Source: Rhodococcus sp. CH91 (GTDB lineage Bacteria > Actinomycetota > Actinomycetes > Mycobacteriales > Mycobacteriaceae). From it: a DNA stretch of 64,000 nucleotides. The notes under the pieces are model-generated. The model was not told where the DNA came from and ran no database searches. It worked only from the letters and a program-made list of their open reading frames with translations. Below, piece by piece: positions 1 to 64,000 of this stretch. The stretch covers positions 62,001 to 126,000 of the forward strand of contig NZ_JAKFYR010000009.1 of NCBI RefSeq assembly GCF_022554085.1, written 5' to 3'. Both the position numbers and the translations under genes were made by a program. Numbering within the stretch: the first letter of the stretch is position 1; each line of letters opens with the position of its first letter.

Positions 1-609
1 GCCGAGATGGGCATCTCGATTCTCGAGGTCTCGCGTTCCGAACTCGACCGGCTGTCGGCCAACGGGATGCATCAGGGCATCGGCCTCCAGGTTCCGCCCT
101 ACCGGTACGCGCATCCCGACGACCTGATCGCCCGCGCCGCGGAAAACCACGAACGGCCGCTGATCGTGGCGCTCGACAACATCTCCGATCCGCGCAATCT
201 CGGCGCCGTGATCCGCTCGGTCGCAGCATTCGGTGGGCACGGCGTGGTGATCCCGCAGCGACGCTCGGCGTCGGTGACGGCGGTGGCCTGGCGCACGAGT
301 GCAGGTGCAGCAGCGCGACTGCCCGTCGCGCGTGCCACCAACCTCACGCGCACTCTCAAGGACTGGCAGGCCCGCGGCGTCCGCGTCGTCGGTCTCGACG
401 CCGGCGGCGACACCAGCCTCGACGACTTCGACGGCACCGATCCCGTCGTGGTGGTCGTGGGCTCGGAAGGCAAGGGGCTCTCACGCCTGGTCCGGGAGAC
501 CTGCGATTCGGTGCTCTCGATTCCGATGGCCGGAGATGTCGAATCGCTCAACGCCTCCGTGGCGGCGGGCGTCGTCCTGGCGGATATCGCGCGGCAGCGA
601 CGCGCCTGA
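1..609 (+). CDS. rlmB: RlmB/TrmH-family 23S rRNA 2'-O-methyltransferase, 3' part
   Basis: SPOUT-class RNA ribose methyltransferase, cut off at its 5' end by the window edge; the reading frame is open from base 1, so the first Met at base 7 is probably internal. Visible are the end of the substrate-binding domain and the whole catalytic knot domain: [16 protein letters not shown] (motif 1), [13 protein letters not shown] (motif 2) and [18 protein letters not shown] (motif 3, SAM-binding loop). These three motifs are diagnostic of TrmH/RlmB, which methylates a conserved guanosine (G2251 in E. coli numbering) in 23S rRNA. The family is about 250-320 aa, so roughly a third of the protein lies upstream. 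TrmH-type proteins with other RNA targets cannot be fully excluded. Confidence 0.88.
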
Positions 610-652
610 CCGAGCCGGCCGGATTCGCGGCCGCGAGGGCTAGTCTGTCCTC

Positions 653-1762
653 GTGGTCGCCTCACTGCCGTTCCGCACGCGAGTGTTCGCGCTGTCCGAG
701 CGCTTCACGAACAAGTCCATCGCCGACGCGTCCCCGGAAGAGATCCCGGCACGCCGGGCGGCGAGAGCGAGACTGCTGGCGTCTCCGGCCGGTCGGCTGG
801 TCGCGGGCCGGCCGCATCCCGGAGTGCGGATCGAGGATCGACCGGTCGATCTCGAGCACGTCGCCGTCGACGACCTCGAACCCGAGACGTCGCCTGTCTC
901 CCTGCGGCTGAGGATCTATCGGCCGTCGGTGCGTGTGGACGGTCCGCTCCCCGTGGTGGTGCTGTTCCACGGTGGTGGATGGGTGTTCGGCAACCCGGAG
1001 CAGAACGAATGGTGGGCGAGCCGCATGGCTGCGCGGACCCCGTGCGTCGTGGTGTCGGTGGATTATCGGCTGGCACCCGAACATCCTTATCCGGCAGCGG
1101 TTCTGGACTGCTGGTCGTCGCTTCACTGGGTGGCCCGGCATGCCGGTGAGTTCGGAGGGGATCCGGCGCGCATCGTGGTGGCCGGCGACAGCGCCGGGGG
1201 GAATCTCGCCGCCGTCGTCGCCGATCTGGCGGGACGCTCGGATGGTCCGCTGCCGGTCGGGCAGGTGCTGGTCTATCCCGCAGCGGAGATGGAGGAGATG
1301 TTCCCCTCGGAGCAAAAGTTCGCGAACGCTCCCGTGCTCACTTCTCGCGGTATGCGTGCGTTCGTGCGTCTCTATCTCGCCGGCGCCGATCCGTACGCGC
1401 CGACGGCTGCTCCGTTGCGCGGCAGCCTGGCCGGTGCCGCGGTGCCCGCCCTCGTGCAGGTTGCAGGACATGATCCGTTGCGCGACAACGGTATACGTTA
1501 CGCGGCCGCACTGCGCGGCGAAGGATGTGATGTGACGGAGACCGACTATCCCGACGCCGTCCACGGATATCTCAGCCTGCCGGGCATCTCGCCTCCCGCG
1601 AAGCGGGCGCTCGACGAAGTGATCGCCTTCGTGCGGCGGGTGACGGCAGTCGAACCGGCCTCCCCGGAGGTCGCGGCGGTGGAGGAGACGAAGACGTCCG
1701 TGTGGTTCCGGATGCGCCGATCACCGCACCGGCACGAACCTGACCCGCTGGCCGGGGCGTAG
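653..1762 (+). CDS. HSL-family alpha/beta hydrolase (esterase/lipase)
   Basis: A 369-aa cytoplasmic carboxylesterase of the hormone-sensitive-lipase family. The oxyanion-hole motif HGGGW lies near residue 105, the nucleophile elbow GDSAGG near residue 180, and the acid and base are expected in the PALVQVAGHDPL and DAVHGY segments, which place Asp and His at the right distance. The GTG start at 653 lies 43 nt after the methyltransferase stop; the ribosome site is weak (GAGGG). The last about 40 nt overlap the 3' end of the convergent pxpC gene. The C-terminal 40 residues are charged and outside the fold. Natural substrate unknown; short acyl esters are typical of the family. Confidence 0.8.
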   Translation: MVASLPFRTRVFALSERFTNKSIADASPEEIPARRAARARLLASPAGRLVAGRPHPGVRIEDRPVDLEHVAVDDLEPETSPVSLRLRIYRPSVRVDGPLPVVVLFHGGGWVFGNPEQNEWWASRMAARTPCVVVSVDYRLAPEHPYPAAVLDCWSSLHWVARHAGEFGGDPARIVVAGDSAGGNLAAVVADLAGRSDGPLPVGQVLVYPAAEMEEMFPSEQKFANAPVLTSRGMRAFVRLYLAGADPYAPTAAPLRGSLAGAAVPALVQVAGHDPLRDNGIRYAAALRGEGCDVTETDYPDAVHGYLSLPGISPPAKRALDEVIAFVRRVTAVEPASPEVAAVEETKTSVWFRMRRSPHRHEPDPLAGA

Positions 1763-2593
1763 CTGCGCCGCGATCGGCAGGTCGGCCGAGACGGCCACGG
1801 CGATCACGGGATAGCCGCCCGTCACAGGATGGTCGACGAGGAACAACACCGGGTGTCCTTCCGGGGGAACCTGCAGTGAGCCCGGCACCATGCCCTCGCT
1901 GGGCATCTCGTCGTGCCGTGCTCGGTGCAAGCGGCCGGGGCCGTGGAACCTGATCCCCACCCGGTCGAGTTGCGGTGTCACCGTCCAGCTCTCGTGGAAC
2001 AGCGCACGTATCGACGCCGGGGTGAACCAGTCGTCGCGGGGTCCGGTTCGCACCCGGATCTCGACGGGATCACCCATCGGGGCGGGTGGCGGGATCTGCT
2101 CCTCGTCGGGCAGTGCGGTCGCCATCGCGCCGACGAGCAGACGGTCGCCGCCGCGCACCGGTGACGGCCCGGTCGCCGACAGTATGTCGGTGGACCTGCT
2201 GCCGAGCACCTCGGGCACGTCGATGCCGCCGCGCACCGCGAGATAGGACCGCAGGCCCTCCTTCGGGGGGCCGATCCGCAGTACGTCGTCGTCCCGCAGC
2301 ATGATGCGGGACCAGTCACCGACGGGCCGGTCGCACACGGTCACCTCGGCGCGAGCGCCGGTCACGGCCACGATCGTCTCGCCGACACTGCGGACGGCCA
2401 GACCACCGCCGGTCACCTCGAGTGTCGCCGCGTCCGGACGGTTTCCGACCAGCCTGTTCGCGGCGTCGTGGGAGCGCCGGTCCGCGGCGCCCGACCGGGT
2501 GAGCCCTGAGGAGCCGTGACCGGGACGTCCGCGATCCTGCACCGTCGTGAGCATTCCGCTGGAGATCACCTCGAACCATGCCACGTCGTTCAT
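1721..2593 (-). CDS. pxpC: 5-oxoprolinase subunit C (biotin-dependent carboxyltransferase AHS2 family)
   Basis: PxpC/KipA-type protein of about 290 aa. With PxpA and PxpB it forms the prokaryotic ATP-dependent 5-oxoprolinase that opens pyroglutamate to glutamate. The family signature GMLTTVQDRGRPGHG-SG appears at the N-terminus and GDRL, PVEIRVRTGP and DHPVTGGYPVIAVA occur in the expected order. The ATG at 2593 (reading MNDVAWFEV) is preferred over a GTG two codons upstream. Its usual partners pxpB and pxpA lie 1.5 kb away on the same strand, separated by mgtE on the other strand, so pxpC is probably transcribed separately. The 3' end overlaps the convergent esterase by 42 nt. Confidence 0.85.
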   Translation of the reverse strand: MNDVAWFEVISSGMLTTVQDRGRPGHGSSGLTRSGAADRRSHDAANRLVGNRPDAATLEVTGGGLAVRSVGETIVAVTGARAEVTVCDRPVGDWSRIMLRDDDVLRIGPPKEGLRSYLAVRGGIDVPEVLGSRSTDILSATGPSPVRGGDRLLVGAMATALPDEEQIPPPAPMGDPVEIRVRTGPRDDWFTPASIRALFHESWTVTPQLDRVGIRFHGPGRLHRARHDEMPSEGMVPGSLQVPPEGHPVLFLVDHPVTGGYPVIAVAVSADLPIAAQLRPGQRVRFVPVR

Positions 2594-2683
2594 TCTCACC
2601 CACCGTGTTCCCCTGCACGGCCCGACTCCGCTCGAGCAGGCACAGTTGGGGTGGAAAGATCATCGAGGACGGAGGTGCCGACC

Positions 2684-4033
2684 GTGGACGACGTGAACGC
2701 CCGGGCGACGACGCGACAGATCGAGAGGGCCGTCGAGGCGGACGACCTTGCCGCAGCGCACGACGCTGTCGCGGAGCTCGACGTCGAACAGGTCGTCGAC
2801 GTACTCGAACGGCTCGGCCGGACCGATCGTGCCGTGCTGTACCGGCTTCTGCCCAAAGCTCGCGCACTCGACGTCTTCGAGCAGCTCGATCCGAGCATGC
2901 AGAGCGAACTGGTCCGGGGCCTGCGCGACGATCAGGTCGCCACGATCTTCGCCGACCTCGAACCGGACGATCGGGTGGAACTGCTCGACGAACTCCCCGC
3001 CACGGTCGCCTCGTCGTTGATGCGCGGACTGCCGCCGGACGAGAGGAGGATGACGGCTGCGATTCTCGGCTATCCGCAGCGTGCGATCGGCCGGAGGATG
3101 AGCCCTGCCTTCGTGTCTCTGCGGCACGACGTGACGGTCGAGGAGGCGATGGACGCAGTGCGTCGCCGGCTGCACGACGCGGAATCGGTGTACACACTGC
3201 CGGTGGTGGACGACGGGCGCGTGCTCGTGGGGGTGGTGGGTCTGCGGGATCTGATGAGCGCAGCGCCCGGAACGGTGATCGCCGACATCATGAACGAGCC
3301 CTACTGGGCACGCGCTACCGACGATGCCGAGGAGTCCGCGCGGCGCTGCGCCGAACTCGAGCTGCTGGCGCTGATCGTGGTCGACAGCGAGACCCGGCTC
3401 GTGGGCATCCTGACGGTCGACGCCGCCCTGCGCATCCTGGAGGCCGCGGACAGCGAGGACCAGGCGCGGATCGGTGGTACGGAGCCGCTGCGCCGGCCCT
3501 ATCTCGCGACGCCGGTGAGTTGGTTGGTCCGGTCACGGGTGGTGTGGTTGCTCGTCCTGGCATTGGGCGCGACACTCACGGTCCAGGTGCTCGAGGTCTT
3601 CGAGTCCACCCTCGGTCAGGTGGTCACCCTCGCGCTGTTCGTGCCGCTGATCATCGGCACCGGCGGCAACACCGGAAACCAGGCTGCCACCACGGTCACC
3701 CGTGCACTCGCCCTCGACGATGTGTCTCCGCGCGACATCGGTGGGGTCGTCGCCCGCGAGTTCCGGGTGGGGCTGTCCCTCGGCGTCCTCCTGGGGTCGG
3801 TCGCGTTCGTGCTGACGTCATGGGTCTACGACTCCTCGGTGGGAGCTGTGATCGGATCGACGCTGGTGAGCGTCTGCACACTCGCGGCGACCGTGGGCGG
3901 TGCGATGCCGTTGATCGCGAAGGCGATCCGCGCCGATCCCGCAGTCTTCTCCAACCCGTTCATCACGACCTTCGTCGACGCGACCGGGCTGGTGATCTAT
4001 TTCCTCATCGCGAAGGCCGTACTGGGGATCTGA
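2684..4033 (+). CDS. mgtE: MgtE-type magnesium transporter
   Basis: Integral-membrane Mg2+ channel/transporter of 449 aa, the normal family length. Order: N-terminal superhelical MgtE_N domain (about 1-125), paired CBS domains (about 130-250) that sense cytoplasmic Mg2+, a connecting helix, then five membrane helices from about residue 280. The pore signature PLIIGTGGNTGNQ is present near the second helix. The GTG at 2684 is chosen because GGAGG lies 8 nt upstream; the frame is open further upstream but that extension overlaps pxpC and has no family similarity. It sits between pxpC and pxpB in the opposite orientation. Confidence 0.93.
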   Translation: MDDVNARATTRQIERAVEADDLAAAHDAVAELDVEQVVDVLERLGRTDRAVLYRLLPKARALDVFEQLDPSMQSELVRGLRDDQVATIFADLEPDDRVELLDELPATVASSLMRGLPPDERRMTAAILGYPQRAIGRRMSPAFVSLRHDVTVEEAMDAVRRRLHDAESVYTLPVVDDGRVLVGVVGLRDLMSAAPGTVIADIMNEPYWARATDDAEESARRCAELELLALIVVDSETRLVGILTVDAALRILEAADSEDQARIGGTEPLRRPYLATPVSWLVRSRVVWLLVLALGATLTVQVLEVFESTLGQVVTLALFVPLIIGTGGNTGNQAATTVTRALALDDVSPRDIGGVVAREFRVGLSLGVLLGSVAFVLTSWVYDSSVGAVIGSTLVSVCTLAATVGGAMPLIAKAIRADPAVFSNPFITTFVDATGLVIYFLIAKAVLGI

Positions 4034-4109
4034 CGTTCACGACTCGGTGACGGTTCCGCGCGACGCGGATCACGGCGGGGGCGGACCTCTCCTCGGGGAC
4101 CGCCGGCCT

Positions 4110-4718
4110 TCAGATCGCGACGAATCGAACCGTCCGCCCCGGGCGCAGCAGGGCAGCGGGTGTCCGATCAGGTTGCCACAGCGGCGCTTCGGAAGTTCCG
4201 ATCAGCTGCCACCCTCCGGGTGACTGCCGGGGATAGACGCCCGAGAACTCGCCTGCGAGCCCGACGGCACCGGCCGGAACCGTGGTGCGCGGTGAGCTCC
4301 GGCGCGGCACGTGCAGCCGGGGGTCACCGCCGGTGAGATACGCGAAGCCGGGCGCGAAGCCGCCGAACGCGACGGTCCACGTGCAGGTCGTGTGGGCGGT
4401 GACCACCCCCTCCGCCCCGAGACCGGTCAGTTCCCCGACCTCTTCGAGATCGTCGCCGTCGTAACGGACTTCGAGCGTCACTTCCTCGACGGTGGCGGCG
4501 TCCACGGGAAGCGGCGCGGTGGTGGCGATCCACCGGTGCACGTCCTGCACGTCGGTCTCGGAGGCATCGAAACACACCAGCAGCGTCCGCGCCGCGGGGA
4601 CGAGGTCGACGACCCCGCGCGCCCGGTCCTGGTCCAAGGCCCGGAAGTGCGCGAGAACGATGTCCAGGGAAGCGAATTCGGCGAGCAACGCGCTGTCACC
4701 GGCACGCAGGATCCTCAT
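4110..4718 (-). CDS. pxpB: 5-oxoprolinase subunit B (AHS1/KipI family)
   Basis: PxpB/KipI-type subunit of 202 aa, the partner of PxpA and PxpC in ATP-dependent 5-oxoproline hydrolysis. The family core is visible: ILRAGDSALLAEF at the start, EVRYDGDDLEEV, FAPGFAYLTGGDP and the C-terminal AVGLAGEFSGVYPRQSPGGWQLIG. It lies 9 nt downstream of pxpA on the same strand, so the two are an operon. KipI homologues can inhibit histidine kinases in Bacillus, but adjacency to pxpA favours the 5-oxoprolinase role. Confidence 0.87.
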   Translation of the reverse strand: MRILRAGDSALLAEFASLDIVLAHFRALDQDRARGVVDLVPAARTLLVCFDASETDVQDVHRWIATTAPLPVDAATVEEVTLEVRYDGDDLEEVGELTGLGAEGVVTAHTTCTWTVAFGGFAPGFAYLTGGDPRLHVPRRSSPRTTVPAGAVGLAGEFSGVYPRQSPGGWQLIGTSEAPLWQPDRTPAALLRPGRTVRFVAI

Positions 4719-4727
4719 CGGTGTACC

Positions 4728-5501
4728 TCACGGCTCCCGGTGGTCTACGAACGCCCGGATGTCGATGTTCTCGGCGTCGAGACGGGTACGTACCGCGACG
4801 GCCATCGCCGTGGCGTCGGGCGAGTCGCCGTGGATGCACACGGATTGCGCGCGCACGCGCACGTCACTTCCGTCGATCGCACGGACCACTCCTTCGGTGA
4901 CCATGCGCAGTACCCGTTCGGCGACCTCGTCCGGATTGTGCAGCACCGCACCGGGTTCACGGCGCGAGACGAGCGTGCCGTCCGGAGTGTAGGCGCGGTC
5001 TGCGAACGCCTCGGTGACCACGGCCAGACCGGACCGTTCGGCTTCCTCGAGGAAGGCGGAGCCGGGCAGTCCGAGCACGGGCAGGGAGGAATCGTAGGCG
5101 CGCACCGCATCCACGACGGCTCGGGCCTGCTCCCGGTGATGGACTATCGCGTTGTACAGCGCTCCGTGCGGTTTGACGTAGCTGACCGCCGACCCGGCCG
5201 CGCGCGCGAGGCCGTCGAGTGCGCCGATCTGGTAGATGATCTCGGCGGTCAGGTCGGCCGCCGGTACCTCGATGAAGCGGCGACCGAAGCCGGCCAGGTC
5301 GTTGTACCCGACCTGCGCACCGATTCGCACGGCGCGCTTCGCCGCGCCGTGACAGGTGCTCAGCAGGGTCGCCGGGTCGCCCGCGTGGAAACCGCACGCC
5401 ACGTTGGCGCTGGTGACGATGTCGAGCATGGTCTCGTCGTCGCCCAGACGCCACTGGCCGTAACTCTCGCCGAGATCGCTGTTGAGGTCGATGCGGGTCA
5501 C
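4728..5501 (-). CDS. pxpA: 5-oxoprolinase subunit A (LamB/YcsF family)
   Basis: PxpA, 257 aa, with the N-terminal signature [11 protein letters not shown] and the metal-site-like segment [12 protein letters not shown]; later KPHGALYN is also family-typical. It is the catalytic subunit predicted to act on 5-oxoproline with ATP-derived activation via PxpBC. GTG start at 5501. First gene of the pxpA-pxpB transcript; its start is only 9 nt from the convergent end of the cholesterol oxidase gene on the same strand, so read-through from that gene is possible. Confidence 0.88.
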
Positions 5502-5510
5502 GCTCCGAGT

Positions 5511-7121
5511 CTAGGCCGCCCGGAAGACCGTTCCGACGTCACGAGCGACGATGTCGTCGAGGGCGCGTTCGACGATCGCGGCGATCGTCATCGACGGATT
5601 GCACGCGGCGGTGTTGCCCGGCATGAGTGCCCCGTCGAGCACGTACAGTCCGCGCTGCCCGAGCACCCGGCCCTCGAGATCGCACACCGTCCCCATGCTC
5701 GCACCGCCGAGAGGGTGCCAGGTCGACGGGACGATCGCGTTCGTGTCGGTCAGGATGCTGCGTTCGCCGGCGATACGGCGCACGGTGGGATCGATGCAGC
5801 CGGTCTGGACCGACGAATCCCCTTCGTGCGGCCAGCGCAGGACGGCATCGTCGCGACCGGCGTCGTAGACGAAGTGTCCGCGACCCTCACTGACTCCGAA
5901 GCCCACCATGACCGTGCTACGCATGTCGATGCCGTGGAAGCCGGGGATGGAGGCCTGGATGACGGTGAAGGCGGCGTGCGGGTCGTTCCAGTTCTTGCTG
6001 CCGTAGACGACCGGGCCGCCCTGCACGAGACCGAACTCCTCCTCGAGGTTCGTCCACAGGTAGATGCGGTCGGCGTTGGATCCCCAGCCCTGCCCGATGC
6101 CCTCGGGCAGGTCCGGGACCAGTCCTTTCGCTGCCGCCTTCATCAGCAGCCGGGTGGTGTTCATCGTGCCCGCCGACAACACCAGTGCGTCGGTGGTGAG
6201 GATCTTGTTCTCGACGACCGTGCCCGAGGTGTCGATGTGGTTCACGTGCACCGTCCACCGGCCGTCCTTGCGGCGCTCGATGTCGGTGACCTCGTGTTGC
6301 GTCGCGACGGTCACCAGGCCGGTGGCTTCGGCCTCCGCGATGTAGGTGACGTCGACGGAATGCTTCCCGCCGTTGTTGACCCCCATGGCGCCCGAGCCGT
6401 CGGTGTAGGCGGGGGCCATCTCTCCGCGGAGTTCGGCGAGCGCGAAGTTCCAGTCGATCGGCATCGGGATCTTGTCGACCGGCAGTCCGGCATTGCGGGC
6501 ACGCTCGGCGAAGATCCGCGACGTCGCGTAGTTGGGGCTCGCGACGAGTTCGTCCGGTGCCACTGCCAGGCGCAGCATCTGCGCGACCCGTGGGTAGTGC
6601 ACGCGGTCGAGCAGCCCCCAGTCGAGCTCGCCCGGGAAGTTCGCGGCGAACACCGATTCGCTGGGCTGCAGCGACATGCCCTGGTAGACGAGCGATCCGC
6701 CACCCACTCCGGCGGCGCACAGGGCGGTCATGTTCTCGCCGACGACGGCTTCGACGAGTCCGGTGTACGGCTCGAACGCGAGACGGCGGCCGAACACCTC
6801 CGGGTTCGAACGGTGCCACAGAAACCGCTTGTCGGGATTGTCGACGCGAGGGAAGGTGTTCGCGTTCGGACCGGTGGGCCACCGGATACCGCGCTCGAGC
6901 ATGTGTACTCGTATCCCGGCCTGCGCGAGTCGCAGAGCGGTCACCCCGCCGCCGAAGCCGGTACCGACGACGACCACTCCGTGTTCCTCGTGGGTGAGCG
7001 GCACGGTGTTCACGCGGGCGGGGATACCCGGGACCGCCTGGGCTGCGCCGCCTGCGGTGAGGACGAGACCGGCGGCCGCGGCCGCTCCCGTGAGGAAGGA
7101 ACGGCGCGTGACGTGCTGCAC
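5511..7121 (-). CDS. choD: Tat-exported GMC-type cholesterol oxidase (class I)
   Basis: Flavoprotein oxidase of 536 aa predicted to convert cholesterol to cholest-4-en-3-one with release of hydrogen peroxide. The N-terminus carries a twin-arginine signal (TRRSFLTG followed by an Ala-rich hydrophobic stretch, likely cleavage after AQA), so it is exported folded. The dinucleotide-binding motif GTGFGGG lies near residue 53. The C-terminal GMC motif WHPLGGASMG supplies the active-site His and GNTAACNPSMTI the Asn; both are key residues in the Streptomyces/Brevibacterium class I enzymes (non-covalent FAD). GTG start. No KstR palindrome is visible upstream, unlike the second oxidase of this window. 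Confidence 0.87.
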   Translation of the reverse strand: MQHVTRRSFLTGAAAAAGLVLTAGGAAQAVPGIPARVNTVPLTHEEHGVVVVGTGFGGGVTALRLAQAGIRVHMLERGIRWPTGPNANTFPRVDNPDKRFLWHRSNPEVFGRRLAFEPYTGLVEAVVGENMTALCAAGVGGGSLVYQGMSLQPSESVFAANFPGELDWGLLDRVHYPRVAQMLRLAVAPDELVASPNYATSRIFAERARNAGLPVDKIPMPIDWNFALAELRGEMAPAYTDGSGAMGVNNGGKHSVDVTYIAEAEATGLVTVATQHEVTDIERRKDGRWTVHVNHIDTSGTVVENKILTTDALVLSAGTMNTTRLLMKAAAKGLVPDLPEGIGQGWGSNADRIYLWTNLEEEFGLVQGGPVVYGSKNWNDPHAAFTVIQASIPGFHGIDMRSTVMVGFGVSEGRGHFVYDAGRDDAVLRWPHEGDSSVQTGCIDPTVRRIAGERSILTDTNAIVPSTWHPLGGASMGTVCDLEGRVLGQRGLYVLDGALMPGNTAACNPSMTIAAIVERALDDIVARDVGTVFRAA

Positions 7122-7219
7122 TCTCGACCCCCGATGTCTGTGACGTCCCGCTACCGGAACCGACTCGGAAATCTAGGCAAGCGCCGCGAGGAGCGTCAAG
7201 ATCGCTTTCCGCTCGGGGA

Positions 7220-8104
7220 TCAGGCGGCGACCGCGACGCGACCGGCGCCGCGTCGCTTGCGGGCGGTGCCGATCACACGGCACACCATGTAGATGACGAA
7301 GGCGATCGTCGTGATGAACGCCGAGACCGGCACGCCCGGCGCCAGCGCGAGCAGGATGCCGCCGACCGCCGAGATCTCCGCGAAGATCACCGCCAGCACG
7401 GTGGCGGCGAGCGGTCCGCTCGCCACGCGTGCCGCAGCCGCGGCCGGGGTGATGAGCAGTGCCATCACCAGCAGCGCACCGACGATCTGGACGCCGAGTG
7501 CGGCGGTGACGCCCACGAGCACGGCGAACACGATGGACAGCCCGCGGACGGGGACGCCGCGGGCCGCCGCGACCTCCGGGTCGGTACTCGCGAACAACAG
7601 GGGACGGTAGATCACCAGGAGGGTGAGGATCACGACGGCCGCGCACGCCGCGAGCAGCGCGATGCCCGTGCCGCCGGGTGCCACGATCTGACCGGTGAGC
7701 AACGAGAAGGCCGCACCGGTACGTCCGTCGTAGGCCCACAGCAGCAGGACCGCGAGGCCGAGGCCGAAGGACATCACCACACCGATGACGGAGTCCCGTT
7801 CGCGTGCACGGGTTCCCAGTACGCCGAAGAGAATCGCGGCGATCACGGCCCCCGCGACCGCGCCGACCCCCACCGACACACCGATGATCAGCGCGGCGGC
7901 GGCACCGGTGAGCGAGAGTTCGGAGGTGCCGTGCACGGAGAACGCCATCTGCCGGCTGATGATCAGGGGGCCGATCACGCCGGCGAGCAGTCCGAGGATC
8001 GCTCCGGCGACGAGCGCCTGCTGGACGAAGTCGTACTGCAGGAGTTCGAGGGTCGTCTCGAAGTCGAACATCCGGCCCATGGCGTCGGTGAACTTGCTGC
8101 TCAT
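7220..8104 (-). CDS. znuB: Zinc/manganese ABC transporter permease (ZnuB family)
   Basis: Polytopic membrane protein of 294 aa (8-9 hydrophobic helices) of the ABC-3 metal permease family. The start at 8104 (ATG, reading MSSKFTDAMG) overlaps the stop of the ATPase gene by 4 nt (ATGA), indicating translational coupling; the frame remains open upstream only as a shadow of the ATPase gene. Typical motifs: MAFSVHGTSELSLTGAAAAL and the PAAAA..V segment near helix 7. Partner genes are the ATPase and the metal-binding lipoprotein immediately upstream. Zn versus Mn specificity cannot be told from the permease. Confidence 0.88.
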   Translation of the reverse strand: MSSKFTDAMGRMFDFETTLELLQYDFVQQALVAGAILGLLAGVIGPLIISRQMAFSVHGTSELSLTGAAAALIIGVSVGVGAVAGAVIAAILFGVLGTRARERDSVIGVVMSFGLGLAVLLLWAYDGRTGAAFSLLTGQIVAPGGTGIALLAACAAVVILTLLVIYRPLLFASTDPEVAAARGVPVRGLSIVFAVLVGVTAALGVQIVGALLVMALLITPAAAAARVASGPLAATVLAVIFAEISAVGGILLALAPGVPVSAFITTIAFVIYMVCRVIGTARKRRGAGRVAVAA

Positions 8105-8964
8105 GCGAGATCCTCGTGGTCGTGGTGGACGCCTTCCCCGGGACGCAGTCCGCCCGCGCTGCCGAGCGCGTCGATGGCGTCGCCGGTGCCGACGACCACG
8201 AGTCGTCCGCGCATCTCGAGTACTTCGACCTCGGTGCGGTAGAGCTCCGAGAGCACCTTCGAGGTCATCACCTCGGAGGGAGAACCGACACGGAACTGCC
8301 CGTCGACGAGGTAGAGCACGCGATCGACCAGCGGCAGGATCGGGTTGATCTCGTGGGTGACGAACAGGACGGAGGTGTCGTGGTCGCGTCGCCGCCGGTC
8401 GATGAGCGACGACACGAGGTGCTGGTTGGCCAGATCGAGACTCAGCAGAGGTTCGTCGCACAGGAGCACGCGGGGATCTCCCACGAGCGCCTGAGCGATA
8501 CGCAGGCGCTGTTGCTCGCCCCCGGAGAGACTTCCGATCGGGGCGCCGGCGAAGGCCTGCGCGCCGACCTGCGCGATCGCATCGTCCACCGCGACGCGCC
8601 GGCGTCTGCGGGTACGCACGCCGGTTCCCCAGAGGTGACCGTCCATGCCGAGCCCCACGAGATCGCGTCCCCGCAGCGGCACGGCCTCGTCGAGGGACTT
8701 CTGCTGCGGTACGTAACCGACGTAGGAGTTCCCGGCACGGACGGACTGCCCGGCGATCGTCACCGTGCCCGAGGTGAGGGGGAGCTGACCGAGCAAGACC
8801 TTGAGCAGTGACGTCTTACCGGCACCGTTGGGGCCGAGCACCGCCAGGAACTCGCCGGGCTCGACGGTGAGGTCGAGCCCGTCCCAGAGCACACGCTCAC
8901 CGAATGCCAGTCGTGCGTCGCGGAGTTCGACCGTGGGGGTGCGGTCGGAGGGAGGAGGAGTCAC
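8101..8964 (-). CDS. znuC: Zinc/manganese ABC transporter ATP-binding protein (ZnuC family)
   Basis: ABC ATPase of 287 aa. Walker A GPNGAGKTS near residue 45, Q-loop VPQQKS, signature LSGGEQQRLRIAQAL, Walker B VLLCDEP and switch His in VTHEIN are all intact. The GTG at 8964 (reading VTPPPSDRTP) is preferred because it follows a GGT/GAC spacer and gives the normal family N-terminus; the frame upstream runs into the znuA coding region. Middle gene of znuA-znuC-znuB, overlapping znuB by 4 nt. A C-terminal extension ending in HHDHED is His/Asp-rich and could bind metal. Confidence 0.88.
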   Translation of the reverse strand: MTPPPSDRTPTVELRDARLAFGERVLWDGLDLTVEPGEFLAVLGPNGAGKTSLLKVLLGQLPLTSGTVTIAGQSVRAGNSYVGYVPQQKSLDEAVPLRGRDLVGLGMDGHLWGTGVRTRRRRRVAVDDAIAQVGAQAFAGAPIGSLSGGEQQRLRIAQALVGDPRVLLCDEPLLSLDLANQHLVSSLIDRRRRDHDTSVLFVTHEINPILPLVDRVLYLVDGQFRVGSPSEVMTSKVLSELYRTEVEVLEMRGRLVVVGTGDAIDALGSAGGLRPGEGVHHDHEDLA

Positions 8965-8990
8965 CGAAGTCCGTGTTCTCGATCGGATGG

Positions 8991-10022
8991 TCAGGATGCG
9001 TTGTCGAGCGCGGCGGCGAGGGTCTCGGCGGTCCGGGCCTGCCACTGAATGTAGTCGACACCTTCGGGCAGGGTTTCGGAAACCTCGACCACGGGGATGC
9101 CCGCCGATTCGGCTGCGGTGCGCATCTCGCGGCTGACCCGATCCTCCGTCTGCGGGTTGTAGATCAGGGCGCGAACCTGATTGTCGACCAGCAGTTGCCG
9201 TGTCGTCGCGATGGCGGCGGGGGAGGGATCGGTGCCGTTCTCGATGGCGTTGGTGAAGTCCGGAGGCGTGACGTCGTCGAGCATCGCGGCCTGCACGAGG
9301 TAGTGCCCGATGGTCTCGGTCTGGGCGACGGGAGTTCCGCCGTGCGCATCGGCGATCTTCTCGACGACATCCGAGACGTAGTGCAGGTTCTCGTGGAATG
9401 CTGCGGCGTTGGCCTCGTAGGTCGCGGCGCCCTCGGGATCGAGCTCGGAGAGCTTCTCGGCGACCGCATGGGCGACGGCGTCGGCGGTCGCGAGGTCGTA
9501 CCAGACGTGTTCGTTGACGCCGCTGTGGTCGTGCCCGTCGTGTGAGTGGTCGTCGCCCTCGTGTGAATGATCTTCCGAAGTGGTTGTCGCCGATCCGGTT
9601 TCGCCTGCTCCCGCATCGGTTCCGTGATCGTGACCTGCATGCAGGTCCGAATACGCACCGGACTCGAACAGTGAGAAGGCCTCCACGGTCTCCGGCCGTT
9701 CGCCGCCGGCGGCGAGGATGTCGTCGACGAACTGGTCGTACCCACCGCCGTTGTAGACCACGAGCGAGGCATCGCCGATCGCCGCGGCATCGAGGGGGCT
9801 CGCCTCGTAGGAGTGGGGGTCGGCCGAGGGTTCGGTGATCAGCGATTCCACTTCGACGCGGTCGCCCGCCACCGCCTGGGCGATCGAGCCCCACACGTTG
9901 GTGGAGGCGACGACACGGAGCGTGTCGTCGTCCGGCCCGGACGTATCGGTGCCGCATCCCGCGAGCGCGGTGACGCAGGCTACCGCGGCGGCGGCGAGCG
10001 CAGTGCGGGAGGACAGTCGCAC
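8991..10022 (-). CDS. znuA: Metal-binding lipoprotein of ABC importer (ZnuA family)
   Basis: Cluster A-I substrate-binding lipoprotein of 343 aa. The signal peptide ends in lipobox LAGC (Cys near residue 23). A His/Asp-rich loop (repeats of DHSH and DGHDH around residues 130-175) sits between the first two metal-ligand regions, typical of zinc-binding ZnuA rather than manganese-binding homologues; NEHVWYD and AQTETIGHYL supply further predicted ligands. The GTG at 10022 is preferred, with AGGAGA 8-13 nt upstream, over upstream starts that would bury the signal peptide. First gene of the operon, with a palindromic operator candidate 78 nt upstream. Confidence 0.9.
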   Translation of the reverse strand: MRLSSRTALAAAAVACVTALAGCGTDTSGPDDDTLRVVASTNVWGSIAQAVAGDRVEVESLITEPSADPHSYEASPLDAAAIGDASLVVYNGGGYDQFVDDILAAGGERPETVEAFSLFESGAYSDLHAGHDHGTDAGAGETGSATTTSEDHSHEGDDHSHDGHDHSGVNEHVWYDLATADAVAHAVAEKLSELDPEGAATYEANAAAFHENLHYVSDVVEKIADAHGGTPVAQTETIGHYLVQAAMLDDVTPPDFTNAIENGTDPSPAAIATTRQLLVDNQVRALIYNPQTEDRVSREMRTAAESAGIPVVEVSETLPEGVDYIQWQARTAETLAAALDNAS

Positions 10023-10100
10023 AGTTTCTTCTCCTGAGGATCGGGGCGGTCTTCGACGAACGGGGTCCGGAACGACCGAGCGACCCACCCAAACGTTATT

Positions 10101-10113
10101 GGTAACCGTTACC
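10101..10113. promoter_or_regulatory. Palindrome in the znuA/lacI divergent promoter region
   Basis: Perfect inverted repeat GGTAAC-C-GTTACC, centrally placed in the 172-nt gap between znuA (78 nt away) and the LacI-family gene (81 nt away). The surrounding AACGTTATT is AT-rich for this genome, as expected of a promoter. It could be a metalloregulator (Zur/MntR-like) operator for the importer or the autoregulatory operator of the LacI protein; its odd symmetry fits LacI operators less well. Inference from position and symmetry only. Confidence 0.5.
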
Positions 10114-10194
10114 GTTCCACTTTAGCGGACGCCGTGAACCACTCCTACCGTCCCCGGTTCGTCGTGACCATGGCCACAGGACTACGGTCCCATC

Positions 10195-11301
10195 ATGTCC
10201 AGGTCCCGTCAGCCCCGCCGACAGGCGACACTGGCGTCCATCGCCGCCGAGCTGAAGATCTCCCGCACCACGGTCTCCAACGCCTACAACCGGCCCGACC
10301 AGTTGTCCGCCGAACTGCGCGAGCGAGTCCTCGAAGTCGCCAAGCGACGCGGATACGCCGGACCGGATCCGATGGCGCGGTCCCTGCGCACCCGCAAGGC
10401 CGGCGCGGTCGGGGTCCTCCTCACCGAGGCGCTGAGCTACTCCTTCCGGGACCCTGCGGCCATGAGCTTCCTGTCGGGACTGTCCGAGGCCTGCGAAGCG
10501 GCAGGACAGGGACTGCTGCTCATCCCCGCCGGACCCGGCCGGACCGACGACGAGGCCGCGCAGGTGGTGCATCGCTCCTCCGTCGACGGCTTCGTCGTGT
10601 ACTCGGTCCCTCCGGAGGATCCCTATCTCGCGGCGGTGCTCGAGCGGCACCTGCCCGTCGTCGCATGCGACCAGCCGCGGGGTCTCGACAACACCCCCGT
10701 GGTGGGGATCGACGACCGCCGGGCGATGCGGGATCTCGCCGCTCACCTCATCGAGCTCGGCCACCGTGAGATCGGCATGTTGTCGATGCGTCTCGGCCGG
10801 GAGCGACACGACGGAGTGGTCGACCTGGCGATCCTCGAGGGCGACGGCTTCCACGTGCAGCGCGAACGCATCCGCGGCGTCCAGGACGCGATGCGCGCCG
10901 CGGGGCTCGCTGCGGACTCGCTCACCGTAGTGGAGCGCTACACGCACACCTCGGAGGACGGGCTGTCGGCCGCGGCGCAGATCATGCGGGTCAACCCGCG
11001 CATCACCGCGCTCGTGTGCACGACCGACGTACTCGCGCTCGGCGCACTCGCCTGGGCCAACCAGATGGGCCTCGATGTGCCCGGACACCTGTCGATCACC
11101 GGATTCGACGGGATCGACGAGGCCCTCCGCGAGGGCCTCACGACGGTGCGGCAGCCGCAGAAGGACAAGGGCCGACGGGCGGGCGAACTGCTTCTCGCCG
11201 CCCCGTCGCATTCCGGTGTGCCCACGCTCGAGACGCTCGGGACACGGTTGTGGTTCGGTGCCACCTCCGGCCGGGTCGAGAACGAGTGGTACGCGGAGTA
11301 A
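10195..11301 (+). CDS. LacI-family transcriptional regulator
   Basis: Regulator of 368 aa: N-terminal LacI helix-turn-helix (ATLASIAAELKISRTTVSNAYNRPDQLS, residues about 11-38) followed by a periplasmic-binding-protein-like effector domain (GAVGVLL..., VACDQPRG, TALVCTTDVLALGAL, GFDGIDEA). It faces the trehalose-phosphatase/GH15 gene convergently and diverges from znuABC. A sugar effector is typical of the family and would suit the neighbouring glycoside hydrolase, but nothing in the sequence identifies it. Confidence 0.88.
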   Translation: MSRSRQPRRQATLASIAAELKISRTTVSNAYNRPDQLSAELRERVLEVAKRRGYAGPDPMARSLRTRKAGAVGVLLTEALSYSFRDPAAMSFLSGLSEACEAAGQGLLLIPAGPGRTDDEAAQVVHRSSVDGFVVYSVPPEDPYLAAVLERHLPVVACDQPRGLDNTPVVGIDDRRAMRDLAAHLIELGHREIGMLSMRLGRERHDGVVDLAILEGDGFHVQRERIRGVQDAMRAAGLAADSLTVVERYTHTSEDGLSAAAQIMRVNPRITALVCTTDVLALGALAWANQMGLDVPGHLSITGFDGIDEALREGLTTVRQPQKDKGRRAGELLLAAPSHSGVPTLETLGTRLWFGATSGRVENEWYAE

Positions 11302-11312
11302 CCCCGTCCACC

Positions 11313-11332
11313 GCGGCCCCGGCCCGGGCCGC
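11313..11332. terminator. Bidirectional hairpin between convergent lacI-type and otsB-GH15 genes
   Basis: Stem of 7 bp, GCGGCCC pairing with GGGCCGC around a 6-nt loop, lying in the 34-nt gap between two convergent stop codons. No U-run follows, as is common in high-GC actinobacteria. Confidence 0.5.
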
Positions 11333-11335
11333 CCG

Positions 11336-13921
11336 TCAGACCGTCCGGGTGCTCATGGCCTTCGATCCGGACAGCAGCTGAGCGCAGCGCAACAGGCCGA
11401 TATGGCTGTATGCCTGCGGATGGTTGCCCAGGGAGCGCTCCGCGATCGGGTCGTACTCCTCGCTGAGCAGACCGGTCGGGCCCGCCGCCGCGACCATCTG
11501 TGCGAACAGCGCTTCGGCGTCGTTCCGCTGCCCGATCAGCAGATAGGCCGCCACGAGCCACGCCGCGCACAGGTGGAACCCGCCCTCGGTGCCGGGCAGG
11601 CCGTCGTCGCTGCGGTAGCGGTAGACGGTCGAGCCGCTGCGCAACTCCCGCTCGGTGGCGTGCACCGTCGCCCGGAACCGCTCGTCCTGCGGGTCGACGA
11701 GGCCGGTGAGGCCGATGAACAGTGTGGCCGCGTCGAGATCGGTGCCGTCGTAGGCGGCGGTGAAGGACTGGACCTCGTCGTTCCATCCCTTGACCGTGAC
11801 CTCTTCGGCGATCTCGTCGCGCAATGCCGCCCAGTTCTCACCCGCCGGGCGGCCGAACTTCTCGGCGAGCGTCAACGCCCGGTCTACGGTGAGCCATCCC
11901 ATGACCTTCGAGTACACGTGGTGCCGCGGCGCGTGGCGGATCTCCCAGATGCCGTGGTCGGGTTCGAACCAGCGCCTTTCCACAGCCGTGACCATGGAGC
12001 AGACGAGCTCCCAGTCTCGGTCGGTGAGGGCTCGATCGTGCGGGACGCCGCGTTCCTCCCGGTGATGCGCGAGGTCGGTGATGAGATCGACGATCGGACC
12101 GAAGACATCGAGTTGTACCTGCTGGTTGGCGGCGTTCCCGATACGCACGGGCCGTGAGCCGGCGTATCCGGGCAGCGCGTCGAGGACCGCTTCGGGCGGG
12201 AGCGGCCCACCGGCGAGTGTGTACAGCGGGTGCAGCCGCTCGGGGCCGGGAACGGTCTCGAGGACCCGGTGGACCCAGTCGAGATAGTTCTCGGCCTCCT
12301 CGGGCGACCCGACCCGCACGAGTGCCTGCGCGGTGAGCGCGGCGTCGCGCAACCAGCAGTACCGGTAATCCCAGTTGCGGACCCCGCCGATCTCTTCGGG
12401 AAGCGAGGTGGTCGCCGCGGCGAGGATCGAGCCGGTCGGCTCGTGGACCAGACCGCGAAGGGTCAGCGCGGACCGCTTGACGAGGTCGGGCTTGACCGGA
12501 GGCAGCTGGAGGTGCGAGGCCCACGTGTGCCAGTACGCTTCGGCCTGTGCCCGGCGTTCGTTCTCGGGAACCGGGTGTGCGCTGAGATCATCCGTGCCGC
12601 AACGGAGTTCGAGAACGATGTCGTTGTCGGTCGGGTCGACGACCGCGTGCGCGGTCTGATGCGCCCCGTCGGTCGTGATGTCCCACCGCACGCCGGGAGA
12701 ACGCAGGACGTAGGGCTCGTTGAAACCCATCACCCGGATGCCGTCGTCCTCGGCCTCGAGGGTGACCTGGCCCTGCCCGAATTCCGGACGCGGCGCGAAG
12801 GTGATCACCGCACTCGCGCGCCCGGTGATCACGCGGGTCAGATCCGTGCGGCCGGTCTCGACGTCGTGCGGCAGGTAGTCGATCACGGCGAGCGATGCCC
12901 ACCGGGTCACCACCGTCATCGTCGAGTCGACATACCGCTGGCTGAGCGGAAGCGCCTGGCGGGTGGGGCCGATGGTGAAGTGACCGGCGGCCTCGCCGCC
13001 GAGCAGATGGGCGAAGACCGCGGCGGAATCCGGCTCGGGATGGCACATCCAGGTGATGCTGCCGTCGGGTGTCACCAGCGCCTTCGAGCGGGGACTCGCC
13101 AGCATCGTCAGGCGTTCGATCGGCGTGGCGTGCGCTCCTGACAGCCAGGTGCGGCGTTCCTCGAGCAGGAAGGCGAGCGCCGCGATGACCTCCTCGCTGG
13201 TGCGCACCCGGTATTCGGCGGCGGTGTCGCCGTCGCCGATCTTCACGCCGACGTCCGGTCCCTGAAGGGAGCGGAAGGCCTTCTCGTCGGTGACGTCGTC
13301 ACCGAAGAAGACGGCTGCCGTGGCAGCCTCCTGGTGCCGGATGATGTCGAGGGCCTCGCCCTTGTCGGTGGGCACGACGGACAGTTCGATCACCGCCTTG
13401 CCCTCGGTGACCTGGACGCCCGGCCGCAGCGCGAGATCGTTGCGGACCAGGTCGAGCGCCTGCCGGGCGTCGTCCTCGGTCGCGTTGCGCACGTGCAGCG
13501 CCGCACTCGCGGGCTTGATCTCCACCCGCACGCCGTCGAACCGGGAGGCCACCGCGCGCAGCCCCTCGACGATCGTGTCGAGCAGTTCCTTGGCGTCCGG
13601 GTCGATCTCGTGCACGAAGCCGATGTCGAACTCGGAGCCGTGGCTGCCGACGAGCTTCACCTCGACCGGCAGCCGCGAGAGGGCGGCGAGATCCTTGAGG
13701 GCGCGACCGGAGATGACGGCGGCGGAGGTCGACGGAAGGGCGGCGAGGCCCCGCAACGCCCGGACCGCCTCGTCGTGTGGGTAGGCCTTCTCGGGGTCGG
13801 TCACGATGGGGGAGATGGTGCCGTCGTAGTCGGTCGCCACGAGCAGTCGCGGCGTCCGCGCGACAGCCACCAGAGCACGTCGAAGTTCGATCGGAAGGTC
13901 GTGGGCACTCACCTGATCCAC
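11336..13921 (-). CDS. Trehalose-6-phosphate phosphatase fused to a GH15 glucoamylase/trehalase domain
   Basis: Large 861-aa two-domain enzyme. Residues 1 to about 260 are a HAD-type trehalose-phosphatase: DYDGT (31-35, nucleophile Asp31), ISGR (70-73), GSHGSEF and GDDVTDE. Residues from about 265 to the end are a GH15 domain of the bacterial glucoamylase/trehalase type, with RNWDYRYCWLRDA, EGGFHLCAAW and GLLSEEYDP carrying the conserved acidic residues. The first domain should convert trehalose-6-phosphate to trehalose; mycobacterial GH15 relatives hydrolyse trehalose, so one chain could make and then degrade it, or act on another alpha-glucan. No signal peptide. Convergent with a LacI-type regulator that may sense a sugar. 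The joint is continuous, with no frameshift. Confidence 0.82.
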   Translation of the reverse strand: MDQVSAHDLPIELRRALVAVARTPRLLVATDYDGTISPIVTDPEKAYPHDEAVRALRGLAALPSTSAAVISGRALKDLAALSRLPVEVKLVGSHGSEFDIGFVHEIDPDAKELLDTIVEGLRAVASRFDGVRVEIKPASAALHVRNATEDDARQALDLVRNDLALRPGVQVTEGKAVIELSVVPTDKGEALDIIRHQEAATAAVFFGDDVTDEKAFRSLQGPDVGVKIGDGDTAAEYRVRTSEEVIAALAFLLEERRTWLSGAHATPIERLTMLASPRSKALVTPDGSITWMCHPEPDSAAVFAHLLGGEAAGHFTIGPTRQALPLSQRYVDSTMTVVTRWASLAVIDYLPHDVETGRTDLTRVITGRASAVITFAPRPEFGQGQVTLEAEDDGIRVMGFNEPYVLRSPGVRWDITTDGAHQTAHAVVDPTDNDIVLELRCGTDDLSAHPVPENERRAQAEAYWHTWASHLQLPPVKPDLVKRSALTLRGLVHEPTGSILAAATTSLPEEIGGVRNWDYRYCWLRDAALTAQALVRVGSPEEAENYLDWVHRVLETVPGPERLHPLYTLAGGPLPPEAVLDALPGYAGSRPVRIGNAANQQVQLDVFGPIVDLITDLAHHREERGVPHDRALTDRDWELVCSMVTAVERRWFEPDHGIWEIRHAPRHHVYSKVMGWLTVDRALTLAEKFGRPAGENWAALRDEIAEEVTVKGWNDEVQSFTAAYDGTDLDAATLFIGLTGLVDPQDERFRATVHATERELRSGSTVYRYRSDDGLPGTEGGFHLCAAWLVAAYLLIGQRNDAEALFAQMVAAAGPTGLLSEEYDPIAERSLGNHPQAYSHIGLLRCAQLLSGSKAMSTRTV

Positions 13922-14004
13922 GTTAGGTCAGAGTCGCGCGGGAAGCCGGTCGTGCGGTGGCTGCGGCGGAGTGTTTCCCGTTACAGCCGAGGCCCGGCGT
14001 GGAC

Positions 14005-14664
14005 TCAATTGCCCGACGAGACCATCTTCGGAGTGCGGGAGCCGTCGCCGAGCAGCAGATCCACGGTCAGTTCGAGTCGGCGAGCGACATCGGTGGCCGA
14101 CGAACGGCGCGTGAGCCATGCGACGAGATTCGACAGCCACACGTCGCTGATGACACGCGCGATGGCGAGTTCCTCCTCGGTGGGCTCCCCGTCGTTCATG
14201 GCCCTCGCGAACAATCGGTCCATGAGGGTGCCGACCTGATCGACCTCGGCCGCCGCCGAGGCGTCGGCGAACATGAACGCCCGTGTCATGGCTTCGGTGA
14301 GCAGGGGGTCGCGCTGCATCGCCTTCGTGATCAGGCCCAGGATGAGGTGCATGCGTTCGAGCGGGCTGTGGCCGGGTGGGATCCGGCCCTTGCCCTCGAT
14401 GCGGGCGAATTCACGCCCGAGGGCCGAGACCAGCAGGTGCACCTTGGAAGGGAAGTACCGGTAGAGAGTTCCGACCGCCACGTCGGCGCGTTCTGCGACC
14501 GCTCGCATCTGCACCGCCTCGTAACCGCCCTTGGACGCGAGCGCCAGGGTGGCGTCGAGAATCCGCTTGCGCCGTTCCTTCTGGGCGTTGGAGCTGAGAT
14601 CGTCCTCCGTGAGGGCGGTCAGCGTTCCGTGACCGTTGGCACGGGAGCGGGACGGGGTGGCCAT
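14005..14664 (-). CDS. kstR: TetR-family repressor of cholesterol catabolism KstR
   Basis: TetR regulator of 219 aa closely matching mycobacterial KstR through the DNA-binding domain: RRKRILDATLALASKGGYEAVQMRAVAERADVAVG and LYRYFPSKVHLLVSALGREF (about 31-85), then AMQRDPLLTEAMTRAFMFADASAAAEVDQV and ISDVWLSNLVAWLTRRSSATDV in the ligand domain. Known KstR is released by 3-oxo-cholestenoate-type CoA thioesters. It diverges from fadE34 exactly as Rv3574 does from Rv3573c, with a perfect KstR palindrome between them, implying autoregulation. The ATG at 14664 has GAGGAAA upstream. The first about 25 residues are variable. Confidence 0.95.
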   Translation of the reverse strand: MATPSRSRANGHGTLTALTEDDLSSNAQKERRKRILDATLALASKGGYEAVQMRAVAERADVAVGTLYRYFPSKVHLLVSALGREFARIEGKGRIPPGHSPLERMHLILGLITKAMQRDPLLTEAMTRAFMFADASAAAEVDQVGTLMDRLFARAMNDGEPTEEELAIARVISDVWLSNLVAWLTRRSSATDVARRLELTVDLLLGDGSRTPKMVSSGN

Positions 14665-14706
14665 AAATTCGTTTCCTCACGCCTTGACTCTGAACCGGTG
14701 TCATAT

Positions 14707-14720
14707 TAGAACACGTTCTA
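14707..14720. promoter_or_regulatory. KstR operator between kstR and fadE34
   Basis: Perfect palindrome TAGAACACGTTCTA, matching the known KstR consensus (inverted GAAC/GTTC half sites with a 2-nt centre). It is 42 nt from the kstR start and 33 nt from the fadE34 start, so it can repress both directions. Confidence 0.93.
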
Positions 14721-14753
14721 GCAATGATGTCATTCGGAAGGGCGGAAACCGCT

Positions 14754-16889
14754 GTGAGTATCGCCACGACCGAGGAGCAGTGGGCCGTCCAGGCGTCTGT
14801 GCAGGCCTGGTCACGAGCTGTCGACCCCCTCTCGACGATACGTCGCGGAGGCGATGCGACGTGGCGCGACGGTTGGTCGTCCCTCGCAGAACTCGGACTG
14901 TTCGGTGTTGCCGTGCCCGAGGATTCGGGCGGGCTCGGAGCGACGGCCGTCGACCTGGCGGTGATGCTCGAACGAGCCGCCCACGAACTCGCGCCGGGCC
15001 CCGTTCTCACCACCGCGGTCGCGGCTCTCGTCTTCGGTCGCGCGGGGGAGCCTGTGGCCAAGACCACGGCCCGGCTCGCCGAAGGGGCGATCCCCACCGC
15101 GCTCGCCGTCGACTCGTGCGTGGCCGCCGAACCGGTGGGCGACGGATTCGTGCTCCGCGGCGATGCGGGGCCCGCCCTGGGGGCGGAAGCGGACGTCGCG
15201 GTACTCGTGCGGCTCGACGGTGAGGCCGAGCGCTGGGCGCTGGTCGAGGCCGGCGATCCCGGCCTGCGCGTCGAACCGCTCGACAGCATCGACGCCTCCC
15301 GCGCGCTGGCACGTGTGCGGCTCGACGGCGCGACCGTCGACGCCGACAGGGTCGCGACCGTCCCGTCCGGATTCGTGCGCGACCTCGCCGCCGGCCTCGC
15401 CGCCGCGGAACTCGCCGGTCTCGCCGGCTGGGCGCTGACCACCGCGGTCGAGTACGCGAAGATCCGCGAGCAGTTCGGCAAGCCGATCGGCTCGTTCCAG
15501 GCGATCAAGCACATCTGCGCCGAAATGCTCTGCCGGACGGAGAAGATCCGTGCAGTGGCATGGGACGCGGCGGTCACCGTCGATGCGCAGCCGGAGGAAC
15601 TGCCCGTCTCCGCCGCAGTGGCGGCCGCGGTCGCCCTCGATGCCGCGGTACAGACGGCGAAGGACGCGATCCAGGTCCTCGGCGGTATCGGCTTCACCTG
15701 GGAGCACGATGCGCACTTCTACCTTCGTCGTGCGGTCGCCACCCGGCAGGTGCTCGGTGGCTCCACCCGGTGGCGAGCGCGGTTGACCGGCCTGATCCGC
15801 CAGGGTGCGCGCCGCCATCTGGGTATCGACCTCTCGGGACACCACGACGAGCGGGCACGCATCCGCGAGGAGATCGAACGGATCGCGGGCAGGCCCGAAT
15901 CGGAACGGCGCATCGCTCTCGCCGAATCGGGTTGTCTGGCACCGCACTGGCCGCCGCCCTACGGGAGAGGCGCCGGTGCCGCCGAACAACTGATCGTCCA
16001 GGAAGAACTCGCGGCGGCCGGAATCGAACGCCCCGATCTCGTGATCGGCTGGTGGGCGGTGCCGACGATTCTCGAACACGGCACAGCGGAACAGATCGAA
16101 CGATTCGTGATGCCCACCCTGCGCGGCGACGTGGTGTGGTGCCAGTTGTTCTCGGAACCCGGAGCCGGGTCCGATCTCGCGGCACTGCGCACGAGTGCCG
16201 AGAAGGTCGACGGCGGATGGGTGCTGAGCGGACAGAAGGTGTGGACCTCGCTCGCGCACGAGGCCGACTGGGCGATCTGCCTCGCCCGCACCGACCGCGA
16301 CGTTCCCAAGCACAAGGGCATCACGTACTTCCTCGTCGACATGAAGTCCGCGGGCATCACGATCTCGCCGCTGCGGGAGATCACAGGCGACGCCCTGTTC
16401 AACGAGGTCTTCCTCGATGGGGTCTTCGTTCCGGACGAGTGTGTGGTCGGGCAACTCGGCGACGGCTGGAAACTCGCCCGCACCACCCTCGCCAACGAAC
16501 GTGTCGCGATGGGCGGGAAGTCGTCACTCGGTCCGCGGATCGAAGAGTTGCTCGCGCTCTCGGAGCCGGGAGACCCGGTGGCCGAGGACCGCATCGCGGT
16601 GCAGATCGGTGAGGCCACGGTCGGATCGTTGCTCGACCTGCGGGCCACCCTCGCGCAACTCGAAGGCCAGGATCCGGGTGCCGCGTCGAGTGTGCGCAAA
16701 CTCATCGGCGTGCGGCAACGGCAGGACACCGCCGAACTCGCGATGGATCTCGCGGGGGAGGCCGGCTGGGTGGAAGGCCCGCTCACCCGCGAGTTCCTCA
16801 ACACCCGCTGCCTGACGATCGCCGGCGGCACCGAGCAGATCCTGCTCACCGTCGCGGCGGAACGGCTCCTCGGGTTGCCGCGCGGCTGA
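14754..16889 (+). CDS. fadE34: Fused two-domain acyl-CoA dehydrogenase FadE34 (ChsE3)
   Basis: Double acyl-CoA dehydrogenase of 711 aa, the same length as M. tuberculosis FadE34. Residues about 1-345 are a first ACAD module (PEDSGGLGATAVDLAV, YAKIREQFGKPIGSFQAIKH, VLGGIGFTWEHDAHFY) and about 365-711 a second complete one (LFSEPGAGSDLAALRT, GQKVWTS, TIAGGTEQILLTVAAERLLGLPR). Family work assigns it to the steroid side chain at the 24-carbon acyl-CoA stage. The GTG at 14754 (VSIATTEEQ) has GGAAGGGCGG upstream; an ATG at 14724 in the same frame directly abuts the KstR palindrome and has no ribosome site. Divergent from kstR. Confidence 0.93.
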   Translation: MSIATTEEQWAVQASVQAWSRAVDPLSTIRRGGDATWRDGWSSLAELGLFGVAVPEDSGGLGATAVDLAVMLERAAHELAPGPVLTTAVAALVFGRAGEPVAKTTARLAEGAIPTALAVDSCVAAEPVGDGFVLRGDAGPALGAEADVAVLVRLDGEAERWALVEAGDPGLRVEPLDSIDASRALARVRLDGATVDADRVATVPSGFVRDLAAGLAAAELAGLAGWALTTAVEYAKIREQFGKPIGSFQAIKHICAEMLCRTEKIRAVAWDAAVTVDAQPEELPVSAAVAAAVALDAAVQTAKDAIQVLGGIGFTWEHDAHFYLRRAVATRQVLGGSTRWRARLTGLIRQGARRHLGIDLSGHHDERARIREEIERIAGRPESERRIALAESGCLAPHWPPPYGRGAGAAEQLIVQEELAAAGIERPDLVIGWWAVPTILEHGTAEQIERFVMPTLRGDVVWCQLFSEPGAGSDLAALRTSAEKVDGGWVLSGQKVWTSLAHEADWAICLARTDRDVPKHKGITYFLVDMKSAGITISPLREITGDALFNEVFLDGVFVPDECVVGQLGDGWKLARTTLANERVAMGGKSSLGPRIEELLALSEPGDPVAEDRIAVQIGEATVGSLLDLRATLAQLEGQDPGAASSVRKLIGVRQRQDTAELAMDLAGEAGWVEGPLTREFLNTRCLTIAGGTEQILLTVAAERLLGLPRG

Positions 16890-16926
16890 GGAGTCCTTCC
16901 GCCGGGTGTCCCGGAGGTGCTACAAC

Positions 16927-16940
16927 TGGAACACGTTCTA
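16927..16940. promoter_or_regulatory. KstR operator of the fadE28-ltp2 (igr-like) operon
   Basis: TGGAACACGTTCTA, one mismatch from a perfect KstR palindrome, 18 nt before the fadE28 GTG and 37 nt after the fadE34 stop. It gives the igr-like operon its own regulated promoter. Confidence 0.88.
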
Positions 16941-16958
16941 CATCAAAGGTGGGTGAGG

Positions 16959-18002
16959 GTGGACTTCGCACGTGACGAGACCCAGGAGGAGATCGCCGGC
17001 GTCGCGGCCGGCCTCCTGAAACGCGGCCTCGACGACGGGGCCCTGTGGTCCGCGCTCGCCGACGCCGACCTGCTGTCGCTCGCCCTGCCCGAACGTCTCG
17101 GAGGTTCGGGGCTGGGTGCGGCGGAGGTGGCCACCGTCCTCACGGAGATCGGGCGTGGCGCGGCACAGACCCCCGCTCTGGCCACGCTGGGCTTCGGCGT
17201 GCTGCCGATCCTCGCGCTCGCCTCCGGCGATCAGCAGGACGAACTGCTCGCCGGCGTCTCCGAGGGCACCGTGCTGACGGCCGCCCTCGGTGAACCCGGC
17301 CGTGCCTTCCCGGAGCGACCCGCCGCCACTGCGGTCGACACCGACGGCGGCTACGCGGTCACCGGGTCCTTCGTCGCCGTGCCCTACGCCGATCGGGCCC
17401 GCACGGTGCTGCTGCCCACCGACGCCGGGGTGGTGGCGCTCGCTCCGGACGCCCCCGGGGTGACGCTGCGTCCGAGCCCGACGTCCACCGGTGCGCCCGA
17501 GTTCTCGTTGCGTGCCGAGGGGGCCGTGGGCGTCCTTCTCGCGAATTCCGGCGTGGACGCGGTGCCGACGCTCTACCGCTTCGCCCTCGCCGCCCTGGCG
17601 ACCTTCTCCGACGGACTGCTGTCGGGCGCGACGGAACTCACCGCGAAGCATGTCAGCGAACGGCACCAGTTCGGCAAGCCGCTCGCGACCTTCCAGGCCG
17701 TCGCGCAGCAGATCGCCGATGTCTACGTCACCGCCCGCACCCTGCACGTCGCGGCACTGTCGTCGGTGTGGCGCCTTTCCGAAGGACTCGACCCCGCGGA
17801 CGATCTCGATGTGACCGCGTACTGGATCGCAGCCGAACTTCCCCCGGCGATGCGCGTGCTGCACCACCTGCACGGCGGTATCGGCGTGGACGAGACCTAT
17901 CCGCTGCACAGATATTCGTCGGCCGCCAAGGACCTCGTCCGGTTGCTCGGCGGTGCCTCGTACCGACTCGACCTCGTGGGGGCCCGGTGTTCATCGATCT
18001 GA
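16959..18002 (+). CDS. fadE28: Acyl-CoA dehydrogenase FadE28-like (ChsE1 subunit)
   Basis: ACAD-fold protein of 347 aa. In mycobacteria FadE28 and FadE29 form an alpha2beta2 enzyme that dehydrogenates the C22 (propionyl side-chain) steroid-CoA. The ACAD N-terminal (LALPERLGGSGLGAAEV) and C-terminal (HVSERHQFGKPLATFQAVAQQIAD; HHLHGGIGVDETYPLHRYS) regions are present. The GTG at 16959 (VDFARDETQEE) matches the family N-terminus and follows AAAGGTGG; a GTG two codons upstream is the alternative. It overlaps fadE29 by 16 nt, consistent with obligate co-production. Gene order equals Rv3544c-Rv3540c. Confidence 0.9.
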   Translation: MDFARDETQEEIAGVAAGLLKRGLDDGALWSALADADLLSLALPERLGGSGLGAAEVATVLTEIGRGAAQTPALATLGFGVLPILALASGDQQDELLAGVSEGTVLTAALGEPGRAFPERPAATAVDTDGGYAVTGSFVAVPYADRARTVLLPTDAGVVALAPDAPGVTLRPSPTSTGAPEFSLRAEGAVGVLLANSGVDAVPTLYRFALAALATFSDGLLSGATELTAKHVSERHQFGKPLATFQAVAQQIADVYVTARTLHVAALSSVWRLSEGLDPADDLDVTAYWIAAELPPAMRVLHHLHGGIGVDETYPLHRYSSAAKDLVRLLGGASYRLDLVGARCSSI

Positions 18003-19138
18003 CCGACGACCAGCGCGCACTGCAAGCCGAACTGCGCAGATACTTCGCCGACCTCGTCTCGCCCCGCGAAGCCGAGATCATGCGCACCGAACGTCACGGT
18101 CCCACCTACCGCGAGGTCGTGCGCCGCATGGGCAAGGACGGATGGCTCGGCGTCGGATGGCCGGTCGAGTTCGGCGGCCGCGGATTCGGCGACGTCGAAC
18201 AACAGATCTTCGCGAACGAAGCCGTGCGAGCGGACATCCCGCTGCCGAGCGTCACGCTGCAGACCGTCGGACCGACCCTGCAGGTCTACGGGACGGACGA
18301 ACAGAAGCGGAAGTTCCTCCCCGCCATCCTGGCCGGAGAGGTCCACTTCGCGATCGGCTATTCCGAACCGGAGGCCGGGACCGACCTCGCAGCACTGCGC
18401 ACGACCGCCGTCCGCGACGGCGACCACTACATCGTCAACGGCCAGAAGATCTTCACCACCGGCGGCCACGACGCCGACTACATCTGGCTCGCCGTTCGCA
18501 CCGGTCCCGCCGACTCGCGTCATCGGGGCATCTCGGTCCTCATCGTCGACACGAAGGATCCGGGATTCACCTGGACCCCGATCATCACGTGCGACGGCGC
18601 ACACCACGTCAACGCCACCTATTACAGCGACGTGCGCGTACCGGTGGAGATGCTCGTCGGTGAGGAGAACAAGGGCTGGAAGCTCATCACCACCCAGCTC
18701 AACCACGAACGCGTCATGCTCGGGCCGGCCGGTCGCGTGGCAGGCATCTACGACCGCCTCGTCGACTGGGTACGCGCCCACGACCTGCAGGATCGACCCG
18801 AGGTGCGGCGAGCGCTCGGGGAGATCCACGCGACGTGGAGACTCAACGAACTGCTCAACTGGCAGGTCGCGGCGAGCAGCAACGACGCAGTGGACATCGC
18901 CGACGCGTCGGCGACCAAGGTCTTCGCCACCGAGCGGATCCAGCGGATCGGGCGCATCGCGGAGGAGATCGTCGGCGCCTTCGGCGATCCGGCCGACGAC
19001 GACACCGCCGAACTGCTGCGCTGGCTCGACATGATGGCCAAGCGCAACGTCGTCATCACCTTCGGCGGTGGAGTCAACGAGGTGATGCGCGAACTGATAG
19101 CAACGGCCGGTCTCGGGATGCCACGGGTGCCGCGGTGA
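17987..19138 (+). CDS. fadE29: Acyl-CoA dehydrogenase FadE29-like (ChsE2 subunit)
   Basis: ACAD of 383 aa, partner of the preceding FadE28-like chain in the heterotetrameric side-chain dehydrogenase. Features: FIDLTDDQRALQAELRRYF start, GWPVEFGGRGFGDVEQQIF, YSEPEAGTDLAALRT, the FAD-loop IVNGQKIFTTGGHDADYIWL, and the C-terminal ITFGGGVNEVMRELIATAGLGMPR. The GTG at 17987 lies inside the fadE28 coding sequence. It is followed after 14 nt by chsH2. Confidence 0.92.
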   Translation: MFIDLTDDQRALQAELRRYFADLVSPREAEIMRTERHGPTYREVVRRMGKDGWLGVGWPVEFGGRGFGDVEQQIFANEAVRADIPLPSVTLQTVGPTLQVYGTDEQKRKFLPAILAGEVHFAIGYSEPEAGTDLAALRTTAVRDGDHYIVNGQKIFTTGGHDADYIWLAVRTGPADSRHRGISVLIVDTKDPGFTWTPIITCDGAHHVNATYYSDVRVPVEMLVGEENKGWKLITTQLNHERVMLGPAGRVAGIYDRLVDWVRAHDLQDRPEVRRALGEIHATWRLNELLNWQVAASSNDAVDIADASATKVFATERIQRIGRIAEEIVGAFGDPADDDTAELLRWLDMMAKRNVVITFGGGVNEVMRELIATAGLGMPRVPR

Positions 19139-19152
19139 CACAGGAGAATTCG

Positions 19153-20136
19153 ATGAGCACCCCCGAGGAGATCCTCCGGGCGGCCGACCGGGTCCGGAGC
19201 GACGGCTCGTCCGCACCCCGGCCCGGCCGCGACCCGGTGAACCTGCCGATGATCCGCAACTGGCTCGAGGCGATCGGCGACGACAATCCGATCTACACCG
19301 ACGAATCCGCGGCGATCGCCGCGGGCCACGGCGGGCTCGTCGCCCCGCCTGCCATGGCGCAGGTGTGGACGATGCGCGGTCTCGGCGCCGAACGCGAGAA
19401 GGACGATCCGCTCGGGCGGATGACGCAGATCCTCGACGACGCCGGATTCACCTCCGTGGTGGCTACCAACTGCGACCAGATCTACCATCGCTACCTCCGC
19501 CACGGCGAGGAGGTGACGATCGAGTCCACGCTCGAGGACGTCGTGGGCCCGAAGAAGACCGGACTCGGAGAGGGGTGGTTCTTCACCACCCGCAACCTGT
19601 GGAAGGTCGGCGACGAGGTCGTCGCCGAAATGCTCTTCCGCATACTGAAGTTCGCCCCGCCGGCGAAGACGGATGCCGCACCCGTCGCAGCGGTACCCGA
19701 CGATCTCGACCCCGCTCGGCTGCTCCGCCCGTCCGTGTCGCACGACACGCAGTTCTTCTGGGACGGCGTGGCAGCGCACGAACTGCGCATCCAGCGGCGG
19801 CCCGACGGCACCGTGCAGCATCCGCCGGTTCCGGCGATATGGCTCGACAAGTCCGAGACGACCGACTACGTCGTGTCCTCCGGCCGTGGAAGGGTGTTCA
19901 GCTTCGTCGTCCACCACGCCCCGAAGGTGCCGGGTCGGCGGGTGCCTTTCGTCGTCGCTCTCGTGGAACTCGACGAAGGTGTGCGGATGCTCGGCGAACT
20001 ACGGGATGTCGACCCGGCCGACGTGCACATCGGGATGCCGGTGGAAGCGACCTATCTCGATTTCCCCGGCGACGACGAGACGGGTGGACAGCCGTGGACC
20101 CTGTATGCGTGGACACCCGTCGAGGAGGACGTGTGA
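19153..20136 (+). CDS. chsH2: MaoC/DUF35 bifunctional enoyl-CoA hydratase subunit ChsH2
   Basis: Protein of 327 aa, orthologous in order and architecture to Rv3542c. The N-terminal about 170 residues are a MaoC/hot-dog fold (LPMIRNWLEAIGDDNPIYTD, GLVAPPAMAQVWTM) that pairs with ChsH1 to hydrate the steroid enoyl-CoA. The C-terminal about 130 residues are a DUF35/OB-fold module (TQFFWDGVAAHELRIQRRPDG, GRVFSFVVHHAP) that in known systems docks onto Ltp2 for the aldol cleavage. No zinc-ribbon cysteines are seen in the DUF35 part. ATG at 19153 with AGGAG 7 nt upstream. Overlaps chsH1 by 4 nt. Confidence 0.92.
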   Translation: MSTPEEILRAADRVRSDGSSAPRPGRDPVNLPMIRNWLEAIGDDNPIYTDESAAIAAGHGGLVAPPAMAQVWTMRGLGAEREKDDPLGRMTQILDDAGFTSVVATNCDQIYHRYLRHGEEVTIESTLEDVVGPKKTGLGEGWFFTTRNLWKVGDEVVAEMLFRILKFAPPAKTDAAPVAAVPDDLDPARLLRPSVSHDTQFFWDGVAAHELRIQRRPDGTVQHPPVPAIWLDKSETTDYVVSSGRGRVFSFVVHHAPKVPGRRVPFVVALVELDEGVRMLGELRDVDPADVHIGMPVEATYLDFPGDDETGGQPWTLYAWTPVEEDV

Positions 20137-20537
20137 GTGCCCCGACCGTTTCAGCGGGTGAGAAGCTGCCGTCCCTGTCGATCCACGGAGACCCGACCTT
20201 CATCGTGTCGACGGCTCTGGCCACGCGCGACTTCCAGGACGTGCACCACGACCGCGACAAGGCACAGCAACGCGGCTCGAAGGACATCTTCGTCAACATC
20301 CTCACCGACACGGGTCTCGTGCAGCGTTATGTCACCGACTGGGCAGGCCCGCGAGCAGTGGTGAAGTCGATCTCGCTGAGACTGGGTGTGCCCTGGCACG
20401 CCTACGACACCCTGACCCTGACCGGAACCGTCACCTCCGTGGACGACGGACTGGTCACCGTCGACATCACCGGCACCAACAGCTTGGGCAAACACATCAC
20501 GGCCGTAGCCACTTTCGTGATCGGAGGCGTCGCATGA
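20133..20537 (+). CDS. chsH1: MaoC-like enoyl-CoA hydratase subunit ChsH1
   Basis: Single hot-dog protein of 134 aa, matching Rv3541c in size and position. FQDVHHDRDKAQQRGSKDIFVNILTDTGLVQRYVTDW carries the hydratase-2 type Asp/His pair (near residues 29-33). It supplies the catalytic half of the ChsH1-ChsH2 hydratase. GTG start at 20133 overlaps the chsH2 stop (GTGA), and its own stop overlaps the ltp2 ATG, so the three genes are translationally coupled. Confidence 0.92.
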   Translation: MSAPTVSAGEKLPSLSIHGDPTFIVSTALATRDFQDVHHDRDKAQQRGSKDIFVNILTDTGLVQRYVTDWAGPRAVVKSISLRLGVPWHAYDTLTLTGTVTSVDDGLVTVDITGTNSLGKHITAVATFVIGGVA

Positions 20538-21703
20538 CCGGACTGTCGGGTGCGGCGGCGATCGCCGGCATCGGCGCGACGGACTTCTCGAAGGATTCCG
20601 GGCGCAGCGAACTACGGCTCGCCGCCGAGGCGGTGCGCTCCGCCCTCGACGACGCGGGACTGACCCCGGCCGACGTCGACGGCCTGGTGTCGTTCACGAT
20701 GGACACCAACACCGAAGTGGCCGTGGCTCGTTCGGTGGGTATTCCCGAGCTGAAGTTCTTCTCCCGCATCCATTACGGGGGCGGTGCGGCATGTGCGACG
20801 GTGCAGCAGGCGGCGATGGCCGTCGCGACGGGTGTGGCGGACGTCGTCGTCGCATACCGGGCGTTCAACGAGCGTTCCGGATCCCGCTTCGGTCAGGTGA
20901 ACACCGCACTTGCCGCGCAGGTGAATTCGTCCGGGACGGACAACTCCTTCTCCTATCCGCACGGATTGAGCACCCCCGCCTCGTTCGTGGCGATGGTGGC
21001 TCAGCGCTACATGCACGTCTCGGGTGCGACGAGCGCCGATTTCGGAGCCGTCGCCGTGGCCGACCGGGCCCACGCAGCGACCAATCCCCGGGCCTTCTTC
21101 TACGGCAAGCCGATCACCCTCGAGGACCACCAGAACTCGCGCTGGATCGCCGAACCGCTGCACCTGCTCGACTGCTGCCAGGAATCGGACGGCGGTGTGG
21201 CGCTCGTCGTCACGAGCGCCGAACGAGCGAAGGACCTGAAGCAGACCCCTGCGGTGATCGCGGCGGCCGCACAGGGGAGCGGGCCGGACCAGTACATCAT
21301 GACGAGCTACTACCGGGACGGGCTCACGGGTCTGCCCGAGATGGGCATCGTCGGCGATCAGCTGTGGAAACAGGCGGGAATAGGTCCGCAGGACATCGCG
21401 ACGGCCGTGCTCTACGACCACTTCACCCCGTACGTGCTCATGCAACTCGAAGAACTCGGGTTCTGCGGGCGGGGTGAAGCCAAGGATTTCGTCGCGGACG
21501 GCATCCGGCTCGGCGGGCGGCTACCGATCAACACCCACGGAGGGCAGCTCGGCGAGGCCTACATCCACGGGATGAACGGCATCGCCGAAGGGGTCCGGCA
21601 GATCCGCGGTACCGCGGTCAACCAGGTCGACGGCGCCGAACACGTCCTCGTCACCGCCGGAACCGGTGTTCCGACCTCGGGACTGGTGCTGTTGCGTTCC
21701 TGA
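20534..21703 (+). CDS. ltp2: Thiolase-fold steroid side-chain aldolase Ltp2
   Basis: Non-decarboxylating thiolase-fold protein of 389 aa, orthologous in order and length to Rv3540c Ltp2. With the DUF35 domain of ChsH2 it performs the retro-aldol cleavage that releases propionyl-CoA and leaves the 17-keto steroid. Motifs: AAIAGIGATDFSKDSGRSE start, LHLLDCCQESDGGVALVVTSAERA in the core, and the C-terminal NTHGGQLGEAYIHGMNGIAEGVRQIRG. ATG at 20534 overlaps chsH1. Last gene of the igr-like operon; a 71-nt gap follows. Confidence 0.93.
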   Translation: MTGLSGAAAIAGIGATDFSKDSGRSELRLAAEAVRSALDDAGLTPADVDGLVSFTMDTNTEVAVARSVGIPELKFFSRIHYGGGAACATVQQAAMAVATGVADVVVAYRAFNERSGSRFGQVNTALAAQVNSSGTDNSFSYPHGLSTPASFVAMVAQRYMHVSGATSADFGAVAVADRAHAATNPRAFFYGKPITLEDHQNSRWIAEPLHLLDCCQESDGGVALVVTSAERAKDLKQTPAVIAAAAQGSGPDQYIMTSYYRDGLTGLPEMGIVGDQLWKQAGIGPQDIATAVLYDHFTPYVLMQLEELGFCGRGEAKDFVADGIRLGGRLPINTHGGQLGEAYIHGMNGIAEGVRQIRGTAVNQVDGAEHVLVTAGTGVPTSGLVLLRS

Positions 21704-21774
21704 CACGGAACAGGATCCACGCCGATCAGCCTAGGATGTACACACGATCCGGCGCGATCCACGTGGAGGAAGCC

Positions 21775-23181
21775 ATGTCGGACAAGAACGGACATGCGGG
21801 ACATCCGACGCGTGAGCAGCGGGTACAGAACGGTCTCGCCGCTCGGCACGCCGCCCCGCTCGCATCGCTCGCCGACCTCGCGGAATCGTCCCGGGATCCG
21901 ATCGCGCTGCTCGAGAGCCAGGCGCGGACCCGCATCCCCCAGCTCGTCCCGGTCCGCTACGGACGCATGGCGGAGTCGGCCTTCGCGTTCTACCGCGGCA
22001 GTGCCCTGGTGATGGCGGACGATCTGTCGCGTACCCCGAGCAGCGGTCTGTACACGCGGCTGTGCGGTGATGCCCACGCGAGCAATTTCGGTCTGTTCGC
22101 GACGCCGGAACGCCGGACGGCCTTCGACGTCGACGACTTCGACGAGACCTACCCGGGCCCCTTCGATTGGGACGTCCGGCGTCTCGTCGCGAGCCTCGAG
22201 ATCGCAGGACGGGACAACGGGTTCACGGTGAAGGAACGCCGGCGGATCACGAAATCCTGCGCCGCGGAGTACCGCGAGACCATGTGCAGGCAAGCGGAAC
22301 TCGGAAATCTCGCCGTGTGGTACTCCCGTATCGATCCCACCGTCGAATTGTCGGAAGTGATGGACCGGCCCGACGAGAAGATGGTGAAACGTACCCGGAA
22401 GGCACTCGCCAAGGCGTCACGGCGCAACCATCTCCAGGCACTGGACAAACTCACCACCCTCGTCGACGGCCGACGGCGGATCGTCAGCGACCCTCCGTTG
22501 ATCGTGCCGCTCGAAGAGGTCTTCGCCGATCTCGACGCCGACGCGATCTACGACGAACTATGTCACCGCATCCGTTCGTATCGCGCCACTCTCCAGTGGG
22601 ATCGGCGCCTGCTTCTCGAAGAGTTCGAGCTCGTGCAGGCGGCGCGGAAGGTGGTGGGCGTGGGAAGCGTGGGCACGAGGGTGTGGATTCTCCTGTTGCG
22701 CGGAGCGGATGACGACGATCCGCTGTTCATCCAGGCGAAGGAAGCGCAGCGTTCCGTGCTGTCGTTCTACCTCGACGGGCCCACCTACGAGAACGAGGGC
22801 GAGCGCGTCGTGAACGGCCAGCGACTCATGCAGTCGGCCAGCGACATCTTCCTCGGATGGCAGCAGGGGCCGGGTGCCGACGGCGTGCAACGCGATTTCT
22901 ACATGCGTCAGCTGCGCGACGGCAAGGGCTCCGCCGTGATCGAGGAGATGGTGCCCGAAGGCATGAAGCTGTACGGCCGGTTGTGTGCACGGGTCCTCGC
23001 CTTCGGTCACGCGAGGGGAGGGGATCGCGTCGCGCTCGCGGCCTATCTCGGATCGAGCGAGGAGTTCGACGATGCGCTCGCATCTTTCGCAGTGGCGTAC
23101 GCGGACCGGAACGAGCGAGACCTGCAGGCACTGCGCGAGGCGGTGGACCAGGGGCGGGTGAAGGTGCGGACAGGACTGTGA
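21775..23181 (+). CDS. DUF2252 family protein
   Basis: Protein of 468 aa with the DUF2252 core: PVRYGRMAESAFAFYRGSALVMADDL, LYTRLCGDAHASNFGLFATPERRTAFDVDDFDET and PFDWDVRRLVASLEIAGR. The fold resembles aminoglycoside-phosphotransferase/kinase-like proteins (the GDAHxxNF and DVDDFDE motifs mimic a catalytic loop and metal-binding Asp), but no biochemical function is established. ATG at 21775 with GGAGGA 5 nt upstream is preferred over an upstream ATG at 21736. Stands alone between the igr-like operon and a small membrane protein. Confidence 0.85.
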   Translation: MSDKNGHAGHPTREQRVQNGLAARHAAPLASLADLAESSRDPIALLESQARTRIPQLVPVRYGRMAESAFAFYRGSALVMADDLSRTPSSGLYTRLCGDAHASNFGLFATPERRTAFDVDDFDETYPGPFDWDVRRLVASLEIAGRDNGFTVKERRRITKSCAAEYRETMCRQAELGNLAVWYSRIDPTVELSEVMDRPDEKMVKRTRKALAKASRRNHLQALDKLTTLVDGRRRIVSDPPLIVPLEEVFADLDADAIYDELCHRIRSYRATLQWDRRLLLEEFELVQAARKVVGVGSVGTRVWILLLRGADDDDPLFIQAKEAQRSVLSFYLDGPTYENEGERVVNGQRLMQSASDIFLGWQQGPGADGVQRDFYMRQLRDGKGSAVIEEMVPEGMKLYGRLCARVLAFGHARGGDRVALAAYLGSSEEFDDALASFAVAYADRNERDLQALREAVDQGRVKVRTGL

Positions 23182-23282
23182 GGGGCGGCGTTCGTAGCCA
23201 ACCTTTTCTGCGGAAATCGAGTACCGGCGAAGACTTTCCCCCGCATACTTGCGGCGTCATCCACTTCGTGAAAGGGATCGAT

Positions 23283-23708
23283 ATGTCCGAAGATGTGCGT
23301 GCGCACCGGGCGACCGGTGAGGTCCGTCAGGGATTCGCAGCCGGTGCTTCTTTCGGCGCGGCAATCATTCTGATCACCCTGGGCATCCTGTCGTTGCTCC
23401 AGGGCATCGCGGCGGTCACCGAGGACGAGGTGTTCGTCCGCGGCCTGGACTACGTCTACAAGTTCGACTTCACCACCTGGGGCTGGATCCACATCGTCAT
23501 CGGTGTGCTCGTCATCCTCACAGGCCTCGCGCTCTTCAGCGGAGCCACCTGGGCGCGGGTGACGGCGATCATCCTCGCGGCACTGTCGATCGTCGCGAAC
23601 TTCCTCTGGCTGCCCTACTACCCGTGGTGGTCGATCCTCATCATCGCGCTCGACGTGATCGTCATCTGGGCGATCGCGACCTGGAATCCGCGTGTCCCCA
23701 CCCTCTGA
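23283..23708 (+). CDS. Small four-helix membrane protein (DUF7144-like)
   Basis: Protein of 141 aa with four hydrophobic helices (around 23-45, 68-88, 93-112, 116-135) after a polar N-terminus. The motif GWIHIVIGVLVILTGLALFSGATWAR and NFLWLPYYPWWSILIIALDVIVIWAI recur in actinobacterial proteins of unknown function. ATG start with AAAGGGA upstream. The product is presumably in the cytoplasmic membrane; no function is known. Confidence 0.82.
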   Translation: MSEDVRAHRATGEVRQGFAAGASFGAAIILITLGILSLLQGIAAVTEDEVFVRGLDYVYKFDFTTWGWIHIVIGVLVILTGLALFSGATWARVTAIILAALSIVANFLWLPYYPWWSILIIALDVIVIWAIATWNPRVPTL

Positions 23709-23711
23709 TCT

Positions 23712-23747
23712 CGTCCCGGGCATCGGGCACGTCCGGTGTCCGGGACG
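23712..23747 (+). terminator. Hairpin after the small membrane-protein gene
   Basis: Stem of 11 bp with one mismatch (CGTCCCGGGCA against TGTCCGGGACG) starting 4 nt after the stop codon, separating this gene from the downstream SDR. Confidence 0.5.
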
Positions 23748-23811
23748 GCGAGGGGGGCCTCACGGTACGACACGGTACAAGTGAGGTAACCACGCGGACG
23801 GAAGGGCAGTC

Positions 23812-24648
23812 ATGAGCAGTTTCGAGGGCAGGGTCGCATTCGTGACGGGGGCAGCGCGCGGTCAGGGACGCTCGCACGCCGTCGCATTCGCCGACGCGGG
23901 AGCGGATCTGGTCGTCTGCGATCGGTGTGCCGATTCGCCCGTGGTGGGATATCCGCTCGCCACGGAAGAAGATCTGGCGGAGACCGTGCGCCTCGTCGAG
24001 GCCACCGGCCGCCGGGTCGTTTCGGCGACGCTCGACACCGCCGACCGGTCCGCGGTCGAGGGCCTGGTCGCCCGCGCTCACGAGGAACTGGGCCGAATCG
24101 ACATCGCGGTCGCCAATGCCGGGGTGTCGGTCGCGGCACCGGTCCAGCTCATGCCTCAGGCGATGTGGGACGAAGCGATCTCGTCCAACCTCACGGGTGT
24201 CTTCAACACCATCGCCGCGGTGGCCCCCGGAATGATCGAGCGGGGTTACGGACGGATCGTCACGGTCTCGTCCATGCTCGGCCGGGCGGGGAACACCAAC
24301 ATGGCCGCCTATGCGGCGTCGAAGTGGGGCGTGATCGGCCTGACCAAGAGCGCGGCACTCGATCTCGCCCAGAACGGGATCACCGTCAACGCCGTCGCCC
24401 CGGGCAACATCTCCACGCCGATGATCCACAACGACGCGCTCTACGGGATGCTCCGCCCGGACCTCGAACACCCGACCGCCGACGACGTCGCGCCCGTGTT
24501 CGCATCCCTGCACGCGCAACCGGTCCCGTGGCTCGAACCCGCCGAGATCACCCGGGCCGTCCTCTTCTTCGCAGACGAGGCCTCCGCGCACATCTCCGGC
24601 ACCGTGCTGCCGATCGATGCCGGCAATGCCGCTCGCGTGACGGGCTGA
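23812..24648 (+). CDS. Mycofactocin-type SDR oxidoreductase
   Basis: Short-chain dehydrogenase of 278 aa. The nucleotide motif TGAARGQGRSHA (about 12-23) followed by the family-specific insert VVCDRCADSPVVGYPLATEEDLAETVRLVE, NAGVS, and catalytic Ser-Tyr-Lys (VSSMLG, YAASKWG) match the mycofactocin-coupled SDR subfamily, which holds NAD(H) tightly and passes electrons to the peptide cofactor mycofactocin. Members include alcohol, carveol and probably hydroxysteroid dehydrogenases. The maturation genes are not in this window. In a steroid locus a hydroxysteroid substrate is plausible but unproven. Confidence 0.83.
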   Translation: MSSFEGRVAFVTGAARGQGRSHAVAFADAGADLVVCDRCADSPVVGYPLATEEDLAETVRLVEATGRRVVSATLDTADRSAVEGLVARAHEELGRIDIAVANAGVSVAAPVQLMPQAMWDEAISSNLTGVFNTIAAVAPGMIERGYGRIVTVSSMLGRAGNTNMAAYAASKWGVIGLTKSAALDLAQNGITVNAVAPGNISTPMIHNDALYGMLRPDLEHPTADDVAPVFASLHAQPVPWLEPAEITRAVLFFADEASAHISGTVLPIDAGNAARVTG

Positions 24649-24776
24649 GCACTCCGCCCGGGCTCCGGCGCCGGTGTGATCGCCCGGAGCCGGTGTCGGC
24701 GCGATGAAAAAACCTGTCGAATCGTGTCGGTCTCTTCGTGCACACTGTGCTAGCCACCACAGTCAGGGAGAAACTC

Positions 24777-25754
24777 ATGGCCGATGCCATAGTTGCAGAA
24801 GGACTGATCAAGACATACGGGCAGGTCAAAGCACTCGACGGAGTCGATCTGCGGGTTCCGGAAGGCACTGTCACCGCCCTGCTCGGTCCCAACGGGGCCG
24901 GCAAGACGACGACGGTGCGGGTCCTGACCACGCTGCTCGTTCCGGACGCCGGTCGCGCCGAAGTGGCGGGATACGACGTGTTCACCGAGGCGCGGGCGCT
25001 CCGTTCCCACATCGGCGCGTCGGGGCAGTACGCCGCGGTCGACGAATACCTCACGGGGTTCGAGAACCTCGAGATGGTCGGCCGCTTGTACCACCTCGGC
25101 ATCAAACGAAGTCGCCGGCGGGCGCGGGAACTGCTCGAGCAGTTCGACCTCGAGGAGGCCGGTGATCGCCCGGTCAAAGGCTATTCCGGAGGTATGCGGC
25201 GCCGGCTCGATCTCGCGGGTGCTCTCGTCGCCGAGCCTCCGGTGCTGTTCCTCGACGAGCCCACCACAGGCCTCGATCCGCGCGCGCGGCTCGGGTTGTG
25301 GGAGGTCATCGACACGCTGGTGCAGCGCGGAACCACGCTGCTGCTGACCACTCAGTACATGGAGGAAGCCGAACGTCTCGCCGACGACATCGCGGTGATC
25401 GATCGAGGCAAGGTGATCGCCCGCGGTACCTCCGACGAGCTCAAGAGCCTCGTCGGCGGGGAACGGATCGAGCTGGGTGTGCCCGAGATCGATCACCGCG
25501 ATCGGGCGATCTGCGAACTCGAGGCCCTCGCGTCGGGTGAGATCCGGGTCGAGCGCAGTACCGGCCGGATCACCGTGCCGGTCAGTGGGGATTCCGGTGG
25601 GGGAGCCGACGGTCTCGTGACGGTACTGGGCAAGCTGTCGGCCGCCGGTATCCGGGTGTCCGACGTGGCTCTGCGGAAACCGACGCTGGACGACGTGTTC
25701 CTCACCCTCACGGGGCGAGGGGCGGACGAGAAGATCGAGGAGGCGGTGTCGTGA
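24777..25754 (+). CDS. DrrA-like ABC exporter ATP-binding protein
   Basis: ABC ATPase of 325 aa of the daunorubicin-resistance type. Walker A GPNGAGKTTTV near residue 38, signature YSGGMRRRLDLAGAL, Walker B VLFLDEPTTGLDP, switch region LLTTQYMEEAERLADDIAVID, and the DrrA-type C-terminal domain after residue 220 ending in LRKPTLDDVFLTLTG. ATG at 24777 with AGGGAG 6 nt upstream. Overlaps its permease by 4 nt. Exports a hydrophobic compound or lipid; the substrate is unknown. Confidence 0.88.
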   Translation: MADAIVAEGLIKTYGQVKALDGVDLRVPEGTVTALLGPNGAGKTTTVRVLTTLLVPDAGRAEVAGYDVFTEARALRSHIGASGQYAAVDEYLTGFENLEMVGRLYHLGIKRSRRRARELLEQFDLEEAGDRPVKGYSGGMRRRLDLAGALVAEPPVLFLDEPTTGLDPRARLGLWEVIDTLVQRGTTLLLTTQYMEEAERLADDIAVIDRGKVIARGTSDELKSLVGGERIELGVPEIDHRDRAICELEALASGEIRVERSTGRITVPVSGDSGGGADGLVTVLGKLSAAGIRVSDVALRKPTLDDVFLTLTGRGADEKIEEAVS

Positions 25755-26554
25755 ACACGCTCGAGATGGTCGCATCCGACGGCCTCACCATCGCCAAGCG
25801 CAACATGATCAAGATCAAGCGTGTACCCGATCTGCTCGTGTTCACGACCCTGTCGCCGATCATGTTCGTGCTGCTGTTCGCCTACGTGTTCGGTAGTGCG
25901 ATCGAGGTTCCCGGCGTGTCGTACCGGGAGTTCCTCATTGCCGGCATCTTCACCCAGACGGTCATCTTCGGATCGACGTGGACGGGCCTGGGCATGGTCG
26001 AGGATCTCCAGAAGGGCATCATCGACCGGTTCCGGTCACTGCCCATGGCGCCGTCCGCCGTGCTCATCGGCCGTACCACCACGGACGTGCTGATCAATGT
26101 GGTCAGTCTCGTGGTGATGTCGTTGACCGGCCTCGTCGTGGGCTGGCGGATCCACAGTTCGCTGGGGGAAGCCCTCGCGGGTTATCTGCTTCTCCTCCTG
26201 TTCGCCTATGCACTGTCCTGGGTGATGGCGGTGGTGGGTATGTGGATCCGCACACCGGAAGTGTTCAACAACGCGAGTTTCATGGTGATCTTCCCGCTGT
26301 CGTTCATCGCGAACACCTTCGTCGATCCGTCGTCGATGCCGCCGGTGCTGCGCACCATCGCCGAATGGAATCCCATGTCGGCGCTGACGCAGGCGGTACG
26401 CGAGTTGTTCGGCAACACCAACCCCATGGTGCCGCCACCGGATGTGTGGCCGCTGCAGAATCCGGTCCTCGCGTCGCTGTTGTGGACGGCACTCATGCTG
26501 ATCATCTTCGTGCCGTTCGCGATTCACAGATATCAGAAGGCCGTCAGCCGCTGA
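25751..26554 (+). CDS. DrrB-like ABC-2 exporter permease
   Basis: ABC-2 membrane protein of 267 aa with six predicted helices: FTTLSPIMFVLLFAYVFGSA, EFLIAGIFTQTVIFGS, VLINVVSLVVMSLTGLVVG, LAGYLLLLLFAYALSWVMAVVG and others. The pattern PLSFIANTFVDPSSMPPVLRTIAEWNPMSALTQAVRELFG is typical of DrrB permeases. Starts with GTG overlapping the ATPase stop; the pair forms one exporter. Confidence 0.88.
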   Translation: MNTLEMVASDGLTIAKRNMIKIKRVPDLLVFTTLSPIMFVLLFAYVFGSAIEVPGVSYREFLIAGIFTQTVIFGSTWTGLGMVEDLQKGIIDRFRSLPMAPSAVLIGRTTTDVLINVVSLVVMSLTGLVVGWRIHSSLGEALAGYLLLLLFAYALSWVMAVVGMWIRTPEVFNNASFMVIFPLSFIANTFVDPSSMPPVLRTIAEWNPMSALTQAVRELFGNTNPMVPPPDVWPLQNPVLASLLWTALMLIIFVPFAIHRYQKAVSR

Positions 26555-26564
26555 TGGGTGGCGC

Positions 26565-27179
26565 TCATCCCGGATAGGGCGGGTAGCGCCGTTCCCGCAG
26601 CAGCTTCGCCAGGTGGACCGCATTGCGGGCGACCGATCCGGTGGTCGAGCGCACCGCTTCGGGGATCTCCTCGAGGTCCTTGAAGTCGGTGCCCGACATC
26701 GCCTCCCCGTTCCAGTAGGTCGACCCCTGGGCGGGGACGGTGAAACCGATGTCGTTGAGGCTCTGGAACAGATCGGCGACGATCTTGTGCGCACCGTCCT
26801 CGTTCCCGACCACGGCGGCGATTCCGACCTTGCCCACCATGCGCGGCCGGTTCTCGTCGTCGGTGTTCGACAGTTCGGCGTCGAGTCGCTCGAGAACCCG
26901 CTGGGCGACGCTCGACATGTGTCCCACCCAGGTCGGTGTGGCCACGAGGAGGATGTCGGCCGCGGCGATCCGTTCGACGATGTCCGGCCACTGATCCCCA
27001 TCGCCCATATCGGCCTCCACACCGGGCCTGACGTCGAAATCGACGACTCGGACGGTGTCGGCGCTCACGTCGTGTTCCGACAGGGCCTCGAGCACGTGGG
27101 CAACCATCTTGTCGGTGCTGGACTCGGCGGGAGACGGCTTGAGAGTGCAGTTGAGCGCGACGGCATGCAGTGCGGTCAT
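26565..27179 (-). CDS. NAD(P)H-dependent FMN reductase / flavodoxin-like protein
   Basis: Flavodoxin-fold protein of 204 aa. The phosphate-binding loop NCTLKPSPAESSTDKMV (about 9-25) and ATPTWVGHMSSVAQRVLERLD (about 79-100), followed by GKVGIAAVVGNEDGAHKIV, are typical of the NADPH-dependent FMN reductase / WrbA-like family. Convergent with the exporter genes (10-nt gap). Could supply reduced flavin or act as a quinone reductase; not assigned to a pathway. Confidence 0.78.
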   Translation of the reverse strand: MTALHAVALNCTLKPSPAESSTDKMVAHVLEALSEHDVSADTVRVVDFDVRPGVEADMGDGDQWPDIVERIAAADILLVATPTWVGHMSSVAQRVLERLDAELSNTDDENRPRMVGKVGIAAVVGNEDGAHKIVADLFQSLNDIGFTVPAQGSTYWNGEAMSGTDFKDLEEIPEAVRSTTGSVARNAVHLAKLLRERRYPPYPG

Positions 27180-27240
27180 GTCGTGGGGGTACCCGAGCTC
27201 CGGGGCTGCACACCTGCGTCCCCGGAGCGTATGGGTGAAG

Positions 27241-28299
27241 TCAGCGTCCGAGTTCGGAAGCCCACGCGTCGAGCGCTGCCGAGAATTCGAACGAGGGCGG
27301 CAGAAGCGCCACCAGGTCGGCCGGCCCGGGCTGCAGGGGGCCCAGTTCCTCGAGGCCGTGATTCGCGGTCGTCAGATGCGCGAACTGCAGGTCGGTGTGT
27401 CCGAGGGCCGTGCGCAGCCCCTCCACCTGTGCGCAGCTGACGTTGAGATCCTTGTCCGAGCAGGTGAGTAGTACCGGTGTGCCGGCTGCCAAGGTGGAGG
27501 CGGATTCACGCGGATCGAGACTGTCCGCTTCGGCCAGGAACTTCGCATTCGCCGCATTCAGACCGAGTTGTGCGACGATCGGATGCTGGTCGGCAGGGAC
27601 GGTACCGGTGGTGCGCAGGGATTCGACGGTGCGCGGGAGCTCGGCTCGCACCGCGTCGGCGTCGGCGCCGAGTTGTCCGGAATCGGCGAGCGCGGTGAGC
27701 TGAGCGGACAGAAGATCCAGATAGCGCATGGGTAGCGGCTGCAGCAGCGCGAATCCGTCACCGACACCACGGTCGGCCAGCGCGAGAGCGGTCAGTGCAC
27801 CTTCGCTGTGGCCGAGCACGAGGATGTCCGTGGGGGCGACGCCCGTACGCTCGGCGAGCAGTCGTGCTGCTGCCTCGGCATGATCGACCTGGTCGGTGAA
27901 ACCGTACTCACCGACGGTCTCGGGGGTGTAGGCCCCGAGGCCTGTCTCACCGGCGCCGATCTTGTCGAAGCGCAGACTCGCGATGCCGTGGGTCGCGAGT
28001 GTGTCCGCGAGGCGCACCAGGGTGTCGGATGCGATACCGGGCTGGTTGCCGTTGCGATCGGTGGGTCCGCTTCCCGGCAACAGCAGCGCGGCCGCGACCG
28101 CGGGGATTTCCGGCGTACGGAGACTGCCGTGGAAGGTGGTGCCGTCGGCGTCGAAGGCCACCGCGCTGTCGTTGCCGACCGCACCGGCGACCGATCCCGT
28201 ATCGGGAAGAGCCGTTGCCGTTCCGGAGAGGGTCGCACCTCCCGCGAGCACCAGCACGGGCACAGCTGCAGCACCGATCCACCTTCGCATGTTCCGCAT
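27241..28299 (-). CDS. Secreted alpha/beta hydrolase
   Basis: Serine hydrolase of 352 aa with an N-terminal signal peptide (MRNMRRWIGAAAVPVLVLAGG, likely cleavage after TATA). The nucleophile elbow is GHSEG near residue 165; PVLLTCSDKDLNV provides the Asp and TTANHGLEEL the His. The lead AALLLPGSGPTDRNGN resembles the bacterial acyl-hydrolase / dienelactone-type group. It follows the VAO-type cholesterol oxidase by 44 nt on the same strand and could be the last gene of the kstD transcript, for example acting on steroid esters outside the cell; that link is inference. ATG at 28290 is an alternative start. Confidence 0.75.
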   Translation of the reverse strand: MRNMRRWIGAAAVPVLVLAGGATLSGTATALPDTGSVAGAVGNDSAVAFDADGTTFHGSLRTPEIPAVAAALLLPGSGPTDRNGNQPGIASDTLVRLADTLATHGIASLRFDKIGAGETGLGAYTPETVGEYGFTDQVDHAEAAARLLAERTGVAPTDILVLGHSEGALTALALADRGVGDGFALLQPLPMRYLDLLSAQLTALADSGQLGADADAVRAELPRTVESLRTTGTVPADQHPIVAQLGLNAANAKFLAEADSLDPRESASTLAAGTPVLLTCSDKDLNVSCAQVEGLRTALGHTDLQFAHLTTANHGLEELGPLQPGPADLVALLPPSFEFSAALDAWASELGR

Positions 28300-28343
28300 G
28301 GCGCGAACCCTAGCAAAGGACTGCTTCCGTGCCCGTGCGGCGA

Positions 28344-30089
28344 TCAGGGGAGCAACCTGTCGATGAAGGTGTTGCTGAAGACCCGATGCGGGTCGAGGTG
28401 GTTGTAGACCGTGCGGGCCGAATCCCAGTTCTCTTCGGAGGGAACACCTTCGCGGTAGGTATCGGGGAGATCCCGGGTGATGATCCCCTCGTCCGTGTAG
28501 GGCAGGTCGGGGCCGAACGCCCAGCCTTTCGACCATTCGGGGCGGAAGGTGGAGTCTTCACCGTTGTACCGCCCGCGCATCCACTGTTCCATCTCGCGGT
28601 AGAAGGCGAACATGCCGGGAGTTCCCGGTACGCCGAGCACGTTGAGCCAGATGGCCGTGTCCCATTCCGGGTGGTCGGGGCGAGGGCGGGTGGACGCGAT
28701 CGTCGGGGGTCCTGCCGAAGGGACGAGCACGTCGTCCGGCTGATCGAGTCCGCAGCAACGGATTTCGACAGGGCCGTTGAGGGGGAACTGTCCCAGGCTG
28801 CGGTAGTGCTCGATGCGTTCGGCGAACCAGTGGGCGAAATCGTGGATCACGTTCGCGATGTTGGCGCGATTCGTGAGCACCGCGCCGCCACCCTCGGTGA
28901 GACGCAGAGTGGTCGCCTTGATGTAGAACTGCAGGTCCTTCGACCAACCCCAGATGTCGGACGATCCGGTCGCGGCCAGACCCGCCACCGTGACGCCGTA
29001 GTAGGTCTGGCCGAAAGCCGGTGCGATCGAAGTGTTCCCGGCCGTCAACTGTCCGAGAAGATCGGTGATCGGTTCGGGCACGTTGTCGGAGAAGGGGTAG
29101 TTGTACGGGCCGGTCACTTCTCGGGAGGTCGGAGGCTTCTCCGGGGCGATCGACCAGACCTTCGTCCAGGGCTTGTCCGTGAACGGATACCAGATGGCCT
29201 CGGCGCGACCGGCGGAGGCGACGAACGATTCGAAGGTTCGTCCCGGCGCTCCCGCGGGAGCAAACAGTTCCTGCCAGGAGATGTCGGTGAAGGACTGGCA
29301 CCTCATACGGTAATTCGGGCCGGCCTGCAGGGTGACGGACGTGATGAAAGTACGGCCGAGGTGGGTGAGCAGCGGCGTGATCTCGGGATCGGCGCGGGTG
29401 AAGGTACGTAGTGCGTACGCATCCCCGTCCCACACCACGGCCGTCAGTTCGGTGACCAGATTGCTCAGCGAGCCGAAGCTGTGCCCCGCGACGGTCGGTT
29501 CACCGTCCGCGGGCAGCGCAGCGCCGTGTGCGTTGACGGCCAGTGCGCCCGCGATCGACAACACACCGGGGGCAGGAAGGTTCGCGAGACCGAGGCCGTG
29601 ATCCTGCAGTGCGGTCGTGATGGCGTCGAGGGTCGCGCCGGGTCCGGCCGTCACGGTCGCGGGTGAACCTCCGGGATCCACCTGCACCCAGTCGAGGTGA
29701 AGCATGGTGTCGGCCAGGATCACCCGGTCGACGGGTGCGCCGTTGACGATGGTCAGAGGCGTCCATCCGTGCATCGCGCCGCGAGGGCGGATGGTGTATC
29801 CGCTCCGGTGAGCCCAGTTCACGAGACGCACGACGTCGTCGGGCGTGCGCGGCGCGCAGGTCTGGATCGCGTCGAGCATGATCTCTTTCGACCAGTTCTG
29901 GTACGCCTGCTGATAGAGGTCGATGCCCTCGGGGAAGCCCGGCGGAACGGGGATCGTTGCCCCTGCCGATCCCGAAGGAACAGCGTGCACCGGGGTCCAG
30001 CCACCGACGGCGGTGAGCGCCAGTGCGCCTGCACCGGCCGCGAGGAAGCCGCGCCGCGAGAGACGCGGCGACGAATCACGAAGTGTCAT
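28344..30089 (-). CDS. Tat-exported VAO-type cholesterol oxidase (class II, covalent FAD)
   Basis: FAD-linked oxidase of 581 aa resembling the covalent Brevibacterium sterolicum cholesterol oxidase. The twin-arginine signal LSRRGFLAAGAGALAL lies at residues 9-24. The FAD domain contains YTIRPRGAMHGWTPL, where His107 is in the position of the covalent flavin His, and APGVLSIAGALAVNAHGAALP. The substrate domain follows (WSKDLQFYIKATTLRLTEGGGAVLTNRANIANVIHDFAHWF), and DPHRVFSNTFIDRLLP at the end is typical of the VAO family. It is unrelated in fold to the GMC-type oxidase at 5.5-7.1 kb. Co-directional with chsH3 and kstD, 29 nt downstream, so probably under KstR control. Confidence 0.86.
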   Translation of the reverse strand: MTLRDSSPRLSRRGFLAAGAGALALTAVGGWTPVHAVPSGSAGATIPVPPGFPEGIDLYQQAYQNWSKEIMLDAIQTCAPRTPDDVVRLVNWAHRSGYTIRPRGAMHGWTPLTIVNGAPVDRVILADTMLHLDWVQVDPGGSPATVTAGPGATLDAITTALQDHGLGLANLPAPGVLSIAGALAVNAHGAALPADGEPTVAGHSFGSLSNLVTELTAVVWDGDAYALRTFTRADPEITPLLTHLGRTFITSVTLQAGPNYRMRCQSFTDISWQELFAPAGAPGRTFESFVASAGRAEAIWYPFTDKPWTKVWSIAPEKPPTSREVTGPYNYPFSDNVPEPITDLLGQLTAGNTSIAPAFGQTYYGVTVAGLAATGSSDIWGWSKDLQFYIKATTLRLTEGGGAVLTNRANIANVIHDFAHWFAERIEHYRSLGQFPLNGPVEIRCCGLDQPDDVLVPSAGPPTIASTRPRPDHPEWDTAIWLNVLGVPGTPGMFAFYREMEQWMRGRYNGEDSTFRPEWSKGWAFGPDLPYTDEGIITRDLPDTYREGVPSEENWDSARTVYNHLDPHRVFSNTFIDRLLP

Positions 30090-30118
30090 GTTGTGTATCG
30101 CTCTTTCGGAGGTGGCGT

Positions 30119-30979
30119 TCAGGCCACGGTGAGTATCACGTCGGCAAGGGCGGGGGCGAGGTCGCGTTCGACCACGGAGGCGGTCACGAGCTTGCGCTCG
30201 CCGTCGCTCCACACGCGTACCCGGAGCGTCTCGCCGGGATAGACGACGCCGGCGAACCGTGCCCGGAACCCCGCGACGCGCGTCGCGTCGGCGTCGAGCA
30301 GGTGGTCGGTCACCGCCTTGCACACGATTCCGTAGCTGCACAATCCGTGCAGTATCGGTGCGGGAAATCCTGCTGCGGAGGCGAATTCGGGGTCGGAGTG
30401 CAGCGGGTTCCGGTCGCCGCAGAGGCGGTAGAGCAGCGCCTGCTGCGGGAGCGTCGGAACGTCGAACTCGGCGTCCGGCGCACGTTCGGGGATCGCGACC
30501 GATTCGGACGGTCCGCGTTCCCCGCCGAAGCCGCCTTCACCACGCGCGAAGATCGACGATCGTGCGGTCCACAGGGGAGTGCCCTCGAGGTCCTCTGTCA
30601 CCGATTCCTGGATTATCACCGCAGCTCTGCCCTTGTCCCACACCTCTGCGATCCGGGTGACGGTGCGACCCTTCCCCGAAGCGGGGATGGGTGCGTGCAC
30701 GGTCACCTGCTGGCTACCGTGGACGACCTTGGCGAGATCGATCTCGATCCCGGGGAACGACACGCGTGGCGGCTCGATCTGGTGGAAGGTCGCGGCCACG
30801 GTGGCGAAGGTGGGGAGCACCTGCGGGTCCTTGTCCCGGAGGTACCGGAGTTCCCCGGCATCGGTGGGGCGGGAACCGGCGCCGATGCCGAGGTTGTAGA
30901 GCTGGACATCGTTACTGTTCCACTCGAATTCCTGGGCGGGCAGTTCGGCTCCGACGGCGACCGAGGGGTCGATGGGCAC
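30119..30979 (-). CDS. hsd4B: MaoC-type enoyl-CoA hydratase (ChsH3 / Hsd4B)
   Basis: Double hot-dog hydratase-2 of 286 aa, the size and context of Rv3538. The second half carries the hydratase motif LYRLCGDRNPLHSDPEFASAAGFPAPILHGLCSYG with catalytic Asp/His (about residues 190-195). Known as a hydratase acting on the first (C24-C25) enoyl-CoA of the sterol side chain. GTG start with AAAGGAA upstream. 43 nt downstream of kstD and 29 nt upstream of the class II cholesterol oxidase. Confidence 0.9.
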   Translation of the reverse strand: MPIDPSVAVGAELPAQEFEWNSNDVQLYNLGIGAGSRPTDAGELRYLRDKDPQVLPTFATVAATFHQIEPPRVSFPGIEIDLAKVVHGSQQVTVHAPIPASGKGRTVTRIAEVWDKGRAAVIIQESVTEDLEGTPLWTARSSIFARGEGGFGGERGPSESVAIPERAPDAEFDVPTLPQQALLYRLCGDRNPLHSDPEFASAAGFPAPILHGLCSYGIVCKAVTDHLLDADATRVAGFRARFAGVVYPGETLRVRVWSDGERKLVTASVVERDLAPALADVILTVA

Positions 30980-31022
30980 GGGCGGTTCCTTTCGTCGACT
31001 CGGACTCGGGATGGGCGTGGGG

Positions 31023-32723
31023 TCACACGGTGTCGGCGGATTCGCGTAGGTCGTCGCGGGTGCGGTCGAGGATGTCGAGGGCCGCGAGATAGCCGAACGT
31101 CATCGCCGGCCCGATGGTGGCGCCGGGACCGGCGTAGGTGTGGCCCATGACGGGTGAGCTGACATTGCCGGTCGCGTAGAGGCCGTCGATCACGCCGCCG
31201 TCCTCGCGCACGACCCGGCCGTGGACATCGGTGACCAGCCCGCCCTTGGTGCCGAGATCGCCGGGAACCACCGTGAAGGCGTAGAAGGGCGCCTTGTCGA
31301 CCACGCCGAGACTGGGATTCGGCTTGTTGCGGGGATCCCCGTAGTAATGGTCGTAGTGGGATTCGCCGCGCCCGAAATCCTCGTCCTTGCCGGCCCGCGC
31401 GAATCCGTTGAAACGTTCCACCGTCTCGGTGAGTGCGTCGGCCGGTACGCCGATCTTCTCGGCGAGTTCACCGATGGTCGCGGCCTTGACGAGCACACCT
31501 GCTTCGAGCCAGCGGCGGGGGAAGGGGGTTCGGGGGGTGATGCCGGCGAAGGTGTAGCGGTCGCGGTAGCGCTGATCGAGGATCAGCCAGCTCGGGATGT
31601 TCTCACCAGGGCCCTCGCCACGTCCGTGCGCCCCGCCGTACATCGCGTGGGTGGCCTCGACGTACGGCGCCGACTCGTTGACGAAACGCTTGCCTGCGGC
31701 GTTGACCATGAGACAGCCGGGAAGGCTGCGCTCCGACAGGGCGAACCACGGGCCGCCCGTGAGGGTGAAGGACGGGCCCCACCACGCGTCGTCCATGAAG
31801 TCGACTGCCGCACCGAGCTTCCGGCCGGCGAGGATGCCGTCTCCGGTGTTCGCTTTGGCGCCCACCGTCCATTCCGTGCCGATCGGCCGGCGCTGGTACT
31901 TCGCGCGCATCTCGGCGTTGTGCTCGAAACCACCGCTCGCGAGGATCACGCCCTTGCGTGCGCGGATGATTCGTTTCTCACCGCCGCTGAGGACCTCGAC
32001 GCCGCGCACGGTGCCGTCCTCGACGACGAGGTCCGTCAGCGCGGTGTCGAGCAGGAGCGGGACACCGGCGTCGCGCAATCCGATCCGCAGACCTGCCATG
32101 AGGGCCTGCCCTCGGACGAGAAGATGCTTCCTGGTCAGATTCGCCCAGACGAACCGCGCGCCGACGCGTGCGGCCCGCAGCGGCCCGCGGGGATTGCGCA
32201 TGAGCAGGTTCAGCCACTTGTAGTCGGCCTGGGTGATGACGAAGTTCTTGGGAGCACGCGCATAGTCGGGCTCGAGGAGTTCGAGGTCGTCGCCGAGGCG
32301 CCGCCCGTCGAAGGGCGTCGGTTCCACCGAACGCCCGCCGGGTCGTCCGCCGGGAGCTTCGGGGTAGTAGTCGGAATAGCCCGGTACCCATTGCAACTCG
32401 AGCGCGCTGTGTTTCAGGACGAAGGAGAGCATCTCCGGCCCGCGATCGATGTAGGTGTCGATCTTCTCGGCGGGGACGTCGTCGCCGATGATGCTGTGCA
32501 GGTAGGTACGCGCGGCTTCCGGGGTGTCGTCGACCCCCGCCGCTTTCAGTGCGTCGTTGTTGGGGATCCACACGCCGCCGCCGGAGCGTGCGCTCGACCC
32601 GCCGTAGCGCGGAGCCTTCTCGATCAGGACCACGTCAGCGCCCTTGCGGGCAGCGGTGATGGCAGCGGTCATTCCGCCGGCACCGCTGCCGACGACAACG
32701 ATGTCGTACTCCTGCTTCGTCAT
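31023..32723 (-). CDS. kstD: 3-ketosteroid delta-1-dehydrogenase
   Basis: FAD flavoprotein of 566 aa that introduces the C1-C2 double bond in 3-ketosteroids, with KshA destabilising ring B. Signatures: TKQEYDIVVVGSGAGGMTAA (FAD site), YGGSSARSGGGVWIPNNDALK, VPGYSDYYPEAPGG, SGGFEHNAEMRAKYQRRPIG, and the C-terminal GLYATGNVSSPVMGHTYAGPGATIGPAMTFGYLAA, all typical of KstD. ATG at 32723 gives the N-terminus of mycobacterial KstD; it lies only 1 nt from the KstR palindrome and has no Shine-Dalgarno, suggesting a leaderless mRNA. First gene of kstD-chsH3-class II oxidase. Confidence 0.95.
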   Translation of the reverse strand: MTKQEYDIVVVGSGAGGMTAAITAARKGADVVLIEKAPRYGGSSARSGGGVWIPNNDALKAAGVDDTPEAARTYLHSIIGDDVPAEKIDTYIDRGPEMLSFVLKHSALELQWVPGYSDYYPEAPGGRPGGRSVEPTPFDGRRLGDDLELLEPDYARAPKNFVITQADYKWLNLLMRNPRGPLRAARVGARFVWANLTRKHLLVRGQALMAGLRIGLRDAGVPLLLDTALTDLVVEDGTVRGVEVLSGGEKRIIRARKGVILASGGFEHNAEMRAKYQRRPIGTEWTVGAKANTGDGILAGRKLGAAVDFMDDAWWGPSFTLTGGPWFALSERSLPGCLMVNAAGKRFVNESAPYVEATHAMYGGAHGRGEGPGENIPSWLILDQRYRDRYTFAGITPRTPFPRRWLEAGVLVKAATIGELAEKIGVPADALTETVERFNGFARAGKDEDFGRGESHYDHYYGDPRNKPNPSLGVVDKAPFYAFTVVPGDLGTKGGLVTDVHGRVVREDGGVIDGLYATGNVSSPVMGHTYAGPGATIGPAMTFGYLAALDILDRTRDDLRESADTV

Positions 32724-32724
32724 G

Positions 32725-32738
32725 TAGAACACGTTATA
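32725..32738. promoter_or_regulatory. KstR operator at the kstD start
   Basis: TAGAACACGTTATA, one mismatch in the right arm, ending 1 nt before the kstD ATG (minus strand). The site must overlap the transcription start or the start codon region. Confidence 0.88.
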
Positions 32739-32796
32739 GAAATGGGGGTGAGGAGTCCATCCCCGAAAACGAAGAGTCCTGGAGGTGAAGCGAAAA

Positions 32797-32831
32797 CGCG
32801 ACGGCGCCGTCGCGTAGACGGCACCGTCGCG
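32797..32831 (-). terminator. Intrinsic terminator of the kshA transcript
   Basis: On the minus strand a 15-bp stem with one mismatch (CGCGACGGTGCCGTC / GACGGCGCCGTCGCG, 5-nt loop) is followed by TTTTCG. It lies between the stop of the small cysteine-rich gene and the kstD promoter and insulates the two KstR transcripts. Confidence 0.72.
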
Positions 32832-32855
32832 GGTGGAGCGGGTTCTCGGGCCCCG

Positions 32856-33218
32856 TTACGCCGGGAAGGTGTGGGGGACGGGCAGGCTTCCGTCGAGCAC
32901 GGCCTGATCGATACTCGCCTGAAGCCGGGGGCAGCCTTCCCGTGGCGTGATGGACGATCCGCGGGTTGCGGCGCTCTCGCGGAAGGTCGGGCACACGTCG
33001 TCGGGATCGTCCTGCCACTGGACACTCGTGTGCGACAGGCTGTGCTTGCGCACGAGAACGCACGTGCCGCACTCGCGGCACCGGACCTCGTGTTGCCCGG
33101 ATTCGAGATAGTTGATCTTGTCGATCGCGGTCTGCGCCGCGATGGCTTCGGCCCGATCGGGCCATTCGGCGAAGTTCGGGGACTTCGCCCATCTGCCCTG
33201 CCGGGCCGAAGCATTCAT
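32856..33218 (-). CDS. Small cysteine-cluster protein encoded with kshA
   Basis: Hypothetical protein of 120 aa with no recognised family. Cysteines 47, 50 and 53 form a C-x2-C-x2-C cluster (VRCRECGTC), followed by His59, His63, Cys76 in VCP, and Cys96; the spacing could bind zinc or an Fe-S cluster. ATG at 33218 lies 2 nt after the kshA stop, so it is translationally coupled to the oxygenase and shares its KstR promoter. The N-terminal RWAKSPNFAEWPDRAEAIAAQ looks like a short helical segment. An electron-transfer or assembly role for KshA is a hypothesis only; the usual reductase KshB is not encoded nearby. Confidence 0.72.
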   Translation of the reverse strand: MNASARQGRWAKSPNFAEWPDRAEAIAAQTAIDKINYLESGQHEVRCRECGTCVLVRKHSLSHTSVQWQDDPDDVCPTFRESAATRGSSITPREGCPRLQASIDQAVLDGSLPVPHTFPA

Positions 33219-33220
33219 CG

Positions 33221-34369
33221 TTACACCTGCGCTTCCTGCTTGCCCTGGTCCTGCTCGCGCTTCGTGCGTGCGAGATTCTCGGCGACTTCCTTCTCCCAGG
33301 CCTCGTTGGCCTTGGCGGTGTCGACCTCGAATTCGAACCGATCGGTCATCTTCTCGGTGACGTCCGCGACGTCGACATAGAACTGCTCGTACCAGCGACG
33401 GAGCTGGTAGACAGGGCCGTCCTCCTCGCACAGGAGGGGATTCTCGATCTTGGTCTTGTTCTTCCAGATCTCGACGTCCTGGAGGAATCCTTCGCCGATG
33501 CCCTCGGTGAGCTTCGCGGCGAGTGCGTCCGACTGCTCCGCCGACATGCCTGTCGGCTTCTTGACGATGATGCCGTACTGGAGCATGAAGGAGTCGTGCG
33601 TGATCGGGTAGTGGCAATTGATCAGCACGGACTCGGTCCGGTACCCGCCGTAGTTGTTGTTCAGCGGATTGATCATGTAGGACGGGCCGTAATAGGCGGC
33701 GTACGACTCGAGGGTCGACTCCATGCCGTACTGCGTCGCCATACCCTTGTCGGGGCGACCCCGGGTGTTGAGATACTGCTCGGCGATGTGACCTTCGAAG
33801 ACGTTCTTGAAGAACGTGGGGAAGGCGTAGTGGATGTAGAAGAAGTGCGCCATGTCGACGACGTTGTCGATGATCTCACGGCAGTTCGAACCCTCGATCC
33901 GGATCTGGTTCCAGGTCCAGTCCGTCCATTCGTCCGAGCCGTACTGCTCGATCTCCGGAACGGTGACCTCCGGAGGCGGAGGGTTGCCCTCGGGGTCGTT
34001 CCACACGAACAGCTGGCCGTGCCGCTCCATGGTGGTCCACGAACGCGTACGGGCCAGCGGAGGCACGCGCCGCGAATAGGGGATCTCGGTGCACTTGCCG
34101 TTACCACCCCAGCGCCAGTCGTGGAACGGGCACGCGATCGAGTCGCCCTTGATCTCGCCCTGCGAAAGGTCGCCGCCCATGTGCCGGCAGTACGCGTCGA
34201 GCACCTTCAGCTCACCGCTGCTGTCGGCCCACACCACGAGCTTGGTGCCGAACGCCTCGATCGGGTGGGGTCGGCCGTCCTTGAACGTGCGGCTGAGTCC
34301 GAGGCAGTGCCAGCCCCGCGCGAAACGTGTCCGAACCTCTCCGACGTCGATCTCGCGAATCTGTGCCAT
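33221..34369 (-). CDS. kshA: 3-ketosteroid 9-alpha-monooxygenase, oxygenase component
   Basis: Rieske non-haem iron oxygenase of 382 aa. The Rieske ligands are Cys61-His63 (CRHMGG) and Cys80-His83 (CPFHDW); the mononuclear iron site is in DNVVDMAHFFYIH with His175 and His180. It hydroxylates C9 of 3-ketosteroids; together with KstD this opens ring B and aromatises ring A to give the secosteroid 3-HSA. It needs the reductase KshB, which is outside the window. ATG at 34369 has AAGGGGAGTGAG upstream; a KstR box lies 30 nt upstream. Confidence 0.95.
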   Translation of the reverse strand: MAQIREIDVGEVRTRFARGWHCLGLSRTFKDGRPHPIEAFGTKLVVWADSSGELKVLDAYCRHMGGDLSQGEIKGDSIACPFHDWRWGGNGKCTEIPYSRRVPPLARTRSWTTMERHGQLFVWNDPEGNPPPPEVTVPEIEQYGSDEWTDWTWNQIRIEGSNCREIIDNVVDMAHFFYIHYAFPTFFKNVFEGHIAEQYLNTRGRPDKGMATQYGMESTLESYAAYYGPSYMINPLNNNYGGYRTESVLINCHYPITHDSFMLQYGIIVKKPTGMSAEQSDALAAKLTEGIGEGFLQDVEIWKNKTKIENPLLCEEDGPVYQLRRWYEQFYVDVADVTEKMTDRFEFEVDTAKANEAWEKEVAENLARTKREQDQGKQEAQV

Positions 34370-34399
34370 GTCCGCTCACTCCCCTTTCGGAAATCTTCC

Positions 34400-34413
34400 T
34401 AGAACACGTTATA
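34400..34413. promoter_or_regulatory. KstR operator of kshA
   Basis: TAGAACACGTTATA, identical in sequence to the site at kstD, 30 nt upstream of the kshA ATG. Faces leftward transcription. Confidence 0.88.
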
Positions 34414-34502
34414 GAAGTTGCCACCTCAGGGGAAGGGTTCGAGGACTTTGGTCCCTGAAAGAAGATCGCCTACCAGCGCAACCCGCCTCCCTCGACACGA
34501 AT

Positions 34503-34516
34503 AGGAACATGTTCTA
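34503..34516. promoter_or_regulatory. KstR operator of hsaADCB
   Basis: AGGAACATGTTCTA, with AT in place of the usual AC centre, 44 nt upstream of hsaA and 89 nt from the divergent kshA site, so two separate promoters lie back to back. Confidence 0.86.
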
Positions 34517-34560
34517 GTCTCGGTGCAAGCGATCAATTCCTGAACAGACGGGAGCGTCCA

Positions 34561-37519
<2,959 letters not shown>

Positions 37520-37520
<1 letters not shown>

Positions 37521-38116
37521 TGCCCGCGCTCGGTGGTGGTTCCGGGACCGGAGACGGCACCGGGATCGACCCGAAGACGTTCCGTACCGTCCTCGGGCAG
37601 TTCTGCACCGGCATCACGATCATCACCACCGTCGACGACGGTGCGCCGGTGGGTTTCGCGTGCCAGTCGTTCGCGGCGCTGTCCCTCGACCCACCACTCG
37701 TGCTGTTCTGCCCGACGAAGCAGTCACGGTCGTGGTCGGCCATCGAACGGTCGGGAAGGTTCTGCGTCAACGTCCTCGCCGAGGAGCAGCAGCAGATCTG
37801 CGCACGGTTCGGTTCACGTGAGCCCGACAAGTTCGCAGGAATCGACTGGGCACCGTCGCCGCTGGGCTCACCCGTCCTGAGCGGGTCGCTCGCGCACATC
37901 GACTGCACCGTCGAGAGCGTGCACGACGGGGGAGATCATCGGGTGGTGTTCGGCCGCGTGTCCTCGTTGAGCGAGGTGGGCGACGAGAAGGAACGTCCCC
38001 TGTTGTTCTATCGCGGTCGGTACACCGGTATCGAACCGGAGAAGACTGCCCCCGCGCCGTGGAGGGACGATCTCGAGGCATTCCTCACTTCGGTCACCGA
38101 GGACACCTGGTTGTAA
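37520..38116 (+). CDS. hsaB: Flavin reductase HsaB
   Basis: NAD(P)H:flavin oxidoreductase of 198 aa that feeds reduced flavin to HsaA. Typical flavin-reductase motif FRTVLGQFCTGITIITTVDDGAPVGFACQSFAALSLDPPLVLFCPTKQSRSW at residues about 15-70, and HRVVFGRVSSL followed by PLLFYRGRYTGI. The N-terminal 12 residues (PALGGGSGTGDGTG) are a Gly-rich extension. ATG at 37520 overlaps the hsaC stop by one base. Last gene of the hsa operon; a strong hairpin follows within 5 nt. Confidence 0.94.
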
Positions 38117-38120
38117 GGCC

Positions 38121-38155
38121 GGAGCCGGGTGCTCCCCGTGGGGGCACCCGGCTCC
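38121..38155. terminator. Bidirectional hairpin after hsaB
   Basis: Stem of at least 11 bp (GGAGCCGGGTG with CACCCGGCTCC), extendable through the inner C/G run, between the convergent hsaB and PRC-barrel genes. Confidence 0.72.
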
Positions 38156-38173
38156 GTGCGGCAGAGGGGACGG

Positions 38174-39076
38174 TCAGGAACGGGGGGTGTCGCCGCCGTC
38201 GTCCTCCGTTGCCTCCTCGTAGTACTCGGTCGTCACCACGCGCCGGACGAGTCGCGGCTTGCGTGGCCGCTGCGCGTCCGCGCCGCCCGAACCGGTGGTG
38301 TCGTCTCCGGCGGTCGGCGTGCCACCTGCCGGCGACGGGGAATGTGCGGGGCCGGTCGGGCCCGGTCCGACGATCTCCTGGTCGGATCCCGTGTCCGCGG
38401 CCGAGTGCCGGGGAGTGCCGCCGGCCGGGTCACCGGGGCCCGGGGATATCGAGCCGGTTCCGCCCGGCACGGAGTGGCCGAGCGGAGCGTCCCGCTGCCC
38501 TTCGCTCGGCCGGTAGTCGCCGGCGATCTCCTCGCGGGCGAAGTCCGCGGTGGGGGCGTGCGACTGTCCTGCCGCAGGCGGTGCGGGGGGTGTGTGCGGC
38601 TGTCCTGCGGTGGGGGCGTGCGACTGCCCTGCGGTGGGGGCGTGCGACTGTCCTGCGGTGGGCGGTGTGGGGGTTCCGTACGTCTCGCCGGTGTGCGGTG
38701 CGCCGGTGTCCCTGCCGGTATCGCCACCGGCCGGGCCGCTCCTGCCGGCCGCACCCCCGGTGTCGCCGGCTCGCCGGTAGTAGCGATACAGTTCGTCCTC
38801 TTCGAGCGGGGTGAGCTCGCCGTTCTCGTCGATGTTCGGGGCGCCGGTGATGGTGTCCTTGTCGTACGGCAGGCGTACGCCCGAGCTGTCGAGCTCGGCC
38901 TCGTCGATGGGAGCGAAGTGCCGGCGCGTCCCGAACAGACCCGTGACGACGGTGATCCATGCGGGCCGGCCCGTGTCGTTGTCCAGGTACACCTCTCCGA
39001 CGCGGCCGAGCTTGTCGCCGTCGGGGCCGTATGCGGTGGCGCGCGAGAGGGTGTCGATGTCGTCGTTGCTGATCAT
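38174..39076 (-). CDS. PRC-barrel protein with repetitive Pro/Gly-rich tail
   Basis: Protein of 300 aa. The first about 110 residues are a PRC-barrel (DTLSRATAYGPDGDKLGRVGEVYLDNDTGRPAWITVVTGLFGTRRHFAPIDEA) followed by ENGELTPLEEDELYRYYRR. Residues about 110-280 are low-complexity, rich in Gly, Pro, Ala, Thr, with an 8-residue repeat AGQSHAPT encoded by 24-bp DNA repeats. The end is basic then acidic (RKPRLVRRVVTTEYYEEATEDD). PRC-barrel proteins of this kind are common in actinobacteria as stress-related or RNA/surface-associated proteins of unknown role. Confidence 0.8.
   Translation of the reverse strand: MISNDDIDTLSRATAYGPDGDKLGRVGEVYLDNDTGRPAWITVVTGLFGTRRHFAPIDEAELDSSGVRLPYDKDTITGAPNIDENGELTPLEEDELYRYYRRAGDTGGAAGRSGPAGGDTGRDTGAPHTGETYGTPTPPTAGQSHAPTAGQSHAPTAGQPHTPPAPPAAGQSHAPTADFAREEIAGDYRPSEGQRDAPLGHSVPGGTGSISPGPGDPAGGTPRHSAADTGSDQEIVGPGPTGPAHSPSPAGGTPTAGDDTTGSGGADAQRPRKPRLVRRVVTTEYYEEATEDDGGDTPRS
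38549..38656. repeat. 24-bp coding repeats in the PRC-barrel gene
   Basis: Near-identical 24-bp units at 38609-38632 and 38633-38656, a degenerate unit immediately before them (38585-38608) and one separate copy at 38549-38572. Each encodes AGQ-(S/P)-H-(A/T)-P-(T/P). Likely prone to copy-number change. Confidence 0.85.
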
Positions 39077-39193
39077 GATGTCCTCGTCCGTGGGCGATGC
39101 AGCTTCCTGCAGTGCGGATGCCCTCGCCTACGAGCAGTGAAACGCGCACCGGGGTGCTCACCGTTGCGCCGCCTTCCGCAGCGTGTTATCCAT

Positions 39194-39205
39194 ATTGTCA
39201 ACAAT
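39194..39205. promoter_or_regulatory. Putative GntR operator upstream of the aminotransferase gene
   Basis: ATTGTCAACAAT (ATTGT and ACAAT arms, CA centre), 51 nt before the aminotransferase ATG. The same 12-mer recurs exactly at 43461, in the other promoter region of this island, whose last gene encodes a GntR/FCD regulator. Confidence 0.72.
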
Positions 39206-39256
39206 CCGACAACAGGTCGCGGGATTCGCGTCTCCCGGCCGTGCGGAAGGACCGTC

Positions 39257-40498
39257 ATGACCGGACTGTCGCCCCGCCTGGTGCAGGCCACGCCCGTCAC
39301 CGTCGAACACGCCGAGGGGTGCTACGTCCACGGCACGGACGGCCGCCGCTATCTCGACTTCACCGCAGGTATCGGCGTGACGAGCACCGGTCACTGTCAT
39401 CCTCACGTCGTCGAGGCGGCCCGCCGGCAGGTCGGCTCGCTCATTCACGGGCAGTACACGACGGTGATGCACCTGCCCCTGCTCGAACTCACCGAGCGGC
39501 TCGGTGCCGTGCTGCCCGAAGGGCTGGACTCGTTGTTCTTCGCCAACTCGGGCAGCGAGGCCGTCGAAGCAGCACTGAGGCTGGTGCGTCAGGCGACCGG
39601 GCGTCCGAACGTCGTCGTCTTCCACGGGGGGTTCCACGGCCGTACCGTCGCCGCAGCCACCATGACCACCTCGGGAACCCGCTTCTCCGCGGGTTTCTCG
39701 CCGCTGATGGGTGGTGTGCACATCGCGCCTTTCCCCACTGCCTACCGCTATGGCTGGTCGGAGGACGAGGCGACCGATTTCGCACTGCGCGAACTGGATT
39801 ATCTGTTCGCGACCGTCTCGGCACCCGGGGAGACCGCGGCCTTCGTCGTCGAACCGGTGCTGGGCGAGGGCGGTTACGTGCCCGGGAACGCGCGATTCTT
39901 CCAGGGCCTGCGGCAGCGGGCCGACGAGCACGGCATCCTGCTCGTCTTCGACGAGATTCAGACGGGCTTCGGTCGAACCGGAAAGTTCTTCGGCCACCAG
40001 CACTTCGGAGTGAGCCCTGATGTCATCACCATCGCCAAGGGGCTCGCGAGCGGGTTTCCACTGTCGGGTATCGCCGCCTCGGAGGAACTCATGGCCCGTG
40101 CCTGGACCGGCTCGCAGGGCGGAACGTACGGAGCCAACGCGGTCTCGTGTGCGGCGGCGGTGGCCACACTCGACGTGATCGAGAAGGAAGGACTCGTCCA
40201 CAATGCAGCGGTGCGCGGACGCGAACTGCTCGCGGGTGCGCGCGAACAGGCGACCGACGCCGTCGGGGATGTCCGGGGGCTCGGTCTCATGGTAGGTGTC
40301 GAGTTCACCACCGACGGTGCGCCCGACCGGGACCGGGCGACGGCGGCGCAACAACTCGCAGCACGAAAAGGTCTGCTGTTGCTGACATGTGGCGCGTTCA
40401 TGAACGTTGTGAGGATGATCCCGCCGTTGATCGTCACCGCACGGCAGGTCGAGGACGCACTCGGGATCTGGTCCGAGGTTCTCGCCGAGATCTCGTAG
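39257..40498 (+). CDS. Class III PLP-dependent aminotransferase
   Basis: Aminotransferase of 413 aa of the 4-aminobutyrate/ornithine class. Recognisable: FTAGIGVTSTGHCHPHVVEAARRQ, FANSGSEAVEAALRLVRQATGRPNVVVFHGGFHGRT (PLP phosphate and ring contacts), LVFDEIQTGFGRTGKFF (PLP Asp) and TIAKGLASGFPLSG with the Schiff-base Lys. ATG at 39257. It lies 18 nt before the DUF3830 gene and begins the rightward part of the uncharacterised island. The amino donor could be beta-alanine, GABA or an amino-acid product of the amidase; sequence does not decide. Confidence 0.85.
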   Translation: MTGLSPRLVQATPVTVEHAEGCYVHGTDGRRYLDFTAGIGVTSTGHCHPHVVEAARRQVGSLIHGQYTTVMHLPLLELTERLGAVLPEGLDSLFFANSGSEAVEAALRLVRQATGRPNVVVFHGGFHGRTVAAATMTTSGTRFSAGFSPLMGGVHIAPFPTAYRYGWSEDEATDFALRELDYLFATVSAPGETAAFVVEPVLGEGGYVPGNARFFQGLRQRADEHGILLVFDEIQTGFGRTGKFFGHQHFGVSPDVITIAKGLASGFPLSGIAASEELMARAWTGSQGGTYGANAVSCAAAVATLDVIEKEGLVHNAAVRGRELLAGAREQATDAVGDVRGLGLMVGVEFTTDGAPDRDRATAAQQLAARKGLLLLTCGAFMNVVRMIPPLIVTARQVEDALGIWSEVLAEIS

Positions 40499-40516
40499 AC
40501 GCAAACAGGAGGGTGC

Positions 40517-41011
40517 ATGGCCCGCTACATCACGATCGGCCTCGACAAGCGCGGCGTCACCTGCCGCGCGCGACTTCTCGACTCCGATGCTCCGCTCACC
40601 TGTGAAGCGGTGTGGAACGCGCTGCCGCAGAGCGGTTCTGCCTTCCACGCCAAGTACGCCCGCAACGAGCTGTACACGCTGGTGCCGCGGATCACCGCGG
40701 CACCGCATCGGGAGAATCCGACGGTGACCCCGATTCCCGGCGACGTATGCCTGTTCGACTTCGAGGCCTGGGAGATCGGTAATCCCGCATACGGTTACGA
40801 ACCCGGTTCCGCGGCTCATGCCGCACAGGGGGCGACCGATCTCGCGTTGTTCTACGGGCGGAACAACCTACTGCTCAACGGTGATGTGGGCTGGGTTCCG
40901 GGGAACGTCTTCGCGACGATCGAGGACGGTCTGGCCGAACTCGCCGTCGCATGCAACGACCTCTGGATCCAGGGCGTGGTCGGGGAGACCCTGAGCTTCG
41001 CTCGCGCATAG
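40517..41011 (+). CDS. DUF3830 family protein (cyclophilin-like fold)
   Basis: Protein of 164 aa matching DUF3830: ARYITIGLDKRGVTCRARLLDSDAPLTCEAVWNALPQSG at the start and PGDVCLFDFEAWEIGNPAYGY and NLLLNGDVGWVPGNVFATIEDGL later. The family is predicted to have a cyclophilin-like beta-barrel and recurs beside racemase/amidase genes, but no activity is established. Excellent ribosome site AGGAGG 4 nt upstream of the ATG. Co-transcribed with the aminotransferase and convergent with the amidase. Confidence 0.83.
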   Translation: MARYITIGLDKRGVTCRARLLDSDAPLTCEAVWNALPQSGSAFHAKYARNELYTLVPRITAAPHRENPTVTPIPGDVCLFDFEAWEIGNPAYGYEPGSAAHAAQGATDLALFYGRNNLLLNGDVGWVPGNVFATIEDGLAELAVACNDLWIQGVVGETLSFARA

Positions 41012-41053
41012 GTGCGGTTCGCACTCGTTGGACTCGGTGCGGTCCGCACGCGT

Positions 41054-42424
41054 TCAACTCAGTGCGTACTCGGCGAATCTCGCCACGGCGAGCAGCAGGT
41101 CGTCGGAATGCCGCGGCCCGATGATCTGCAGACCCACCGGCAGTCCCGCCGAGGTGGTCCCCACGGGGATGCTGATGGCGGGTTGCTGCGTGAGATTGAA
41201 GGGATACGTGAACGGCGTCCACTGGGGCCACGAGGTGGCCGTCGAACCCGGGGGCACATCGTGGCCGGCCTCGAAGGCGGGAATCGGCACCGTCGGCGTG
41301 AGCAGCACGTTGTATCTCTGATGGAAGATCCCCATCGTGATGCCGATCGACGCGGCGACCGCACGCGCTTCGAGGTAGTCGACGGCTCCGAGGCGTTCAC
41401 CGTGCGCCCACACGTGTCCCAGTCCCGGGTCCACCTTGTCGCGTGCTCCCTCGGGAAAGGACTTCAACATCGTGGCAGCGCCTGCCGCCCACAGGTTCTC
41501 GAACGCCTCGAGTGGGTCGTCGAAGCCCGGGTCGGCTGTGGTCACCCGGAGCCCGGCCTCGTCGAGGATTCCGACCGCACGGTCGACGATCGCGCCGACC
41601 TCCCGGTCCACGCGCACGTAACCGAGGTCCTTCGAATAGGCGACGTCCATCCCCACCACTTCACGATTGAGGCCGCCGCGGAAGGTCGCGAGCGGCGGCG
41701 CCAGCGCGGTGGGGTCGCGGGGGTCGGGCAGAGCGAGGATGTCGGTGAGCAGCGCCGCGTCCTCGACGGTTCGCGTGATCGGTCCGGCATGCGCGAGCGG
41801 GCCGAACGGGCTGGCCGGGAAGATCGGGATCCGGCCGTGGGTCGGTTTGAAGCCGACGACACCGCAGAAGGCGGCGGGGATACGGATGCTCCCTCCGCCG
41901 TCCGTACCCACCGAGCAGGGGCCGAAGCCGGCTGCGACGGCCGCGGCACTGCCCCCGGAGGATCCGCCGGCCGTTTTCGTCGGGTCTGCGGGATTGGTGG
42001 TGATGCCGTGCAGTGCCGAATCCGTCACCGCCTTCCAGGCGATCTCGGGAGTGGCGGTCTTGCCCACCAACACCATTCCGTCCTCGCGCAGGCGGGCGGC
42101 CACCGGGCTGTCGACATTCCAGTCCTGGTCCTCGTCGACCGCTTGCGAACCGCGAAGGGTGGGCCATCCGTCGGTGAGGAAGACGTCCTTCACCGAGATC
42201 GGCACTCCGTCGAGGAGTCCTTTCGAATATCCTGTCCGCCAGCGGTGTTCTGATGCACGGGCCTGGTCCACTGCCTTCTCCTCGTCCACGAGGCAGAAGG
42301 CATTGATCTCGCGGTCGTGCTGCGTGATCCGTTCGAGCACGGCTTTCGTCGCCTCGACGGGGGACAGTTCACCGGAGGAGTACGCCGACACGAGTTCGAC
42401 GGCGGTCATGTCTGTGGGCTCCAT
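41054..42424 (-). CDS. Amidase signature family hydrolase
   Basis: Amidase of 456 aa with the Ser-cisSer-Lys triad: Lys in LDGVPISVKDVFLTDGWPT (near residue 80), the Gly/Ser block TAGGSSGGSAAAVAAGFGPCSVGTDGGGSIRIPAAFCG with cis-Ser and nucleophile Ser (about 155-190). No signal peptide. AAGGAGG lies upstream of the ATG at 42424. Second gene of a leftward pair with the hydroxyacid dehydrogenase. Likely hydrolyses a small amide in the same pathway as the adjacent maleate-isomerase-like proteins, for example a maleamate-type intermediate; this is inference. Confidence 0.87.
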   Translation of the reverse strand: MEPTDMTAVELVSAYSSGELSPVEATKAVLERITQHDREINAFCLVDEEKAVDQARASEHRWRTGYSKGLLDGVPISVKDVFLTDGWPTLRGSQAVDEDQDWNVDSPVAARLREDGMVLVGKTATPEIAWKAVTDSALHGITTNPADPTKTAGGSSGGSAAAVAAGFGPCSVGTDGGGSIRIPAAFCGVVGFKPTHGRIPIFPASPFGPLAHAGPITRTVEDAALLTDILALPDPRDPTALAPPLATFRGGLNREVVGMDVAYSKDLGYVRVDREVGAIVDRAVGILDEAGLRVTTADPGFDDPLEAFENLWAAGAATMLKSFPEGARDKVDPGLGHVWAHGERLGAVDYLEARAVAASIGITMGIFHQRYNVLLTPTVPIPAFEAGHDVPPGSTATSWPQWTPFTYPFNLTQQPAISIPVGTTSAGLPVGLQIIGPRHSDDLLLAVARFAEYALS

Positions 42425-42458
42425 CGGGGGCCTCCTTGTCGTCGGGCGCTGTCGACCC

Positions 42459-43433
42459 TCACGCGCCGGGCACGTAACCCAGTTTCTTGTCCACCACGTT
42501 CCGTAACGGTTCGCCGGCGAGCCGACGGGCGAAGTTGTCGGCGAAGACGTCCACCAGGGCATCGCGCCACCCGACGACATCACCCGAATTGTGAGGGGTG
42601 ATGACGACGTTCGGCATGTCCCAGAGTGGATGGTCGTCGGGGAGTGGTTCGATGTCGAGTACGTCGAGCGCGGCGCCGGCGAGGGTACCGGAGCGTAATG
42701 CCTCGACGAGGTCGTCGGTGCGCACGAGCTCGCCGCGTCCGACGTTGACGAATCGCGCTCCGGGCTTCATGGCGGCGAACAGCCGCGCGTCGAAGAGGTA
42801 GCGGGTCTGCTCGGTGAGAGGTGCGGCGACCACGACGAAATCGGCATCGGCCAGCGCGGCCGGAAGATCGGAGGTCGCGGTGACGATCCCGAAGTCGGGG
42901 TCGTCGTGGCGGGGCCGCCGGCCCGATCCGCGGACGCGCATGCCCACCGCGCCGAGCAGCCGGGCGACGGCGCGGCCGATCGGGCCCGTGCCCACGACCA
43001 GCGCGGAGCGACCGGCGATCCGTTCCGACTCCCGATGCTTCCAGATGTGACCGTCTTGCAGTCGCAACGATTCGGGGATGTCCTTGGCGAAGGAGAGTAT
43101 CTGGGCCAGAACGTATTCGGCGATCGCGCCGTCGAAGACGCCGCGCGAGTTGGTGACCACGACGTCGCTGTCGCGCAGGGCGGGGAACATCAGGGCGTCG
43201 ACTCCCGCCGCGGCGACGTGGATCCATTCGAGGGAGCGGGCCGCGTGCCACGCGTCCGGTAGGGCGTCGGACAGGAAATCGTAGGCGAACAACACCTCGG
43301 CACCGTCGAGCGCGGCTGCCAGCCCGGCGCGGTCGGTGTAACGGACGGTGGCGTGTTCGGCTACCGGAGCCATCCGGGCCCGATCGGGCACCGCTTCGGC
43401 ATGAAGCACTGCCACGACCGGTTTCGCGTTCAC
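42459..43433 (-). CDS. D-isomer-specific 2-hydroxyacid dehydrogenase
   Basis: NAD(P)-dependent dehydrogenase of 324 aa. The Rossmann motif is VVGTGPIGRAVARLLGAVGMRVRGSGRR (about 143-170); active-site Arg lies in VNVGRGELVRTDDL, Glu in LDVLDIEPLPDDHPLW, and His in VVITPHNSGDV. Resembles glyoxylate/hydroxypyruvate reductases (GhrA-like). GTG at 43433; frame upstream is open but unlike the family. It diverges from the first racemase-like gene, with the ATTGTCAACAAT site between them. Confidence 0.84.
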   Translation of the reverse strand: MNAKPVVAVLHAEAVPDRARMAPVAEHATVRYTDRAGLAAALDGAEVLFAYDFLSDALPDAWHAARSLEWIHVAAAGVDALMFPALRDSDVVVTNSRGVFDGAIAEYVLAQILSFAKDIPESLRLQDGHIWKHRESERIAGRSALVVGTGPIGRAVARLLGAVGMRVRGSGRRPRHDDPDFGIVTATSDLPAALADADFVVVAAPLTEQTRYLFDARLFAAMKPGARFVNVGRGELVRTDDLVEALRSGTLAGAALDVLDIEPLPDDHPLWDMPNVVITPHNSGDVVGWRDALVDVFADNFARRLAGEPLRNVVDKKLGYVPGA

Positions 43434-43460
43434 GTTGACACCGTATGGGTGCCTCGTATT

Positions 43461-43472
43461 ATTGTCAACAAT
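43461..43472. promoter_or_regulatory. Putative GntR operator between dehydrogenase and racemase genes
   Basis: ATTGTCAACAAT, identical to the site at 39194, lying 27 nt from the dehydrogenase GTG and 39 nt from the racemase-like ATG in the divergent promoter region. Confidence 0.74.
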
Positions 43473-43511
43473 CTTCAAGGCTGGGGACCTGCGACGGAGC
43501 CGAGGGGCCGT

Positions 43512-44252
43512 ATGGAACTGAACATCCCCGAATTCGAGGGGCCCCTGGCACAGCGGGGGATAGGGGTGATCGCACCGTTCGATCTCGCACTCGAACGCGA
43601 GTTGTGGCGGTGGACGCCGCTCGAGGTGAGCCTGCATCTTGCGCGCACGCCGTACGAACCGGTGCCGGTCAGCAGGGCCATGGCGGAACTCGTGTCCGAA
43701 CGGCGTCACCTCATGACCGCGACCCGCGACGTTCTGCATGTGGAGCCGGAAGTCGTTGCCTATCTTTGCACTTCGGGGAGTTTCATCAAGGGGATCGACT
43801 ACGAGCGCACGCTGTGCGAGGCGATCTGTGAGGCCGGTGCGGCCTGTGCGGTGACGACCTCCGGGGCGTTGCTCGAAGCGTTGCGTCACCTGGAGATCAC
43901 CACGATCTCGGTGATCACCCCGTACGACGCCGAATTGACCTCGTTGCTGCACGAGTTCCTGCGTCAGGCAGGCGTCGGAACTGCTCGCTCCATGCATCTG
44001 GGTCTGGGCGGCGGTATCTGGAAGGTGAACTACCGGACCATCGTCGAACACATCATGGCGGCCGATACTCCCGAGTCCGAGGCGATCTTCGTCAGTTGCA
44101 CCAACTTGCCGACCTACGACGTGATCGCCCCGCTCGAGCGCGAACTGGGCAAGCCGGTGCTCACGGCCAACCAGTTGACCATCTGGGCGTGTCTCGGACG
44201 GATGAAACTGCCGATGAGCGGACCGGGCCGATGGCTGAGGGGAGTCTTCTGA
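43512..44252 (+). CDS. Maleate isomerase / Asp-Glu racemase-like protein 1
   Basis: Asp/Glu racemase superfamily protein of 246 aa with both catalytic-type cysteines: Cys86 in VVAYLCTSGSFIKG and Cys196 in AIFVSCTNLPTYD, a spacing typical of maleate cis-trans isomerase and arylmalonate decarboxylase relatives. RGIGVIAPFDLALERELW at the start and LGKPVLTANQLTIWACL at the end are family-like. ATG at 43512. Its stop overlaps the start of a second, divergent paralogue (TGATG), suggesting a heteromeric enzyme or two successive isomerisations. Confidence 0.8.
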   Translation: MELNIPEFEGPLAQRGIGVIAPFDLALERELWRWTPLEVSLHLARTPYEPVPVSRAMAELVSERRHLMTATRDVLHVEPEVVAYLCTSGSFIKGIDYERTLCEAICEAGAACAVTTSGALLEALRHLEITTISVITPYDAELTSLLHEFLRQAGVGTARSMHLGLGGGIWKVNYRTIVEHIMAADTPESEAIFVSCTNLPTYDVIAPLERELGKPVLTANQLTIWACLGRMKLPMSGPGRWLRGVF

Positions 44253-44998
44253 TGCAGCGTGAGCAACGTCCTGTCACCGTGGGGATCGTGTATCCGGATC
44301 ACGCCGCCGAGGACGACTATCCCTACGCCGCAGATCTGCTCGGCGTCGCTCTGCCCGTCGCGCACATCTACGGCACCGATCTGCATGCGGTGCCCGAACT
44401 TCTCGATCTCGGCAGTCCGGCGAGACTGGCCGGCGGTGTGGCGCAGTTGGCGGGGCGGAACCTCGACGCGCTGGTCTGGGCCTGCACCTCCGGCAGTTTC
44501 GTGTACGGACCGGAGGGTGCACGTCTGCAGGTCGAACAACTCGCGCGTGCCGCCGGAGATGTTCCCACGACCAGCACCGGCATCGCCTTCACCGAGGCCC
44601 TCCGTGCTCTCGGGCTCTCCCGGGTCGCGGTCGCGGCGAGCTATCCGCGCGATGTCGCCGAACTGTTCGTCGCCTTTCTCGCGGCGGGCGGGACGGAGGT
44701 GGTGTCGCTCGCCGACGCCGGGATCGACACGGCCGCCGAGGTGGGAACGTTGCCGGAGGATGCCGTGATCGAGTTCGTGGCGTGCAACGATCGTCCCGAT
44801 GCCGAGGCGCTCGTGGTGCCCGACACCGCGATGCACACACTGCGCATCCTCCCCGAGCTCGAGAAGAGGATCGGCAAACCGGTGCTGACCGCCAATCAGG
44901 TCACGGTCTGGCACGGGCTGCAGTGCGCCGGATATACAGTGATATGCCCGGATCTGGGCTCGCTGTTCGAGGAGGATGCCGATCATGGTGCTCGGTGA
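44252..44998 (+). CDS. Maleate isomerase / Asp-Glu racemase-like protein 2
   Basis: Second Asp/Glu racemase superfamily protein, 248 aa. First Cys78 is in LVWACTSGSFVYG; the second, Cys178, sits in FVACNDRPDAEALVVPDT instead of the usual SCTNL context, so its chemistry may differ from the upstream paralogue. The C-terminal RIGKPVLTANQVTVWHGLQ repeats the family motif. Starts with ATG inside the upstream stop codon, preceded by GAGGGGAG. Its 3' end overlaps the start region of the GntR gene. Confidence 0.8.
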   Translation: MQREQRPVTVGIVYPDHAAEDDYPYAADLLGVALPVAHIYGTDLHAVPELLDLGSPARLAGGVAQLAGRNLDALVWACTSGSFVYGPEGARLQVEQLARAAGDVPTTSTGIAFTEALRALGLSRVAVAASYPRDVAELFVAFLAAGGTEVVSLADAGIDTAAEVGTLPEDAVIEFVACNDRPDAEALVVPDTAMHTLRILPELEKRIGKPVLTANQVTVWHGLQCAGYTVICPDLGSLFEEDADHGAR

Positions 44999-45680
44999 TC
45001 TGGGAGATCTACGTCCTGTCACCCGGCCGTCCACGGCCGAGCTCATCGCCGAGCAGATCAGGTCGGCGATCGTCCGGGGCGCACTCGCGCCCGGAGCGCA
45101 ACTGGGAGAAGCCGAGCTCGCGGCACACTTCGAGGTGTCGCGCGGACCGCTGCGAGAAGCCATGCAGCGGTTGTTGTCCGAGGGGCTGCTCTACAGCATT
45201 CGCAACCGCGGGATCTTCGTCACCGAGCTCACCTTCGACGACGTCGTCGACATCTACCGCAGCCGCCGGGTGATCGAGGGTGGCGCACTCGAACTCGTCC
45301 TCGACGGACGTCGTGAGTGCACCTGGCAGGAACTCGGGTCCGCCGTCGACGAGATGCGCGACGCGGCGCAGCGCGGTGATGCTGCCGGAGTCTCGGACGG
45401 CGACCAGCGGTTCCACGAGATTCTCGTGGAGAGTGCGGCGAGTCCCCGCCTCGTGCGCGCCGCACGCACCCTGCTCGTCGAGACGAGGATGTGCCTCGGT
45501 GCGTTGCAGACGACCTATCCGGATCTGCACGTGCAGGTCGACGAGCACGTGGTGTTGCGGGAGGCGATCCGTTCCGCCGAGCCCGACCGTGTGCGGCGAC
45601 TGCTCGACGAGCACCTGCACGACACGGTGGACCGGCTGCGCGGGTATCAGGACGCCGACGGAGTGATCGCGTCGCGGTGA
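44985..45680 (+). CDS. GntR/FCD-family transcriptional regulator
   Basis: Regulator of 231 aa. The winged helix (RPSTAELIAEQIRSAIVRGALAPGAQLGEAELAAHFEVSRGPLREAMQRLLSEGLLYSIRNRGIFV, about 12-80) is followed by an all-helical FCD effector domain with metal-ligand-like residues (DQRFHEILVESA, DEHVVLREAI, LDEHLHD). FCD regulators sense small organic acids. The ATG at 44985 has GAGGAGG 9 nt upstream; an ATG at 44976 overlaps it. Last gene of the island; presumed to bind the two ATTGTCAACAAT sites. Its 3' end overlaps the convergent TetR gene. Confidence 0.87.
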   Translation: MVLGDLGDLRPVTRPSTAELIAEQIRSAIVRGALAPGAQLGEAELAAHFEVSRGPLREAMQRLLSEGLLYSIRNRGIFVTELTFDDVVDIYRSRRVIEGGALELVLDGRRECTWQELGSAVDEMRDAAQRGDAAGVSDGDQRFHEILVESAASPRLVRAARTLLVETRMCLGALQTTYPDLHVQVDEHVVLREAIRSAEPDRVRRLLDEHLHDTVDRLRGYQDADGVIASR

Positions 45681-46288
45681 GCCCCGCCCGCCGGTCGTGC
45701 CACGGGTGGGGCGAACGAGGGCAGTGCCGTCGAGACGATGTACTCTGCTGCCCGCTCCGCCGGTAGCCGCCCCGCTGCGACTTCGGTTGCGGCGCAATGC
45801 ACCAGGCTGTGAAGGACGGAAACCAGCCAGGACGACGGCAGGTCGGTGCGGAAGACGCCTTCGGCGCGGCCACGATCGATGAGCGCGGTCACGCGAGCGA
45901 ACAGGCCGTCGTGTGCGGCGCGGACGTCCTCGGCGGGAAGTGCCTGCTCGGCGGCTGCGAGGAGCGCCCCCGCATCGGCGGTGAGCGACCAGGAACCCGC
46001 GACCAGGCGGCCGAGGGCCTCTCGTGGATCACCGGTCAGGTCGATCCGGTCGAAGGCCTCCTCCGCGTCGGCGAGTGCACGTCGCACCACCTCCGCGACG
46101 AGATCGGCGCGGGTAGGGAAGTGGCCGTAGAGCGTGACGCGGCCGACGCCGGCGGATCCGGCGATCTGCCCGATGCTCGCGTCCGGGTCGCGGCTCAAGA
46201 CGGCCCGGGCGGCGTCGAGGATCGTTTCGATGTTCCGTTCGGCGTCCGCGCGCCGCTTGGTCCGGGGAGACGTCTCGTGGGTTGTCAC
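45647..46288 (-). CDS. TetR-family regulator
   Basis: Regulator of 213 aa: DAERNIETILDAARAVLSRDPDASIGQIAGSAGVGRVTLYGHFPTRADLVAEVVRRAL is a TetR helix-turn-helix (about 15-70); the rest is a helical ligand domain. GTG at 46288 with GAGGAGGAC upstream. Diverges from a small membrane protein gene; two related 14-bp inverted repeats lie symmetrically between them, each 17 nt from a start codon. The 3' end overlaps the GntR gene by 34 nt. Confidence 0.85.
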   Translation of the reverse strand: MTTHETSPRTKRRADAERNIETILDAARAVLSRDPDASIGQIAGSAGVGRVTLYGHFPTRADLVAEVVRRALADAEEAFDRIDLTGDPREALGRLVAGSWSLTADAGALLAAAEQALPAEDVRAAHDGLFARVTALIDRGRAEGVFRTDLPSSWLVSVLHSLVHCAATEVAAGRLPAERAAEYIVSTALPSFAPPVARPAGGAHRDAITPSAS

Positions 46289-46305
46289 CGGGTCCTCCTC
46301 TTGTC

Positions 46306-46355
46306 GAACAGTGGTGTTCAGGTTACGCTGGTCAATAAATCGAACACTACTGTTC
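46306..46355. promoter_or_regulatory. Paired TetR operators in a divergent promoter
   Basis: GAACAGTGGTGTTC (46306-46319) and GAACACTACTGTTC (46342-46355). The second is the reverse complement of the first with one mismatch. Both are imperfect palindromes with GAACA/TGTTC arms. Confidence 0.78.
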
Positions 46356-46372
46356 AACTTAAGGGGAGTGCC

Positions 46373-46990
46373 ATGACGAGTTCCGGTATCCGAGCTGGTG
46401 CGATCCCCGTCGAGCACCCCGCGAAGGGTTCTGCTCTCGTACGGTCGGTACTGCGCCGCTGGCCGAGCCTCGTCGGTGTGGCCGCGGCTGTCTTCCTCCT
46501 CGCCGGCGGTACCGATTTCCCGGCGGTCCTCACGGGGGCAGCGCTCGTCTACCTCGGCGCGGCCCTGCTGGGGCGTCGCGGATCGGCGTGGCCGCTCTTC
46601 CTCGGCACCGTCGTGGCACTCGTGGCCGCACAGCTCGTTGCCGATGCTCTCGGCGTACCGCTCGAGGTCACCGTGCTCATGCTCGCGCTCGGTGTCGCCG
46701 GCGCCCTCTACGCGGCCGTGCGCACACCGGCGGGCCGGGCGATGATCGTCGGGCCGTCGGCCGTGGCCATGCTCGGCTTCGGTGCCGTCGGGGTCGTTGC
46801 GGTCCTCGCCACTCCTGTCGTGGGGGGAGTGATCGTCGGGCTGGGCCTGCTCGGCCACGCCGCCTGGGATTACCGGCACTTCCGCCGGAACACGGTGGTC
46901 TCGCGCTCGCTGGCGGAGTTCTGCGGTGTGCTCGACACCCTGCTGGGTGTGGCGGTCGTCGTTCTCGCCGTGACGGGTGCGCTCTCCTGA
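46373..46990 (+). CDS. Membrane protein controlled by divergent TetR
   Basis: Protein of 205 aa with about six hydrophobic helices (for example VGVAAAVFLLAGG, AVLTGAALVYLGAALLG, PLFLGTVVALVAAQLVADALG, MLALGVAGALYAAV, VAMLGFGAVGVVAVLATPVVGGVIVGLGLLG, LLGVAVVVLAVTGAL) and a polar loop with HAAWDYRHFRRNTVVSRSLAEFC. No family recognised; often such TetR-paired proteins respond to envelope-active compounds. ATG with AAGGGGAG upstream. Confidence 0.78.
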   Translation: MTSSGIRAGAIPVEHPAKGSALVRSVLRRWPSLVGVAAAVFLLAGGTDFPAVLTGAALVYLGAALLGRRGSAWPLFLGTVVALVAAQLVADALGVPLEVTVLMLALGVAGALYAAVRTPAGRAMIVGPSAVAMLGFGAVGVVAVLATPVVGGVIVGLGLLGHAAWDYRHFRRNTVVSRSLAEFCGVLDTLLGVAVVVLAVTGALS

Positions 46991-47003
46991 GCGGGGGAGC
47001 CGA

Positions 47004-47741
47004 TCAGACGGGGGCAGCGTCGCCGAAGGTCATTCTCAGCTCCGCGATGGTCGACGTCGCGATCGCGCGCTTCGGAAGGTCCAGGCTCCGCAGTTCCTCG
47101 GCGATCGGGTGGTGCCCGAGCCGCAGATCCGCTCCGCCAAGGCGGGCCCGGACCCCGGCGGGGTTCATGTCCCAGGTCGTCCGGCGGGTCACGCCATCGA
47201 GGTGCGAATACGCCGCGAGCGATGCCGCGATCCCCTTTCCGGGAACGGGAATTCCCGGGGCGATCGTCAGGTCGGCGATAGCTTCGCCGTCCGCGGAGAC
47301 CGAACCCCGCCGGGTAGCGCTGTGATGATCGGTCTCGAAATCGGCCAGGGACTTGGGGAAACCCCAGATGCCGCGTCCGGCGGCAAGAGTGAATTCGCCG
47401 TCGACGGGCAGGCGATGGATGAGTGCGCCGGCACCGCCCGTGACCAGGCTGCGCAGATCCTGCACGACGGAACCGCCGGGCCGTTCGTGATCGCGGACGA
47501 GGAAGCACACCCCGAACTCGTTGTACGGTCCGAGATCACCGTCGACGTAATCGACGAACACGAGAGTGCAGATCCCGCGGCCCGGCCGGAACTGCAGGAT
47601 CTCCAGCCCGGTGGGGTCGGCCAGCTCCTGTGCGGCCTGTGCCGGAACGGAGAACATCGCCATGAACGCCGTCGCGGTACGCACCTGCACCGGCATCGCG
47701 ATCTGTTGTCCGAGGACCTGATGCGTGATCGTCTCGCTCAT
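47004..47741 (-). CDS. Acetoacetate decarboxylase-fold protein
   Basis: ADC-superfamily protein of 245 aa. The pattern MPVQVRTATAFMAMFSVPAQAAQ, PGRGICTLVFVDYVDGDLGPYNEFGVCFLV, HRLPVDGEFTLAAGRGIWGFPKSLADFE is typical; the GFPK Lys is in the position of the catalytic Schiff-base Lys of acetoacetate decarboxylase. ATG at 47741 with AAAGGGCAG upstream. A KstR-like box 39 nt upstream suggests it belongs to the sterol regulon; substrate unknown. Confidence 0.78.
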   Translation of the reverse strand: MSETITHQVLGQQIAMPVQVRTATAFMAMFSVPAQAAQELADPTGLEILQFRPGRGICTLVFVDYVDGDLGPYNEFGVCFLVRDHERPGGSVVQDLRSLVTGGAGALIHRLPVDGEFTLAAGRGIWGFPKSLADFETDHHSATRRGSVSADGEAIADLTIAPGIPVPGKGIAASLAAYSHLDGVTRRTTWDMNPAGVRARLGGADLRLGHHPIAEELRSLDLPKRAIATSTIAELRMTFGDAAPV

Positions 47742-47780
47742 CGCTGCCCTTTCGGGATGGAACGTGCGTACTCCGACAAT

Positions 47781-47794
47781 GAGAACACGTTCCA
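47781..47794. promoter_or_regulatory. KstR-like box upstream of the ADC-fold gene
   Basis: GAGAACACGTTCCA: the GAACACGTTC core is perfect, but the outer bases deviate from TAGAACnnGTTCTA. 39 nt before the ATG on the minus strand. Confidence 0.7.
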
Positions 47795-47811
47795 CTCCCG
47801 GGCGGAAGGGA

Positions 47812-48687
47812 TCAGTCCGGTGCGCCCATGTTCATCTCGTCCGGATGCATCCCGACGCGGACCCCGTCGTCGAGGGTGGCGAGCTCGCTGAGGTCGAGGT
47901 CGTCGAGCTCGAAATCGAAGACGTCGATGTTCTGGCTGATCCGTTCCTCGTGCACCGACTTCGGGATGACCACGAGGCCGTTCTGCAGGTGCCAGCGGAT
48001 CAGGACCTGTGCCGGGGACTTGCTGTGCCGGTCCGCGATGCGCGTGACGATGGGGTCGACGAGCAGGGTGTTCGGCTTGGAGTTCGGGCCCCACCCCGAG
48101 TTGCTCGTGCCGCCGAGCGGACTCCACGACTCGACGACGATGCCGTGCTCGTTCGCGAACTCGCGGATCTCGTTCTGGGGTAGATGCGGATGCAACTCCA
48201 CCTGATCGACCGCGGGCAGCATGCCACCGCGGTCGATCAGCAGTTGCAGGTGGTGCGGCTCGAAATTGCACACACCGACGGCCTTCGCGCGGCCCGACTC
48301 GGCGATCTTCTCCAGTGCGTCCCAGGTGCGCAGCAGACGTTCCCGGTTCTGCAGGGGCCAGTGGATCAGGTACAGATCGACGTAGTCGGTACCGAGCTTC
48401 TTCATGCTCGCGTCGAACGCCTGCAGCGCCTGTTCGTAACCCTGATCTGCGTTCCACAGCTTGGTCGTGACGAACACGTCCTCGCGCGGCACCGATGCCG
48501 AGGCGAGTGCACGGCCGACACCCTCCTCGTTGCCGTAGGCCGCAGCGGTGTCGATGTGCCGGTAACCGGCCTCGTCGATCGCGTAACGGACGGCGCGTTC
48601 GGTCTCGTCGTTGGTGGCCTGCCAGACTCCCAGGCCCAGCTGCGGGATCGTCGTTCCGGAATTCAGCGTGATTTCGGGAGTTGTCAT
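47812..48687 (-). CDS. Aldo/keto reductase
   Basis: NADPH-dependent aldo/keto reductase of 291 aa, (alpha/beta)8 barrel. The tetrad is visible: Asp in GYRHIDTAAAYGNEEGVG, Tyr51-like in AAYGNE, Lys in VFVTTKLWNADQGYE, His in LYLIHWPLQNRE; the C-terminal VIPKSVHEERISQNIDVFDFEL is the cofactor phosphate motif. Resembles 2,5-diketo-D-gluconate reductase-type AKRs. Stands upstream of the ADC-fold gene on the same strand but separated from it by its own stop and the KstR-like box is downstream of it, so it is probably independent. Confidence 0.87.
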   Translation of the reverse strand: MTTPEITLNSGTTIPQLGLGVWQATNDETERAVRYAIDEAGYRHIDTAAAYGNEEGVGRALASASVPREDVFVTTKLWNADQGYEQALQAFDASMKKLGTDYVDLYLIHWPLQNRERLLRTWDALEKIAESGRAKAVGVCNFEPHHLQLLIDRGGMLPAVDQVELHPHLPQNEIREFANEHGIVVESWSPLGGTSNSGWGPNSKPNTLLVDPIVTRIADRHSKSPAQVLIRWHLQNGLVVIPKSVHEERISQNIDVFDFELDDLDLSELATLDDGVRVGMHPDEMNMGAPD

Positions 48688-48895
48688 CCATCCAGGCTAA
48701 CCGCGCAGCCGGCACCTCGCGGAGCCTGCGCCGAAGGTGTCGACCATGCCGCCGTCGACGCTTCGCTTTCCATGTCCCCCGGCTTCGAGGGGCGGAAATG
48801 CCGAACGCCACCCCGAACCGTGCGGTGGTGCGGCACGGACTTCGAGGTGGCGAACCGGTGGCATCGAGCAGCGGCGCTCGGTCAGGGTGGTGGGG

Positions 48896-49945
48896 TCACA
48901 CCGCGATCGCGTGCAGATAGCGGTGCGGTGCCCCGAAGAGCTGAGCCGTGCCGTGGGCACGCTTGAAGTACAACTGCGCGTCGTGCTCCCAGGTGATGGC
49001 GATGCCGCCGTGAAGCTGGATCGCTTCCGCGGTGACCTGCGAGAGGGCTTCGGAGCAGTAGATCTTCGCGGCGTAGGCGTCCTGCGGGTCCTGGGACAGA
49101 GCCGCGGCGTAGGACATCGACCGGGCTGTCTCCACCAGGGCGTACATGTCGGCCATCCGATGCTTGAGCGCCTGGAACGAACCGATCACGCGTCCGAACT
49201 GCTTCCGGTTCTTCGCATACTCGACCGTCAGATCCAGTGCGGCCTGAGCTGCGCCGACCTGCTCTGCGGAGACCGCCACGATCGCGGCGGCACGCAGCCG
49301 CTCGAGGAGATCGGGGGAGGACGGGATCCGGGTGGCGGTCACCGCCGAGAACGACACCTCGGCGAGAGCGCGAGTCGGGTCCATGGTCGGAACGCGACGA
49401 CGCGTGATCCCGTCCACTGCGGCGCCGACCTCGAACAGTGCGACGTCGTCACCGTCGAGCGCGAGCACGAGCAGTGTGTCGGCGACGTCGCCGCCGAGCA
49501 CGTAATGGGCTGTCCCGGTGAGCGTGTCGCCCTCGGCCACGACTCCCGGCTTGTCCCAGCCGAATTCGGAAGCCCAGCACACCGCCACGATCTCGCCCGC
49601 CGCGATGCCCGGCAACAGGCGGCCGGCGGCAGCGGCGTCTCCGGACAGCAGCAACGTCTGCGCTGCCAGCACCGCGGAACCGAGGAACGGCGTGGGGGCC
49701 AGGGCACGGCCCAGTTCCTCGAGGACGACGTGGGTTTCGGCAGCCGACGCCCCGATACCGTCGTACTCCTCGGGGATGGCCAGGGCCGCCACACCGATCT
49801 GCTCGACGAGCATCGACCACAGATCGGCGTCGAAACCGTTCTCGGATGCGATCGCGCTGCGGACCGCCGCGGAATCGGAGTGCTTGGCGAGCAGGGTGCG
49901 CACCGATTCCCGCAGGGCGGCGCGTTCCTCCGTCTCGAAAGTCAT
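48896..49945 (-). CDS. fadE33: Acyl-CoA dehydrogenase FadE33-like
   Basis: ACAD of 349 aa, last gene of the leftward KstR2-type operon and in the position of Rv3564. Segments: LAIPEEYDGIGASAAETHVVLEELGRALAPTPFLGS, TVEYAKNRKQFGRVIGSFQALKHRMADMY and QLHGGIAITWEHDAQLYFKRAHGTAQLFG. It lacks the middle-domain loop length of classical ACADs, as do heteromeric steroid ACAD subunits. ATG overlaps the fadE32 stop (ATGA). A 208-nt stretch to the aldo/keto reductase follows, without a recognisable gene. Confidence 0.87.
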   Translation of the reverse strand: MTFETEERAALRESVRTLLAKHSDSAAVRSAIASENGFDADLWSMLVEQIGVAALAIPEEYDGIGASAAETHVVLEELGRALAPTPFLGSAVLAAQTLLLSGDAAAAGRLLPGIAAGEIVAVCWASEFGWDKPGVVAEGDTLTGTAHYVLGGDVADTLLVLALDGDDVALFEVGAAVDGITRRRVPTMDPTRALAEVSFSAVTATRIPSSPDLLERLRAAAIVAVSAEQVGAAQAALDLTVEYAKNRKQFGRVIGSFQALKHRMADMYALVETARSMSYAAALSQDPQDAYAAKIYCSEALSQVTAEAIQLHGGIAITWEHDAQLYFKRAHGTAQLFGAPHRYLHAIAV

Positions 49946-50934
49946 GACGTAGCTCCGGACTTCTCGTTCTCCGCTGCTTCGAGAGCATCGACGACCCGCG
50001 CGCGATGTGCATCGGGCGTGCCCCACGCAGTGATCAGGGCGCGGACCTTGGTGATCCACAGCGACAGGTCGTACTCCTGCGTGTAACCGATGGCACCGTG
50101 CACCTGCAGGGCGGTGCGGGCGGCCAGATAGGCGGCGTCGCCGCAGGCTACCTTCGCCGCCGAGACGTCCCGCGAGGCGGTGGGCAGTTCGTCACGCACC
50201 GCTACGGCCGCGCCGTGCAGCAGGGGCCGGGCCATCTCGAGCGCGACCGCCACCTCGGCGAGGTGGTGTTTGACCGCCTGGAAGGATCCGATGGCGCGAC
50301 CGAACTGCTTGCGCTGCTGCGCGTACTCGACCGTGGTGTCGAGCAGCGTCCGGCCGAGACCCTGCAACTGGGCGGCTGCGGCGAGCACACCGATGTCGAA
50401 AGCCGCCGCGGTGTCGACGGAGCCGAGATGCTCCTGCGCCGAGAGCGGGAAGAGCCGGCGCGACCGGTCGACCGATTCGCGTGCGTCTCCCGCCGAGCCC
50501 GTCGACACGTTTCCGTCGGCGACGTGCAGGACGAGATCGGCGACGTGCGCGTCCACCGCGTAGGGAACGTGCGGGAGCATCGCGACCGTGGCGAGAGAAC
50601 CCGCGGCGAGCGGTGCGAGCCGTTCGGGAGCGGTGGCGGCGAGCAGAGCGGGGGCCACCGCGACCGTCTCGACGACGGGGCCCGGTACCGCGTGGCGGCC
50701 GAGCTGCTCGACGGCGACGACGAGATCGACCGCGTCGGCGCCGAGACCGTCGTGGTCCTCGGCCACGAGCAGGCCGTTGACGCCCGTTTCGGCGAGTCGC
50801 TGCCACACCTGCAGGCCGGGCGCCGTGTCGCCGTCGTTCCAGGCGCGGATCACGGCGGGCATGTCCGATTTGGTGAGCAGGGCATCGATACTGGACGCGA
50901 AGTCCTCATGGGACTCGTCGAGTGCGAATCTCAT
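49942..50934 (-). CDS. fadE32: Acyl-CoA dehydrogenase FadE32-like
   Basis: ACAD of 330 aa in the position of Rv3563. Segments: LLVAEDHDGLGADAVDLVVAVEQLGRHAVPGPVVET, TVEYAQQRKQFGRAIGSFQAVKHHLAEVAVALEMARPLL and QVHGAIGYTQEYDLSLWITKVRAL. Probably forms mixed complexes with FadE31 and/or FadE33, as for other steroid ACADs encoded in adjacent genes; acts after C/D-ring opening. Overlaps both neighbours by 4 nt. Confidence 0.87.
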   Translation of the reverse strand: MRFALDESHEDFASSIDALLTKSDMPAVIRAWNDGDTAPGLQVWQRLAETGVNGLLVAEDHDGLGADAVDLVVAVEQLGRHAVPGPVVETVAVAPALLAATAPERLAPLAAGSLATVAMLPHVPYAVDAHVADLVLHVADGNVSTGSAGDARESVDRSRRLFPLSAQEHLGSVDTAAAFDIGVLAAAAQLQGLGRTLLDTTVEYAQQRKQFGRAIGSFQAVKHHLAEVAVALEMARPLLHGAAVAVRDELPTASRDVSAAKVACGDAAYLAARTALQVHGAIGYTQEYDLSLWITKVRALITAWGTPDAHRARVVDALEAAENEKSGATS

Positions 50935-52091
50935 CGGTCACCCCTCGGAAGGCCGAGCAGCCGCTCGGCGATGACGTTCTTCTGGATTTCGTTGGTGCCG
51001 GCGTAGATCGGTCCCGACAGGGAGAACAGGTAACCGTCGGTCCAGCCGTCGACGAGCTCGGCGTCGGGACCCTGCAGGTCGAGCGCGGTCTCGTGAGCGG
51101 CGATGTCCCAGTCGGACCAGAACACCTTGTTGATCGACGATTCGGCGCCGAGCTGCCCGCCGCTCCGCAGGCGGGTCACGGTGGCCCAGGTCGACAGCTC
51201 GTAGGCACGAGCGCCGATCCAGGCGTCGGCGACCCGGTTGCGGAGAGCGGGATCGCCGTGGAGGGCGGACTCGCGGTAGCTGCGGAGCAGCCGGTCGGTG
51301 GCCGCGAGGAAGCGTCCCGGTGCGCGCAGCGACAGCCCACGCTCGTTCGACGCCGTGCTCATCGCGACGCGCCAGCCCTCGTTCACACGGCCGATGACGC
51401 CGGATTCGCCGGGCTTCTCGGGATCGTCGGGCACGAAGACGTCCTCGAGGAAGATCTCCGCGAAGCCCGGTTCACCGTCGAGCTGCGGGATGGGGCGGAC
51501 GGTGACCCCTTCGGCGCGCAGGTCGAACATGAAGTAGGTGATTCCCTTGTGACGCTGGGCCTCCGGATCGGACCGGAACAGACCGAAGCCCATGTCGGCG
51601 TAGGAGGCGCGCGAGCTCCACGTCTTCTGGCCGTTGAGCAGCCATCCGCCGTCGACCTTCGTGGCTGTCGAGCGCAGCGACGCGAGGTCCGAACCGGATT
51701 CCGGCTCCGACCAGGCCTGCGCCCAGATGTCGTCGGCACGGGCCATGCGGGGCATGATGCGGGCGAGCTGTTCGGGGTTCGCGTGCTCGAACAGGGTGGG
51801 TGCGAGCAGGAAGATGCCGTTCTGGCTCACGCGTCCCGGTGCGCCCGAACGGTAGTACTCCTCCTCGAAGACCACCCACTGCTCGAGCGTCGCGTCGCGG
51901 CCACCGAGTTCCTCGGGCCACGAGACGACGGACAGCCGTGCGTCGGCGAGACGTCGTTCCCATTCGCGGTGCTGTTCGAAGCCTTCCGCGGTGTCCATGG
52001 ACTTCAGCGGTGTGCTGGGAACGTTCGCCTCGAGGAAGGCGCGCACTTCGTCGCGGAACGCGACGGTGGCATCGTCGAGTTCGAGATTCAC
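50931..52091 (-). CDS. fadE31: Acyl-CoA dehydrogenase FadE31-like
   Basis: ACAD of 386 aa in the position of Rv3562. Complete ACAD pattern: VVSWPEELGGRDATLEQWVVFEEEYYRSGAPGRV, AQAWSEPESGSDLASLRSTATKVDGGWLLNGQKTWSSRASYADMGFGLFR, and the C-terminal SGPIYAGTNEIQKNVIAERLLGLPR. GTG at 52091 (VNLELDD) shares its first base with the TAG of the upstream crotonase gene and follows AGGAAGGG. Confidence 0.88.
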   Translation of the reverse strand: MNLELDDATVAFRDEVRAFLEANVPSTPLKSMDTAEGFEQHREWERRLADARLSVVSWPEELGGRDATLEQWVVFEEEYYRSGAPGRVSQNGIFLLAPTLFEHANPEQLARIMPRMARADDIWAQAWSEPESGSDLASLRSTATKVDGGWLLNGQKTWSSRASYADMGFGLFRSDPEAQRHKGITYFMFDLRAEGVTVRPIPQLDGEPGFAEIFLEDVFVPDDPEKPGESGVIGRVNEGWRVAMSTASNERGLSLRAPGRFLAATDRLLRSYRESALHGDPALRNRVADAWIGARAYELSTWATVTRLRSGGQLGAESSINKVFWSDWDIAAHETALDLQGPDAELVDGWTDGYLFSLSGPIYAGTNEIQKNVIAERLLGLPRGDR

Positions 52092-52963
52092 TACTTGGAC
52101 CCTTCCTGGACCGGGCGCGCGCTCGCGGCCATCGACTTGGCGTTCATGCCGCCGAGGGAGTCGGTGCCGACCTCGGCGTTGTACGAATGAGCGAAGTGGT
52201 GCAGACCGAACACCGAGTCCATGCCGTTGCGCATGCCCATCTGGTCCTCGCACTGGTTGACGGCGCGCTTGGTGAGCGCGAGCCCGAAGCGCGGCATCTC
52301 CGCGATGCGGGCGGCGAGGGCGAGCGTCTCGGACTCGAGCTGCTCACGCGGAACCACGCGGTTGACCATGCCGACCTCGTACGCACGCTGCGCCGAGAAG
52401 CGGTCGCCGGTGTAGAGGATCTCCTTCGCGAAGCGCGTGCCGAGAACCCACGGGTGGGCGAAGTACTCGACGCCCGGGATGCCCATGCGCACGACCGGAT
52501 CGGAGAAGAAGGCGTCCTCCGAGGCGACGATGAGATCGCACACCCACGCGAGCATCAGGCCGCCGGCGATGCAGGCACCCTGCACGGAGGCGATGGTGGG
52601 CTTGGGAATCTCGCGCCAGCGACGGCACATCCCGAGATAGACCTCCATCTCCCGGGCGTAGCGCTGGTCGCCGCCTTCCTTGTCGACGTGGTCCCACCAC
52701 ATGACGGCTTTGTTGTCGTAGTGCACGTGGTGGTCGCGGCCAGGGGTGCCCAGATCGTGTCCGGCGGAGAAGTGCTTGCCGTTGCCGGCGAGCACGATCA
52801 CCTTCACCTCGTCGTCCTCGACGGCCTTCTCGAAGGCCGCGTCGAGTGCATAGGTCATGACCGAGTTCTGGGCGTTGCGGTAGTCGGGGCGATTCAGGGT
52901 GACGATCGCGACGCCGTCGCGCACCTCGTAGGTGACGACATCGGGCTCGTACGGGACGGTCAT
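52091..52963 (-). CDS. Crotonase-family protein with atypical active site
   Basis: Enoyl-CoA hydratase/isomerase fold, 290 aa: VAIVTLNRPDYRNAQNSVM, VIVLAGNGKHFSAGHDLG (first oxyanion NH), and PTIASVQGACIAGGLMLAWVCDLIVASEDAFFSDPVVRMGIPG. By comparison with rat crotonase, the two hydratase glutamates (E144 in GGGCELA, E164 in QPE) are replaced by Met (AGGLMLAW) and Val (SDPVVRMG), so ordinary hydration is unlikely. An insert of about 30 residues (TPGRDHHVHYDNKAVMWWDHVDKEGGD) follows the first motif. Located between fadD3 and fadE31, overlapping both genes slightly. Predicted partner in C/D-ring propionate degradation, reaction unknown. Confidence 0.84.
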   Translation of the reverse strand: MTVPYEPDVVTYEVRDGVAIVTLNRPDYRNAQNSVMTYALDAAFEKAVEDDEVKVIVLAGNGKHFSAGHDLGTPGRDHHVHYDNKAVMWWDHVDKEGGDQRYAREMEVYLGMCRRWREIPKPTIASVQGACIAGGLMLAWVCDLIVASEDAFFSDPVVRMGIPGVEYFAHPWVLGTRFAKEILYTGDRFSAQRAYEVGMVNRVVPREQLESETLALAARIAEMPRFGLALTKRAVNQCEDQMGMRNGMDSVFGLHHFAHSYNAEVGTDSLGGMNAKSMAASARPVQEGSK

Positions 52964-54507
52964 GACTTCTCCTCACGCAGAACGTTCTTCAGTACCTTGC
53001 CGGACGGATTTCGGGGCAGCGCATCGACGAACCGAACCGAGCGCGGTGCCTTGAAGTTGGCGAGTTTCTCTCTGGCATACGCGATCACGTCGTCTTCGGT
53101 GAGCGGATGTCCGTCCAGTGGGACGACGAACGCCCGTCCGACCTCTCCCATACGTTCGTCGGGGACACCGATCACGGCGACCTCGTGCACGCCCGGCAGG
53201 CGCAGGAGGGCCGCTTCGACCTCGGCGGGATACACGTTGAACCCACCGCTGATGTACATGTCCTTGAGGCGGTCGGTGATGTCGAGATAACCGCGGTCGT
53301 CGAGGACACCCACATCGCCGGTGTGGAGCCAGCCGTCCTCGTCGATCGCCTTGGCGGTGGCCTCGGGATCGTCGAGATAGCCGAGCATCACATTGGGGCC
53401 ACGCAGGAGGATCTCGCCCTTGTCGCCGATACGTACCTCGAAGTCGGCCGTGGCACGGCCGGACGAGTTCGACACGGTCACCGGATCGTCGTCGATGCGG
53501 CACATGGTCGCGACCACGGCCTCGGTCTGTCCGTACGCGGTGAGCACGGCGTCGAAGCTCAGTTCGTTCTGCATGCGTTCGACGAGGGAGACGGGCACCG
53601 GGGCGGCGCCCGTGACGGCCACCCGCAGGTTCGACATGTCGTAGTCGCCGCGGCGCGGGTGGTCGAGGATGCTCTGGTAGATCGTCGGTGCGCCGGGCAG
53701 CACGCTGATGCCCTCCTGCGCCACCATCGCCATGACCTTCTCGGTGTCGAAGACGGCCATGGGGACGACGGTGGAGCCCGCGAGCAGAGCGGCGACGAAG
53801 CCCGCCTTGTATCCGAAGCTGTGGAAGAACGGGTTGATGATCAGATAGTTGTCGTCGGGGGTGAGTGCGGCGCAGTCCGCCCAGGCCTGTGCGACACCGA
53901 TGAGCTGACGGTGCGCACTCAACACTCCCTTGCTGCGACCGGTCGTGCCCGAGGTGAAGAGGATGTCGCAGACGTCGTCGGGACGTACCGCCGATGCGCG
54001 CTCGTCCGCCTGCTCGAGCAGTCCGTCCGTGGCGAGGGCGAGGAAGTCCTCCCACCCGAACACGTCGTCGCTCGGAGTGTCGTTGCCGCCCAGCGGGATT
54101 TGTATCACCGTCGGAACATCGAGGTGAGGCGCGGCTTCGCGCAGGGCGGCGTACCGGTCGGTACCGAGGAAGTCGCCGGCGACGACGAGAGCGGCGGCCT
54201 GCACCCGCTCGACGATGTCGGCGGCCTCGCTGCCGGTGTACCGGGTGTTGACGGGGACGATGACGCCGCCCGCCCAGTGCGCGCCCAGTGCGGCGATCTC
54301 CCAGTGGAAGGTGTTGGGGGACCAGATCGCGACGCGCTCACCGGGTTGCAGGCCACGCGCCACGAGGGCGGCAGCGAAAACCCGGACGTGTTCGTGCAGT
54401 TGGGCGAAGCTCAATCGGGTGTCGCCGTCGACGAGCGCGCACCGGTCGGCGTGGTCGCGTGCGGCACGGATGAGGGCGGCCGGCGTGGTTCCGGGTGTTG
54501 TGTTCAC
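52960..54507 (-). CDS. fadD3: HIP-CoA ligase FadD3
   Basis: AMP-forming acyl-CoA synthetase of 515 aa. P-loop ILFTSGTTGRSKGVLSAH (about 170-187), TAYGQTEAVVATMC, GWLHTGDVGVLDDRGYLDITDRLKDMYISGGFNVYP and the C-terminal catalytic Lys in LPRNPSGKVLKNVL. By position (Rv3561, divergent from fadE30) it activates HIP, the C/D-ring propionate. GTG at 54507, 7 nt from the KstR2-type operator, with GGGAG upstream. First gene of a leftward five-gene operon. Confidence 0.92.
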   Translation of the reverse strand: MNTTPGTTPAALIRAARDHADRCALVDGDTRLSFAQLHEHVRVFAAALVARGLQPGERVAIWSPNTFHWEIAALGAHWAGGVIVPVNTRYTGSEAADIVERVQAAALVVAGDFLGTDRYAALREAAPHLDVPTVIQIPLGGNDTPSDDVFGWEDFLALATDGLLEQADERASAVRPDDVCDILFTSGTTGRSKGVLSAHRQLIGVAQAWADCAALTPDDNYLIINPFFHSFGYKAGFVAALLAGSTVVPMAVFDTEKVMAMVAQEGISVLPGAPTIYQSILDHPRRGDYDMSNLRVAVTGAAPVPVSLVERMQNELSFDAVLTAYGQTEAVVATMCRIDDDPVTVSNSSGRATADFEVRIGDKGEILLRGPNVMLGYLDDPEATAKAIDEDGWLHTGDVGVLDDRGYLDITDRLKDMYISGGFNVYPAEVEAALLRLPGVHEVAVIGVPDERMGEVGRAFVVPLDGHPLTEDDVIAYAREKLANFKAPRSVRFVDALPRNPSGKVLKNVLREEKS

Positions 54508-54514
54508 GTAGCTC

Positions 54515-54538
54515 CCTACCTAGCAATTGCTTGGTAGG
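54515..54538. promoter_or_regulatory. KstR2 operator between fadD3 and fadE30
   Basis: Near-perfect 24-bp inverted repeat: CCTACC arms, inner AGCAATTGCT, and GGTAGG, broken only at one pair of positions (T/T). It lies 7 nt from fadD3 and 13 nt from fadE30, so it controls both directions. The AGCAA/TTGCT core fits the reported KstR2 half-site AGCAAG imperfectly. Confidence 0.85.
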
Positions 54539-54551
54539 TTATCGTACAGAC

Positions 54552-55760
54552 GTGCACGAGAGCGAGAGCCAGGACAATGCGGAGTTCGCAGCCACCGTAC
54601 GGCAGTGGCTCGAAGACAATCTGACCGGCGAGTTCGCCGAGCTCAGAGGTAAGGGCGGACCCGGAAGCGAACACGAATTCTTCGAACAGCGACTCGCGTG
54701 GGACCGTCACCTGGCGGCCGCCGGATGGACCTGTATCGGGTGGCCCACCGAGCACGGCGGCCGCGGTGCGAACATGGACCAGCGGGTGATCTTCCACGAG
54801 GAGTACGCGAAGGCGAATGCGCCCGCGCGCGTCAACCATCTCGGAGAGGAACTGCTCGGCCCCACCCTCATCGCCTTCGGGACCGAGGAACAGAAGAAGC
54901 GCTTCCTTCCGGGAATCCGCGACGTCACCGAGTTGTGGGCGCAGGGTTATTCCGAGCCGGGTGCCGGATCGGATCTCGCCAACGTCTCCACGACCGCGCG
55001 TCTGGTGGGTGACAAGTGGGTGATCAACGGCCAGAAGGTATGGACGTCGCTCGCCCACGTCGCGCAGTGGGCCTTCGTCGTGGCCCGCACCGAACCGGGC
55101 TCGACGCGGCATCACGGACTGAGCTTCCTGCTCGTCCCGCTCGATCAGCCCGGCGTGACGGTGCGTCCCATCCAGCAGCTCACCGGTACCTCCGAGTTCA
55201 ACGAGGTCTTCTTCGACGACGCCGTCACCGACGCCGATCTCGTCGTCGGTGCTCCCGGTGACGGATGGAAGGTCGCGATGGGGCTGCTGACCTTCGAGCG
55301 CGGTGTCTCGACGCTCGGCCAGCAGATCGGCTTCGCCCGCGAACTCGACGGTGTCGTCGAGATCGCACGAGCCACCGGTGCATTCGACGACGCGAGCATC
55401 CGGGAGAGGATCGCCCGGGCGCGAATCGGGCTGCGTGTCATGCGTGCTCACGCGCTGCGCACCCTCGGCGACGCCGATCCGGGCCAGGCGTCGGTCGCCA
55501 AGCTGCTGTGGGCGAACTGGCACCGGGATCTCGGTGAGCTCGCGATGGACGTGCAGGGCGCGTCCTCACTGATCGGCCCCGACCACGATCATGCCGGGAA
55601 TCCTTCCGACATCACGGATCCCGAGCATCTCGAACTCGCGGAGTGGCAGCGCCTGTTCCTGTTCACCCGCGCCGACACCATCTACGGCGGATCCAACGAG
55701 GTCCAGCGCAACATCATCGCCGAGCGCGTGCTCGGCCTTCCCCGGGAGGCACGTCCGTGA
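54552..55760 (+). CDS. fadE30: HIP-CoA dehydrogenase FadE30
   Basis: Acyl-CoA dehydrogenase of 402 aa, ortholog of Rv3560c by position. Introduces the double bond in HIP-CoA after FadD3. Complete ACAD: IGWPTEHGGRGANMDQRVIFHEEYAKANAPARV, AQGYSEPGAGSDLANVSTTARLVGDKWVINGQKVWTSLAHVAQWAFVVART, and RADTIYGGSNEVQRNIIAERVLGLPR. GTG at 54552 next to the operator. Overlaps the SDR by 4 nt (GTGA). Confidence 0.92.
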   Translation: MHESESQDNAEFAATVRQWLEDNLTGEFAELRGKGGPGSEHEFFEQRLAWDRHLAAAGWTCIGWPTEHGGRGANMDQRVIFHEEYAKANAPARVNHLGEELLGPTLIAFGTEEQKKRFLPGIRDVTELWAQGYSEPGAGSDLANVSTTARLVGDKWVINGQKVWTSLAHVAQWAFVVARTEPGSTRHHGLSFLLVPLDQPGVTVRPIQQLTGTSEFNEVFFDDAVTDADLVVGAPGDGWKVAMGLLTFERGVSTLGQQIGFARELDGVVEIARATGAFDDASIRERIARARIGLRVMRAHALRTLGDADPGQASVAKLLWANWHRDLGELAMDVQGASSLIGPDHDHAGNPSDITDPEHLELAEWQRLFLFTRADTIYGGSNEVQRNIIAERVLGLPREARP

Positions 55761-56572
55761 CCGCTTCACCCCAGACCACCTCGCCCCTCGCGACCCCGCC
55801 CGTCGAGACCCCCGGCCACGGCCTCCTCGCGGGCAAGAAGGTCGTCGTCACCGCCGCAGCCGGCACCGGGATCGGGTTCTCGTCGGCGCGACGTGCGCTG
55901 CTCGAGGGTGCCGACGTGCTCATCTCGGACTTCCACGAGCGCCGCCTCGGGGAAGCCGCGGACAAGCTCGCTGCGGAGTTCCCGGAGCAGCAGGTCGCGT
56001 CGATCGTGTGCGACGTCTCGTCCACCGAGCAGGTCGACGCGCTCATCACCGGATCGGCCGAACAGCTCGGACGTATCGACGTGCTGATCAACAACGCCGG
56101 CCTCGGGGGCGAGACCCCGGTCGTGGACATGACCGACGACCAGTGGGACCGTGTCCTCGACATCACCCTCACCAGTACCTTCCGCGCCACCCGTGCGGCC
56201 CTGCGGTACTTCCGCTCGGTCGATCACGGAGGTGTGCTCGTCAACAACGCGTCGGTCCTCGGCTGGCGTGCACAGCACTCGCAGGCGCACTACGCCGCCG
56301 CGAAGGCCGGCGTCATGGCCCTGACCCGCTGCTCGGCGATCGAGGCCGCGGAGTACGGCGTGCGGATCAATGCCGTCGCTCCCTCGATCGCACGGCACGC
56401 CTTCCTCGCGAAGGTCACCAGCGAGGAACTGCTCGACCGGCTCGCCTCCGACGAGGCGTTCGGGCGGGCTGCGGAGGTGTGGGAGGTCGCCGCCACCATC
56501 GCGATGCTCGCGAGCGACTACACCACCTACCTGACCGGCGAGGTCGTGTCGATCTCCTCCCAGCGCGCGTAA
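55757..56572 (+). CDS. ipdF: IpdF-like SDR dehydrogenase
   Basis: Short-chain dehydrogenase of 271 aa, in the position of Rv3559c (IpdF), which oxidises a ring hydroxyl of the HIP-CoA-derived intermediate. Rossmann motif VVVTAAAGTGIGFSSARRAL (about 28-47), NNAGLGG, catalytic VNNASVLGW and YAAAKAG (Tyr and Lys). GTG at 55757 coupled to fadE30. A 12-bp hairpin follows before kstR2. Confidence 0.86.
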   Translation: MTASPQTTSPLATPPVETPGHGLLAGKKVVVTAAAGTGIGFSSARRALLEGADVLISDFHERRLGEAADKLAAEFPEQQVASIVCDVSSTEQVDALITGSAEQLGRIDVLINNAGLGGETPVVDMTDDQWDRVLDITLTSTFRATRAALRYFRSVDHGGVLVNNASVLGWRAQHSQAHYAAAKAGVMALTRCSAIEAAEYGVRINAVAPSIARHAFLAKVTSEELLDRLASDEAFGRAAEVWEVAATIAMLASDYTTYLTGEVVSISSQRA

Positions 56573-56579
56573 CGTGCCC

Positions 56580-56609
56580 GTGAGCGCTCCCTCCGCGGGG
56601 AGCGCTCAC
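56580..56609 (+). terminator. Hairpin between ipdF and kstR2
   Basis: Perfect 12-bp stem GTGAGCGCTCCC / GGGAGCGCTCAC with a 6-nt loop, 7 nt after the ipdF stop and 24 nt before kstR2. It may attenuate read-through or protect the upstream message. Confidence 0.7.
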
Positions 56610-56632
56610 GGTGGCTTGAAAGGATGTCTCTC

Positions 56633-57244
56633 ATGACTCCCTCCCGCGACGACACCACCGGCAAGTCGGGACGCCGCGCCGAACTGCTCGCGATCGCCGC
56701 AGAGTTGTTCGCCTCACGGGGCGTGCGAGCAACGACCGTGCGCGACATCGCCGATGCGGCGGGAATCCTCTCGGGCAGCCTCTACCACCATTTCGATTCG
56801 AAGGAATCGATGGTCGACGAGATCCTGCGCGGCTTCCTCGACGACCTCTTCGACCGGTACCGCAAGATCATCGCTTCGGGACTGTCGTCCCGCGACACTC
56901 TCGCGGCACTCGTGACGACCTCCTACGAAGCGATCGACCGCTCCCACGCCGCGGTCGCGATCTACCAGGGAGAGGCGAAACACCTCGAGGGTGAGCGGTT
57001 CTCGTACATCGCCGAACGCAACACCGAGTTCCGTGAACTGTGGGTGGGTGTGATCGAACGGGGTATGGCCGACGGCTCGTTCCGTCCCGACCTCGATCTC
57101 GTACTCGTCTTCCGGTTCCTGCGAGACACCGTGTGGGTCGCGGTCCGCTGGTATCGGCCCGGCGGCGATCTCTCCATCGAACAGGTCGCCCAGCAGTACC
57201 TTTCCATCGTTCTCGACGGACTGTCGAACCCGAATCCCGAATAA
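56633..57244 (+). CDS. kstR2: TetR-family repressor KstR2
   Basis: Regulator of 203 aa matching KstR2 (Rv3557c) in length, order and helix-turn-helix (LLAIAAELFASRGVRATTVRDIADAAGILSGSLYHHFDSKESMVDEIL). KstR2 senses HIP-CoA. ATG at 56633 with GAAAGG 9 nt upstream; an ATG at 56624 directly abuts that site. Third gene of the fadE30 operon, so it represses its own transcription. Confidence 0.93.
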   Translation: MTPSRDDTTGKSGRRAELLAIAAELFASRGVRATTVRDIADAAGILSGSLYHHFDSKESMVDEILRGFLDDLFDRYRKIIASGLSSRDTLAALVTTSYEAIDRSHAAVAIYQGEAKHLEGERFSYIAERNTEFRELWVGVIERGMADGSFRPDLDLVLVFRFLRDTVWVAVRWYRPGGDLSIEQVAQQYLSIVLDGLSNPNPE

Positions 57245-57253
57245 GGAGCAATC

Positions 57254-58408
57254 ATGGCCGAGGCCTACATCGTCGATGCGGTACGCACACCGATCGGCAA
57301 GAAGAACGGCGGACTGTCCGGCGTGCATCCCGCCGATCTCGGCGCCCACGTCATCAAGGCCGTCGTCGAGCGCACGGGTATCGACCCGGCCGACGTCGAC
57401 GACGTGGTCTTCGGTTGCGTCGACGCCATCGGCGGACAGGCCGGCAACATCGCCCGCACGTCGTGGCTCGCCGCCGGTTACCCCCAGCACGTGCCGGGTG
57501 TGACCGTCGACCGTCAGTGCGGGTCGAGCCAGCAGGCGCTGCACTTCGGTGCGCAGGCGATCCTGAGCAACACCGCCGACCTCATCATCGCCGGCGGTGT
57601 CCAGAACATGTCGCAGATCCCGATCTCGGCAGCGATGATCGTCGGCCAGCAGTACGGATTCGACACACCCTTCGGTGGTTCGACCGGATGGACCGAGCGT
57701 TACGGCAGCGACGAGGTCTCGCAGTTCAAGGGCGCCGAGATGATCGCGGAGAAGTGGGATCTCAGCCGCGAGGAGCTCGAGAAGTGGGCACTGCAGAGCC
57801 ACGAGCGCGCCAAGGCTGCGATCGCCGAGGGCCGTTTCGAGAACGAGATCGTGCCGCTCGGTGACGCCGCCGTCGACGAAGGCCCGCGCGAGACCAGCCT
57901 CGAGAAGATGGCATCGCTGCAGACCCTCGTCGAAGGAGGCCGTCTGACCGCGGCGGTCGCGAGCCAGATCTCCGACGGCGCATCCGCCGTGCTGCTCGCC
58001 TCCGACGAGGCCGTGAAGAAGTACGGCTTGAAGCCGCGCGCCCGCATCCATCACCTCAGCGCTCGCGGCGACGACCCGATCTTCATGCTCACCGCCCCCA
58101 TCCCGGCGACGCAGTACGCGCTCGAGAAGGCGGGTCTGACGATCGACGACATCGACCTGATCGAGATCAACGAGGCGTTCGCTCCCGTCGTCCTCGCATG
58201 GATCAAGGAGATCGGCGCCGACCCGGCGAAGGTCAACGTCAACGGCGGCGCGATCGCTCTCGGCCATCCCCTCGGCGCGACCGGTACCAAGCTCATGGCG
58301 ACGCTCCTCAACGAGCTCGAGCGCACCGGCGGTCGTTACGGCCTGCTCACCATCTGCGAGGGTGGCGGCACCGCCAATGCGACGATCATCGAGCGCATCG
58401 CGGAGTAG
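57254..58408 (+). CDS. fadA6: Thiolase FadA6
   Basis: Acetyl-CoA acetyltransferase-type thiolase of 384 aa, ortholog of Rv3556c. Nucleophile Cys89 in [19 protein letters not shown], His in [17 protein letters not shown], and second Cys in [14 protein letters not shown]. Performs thiolytic steps in C/D-ring beta-oxidation. AAGGAG 6 nt before the ATG. Last gene of the rightward KstR2 operon. Confidence 0.92.
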
Positions 58409-58423
58409 TCACAGATCCGGACG

Positions 58424-58468
58424 ACGCCCCGAGGGCGGTGAGCATCGTGCTCACCGCCCTCGGGGCGT
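58424..58468 (+). terminator. Strong terminator after fadA6
   Basis: Perfect 21-bp stem with a TCG loop (left arm begins ACGCCCCGAGGG), 15 nt after the stop. Marks the right end of the KstR2 locus. Confidence 0.9.
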
Positions 58469-58550
58469 TGTGTCCACGTCCGTATCGGCGGCGGTATCCC
58501 TGCTGCCGAACAGGATCACCCTCACCGCCGGGCAGGACTACCCTCGAGGC

Positions 58551-58820
58551 ATGTGCCGGAACATCACGGAGCTGCGCGGGCTGGAACCGGCTGCGACCGC
58601 TGAGGAGATCGAAGCGGCCGCGCGTCAGTACGTCCGTAAGGTCAGCGGGATCACGAAACCCTCCGACACCACGCGTGAAGCCTTCGATCAGGCGGTCGCC
58701 GAGGTCGCGGCGACGACCACGCGACTACTCGGGGTGCTTCCCGATCGGCGGCAACCGCCGCCGACGGTTCCGCCACTGCGGCGGCCCGAGGTACGCGCGA
58801 GGATCGCGGCACGGGGCTGA
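58551..58820 (+). CDS. DUF2277 family protein
   Basis: Small protein of 89 aa: MCRNITELRGLEPAATAEEIEAAARQYVRKVSGITKPS matches the start of DUF2277, a conserved family of unknown function. Ends in a Pro/Arg-rich tail. ATG at 58551 preceded by CTCGAGG. Confidence 0.82.
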   Translation: MCRNITELRGLEPAATAEEIEAAARQYVRKVSGITKPSDTTREAFDQAVAEVAATTTRLLGVLPDRRQPPPTVPPLRRPEVRARIAARG

Positions 58821-58940
58821 TCGATTCCGGTTCCCGGACGCACGTGCGCGGGTAGCGTGACGCTGGTCGAAATCGTGCACGTTCGAGGGGCTTCGTCGCG
58901 ACCCCCGGGGGGCTTGGCGGCGGCCCGGTGAGGAGCCGAG

Positions 58941-61247
58941 ATGGCGGTCGAGCCCGCGCCGAGGACCAGCGAGGTCGAGTATCTCCGCACCGACCCCGAT
59001 CTTCCGCCGGTCGGTGTGATCGACCGGACGCCGATGTCGCCCACAGCCCGCATCGTCTTCGTGGTGCTCGCCGTCCTGGGTGCCGTCGCGTGGTCGATGA
59101 TCGCGCTGGTGCGCGGCGAGGAGATCAACGCGGTCTGGTTCGTCATCGCCGCTGTCTGTACCTATCTCGTGGCCTACCGGTTCTATGCGAAGTTCATCGA
59201 ACGTAAGATTGTGCAACCGCGCGACGACCGCGCGACCCCCGCCGAGGAACTCGAGAACGGCAAGGACTACATGCCGACGGACCGTCGGGTGTTGTTCGGC
59301 CACCATTTCGCCGCCATCGCCGGCGCCGGCCCGCTCGTCGGACCCGTTCTCGCCGCTCAGATGGGTTATCTCCCCGGCACGATCTGGATCATCGTGGGGG
59401 TCGTCTTCGCCGGAGCGGTCCAGGACTTCCTCGTACTGTGGATCTCCTCGCGCCGCCGCGGACGCAGTCTCGGGCAGATGGCCCGCGAGGAACTCGGTCC
59501 TGTCGGCGGTGTCGCCGCGATCGTGGCGGTTCTCGTCATCATGATCATCCTCATCGCGGTGCTCGCCCTGGTGGTGGTCAACGCCCTGGCGGAGAGCCCG
59601 TGGGGTCTGTTCTCCATCGCGATGACGATCCCCATCGCCCTGTTCATGGGCGTCTACCTCCGGTATCTGCGGCCCGGCAAGGTCGCCGAGGTGTCGGGCA
59701 TCGGTGTCGTGCTGCTGGTCCTGGCGATCGTCGCAGGCGGAGCCGTCGCCGAAACCGGCTGGGGCGAAGAATGGTTCACGTTGTCGCCGGTGACCATCGC
59801 GTGGCTGATGATCGCCTACGGATTCGCCGCCTCGGTGCTGCCGGTATGGCTGCTGCTCGCCCCGCGCGACTATCTGTCGACATTCATGAAGGTCGGCACC
59901 ATCGTCCTCCTCGCGATCGGCATCCTCGTCGCGCGGCCGAATCTGGAGATGCCCGACATCACGTCGTTCGCGATCGACGGTGACGGCCCCGCCTTCGCCG
60001 GATCGCTGTTCCCGTTCCTGTTCATCACCATCGCGTGCGGAGCCCTGTCGGGATTCCATGCCCTCATCTCCTCGGGGACCACACCGAAACTGCTCGAGAA
60101 GGAGAAGCAGACACGGCTGATCGGTTACGGCGGCATGCTCACCGAGTCGTTCGTCGCGATCATGGCGCTCGTCACCGCGTGCATCATCGACCAGCATCTC
60201 TACTTCGTGCTCAACGCGCCGGCCGCCCTCACCGGAGGCACACCCGAGACCGCCGCGGAGTACGTCAACGGGCTGGGTCTCGCCCCGCCCGACATCACCC
60301 CGGAAGAGATCGCCGGCGCGGCCACCGCGGTGGGCGAGGAGTCGATCATCTCCCGCACGGGTGGCGCACCGACGCTCGCGTTCGGCATGTCCCAGGTGCT
60401 GAGCGACCTGTTCGGCGGCGATGCCCTGAAGTCGTTCTGGTACCACTTCGCGATCATGTTCGAGGCGTTGTTCATTCTCACGACGGTCGACGCGGGAACC
60501 CGTGTCGCCCGGTTCATGCTGTCGGATTCGCTCGGCAACTTCGGGGGGCCTGCTCAGCGGTTCAAGGACCCCTCGTGGCGTCCCGGAGCCTGGTTCTGCT
60601 CCTTCGTGGTGGTCGCCGCGTGGGGTGCCATCCTGCTGATGGGAGTGACCGATCCGTTGGGCGGCATCAACACCCTCTTCCCCCTGTTCGGTATCGCCAA
60701 CCAGCTGCTCGCGGCGATCGCCCTGACGGTCGTGCTCACGATCGTCGTGAAGAAGGGATTGCTGAAGTGGGCCTGGATACCCGGGGTGCCCCTGCTGTGG
60801 GATCTCGTCGTCACGATGACGGCGTCGTGGCAGAAGATCTTCTCCGGCGACCGCGCCGTCGGCTATTGGGCGCAGCACCGGGCGTTCGTCGACGCGAAGA
60901 GCAGTGGCGCAACCAGTTTCGGGTCCGCGAAGACGGCGGCGGAGATGGAGGCCGTCATCCGCAACACCTTCATCCAGGGCACATTGTCGATCGTGTTCGC
61001 CGTGCTCGTACTGATCGTGGTGGCCGCCGGGGCAGTGGTGTGCATCAGATCGATCCGGGCCGGCGGAATGCCCACGACCGAGACACCGGCCGTGCCGTCG
61101 AAGATCTTCGCCCCGGCCGGCTTCGTGCCGACCCCGGTCGAGCGTGAGTTGCAGAAGGAGTGGGACGAGTTGATCGCGTCGGGCAAGGTGCGCGCTCCCG
61201 GTGCGGCGCATTCCGCGCCCGGTCCTCGGAATCGGGAGCATTCGTGA
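58941..61247 (+). CDS. cstA: Carbon-starvation protein CstA (peptide/pyruvate transporter)
   Basis: Polytopic membrane transporter of 768 aa with about 16-18 helices. CstA core: VSPTARIVFVVLAVLG-type N-terminus, GHHFAAIAGAGPLVGPVLAAQMGYLPGTIWIIVGVVFAGAVQDFLVLWISSRRRGRSLGQMA, GFHALISSGTTPKLLEKE and FEALFILTTVDAGTRVARF. Family members import pyruvate and/or peptides during starvation. ATG with GAGGAG upstream. Overlaps a YbdD-like small gene by 4 nt. Confidence 0.92.
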   Translation: MAVEPAPRTSEVEYLRTDPDLPPVGVIDRTPMSPTARIVFVVLAVLGAVAWSMIALVRGEEINAVWFVIAAVCTYLVAYRFYAKFIERKIVQPRDDRATPAEELENGKDYMPTDRRVLFGHHFAAIAGAGPLVGPVLAAQMGYLPGTIWIIVGVVFAGAVQDFLVLWISSRRRGRSLGQMAREELGPVGGVAAIVAVLVIMIILIAVLALVVVNALAESPWGLFSIAMTIPIALFMGVYLRYLRPGKVAEVSGIGVVLLVLAIVAGGAVAETGWGEEWFTLSPVTIAWLMIAYGFAASVLPVWLLLAPRDYLSTFMKVGTIVLLAIGILVARPNLEMPDITSFAIDGDGPAFAGSLFPFLFITIACGALSGFHALISSGTTPKLLEKEKQTRLIGYGGMLTESFVAIMALVTACIIDQHLYFVLNAPAALTGGTPETAAEYVNGLGLAPPDITPEEIAGAATAVGEESIISRTGGAPTLAFGMSQVLSDLFGGDALKSFWYHFAIMFEALFILTTVDAGTRVARFMLSDSLGNFGGPAQRFKDPSWRPGAWFCSFVVVAAWGAILLMGVTDPLGGINTLFPLFGIANQLLAAIALTVVLTIVVKKGLLKWAWIPGVPLLWDLVVTMTASWQKIFSGDRAVGYWAQHRAFVDAKSSGATSFGSAKTAAEMEAVIRNTFIQGTLSIVFAVLVLIVVAAGAVVCIRSIRAGGMPTTETPAVPSKIFAPAGFVPTPVERELQKEWDELIASGKVRAPGAAHSAPGPRNREHS

Positions 61248-61426
61248 TCGCGGCGCTGCGGCGTGCGTGGTGGTGGGTCGGGGCCTTCATGGGAGATCAC
61301 GACTACGCACGCTATGTCGCGCTGCATCGCCGACTGCACCCCGAACGGCCCCCGCTGAGCGAACGGGACTACTGGCGCGAGCGCCACGCCGCAGCGGAGA
61401 CGAACCCGGGGAGCAGATGCTGCTGA
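61244..61426 (+). CDS. YbdD/YjiX-like small protein paired with CstA
   Basis: Protein of 60 aa: VIAALRRAWWWVGAFMGDHDYARYVALHRRLHPERPPLSERDYWRERHAA has the DUF466 pattern of YbdD, encoded directly after cstA in many bacteria and required in E. coli for function of its partner. GTG at 61244 overlaps the cstA stop (GTGA), with GGGAG upstream. C-terminus ends in two cysteines. Confidence 0.86.
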   Translation: MIAALRRAWWWVGAFMGDHDYARYVALHRRLHPERPPLSERDYWRERHAAAETNPGSRCC

Positions 61427-61439
61427 TCGGGAGGCCGGT

Positions 61440-61784
61440 CTAGGTGCTGTCGTAGGTCGCGGCGAAGACGATGAAGACCACGAACAGCGCCGCGACGCCG
61501 AGGCCTCCGCCGATCACGGCGTCGCGCTGGTTGGACGCGGTTCCCTTGTCGACCCGCTCGAGTCCGATCCACCCGCACACGACGGCGACCACTCCGGCAG
61601 GGATGGTGACGATGTCCCCGACGAACGGCACGAACGCGAACAGGGCCGCAGCGATACCCGCGATCAATGCCGCACTACCGACACCGTTGCGGTAGGGAGG
61701 TCGAGTGAGGTGGTCGTCGGTCAACGCGGCTCCGGGTGCGGATCGTGGTTCGTGAGGGAAGACGGTACCCGGTCCATAGTGCAC
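61440..61784 (-). CDS. DUF4190-type small membrane protein
   Basis: Protein of 114 aa with a polar N-terminus and two helices (SAALIAGIAAALFAFVPFVGDIVTIPAGVVAVVCGWIGLERV and GGGLGVAALFVVFIVFAATY), the DUF4190 layout. GTG at 61784. Function unknown. Confidence 0.76.
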   Translation of the reverse strand: MHYGPGTVFPHEPRSAPGAALTDDHLTRPPYRNGVGSAALIAGIAAALFAFVPFVGDIVTIPAGVVAVVCGWIGLERVDKGTASNQRDAVIGGGLGVAALFVVFIVFAATYDST

Positions 61785-61847
61785 CCCCGGCGCCCGTACA
61801 GGACGCCTCCCGCGAGTTTTCGTCGCCGTGCCCCGTCCGGAGCGGTG

Positions 61848-62915
61848 TCAGCCGGACACTACGCGCACGTACAGCAACCTGTCGTCGGCGGCGAGCACCC
61901 CGAGCGCGGGAGAGTCCACCCGGATGAGATGTCCTTCGCGGACGATGCCGAGCACGATCTCCGGCAACTCGCGAGGGGGAACACCGACTTCGTGTGGTGC
62001 GACGCCGCGTTCGCTCACGGCGAAGCCGTCCTCGGGCGTCAGGAGATCCTCGATCATCTCCACCACGGTGGGGGTGGAAGGCGCCAGCCCCAGCAAGCGC
62101 CCGGCGGTCTCGGCGGACACCACGACCGAATCGGCGCCGGACTGACGCAGCAGATGGGTGTTCTCCGATTCACGGACTGCGGCGACGATCCGCGCCTGGG
62201 GCGCGAGCTGCCGGGCGGTGAGCGTGACGAGTACCGCGGTGTCGTCGCGGTTGGTCGCCACGATGATCGACGCGGCCCGGCGGGCCCCGGCCAGTTGCAG
62301 CACATCCGATTTGGTGGCCGAGCCCTGCACGGTGACCAGATCCTGACGCGACGCGATGTCCAGGCTGATCGGGTCGGTGTCGACGACCACGATCTCCGAG
62401 GGTGAATGTCCCTCGGCGAGCAGCGCATCGACGGCGCTGCGTCCTTTGGTGCCGTAACCGACGACGACGATGTGATTGCGCACGCGGCGGCGCCACCGCT
62501 GGATCTTGAACGCCTGCCGGGAGTTCTCGGTCAGTGCCGACAAGGTGGTGCCGACCAGGACGATGAGGAAGAACACCCGCAGCGGGGTGATGACCAGGAC
62601 GTTGATCAACCGGGCTTGGGGTGTGATCGGGGTGATGTCCCCGTAGCCGGTGGTCGACAGCGACACGGTGGCGTAGTAGATGCAGTCCAGCAACGACAGG
62701 GGGTTCTCCTGCACGTCGCGGTAACCGTCCCGGCCCAGGAACACCACGATCACGGCCACCGCCAGAGCGGCTACGGCGTAACCGATGCGGCGTGCGATCG
62801 CGCGTCCCGGACTGGTCTGTTCCTTCGGGACCCGCAGTACGCCTACGAGCGCGAAGTCCGGTCGGTCGGTGAGCGTGTCGGAGCGCCTCAGTGGCACCCG
62901 CAACCTACCGGCCAT
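61848..62915 (-). CDS. Potassium channel with TrkA-N/TrkA-C domains
   Basis: Ion channel of 355 aa: two membrane helices around the selectivity filter STTGYGDI (about 90-97 after the start at 62915), then a Rossmann TrkA-N domain (NHIVVVGYGTKGRSAVDALLAEGHSPSEIVVVDTDP) and a C-terminal TrkA-C-like region (ELPEIVLGIVREGHLIRVDSPALGVLAADDRLLYVR). ATG at 62915 (MAGRLRVPLRRSD) with GAAGG upstream is preferred; an ATG at 63002 would add a charged, non-family extension. Confidence 0.86.
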   Translation of the reverse strand: MAGRLRVPLRRSDTLTDRPDFALVGVLRVPKEQTSPGRAIARRIGYAVAALAVAVIVVFLGRDGYRDVQENPLSLLDCIYYATVSLSTTGYGDITPITPQARLINVLVITPLRVFFLIVLVGTTLSALTENSRQAFKIQRWRRRVRNHIVVVGYGTKGRSAVDALLAEGHSPSEIVVVDTDPISLDIASRQDLVTVQGSATKSDVLQLAGARRAASIIVATNRDDTAVLVTLTARQLAPQARIVAAVRESENTHLLRQSGADSVVVSAETAGRLLGLAPSTPTVVEMIEDLLTPEDGFAVSERGVAPHEVGVPPRELPEIVLGIVREGHLIRVDSPALGVLAADDRLLYVRVVSG

Positions 62916-63204
62916 CACGAAGCCTTCGGGGTGGTTGCCGGTGCGGTCGTCATCGAAGCGTCTCTTTCCGTTCTCACGATGGTCCCGATCATCGAACATC
63001 ATCGCGTCGTCCCGGCGCGGAACCGGGCGGGTATTCGTGTGTGCGCCGTCCCGGCGATCGCTGAATCGCCGGGATCCCCTTATGCTGGATCGGGTAGTTG
63101 TTTCCTACCGCAGAGAGAGCCATGAGACGCGCCAAGCGCAAACCTCGAAGACCCTCCCAGCCCCTGTGTGACGATTCGCCCGTCACCGCACATCGGATCC
63201 GGCC

Positions 63205-64000
63205 GTGCTGACCGTCGCCGGAATCGCACTCGGAATCCTCGTAGTCCTGGCCATCACCGCGCTGACCGGCTATTTCGTCGCGCAGGAATTCGCCTATATG
63301 GCGGTGGACCGCTCCCGCCTCAAAGCCCGCGCCGAAGCCGGCGACAGTGCTGCCGCCCGTGCCCTGACGGTCACTCGCCGCACCTCGTTCATGCTCTCCG
63401 GCGCGCAGCTGGGCATCACCGTGACCGGGCTGCTCGTCGGCTATGTCGCCGAACCTCTGATCGGCAGTGGCCTCGGCGAGCTGCTCGGCGGCGTGGGGAT
63501 CCCCACTGCTGTGGGCATCGCGATCGGCACCCTGCTGGCCGTGGCCTTCTCCACCGTGGTGCAGATGGTGTTCGGGGAGCTGTTCCCCAAGAACCTCGCG
63601 ATCGCCCGGCCCGAGCCGGTGGCCCGGTGGCTGGCCCTGTCGACCACGCTGTATCTGAAGCTGTTCGGCTGGCTGATCACGCTGTTCGATGCCTCGTCGA
63701 ATCTGCTGCTGCGCGCGCTGCGTATCGAGCCGGTCCACGATGTCGAACACTCGGCCACGCCTCGTGATCTCGAGCACATCGTCGCGGAGTCCCGTGAGAC
63801 GGGTGAACTGCCCCGGGAACTGTCGACTCTGCTCGACCGGATCCTCGACTTCCCCACCCGAACCGCCGAACACGCGATGATCCCGCGGGCCCGGGTGGAT
63901 TACGTCCGTGCCGACGAACCGCTGACCGGAGTGCTCGAGAAGATGAGCACCGGGCACACCCGTTATCCCGTCGTCGGTGAGAGCACCGACGACCTGCTCG
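63205..64000 (+). CDS. CNNM/CorC-family (DUF21-CBS) membrane protein, 5' part
   Basis: N-terminal 265 residues of a protein running off the window. DUF21/CNNM transmembrane domain with helices near 3-22, 60-80, 95-130 and 150-175; QEFAYMAVDRSRLKARAEAGD, GAQLGITVTGLLVGYVAEPLIG and MVFGELFPKNLAIARP are typical of HlyC/CorC proteins; the CBS-domain onset follows (IPRARVDYVRADEPLTGVLEKMSTGHTRYPVVG). Probable Mg2+/metal efflux role. GTG at 63205 without a strong ribosome site; the start is uncertain. Confidence 0.83.
   Translation, partial: MLTVAGIALGILVVLAITALTGYFVAQEFAYMAVDRSRLKARAEAGDSAAARALTVTRRTSFMLSGAQLGITVTGLLVGYVAEPLIGSGLGELLGGVGIPTAVGIAIGTLLAVAFSTVVQMVFGELFPKNLAIARPEPVARWLALSTTLYLKLFGWLITLFDASSNLLLRALRIEPVHDVEHSATPRDLEHIVAESRETGELPRELSTLLDRILDFPTRTAEHAMIPRARVDYVRADEPLTGVLEKMSTGHTRYPVVGESTDDLL

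Follow-up and report, generated by a model that had tools for sequence, protein, structure and literature searches.

A self-regulated DUF3830 gene island of Rhodococcus as a candidate regulon for ectoine or 5-hydroxyectoine breakdown

The closest described systems to the locus analyzed here are the canonical ectoine clusters, ehuABCD-eutABCDE-ssd-atf and doeABCD, among whose genes is hdhD, a hydroxyacid dehydrogenase of undefined role (PMC5924519, available portion). The same portion identifies the structure 2q88 as the ectoine-binding protein EhuB and states that E. coli imports ectoine through ProP. Putative Gram-positive ectoine clusters, those of Actinomycetota included, have been located through searches with EutD and EutB, and an EnuR homologue is absent in Bacillota (PMC13188858, 2026, as far as the accessible text goes).

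The island under study lies in a 64,000-nucleotide stretch of the Rhodococcus sp. CH91 genome (the window), and profile searches confirmed all seven of its genes with the families first assigned to them, the start codons being our choice. It opens on the forward strand with a class III aminotransferase (39257-40498; PF00202, E 7.9e-116), whose nearest NCBIfam subfamily is PRK08117 (462 bits, under the cut-off of 574), and a DUF3830 protein of 164 residues (40517-41011; PF12903, E 3e-60, 202.8 bits vs a gathering score of 26). On the reverse strand are an amidase-signature hydrolase (41054-42424; PF01425), which scores above the cut-off of the NCBIfam equivalog PRK06169 (740 vs 506 bits), and an NAD-dependent D-2-hydroxyacid dehydrogenase family protein with a GTG start (42459-43433; PF02826), which reached no NCBIfam equivalog cut-off. 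The remaining genes are again on the forward strand and encode RAC1 (43512-44252) and RAC2 (44252-44998), two members of the EutA/AMDase/maleate-isomerase superfamily (PF17645, 84.6 and 77.3 bits, respectively, vs a gathering score of 25.9), and a regulator (44985-45680) with both a GntR helix-turn-helix domain (PF00392, 63.2 bits vs 27) and an FCD domain (PF07729, 73.8 vs 24.3). The DUF3830 protein carries an invariant HAKYARNE block, with invariant columns held in 11 of 11 cases. Its closest solved structure, 3kop_A (E 1.8e-64), belongs to the same family and is named in the PDB only as "Uncharacterized protein"; the term DUF3830 was not found in the literature searched, and relatives were confirmed at no fewer than 571 places.

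The putative operator, ATTGTCAACAAT, is positioned 51 bp before the aminotransferase gene (39194-39205) and again between the dehydrogenase and RAC1 genes (43461-43472), 27 bp from the start of the former and 39 bp from that of the latter. By the initial annotation's own criterion, its reading would fall if the 12-mer were common elsewhere in the genome, which is not so: it occurs twice in the whole 4,890,499-base genome, both times within the island, and the relaxed palindrome ATTGTNNACAAT, of which about 0.27 occurrences are expected from the base composition of the window, returns the same two positions and no others, while the reversed pattern used as a control returns none. A sigma-70-like promoter directed towards RAC1 (TTGACA-16-TATTAT, 43435-43462, forward strand; 11 of 12 matches, one found vs 0.4 expected in shuffles) ends in a -10 hexamer whose end is overlapped by the second operator copy. 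The GntR/FCD protein is likely to be a repressor of the island and of its own gene, and would occupy ATTGTYRACAAT over the promoters until released by binding of an acid or amino-acid intermediate.

Conservation of the gene set with its site was examined in 80 named Actinobacteria loci. ATTGTNNACAAT precedes the aminotransferase gene in 79 of the 79 readable loci, and all 66 dehydrogenase/RAC1 intergenes contain the site at no more than one mismatch (58 exact ATTGTNNACAAT; the remaining eight have CTTGTCAACAAT in the same gap). All 21 DUF3830-positive relatives searched carry two to six operator sites, and no site was found in five of five DUF3830-negative congeners. The gene set and the 12-mer are thus co-conserved across Actinobacteria, and this, together with the uniqueness of the operator, upholds the GntR-linked catabolic unit first proposed; judged from its sequence, the seven-gene island is almost certainly a self-regulated catabolic regulon. 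Two loci depart from the covariation of gene and site, L208 having a GntR homologue and no operator site, and L270 having an operator site and no GntR gene within the stretch. The islands of one large-genome genus (g60) lack both the GntR gene and the operator in 20 of 20 stretches fetched, within which the aminotransferase was likewise not found; L204, which is one of these islands, has a confirmed IclR protein.

The left neighbors of the island are hsaA, hsaD, hsaC, and hsaB, and it had been read as lying inside the sterol locus. All four KstR-type sites (14707, 16927, 32725, and 34400) fall outside the island, and in Nocardia (e.g. loci L066, L070, and L080) the upstream genes are ribF and/or polynucleotide phosphorylase instead. 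The sterol link does not stand on these grounds, the surroundings are incidental, and the suspicion that the island belongs to sterol degradation is removed.

The catalytic positions of the RAC proteins bear on the route first suggested, in which an amide would be hydrolyzed to a cis-dicarboxylate (e.g. maleate) and converted to fumarate by the racemase-like proteins, with transamination. RAC1 has cysteine at both catalytic positions in 90 of 90 sequences and matches the maleate isomerases 4fq7 (E 4e-14) and 2xec (E 1e-13), as this route would predict, whereas RAC2 has cysteine at the first position in 87 of 89 and aspartate at the second, aligned with the second cysteine of EutA, in 89 of 89 (both sets partly redundant). 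Five further RAC2 proteins, from g60 ehu loci, have Asp or Gly at the second position. RAC2 therefore differs from the Cys/Cys isomerases of the superfamily that includes both proteins, and because of the aspartate, a pair of maleate isomerases is unlikely. Its Cys/Asp arrangement also differs from that of the arylmalonate decarboxylase of PF17645, which has Gly/Cys at these sites. The best-fitting NCBIfam model for RAC1 and RAC2 is EutA, with no maleate isomerase model appearing for comparison, and their scores of 95 and 109 bits are below its curated cut-off of 318. The importers in or beside the island, which are of ectoine/osmolyte type, likewise speak against a maleate route, and we consider it very improbable.

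Those importers point to the substrate. An EhuABCD-type importer is encoded 0.7-4.2 kb from DUF3830 in 20 of 20 g60 islands (tblastn with the L205 set found 17, and the other three have EhuB over its cut-off). The L205 importer exceeds the cut-offs of all four NCBIfam equivalogs (EhuB 270/191, EhuC 229/197, EhuD 267/205, and EhuA 355/345 bits), and the solved structure nearest to the island-linked binding protein, 2q88, scores 193 bits, the runner-up 79. In genome G108, ATTGTNNACAAT precedes ehuB, RAC2, the dehydrogenase, and an EutD-like hydrolase 44% identical to Rhizobium DoeA, and is found also between RAC1 and a RidA-like gene and between DUF3830 and the aminotransferase. Operators in G196 precede a ProP-like transporter (453 bits, under the cut-off of 544) and a weaker DoeA-like gene, and ProP-like genes adjoin three more islands (L270, L290, and L291). 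Within the genus of the window, EhuB is present in 12 of 13 DUF3830-positive genomes (11 over the cut-off) and in none of five negative ones (Fisher 0.0007, kinship ignored); in a phylum sample, again ignoring kinship, 11 of the 15 genomes that encode the long DUF3830 have an EhuB over the cut-off, as against 13 of the other 281. The genome of the window has such an EhuB at G000:C12, with EhuC, EhuD, and EhuA adjoining at 45, 51, and 68% identity to the L205 set. The aminotransferase is 32% identical to that of a Rhizobium ectoine cluster, and the succinate-semialdehyde dehydrogenase (SSADH) of L029, one of the relatives, shares 47% identity with a Rhizobium ectoine-cluster counterpart.

The initial annotation had left the substrate open, fairly when it was stated; it can now be narrowed, and we lean towards the salt-stress protectant ectoine, 5-hydroxyectoine, or both, or else a cyclic amidine osmolyte very near to them. 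It is improbable that the gene set serves some other cyclic amide or amidine (e.g. hydantoin- or pyrimidine-derived acids), taken up by a diverged EhuABCD and processed with DUF3830 as a general C-N hydrolase partner: the EhuB of the L205 island is only 37% identical to Rhizobium EhuB, and a shorter DUF3830 class adjoins M20 and cyclic-amidohydrolase genes in L219, but all four transporter subunits of L205, the single set examined in this way, exceed ectoine equivalog cut-offs, and the EutD-like gene of G108 is behind an operator.

No EutD/DoeA match (E<=1e-30) and no EutE/DoeB match (E<=1e-10) was obtained in the genome of the window, and among 40 genomes EutD matched in three (G108, G196, and G064) and EutE in two (G302 and G323), none over the cut-off; tblastn (E<=1e-12) over the 40 stretches L252-L291 gave no hit to EutB or EutC. 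That no complete known pathway fits the island is still true, and the regulon would, on balance of the sequence evidence, function without the canonical hydrolase EutD/DoeA and deacetylase EutE/DoeB. Other observations weigh against ectoine. In the genus of the window, none of the 12 genomes having both shows ehu linked to the island, and at the ehu locus of the window's own genome no operator was found and EhuB is barely over the cut-off (207 vs 191 bits). EhuB over the cut-off is absent from nine of 35 DUF3830-positive genomes, two of them 74-75% complete and one of these with a partial match. Conversely, EhuB without long DUF3830 occurs in 13 phylum-sample genomes; five of their ehu loci showed no RAC2 and no eut genes, three have eutB/eutD, and the remaining five, from g60, have RAC2 next to ehu but neither DUF3830 nor amidase. 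All five of these g60 RAC2 proteins have lost at least one of the two catalytic residues, and RAC2 can therefore persist for another reason.

Two gene types of the wider regulon, tartrate-dehydrogenase-like and YdiJ-like, cannot be placed in the ectoine route as given in the published text available. They would fit a different osmolyte or a gamma-amino/hydroxy acid (for instance 4-amino-3-hydroxybutyrate, carnitine-derived compounds, or a lactam), from which the amidase would free an amino acid for conversion by the aminotransferase and SSADH to a hydroxy-dicarboxylate (e.g. D-malate), with D-2-hydroxyacid and tartrate/D-malate-type dehydrogenases finishing the route. Among solved structures the aminotransferase is nearest to GABA-type transaminases; in a partly redundant set, SSADH-like genes adjoin 70 of 101 loci and tartrate-dehydrogenase-type genes 51 of 101, one of the latter proteins exceeding the TIGR02089 cut-off (491 vs 470 bits); and a YdiJ-like FAD 2-hydroxyacid dehydrogenase (below cut-off) is behind an operator in L161-L163 and L169. 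ProP-type carriers accept many osmolytes, which also suits such a substrate. However, this would leave unexplained why EhuABCD is repeatedly linked, why an EutD-like gene stands behind an operator in G108, and why there is an EutA-like pair, and we regard this alternative, substrate and route alike, as unlikely, although less so than a different cyclic amide.

For ectoine as substrate, a route can be sketched in which the order and the role of single enzymes are doubtful. Ectoine would be imported via EhuABCD, encoded elsewhere in the genome of the window; ring opening and deacetylation would fall to DUF3830 and/or the amidase; and the aminotransferase would convert the 2,4-diaminobutyrate-type product to a semialdehyde, to be oxidized to the aspartate level by the SSADH-like enzyme, whose gene is within the island in many relatives and unlinked in the genome of the window. 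The extra hydroxyl of 5-hydroxyectoine may be handled by RAC1, RAC2, and the D-2-hydroxyacid dehydrogenase in place of EutABC. We tentatively extend this to Actinobacteria, including Rhodococcus, Nocardia, and soil relatives with large genomes, which may possess a second, EutD/EutE-independent pathway for ectoine/5-hydroxyectoine, with DUF3830 as a new amidine-ring-opening enzyme or obligate amidase partner and the Cys/Cys and Cys/Asp EutA-like pair plus the dehydrogenase replacing EutABC. If true, DUF3830 would gain a function, a common bacterial osmolyte a second way of breakdown, and the consumption of ectoine by soil actinobacteria lacking ectoine hydrolase an explanation; whether the widespread regulon is an ectoine regulon becomes testable.

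Compared with the canonical clusters, the island differs in having DUF3830, the amidase, and a second EutA-like protein of Cys/Asp type, in the lack of EutD and EutE matches in its genome and of EutB/EutC matches in L252-L291, and in its FCD-type regulator, the canonical EnuR being MocR-type. It resembles them in the EhuABCD linked to its gene set in relatives, the class III aminotransferase and SSADH-like pair, the EutA-superfamily proteins, a regulator of the GntR superfamily, and a hydroxyacid dehydrogenase, which some canonical clusters also have (PMC5924519, available portion). The accessible text of PMC13188858, whose eutB/eutD kind of cluster was also seen here in L299, L301, and L302, mentions neither DUF3830 nor a gene for a 2-hydroxyacid dehydrogenase; the clusters described there share with the island EhuABCD among the transporters and, in abgB, a putative amidohydrolase.

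The seven genes of the island, encoding a class III aminotransferase (AT), a DUF3830 protein, an amidase, a D-2-hydroxyacid dehydrogenase, two EutA/AMDase/maleate-isomerase-like PF17645 proteins (RAC1 and RAC2) and a GntR/FCD regulator, all lie where the initial annotation had placed them. One copy of the predicted operator, ATTGTCAACAAT, is positioned 51 bp upstream of the AT start and a second falls in the 78 bp separating the dehydrogenase gene from RAC1. This 12-mer, proposed from the start as a site shared by both promoter regions, is not common elsewhere: it is found only twice in the 4,890,499 bases (39 contigs) of the Rhodococcus sp. CH91 genome, both times in the island. The relaxed palindrome ATTGTNNACAAT occurs genome-wide at the same two places, with a chance expectation of approximately 0.27 from base composition, and the pattern read backwards as a control gave no match. 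The final bases of the −10 hexamer in a sigma-70-like promoter (TTGACA-16-TATTAT) fall within copy 2, a position that a repressor could occupy. The gene divergent from AT (38174–39076, minus strand) appears PRC-barrel-like from its sequence and has no NCBIfam match; it occupies the spot often held in other genera by a semialdehyde dehydrogenase gene sharing the operator.

The island is almost certainly a real, conserved catabolic regulon. Of the 101 relatives searched, 23 have a DUF3830 match, one of them weak; G077 (E 1e-4, 27% identity) was excluded when counting carriers among these genomes. A scan of named genomes found DUF3830 relatives at at least 571 places, from which 80 loci in Rhodococcus, Nocardia, Hoyosella, Janibacter, Georgenia and Amycolatopsis were kept. 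AT and DUF3830 are present in all 80, the amidase and dehydrogenase in 68 each, RAC1 in 66, RAC2 in 64, GntR in 63 and all seven genes in 63. Of the 17 incomplete loci, 11 end with the contig or fetched stretch, leaving six to which this does not apply (L047, L054, L055, L058, L068 and L081). ATTGTNNACAAT lies upstream of AT in all 79 loci with sequence there, including L047, whose AT match is in pieces; L079 was not countable, having only 2 bases upstream of AT. The AT match is split into three pieces in one or two Rhodococcus records (L010, L047), reflecting either gene decay or assembly error. In the dehydrogenase/RAC1 gap, 58 of 66 loci have an exact ATTGTNNACAAT and the remaining 8 have CTTGTCAACAAT. 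Genome-wide, ATTGTYRACAAT is present in 2 to 6 copies in 21/21 DUF3830-positive relatives searched and absent from 5/5 DUF3830-negative congeners, with the backward control unmatched in 25 of the 26 genomes, the exception being a single match in G091. Gene set and operator are co-conserved among related genomes.

Across the class sample, long DUF3830 was found in 54 of 394 genomes, and the islands of 49 were examined (G552, G603, G643, G682 and G721 were left out). Sites occur in each of the 18 family f98 islands. The 20 islands of genus g60 have neither a GntR gene nor a site within the 14.5–20 kb fetched. In two cases regulator and site do not go together: L208 carries a GntR homologue (50%) without a site, and L270 a site without a GntR gene in its stretch.

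The initial annotation had also placed the island between the KstR and KstR2 halves of the sterol catabolon, but a link to sterols is not supported. The island's left neighbours are hsaA, hsaD, hsaC and hsaB, each above its NCBIfam cut-off. Four exact matches to a KstR-type motif occur in the window (14707, 16927, 32725 and 34400, against 0.05 expected), each of them to the left of the island amid sterol genes and none inside it, and a KstR2-type pattern gave only one-mismatch matches, all outside the island (8792, 34233 and 54522); sterol co-regulation was rejected on these grounds. The upstream genes differ in Nocardia, where loci such as L066, L070 and L080 have ribF and/or polynucleotide phosphorylase in that place. 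With the motifs outside the island and the neighbours different in Nocardia, the sterol setting is therefore one of local gene order.

The best-supported reading of the substrate is ectoine or 5-hydroxyectoine, which we consider moderately probable from gene linkage and co-occurrence with the ectoine importer EhuABCD. The g60 carriers have genomes of 5.8–11 Mb, Streptomyces-like in size, and in the class sample all 20 of their islands include four ABC transporter genes, the binding-protein gene lying 0.7 to 4.2 kb from DUF3830. All four transporter genes of one such set (L205) score above the curated EhuA, EhuB, EhuC and EhuD cut-offs, and the best solved relative of its binding protein is Sinorhizobium EhuB (193 bits vs 79 for the next). 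Two loci of genome G108 have ATTGTNNACAAT sites in common, two of these sites having centres other than YR: L244 holds GntR, RAC1, RAC2, a RidA-like gene and ehuBCDA, and L202 holds the dehydrogenase, DUF3830, AT, an M20 hydrolase and a hydrolase resembling EutD, which scores 416 bits against a cut-off of 613 and shares 44% identity with a Rhizobium DoeA. Two short contigs of G302 carry an AT, genes resembling EhuA and EhuD, and EhuB together with a RAC1-like gene.

EhuB scores above cut-off in 24 of the 296 genomes of the phylum sample, comprising 11/15 genomes with long DUF3830 (E below 1e-50) vs 13/281 others (Fisher 9e-11, kinship ignored). Within the window's genus, 12/13 DUF3830-positive genomes have EhuB (11 above cut-off; one genome, 75% complete, gives a partial match), as do 0/5 negative genomes (Fisher 0.0007); ehu and island are unlinked in this genus, and the window's genome has its own ehuBCDA, without operator, at G000:C12:232-3343. 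Some results speak against the ectoine reading. EhuB above cut-off is missing from 9/35 DUF3830-positive genomes. Among the ehu loci of the 13 phylum-sample genomes lacking long DUF3830, RAC2 is present in 5 (all g60; 4 also with the dehydrogenase), eutB/eutD in 3, and none of these genes in the other 5. In the g60 loci L292–L296, ehuBCDA adjoins RAC2 (with the dehydrogenase in 4/5) and no DUF3830 or amidase, and in 5/5 the RAC2 protein no longer has one catalytic residue or either. Four other routes were ranked low from knowledge of the families: nicotinate/maleamate; pantothenate, combining the amidase with a β-alanine transaminase and a dimethylmalate-type dehydrogenase; nylon-oligomer/caprolactam; and a glutarate hydroxylase route.

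The residues of RAC1 and RAC2 speak against the amide and cis-dicarboxylate route that the initial annotation gave as the simplest reading. In partly redundant sets, RAC1 has Cys at both positions aligning with the EutA cysteines in 90/90, and RAC2 has Cys at the first position in 87/89 and Asp at the second in 89/89. Since a conserved Cys/Asp protein stands beside a Cys/Cys one, they are unlikely to be a pair of plain maleate isomerases; the pattern points to two consecutive reactions or to a mixed complex. Among plasmid records, RAC2 matched 441, of which the best 40 do not exceed 36.5% identity and for the most part bear the label EutA (these matches were used solely for the Rhizobium reference cluster), and DUF3830 was unmatched. 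The HAKYARNE block is invariant in 11/11 members of the long DUF3830 class, and His44 and Glu66 are identical in 8/8 aligned members (3 long, 5 short). The shorter class is represented by L213–L221; its gene adjoins an M20 peptidase, a cyclic amidohydrolase and an IclR regulator in L219 and lies near a branched-chain-type permease in L213. A role for DUF3830 in C–N bond hydrolysis, alone or with a hydrolase, would fit.

Further genes accompany the island elsewhere. A succinate-semialdehyde-dehydrogenase-like gene adjoins it in 70, and a tartrate-dehydrogenase-type gene (one tested passes TIGR02089) in 51, of 101 partly redundant loci; because handle-derived and named loci partly overlap (e.g. 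L029 and L046), these neighbour counts and the RAC1/RAC2 residue counts are not of independent sequences. The semialdehyde dehydrogenase-like gene is divergent from AT across the operator in most of 20 loci mapped. Neither gene is in the window's ORF clusters, and the best aldehyde-dehydrogenase homologues in its genome (59% identical) are located away from the island. Outside the main island, operators precede a YdiJ-like FAD 2-hydroxyacid dehydrogenase that scores below its cut-off (L161, L162, L163 and L169) and a transporter judged MHS-type from its sequence (L165). In L207 (G196), operators stand before a DoeA-like gene (220 bits to DoeA_2 vs a cut-off of 575) and before a ProP-like transporter that also stays below its cut-off. 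In G040 (L166, near 5999), an exact operator lies between genes that read as PIG-L-deacetylase-like and amidohydrolase-like, which may be a further regulon member.

The window's genome has no match to the ectoine hydrolase EutD at E≤1e-30 or the deacetylase EutE at E≤1e-10, neither scores above its cut-off in any of 40 genomes, and EutB and EutC were unmatched in 40 stretches (L252–L291). In the literature searched we found no mention of DUF3830, no paper joining ectoine catabolism with an amidase and a hydroxyacid dehydrogenase in Streptomyces, no title on ectoine breakdown among the best matches listed for ectoine degradation by Rhodococcus, and for the maleate-isomerase/amidase combination only papers unrelated by title; our impression, within the ectoine-catabolism, EhuABCD, DUF3830, maleate-isomerase/amidase and racemase/GntR literature searched, is that the island cluster is not in print. 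PMC7192451 mentions a doeBDAC cluster in the actinobacterium Tsukamurella, and PMC13188858 describes eutB/eutD clusters in Gram-positive bacteria, from EutD and EutB searches. Three loci of family f30 in the same phylum (L299, L301 and L302) carry canonical-looking ehuBCDA, eutB and eutD clusters with no ATTGTNNACAAT site; eutC was matched in L299 and L301, and a GntR/FCD gene is confirmed beside L299 and named by reading in L301. These f30 clusters are of the kind described for Gram-positives in PMC13188858, so ehu-linked clusters seem to come in two kinds in this phylum.
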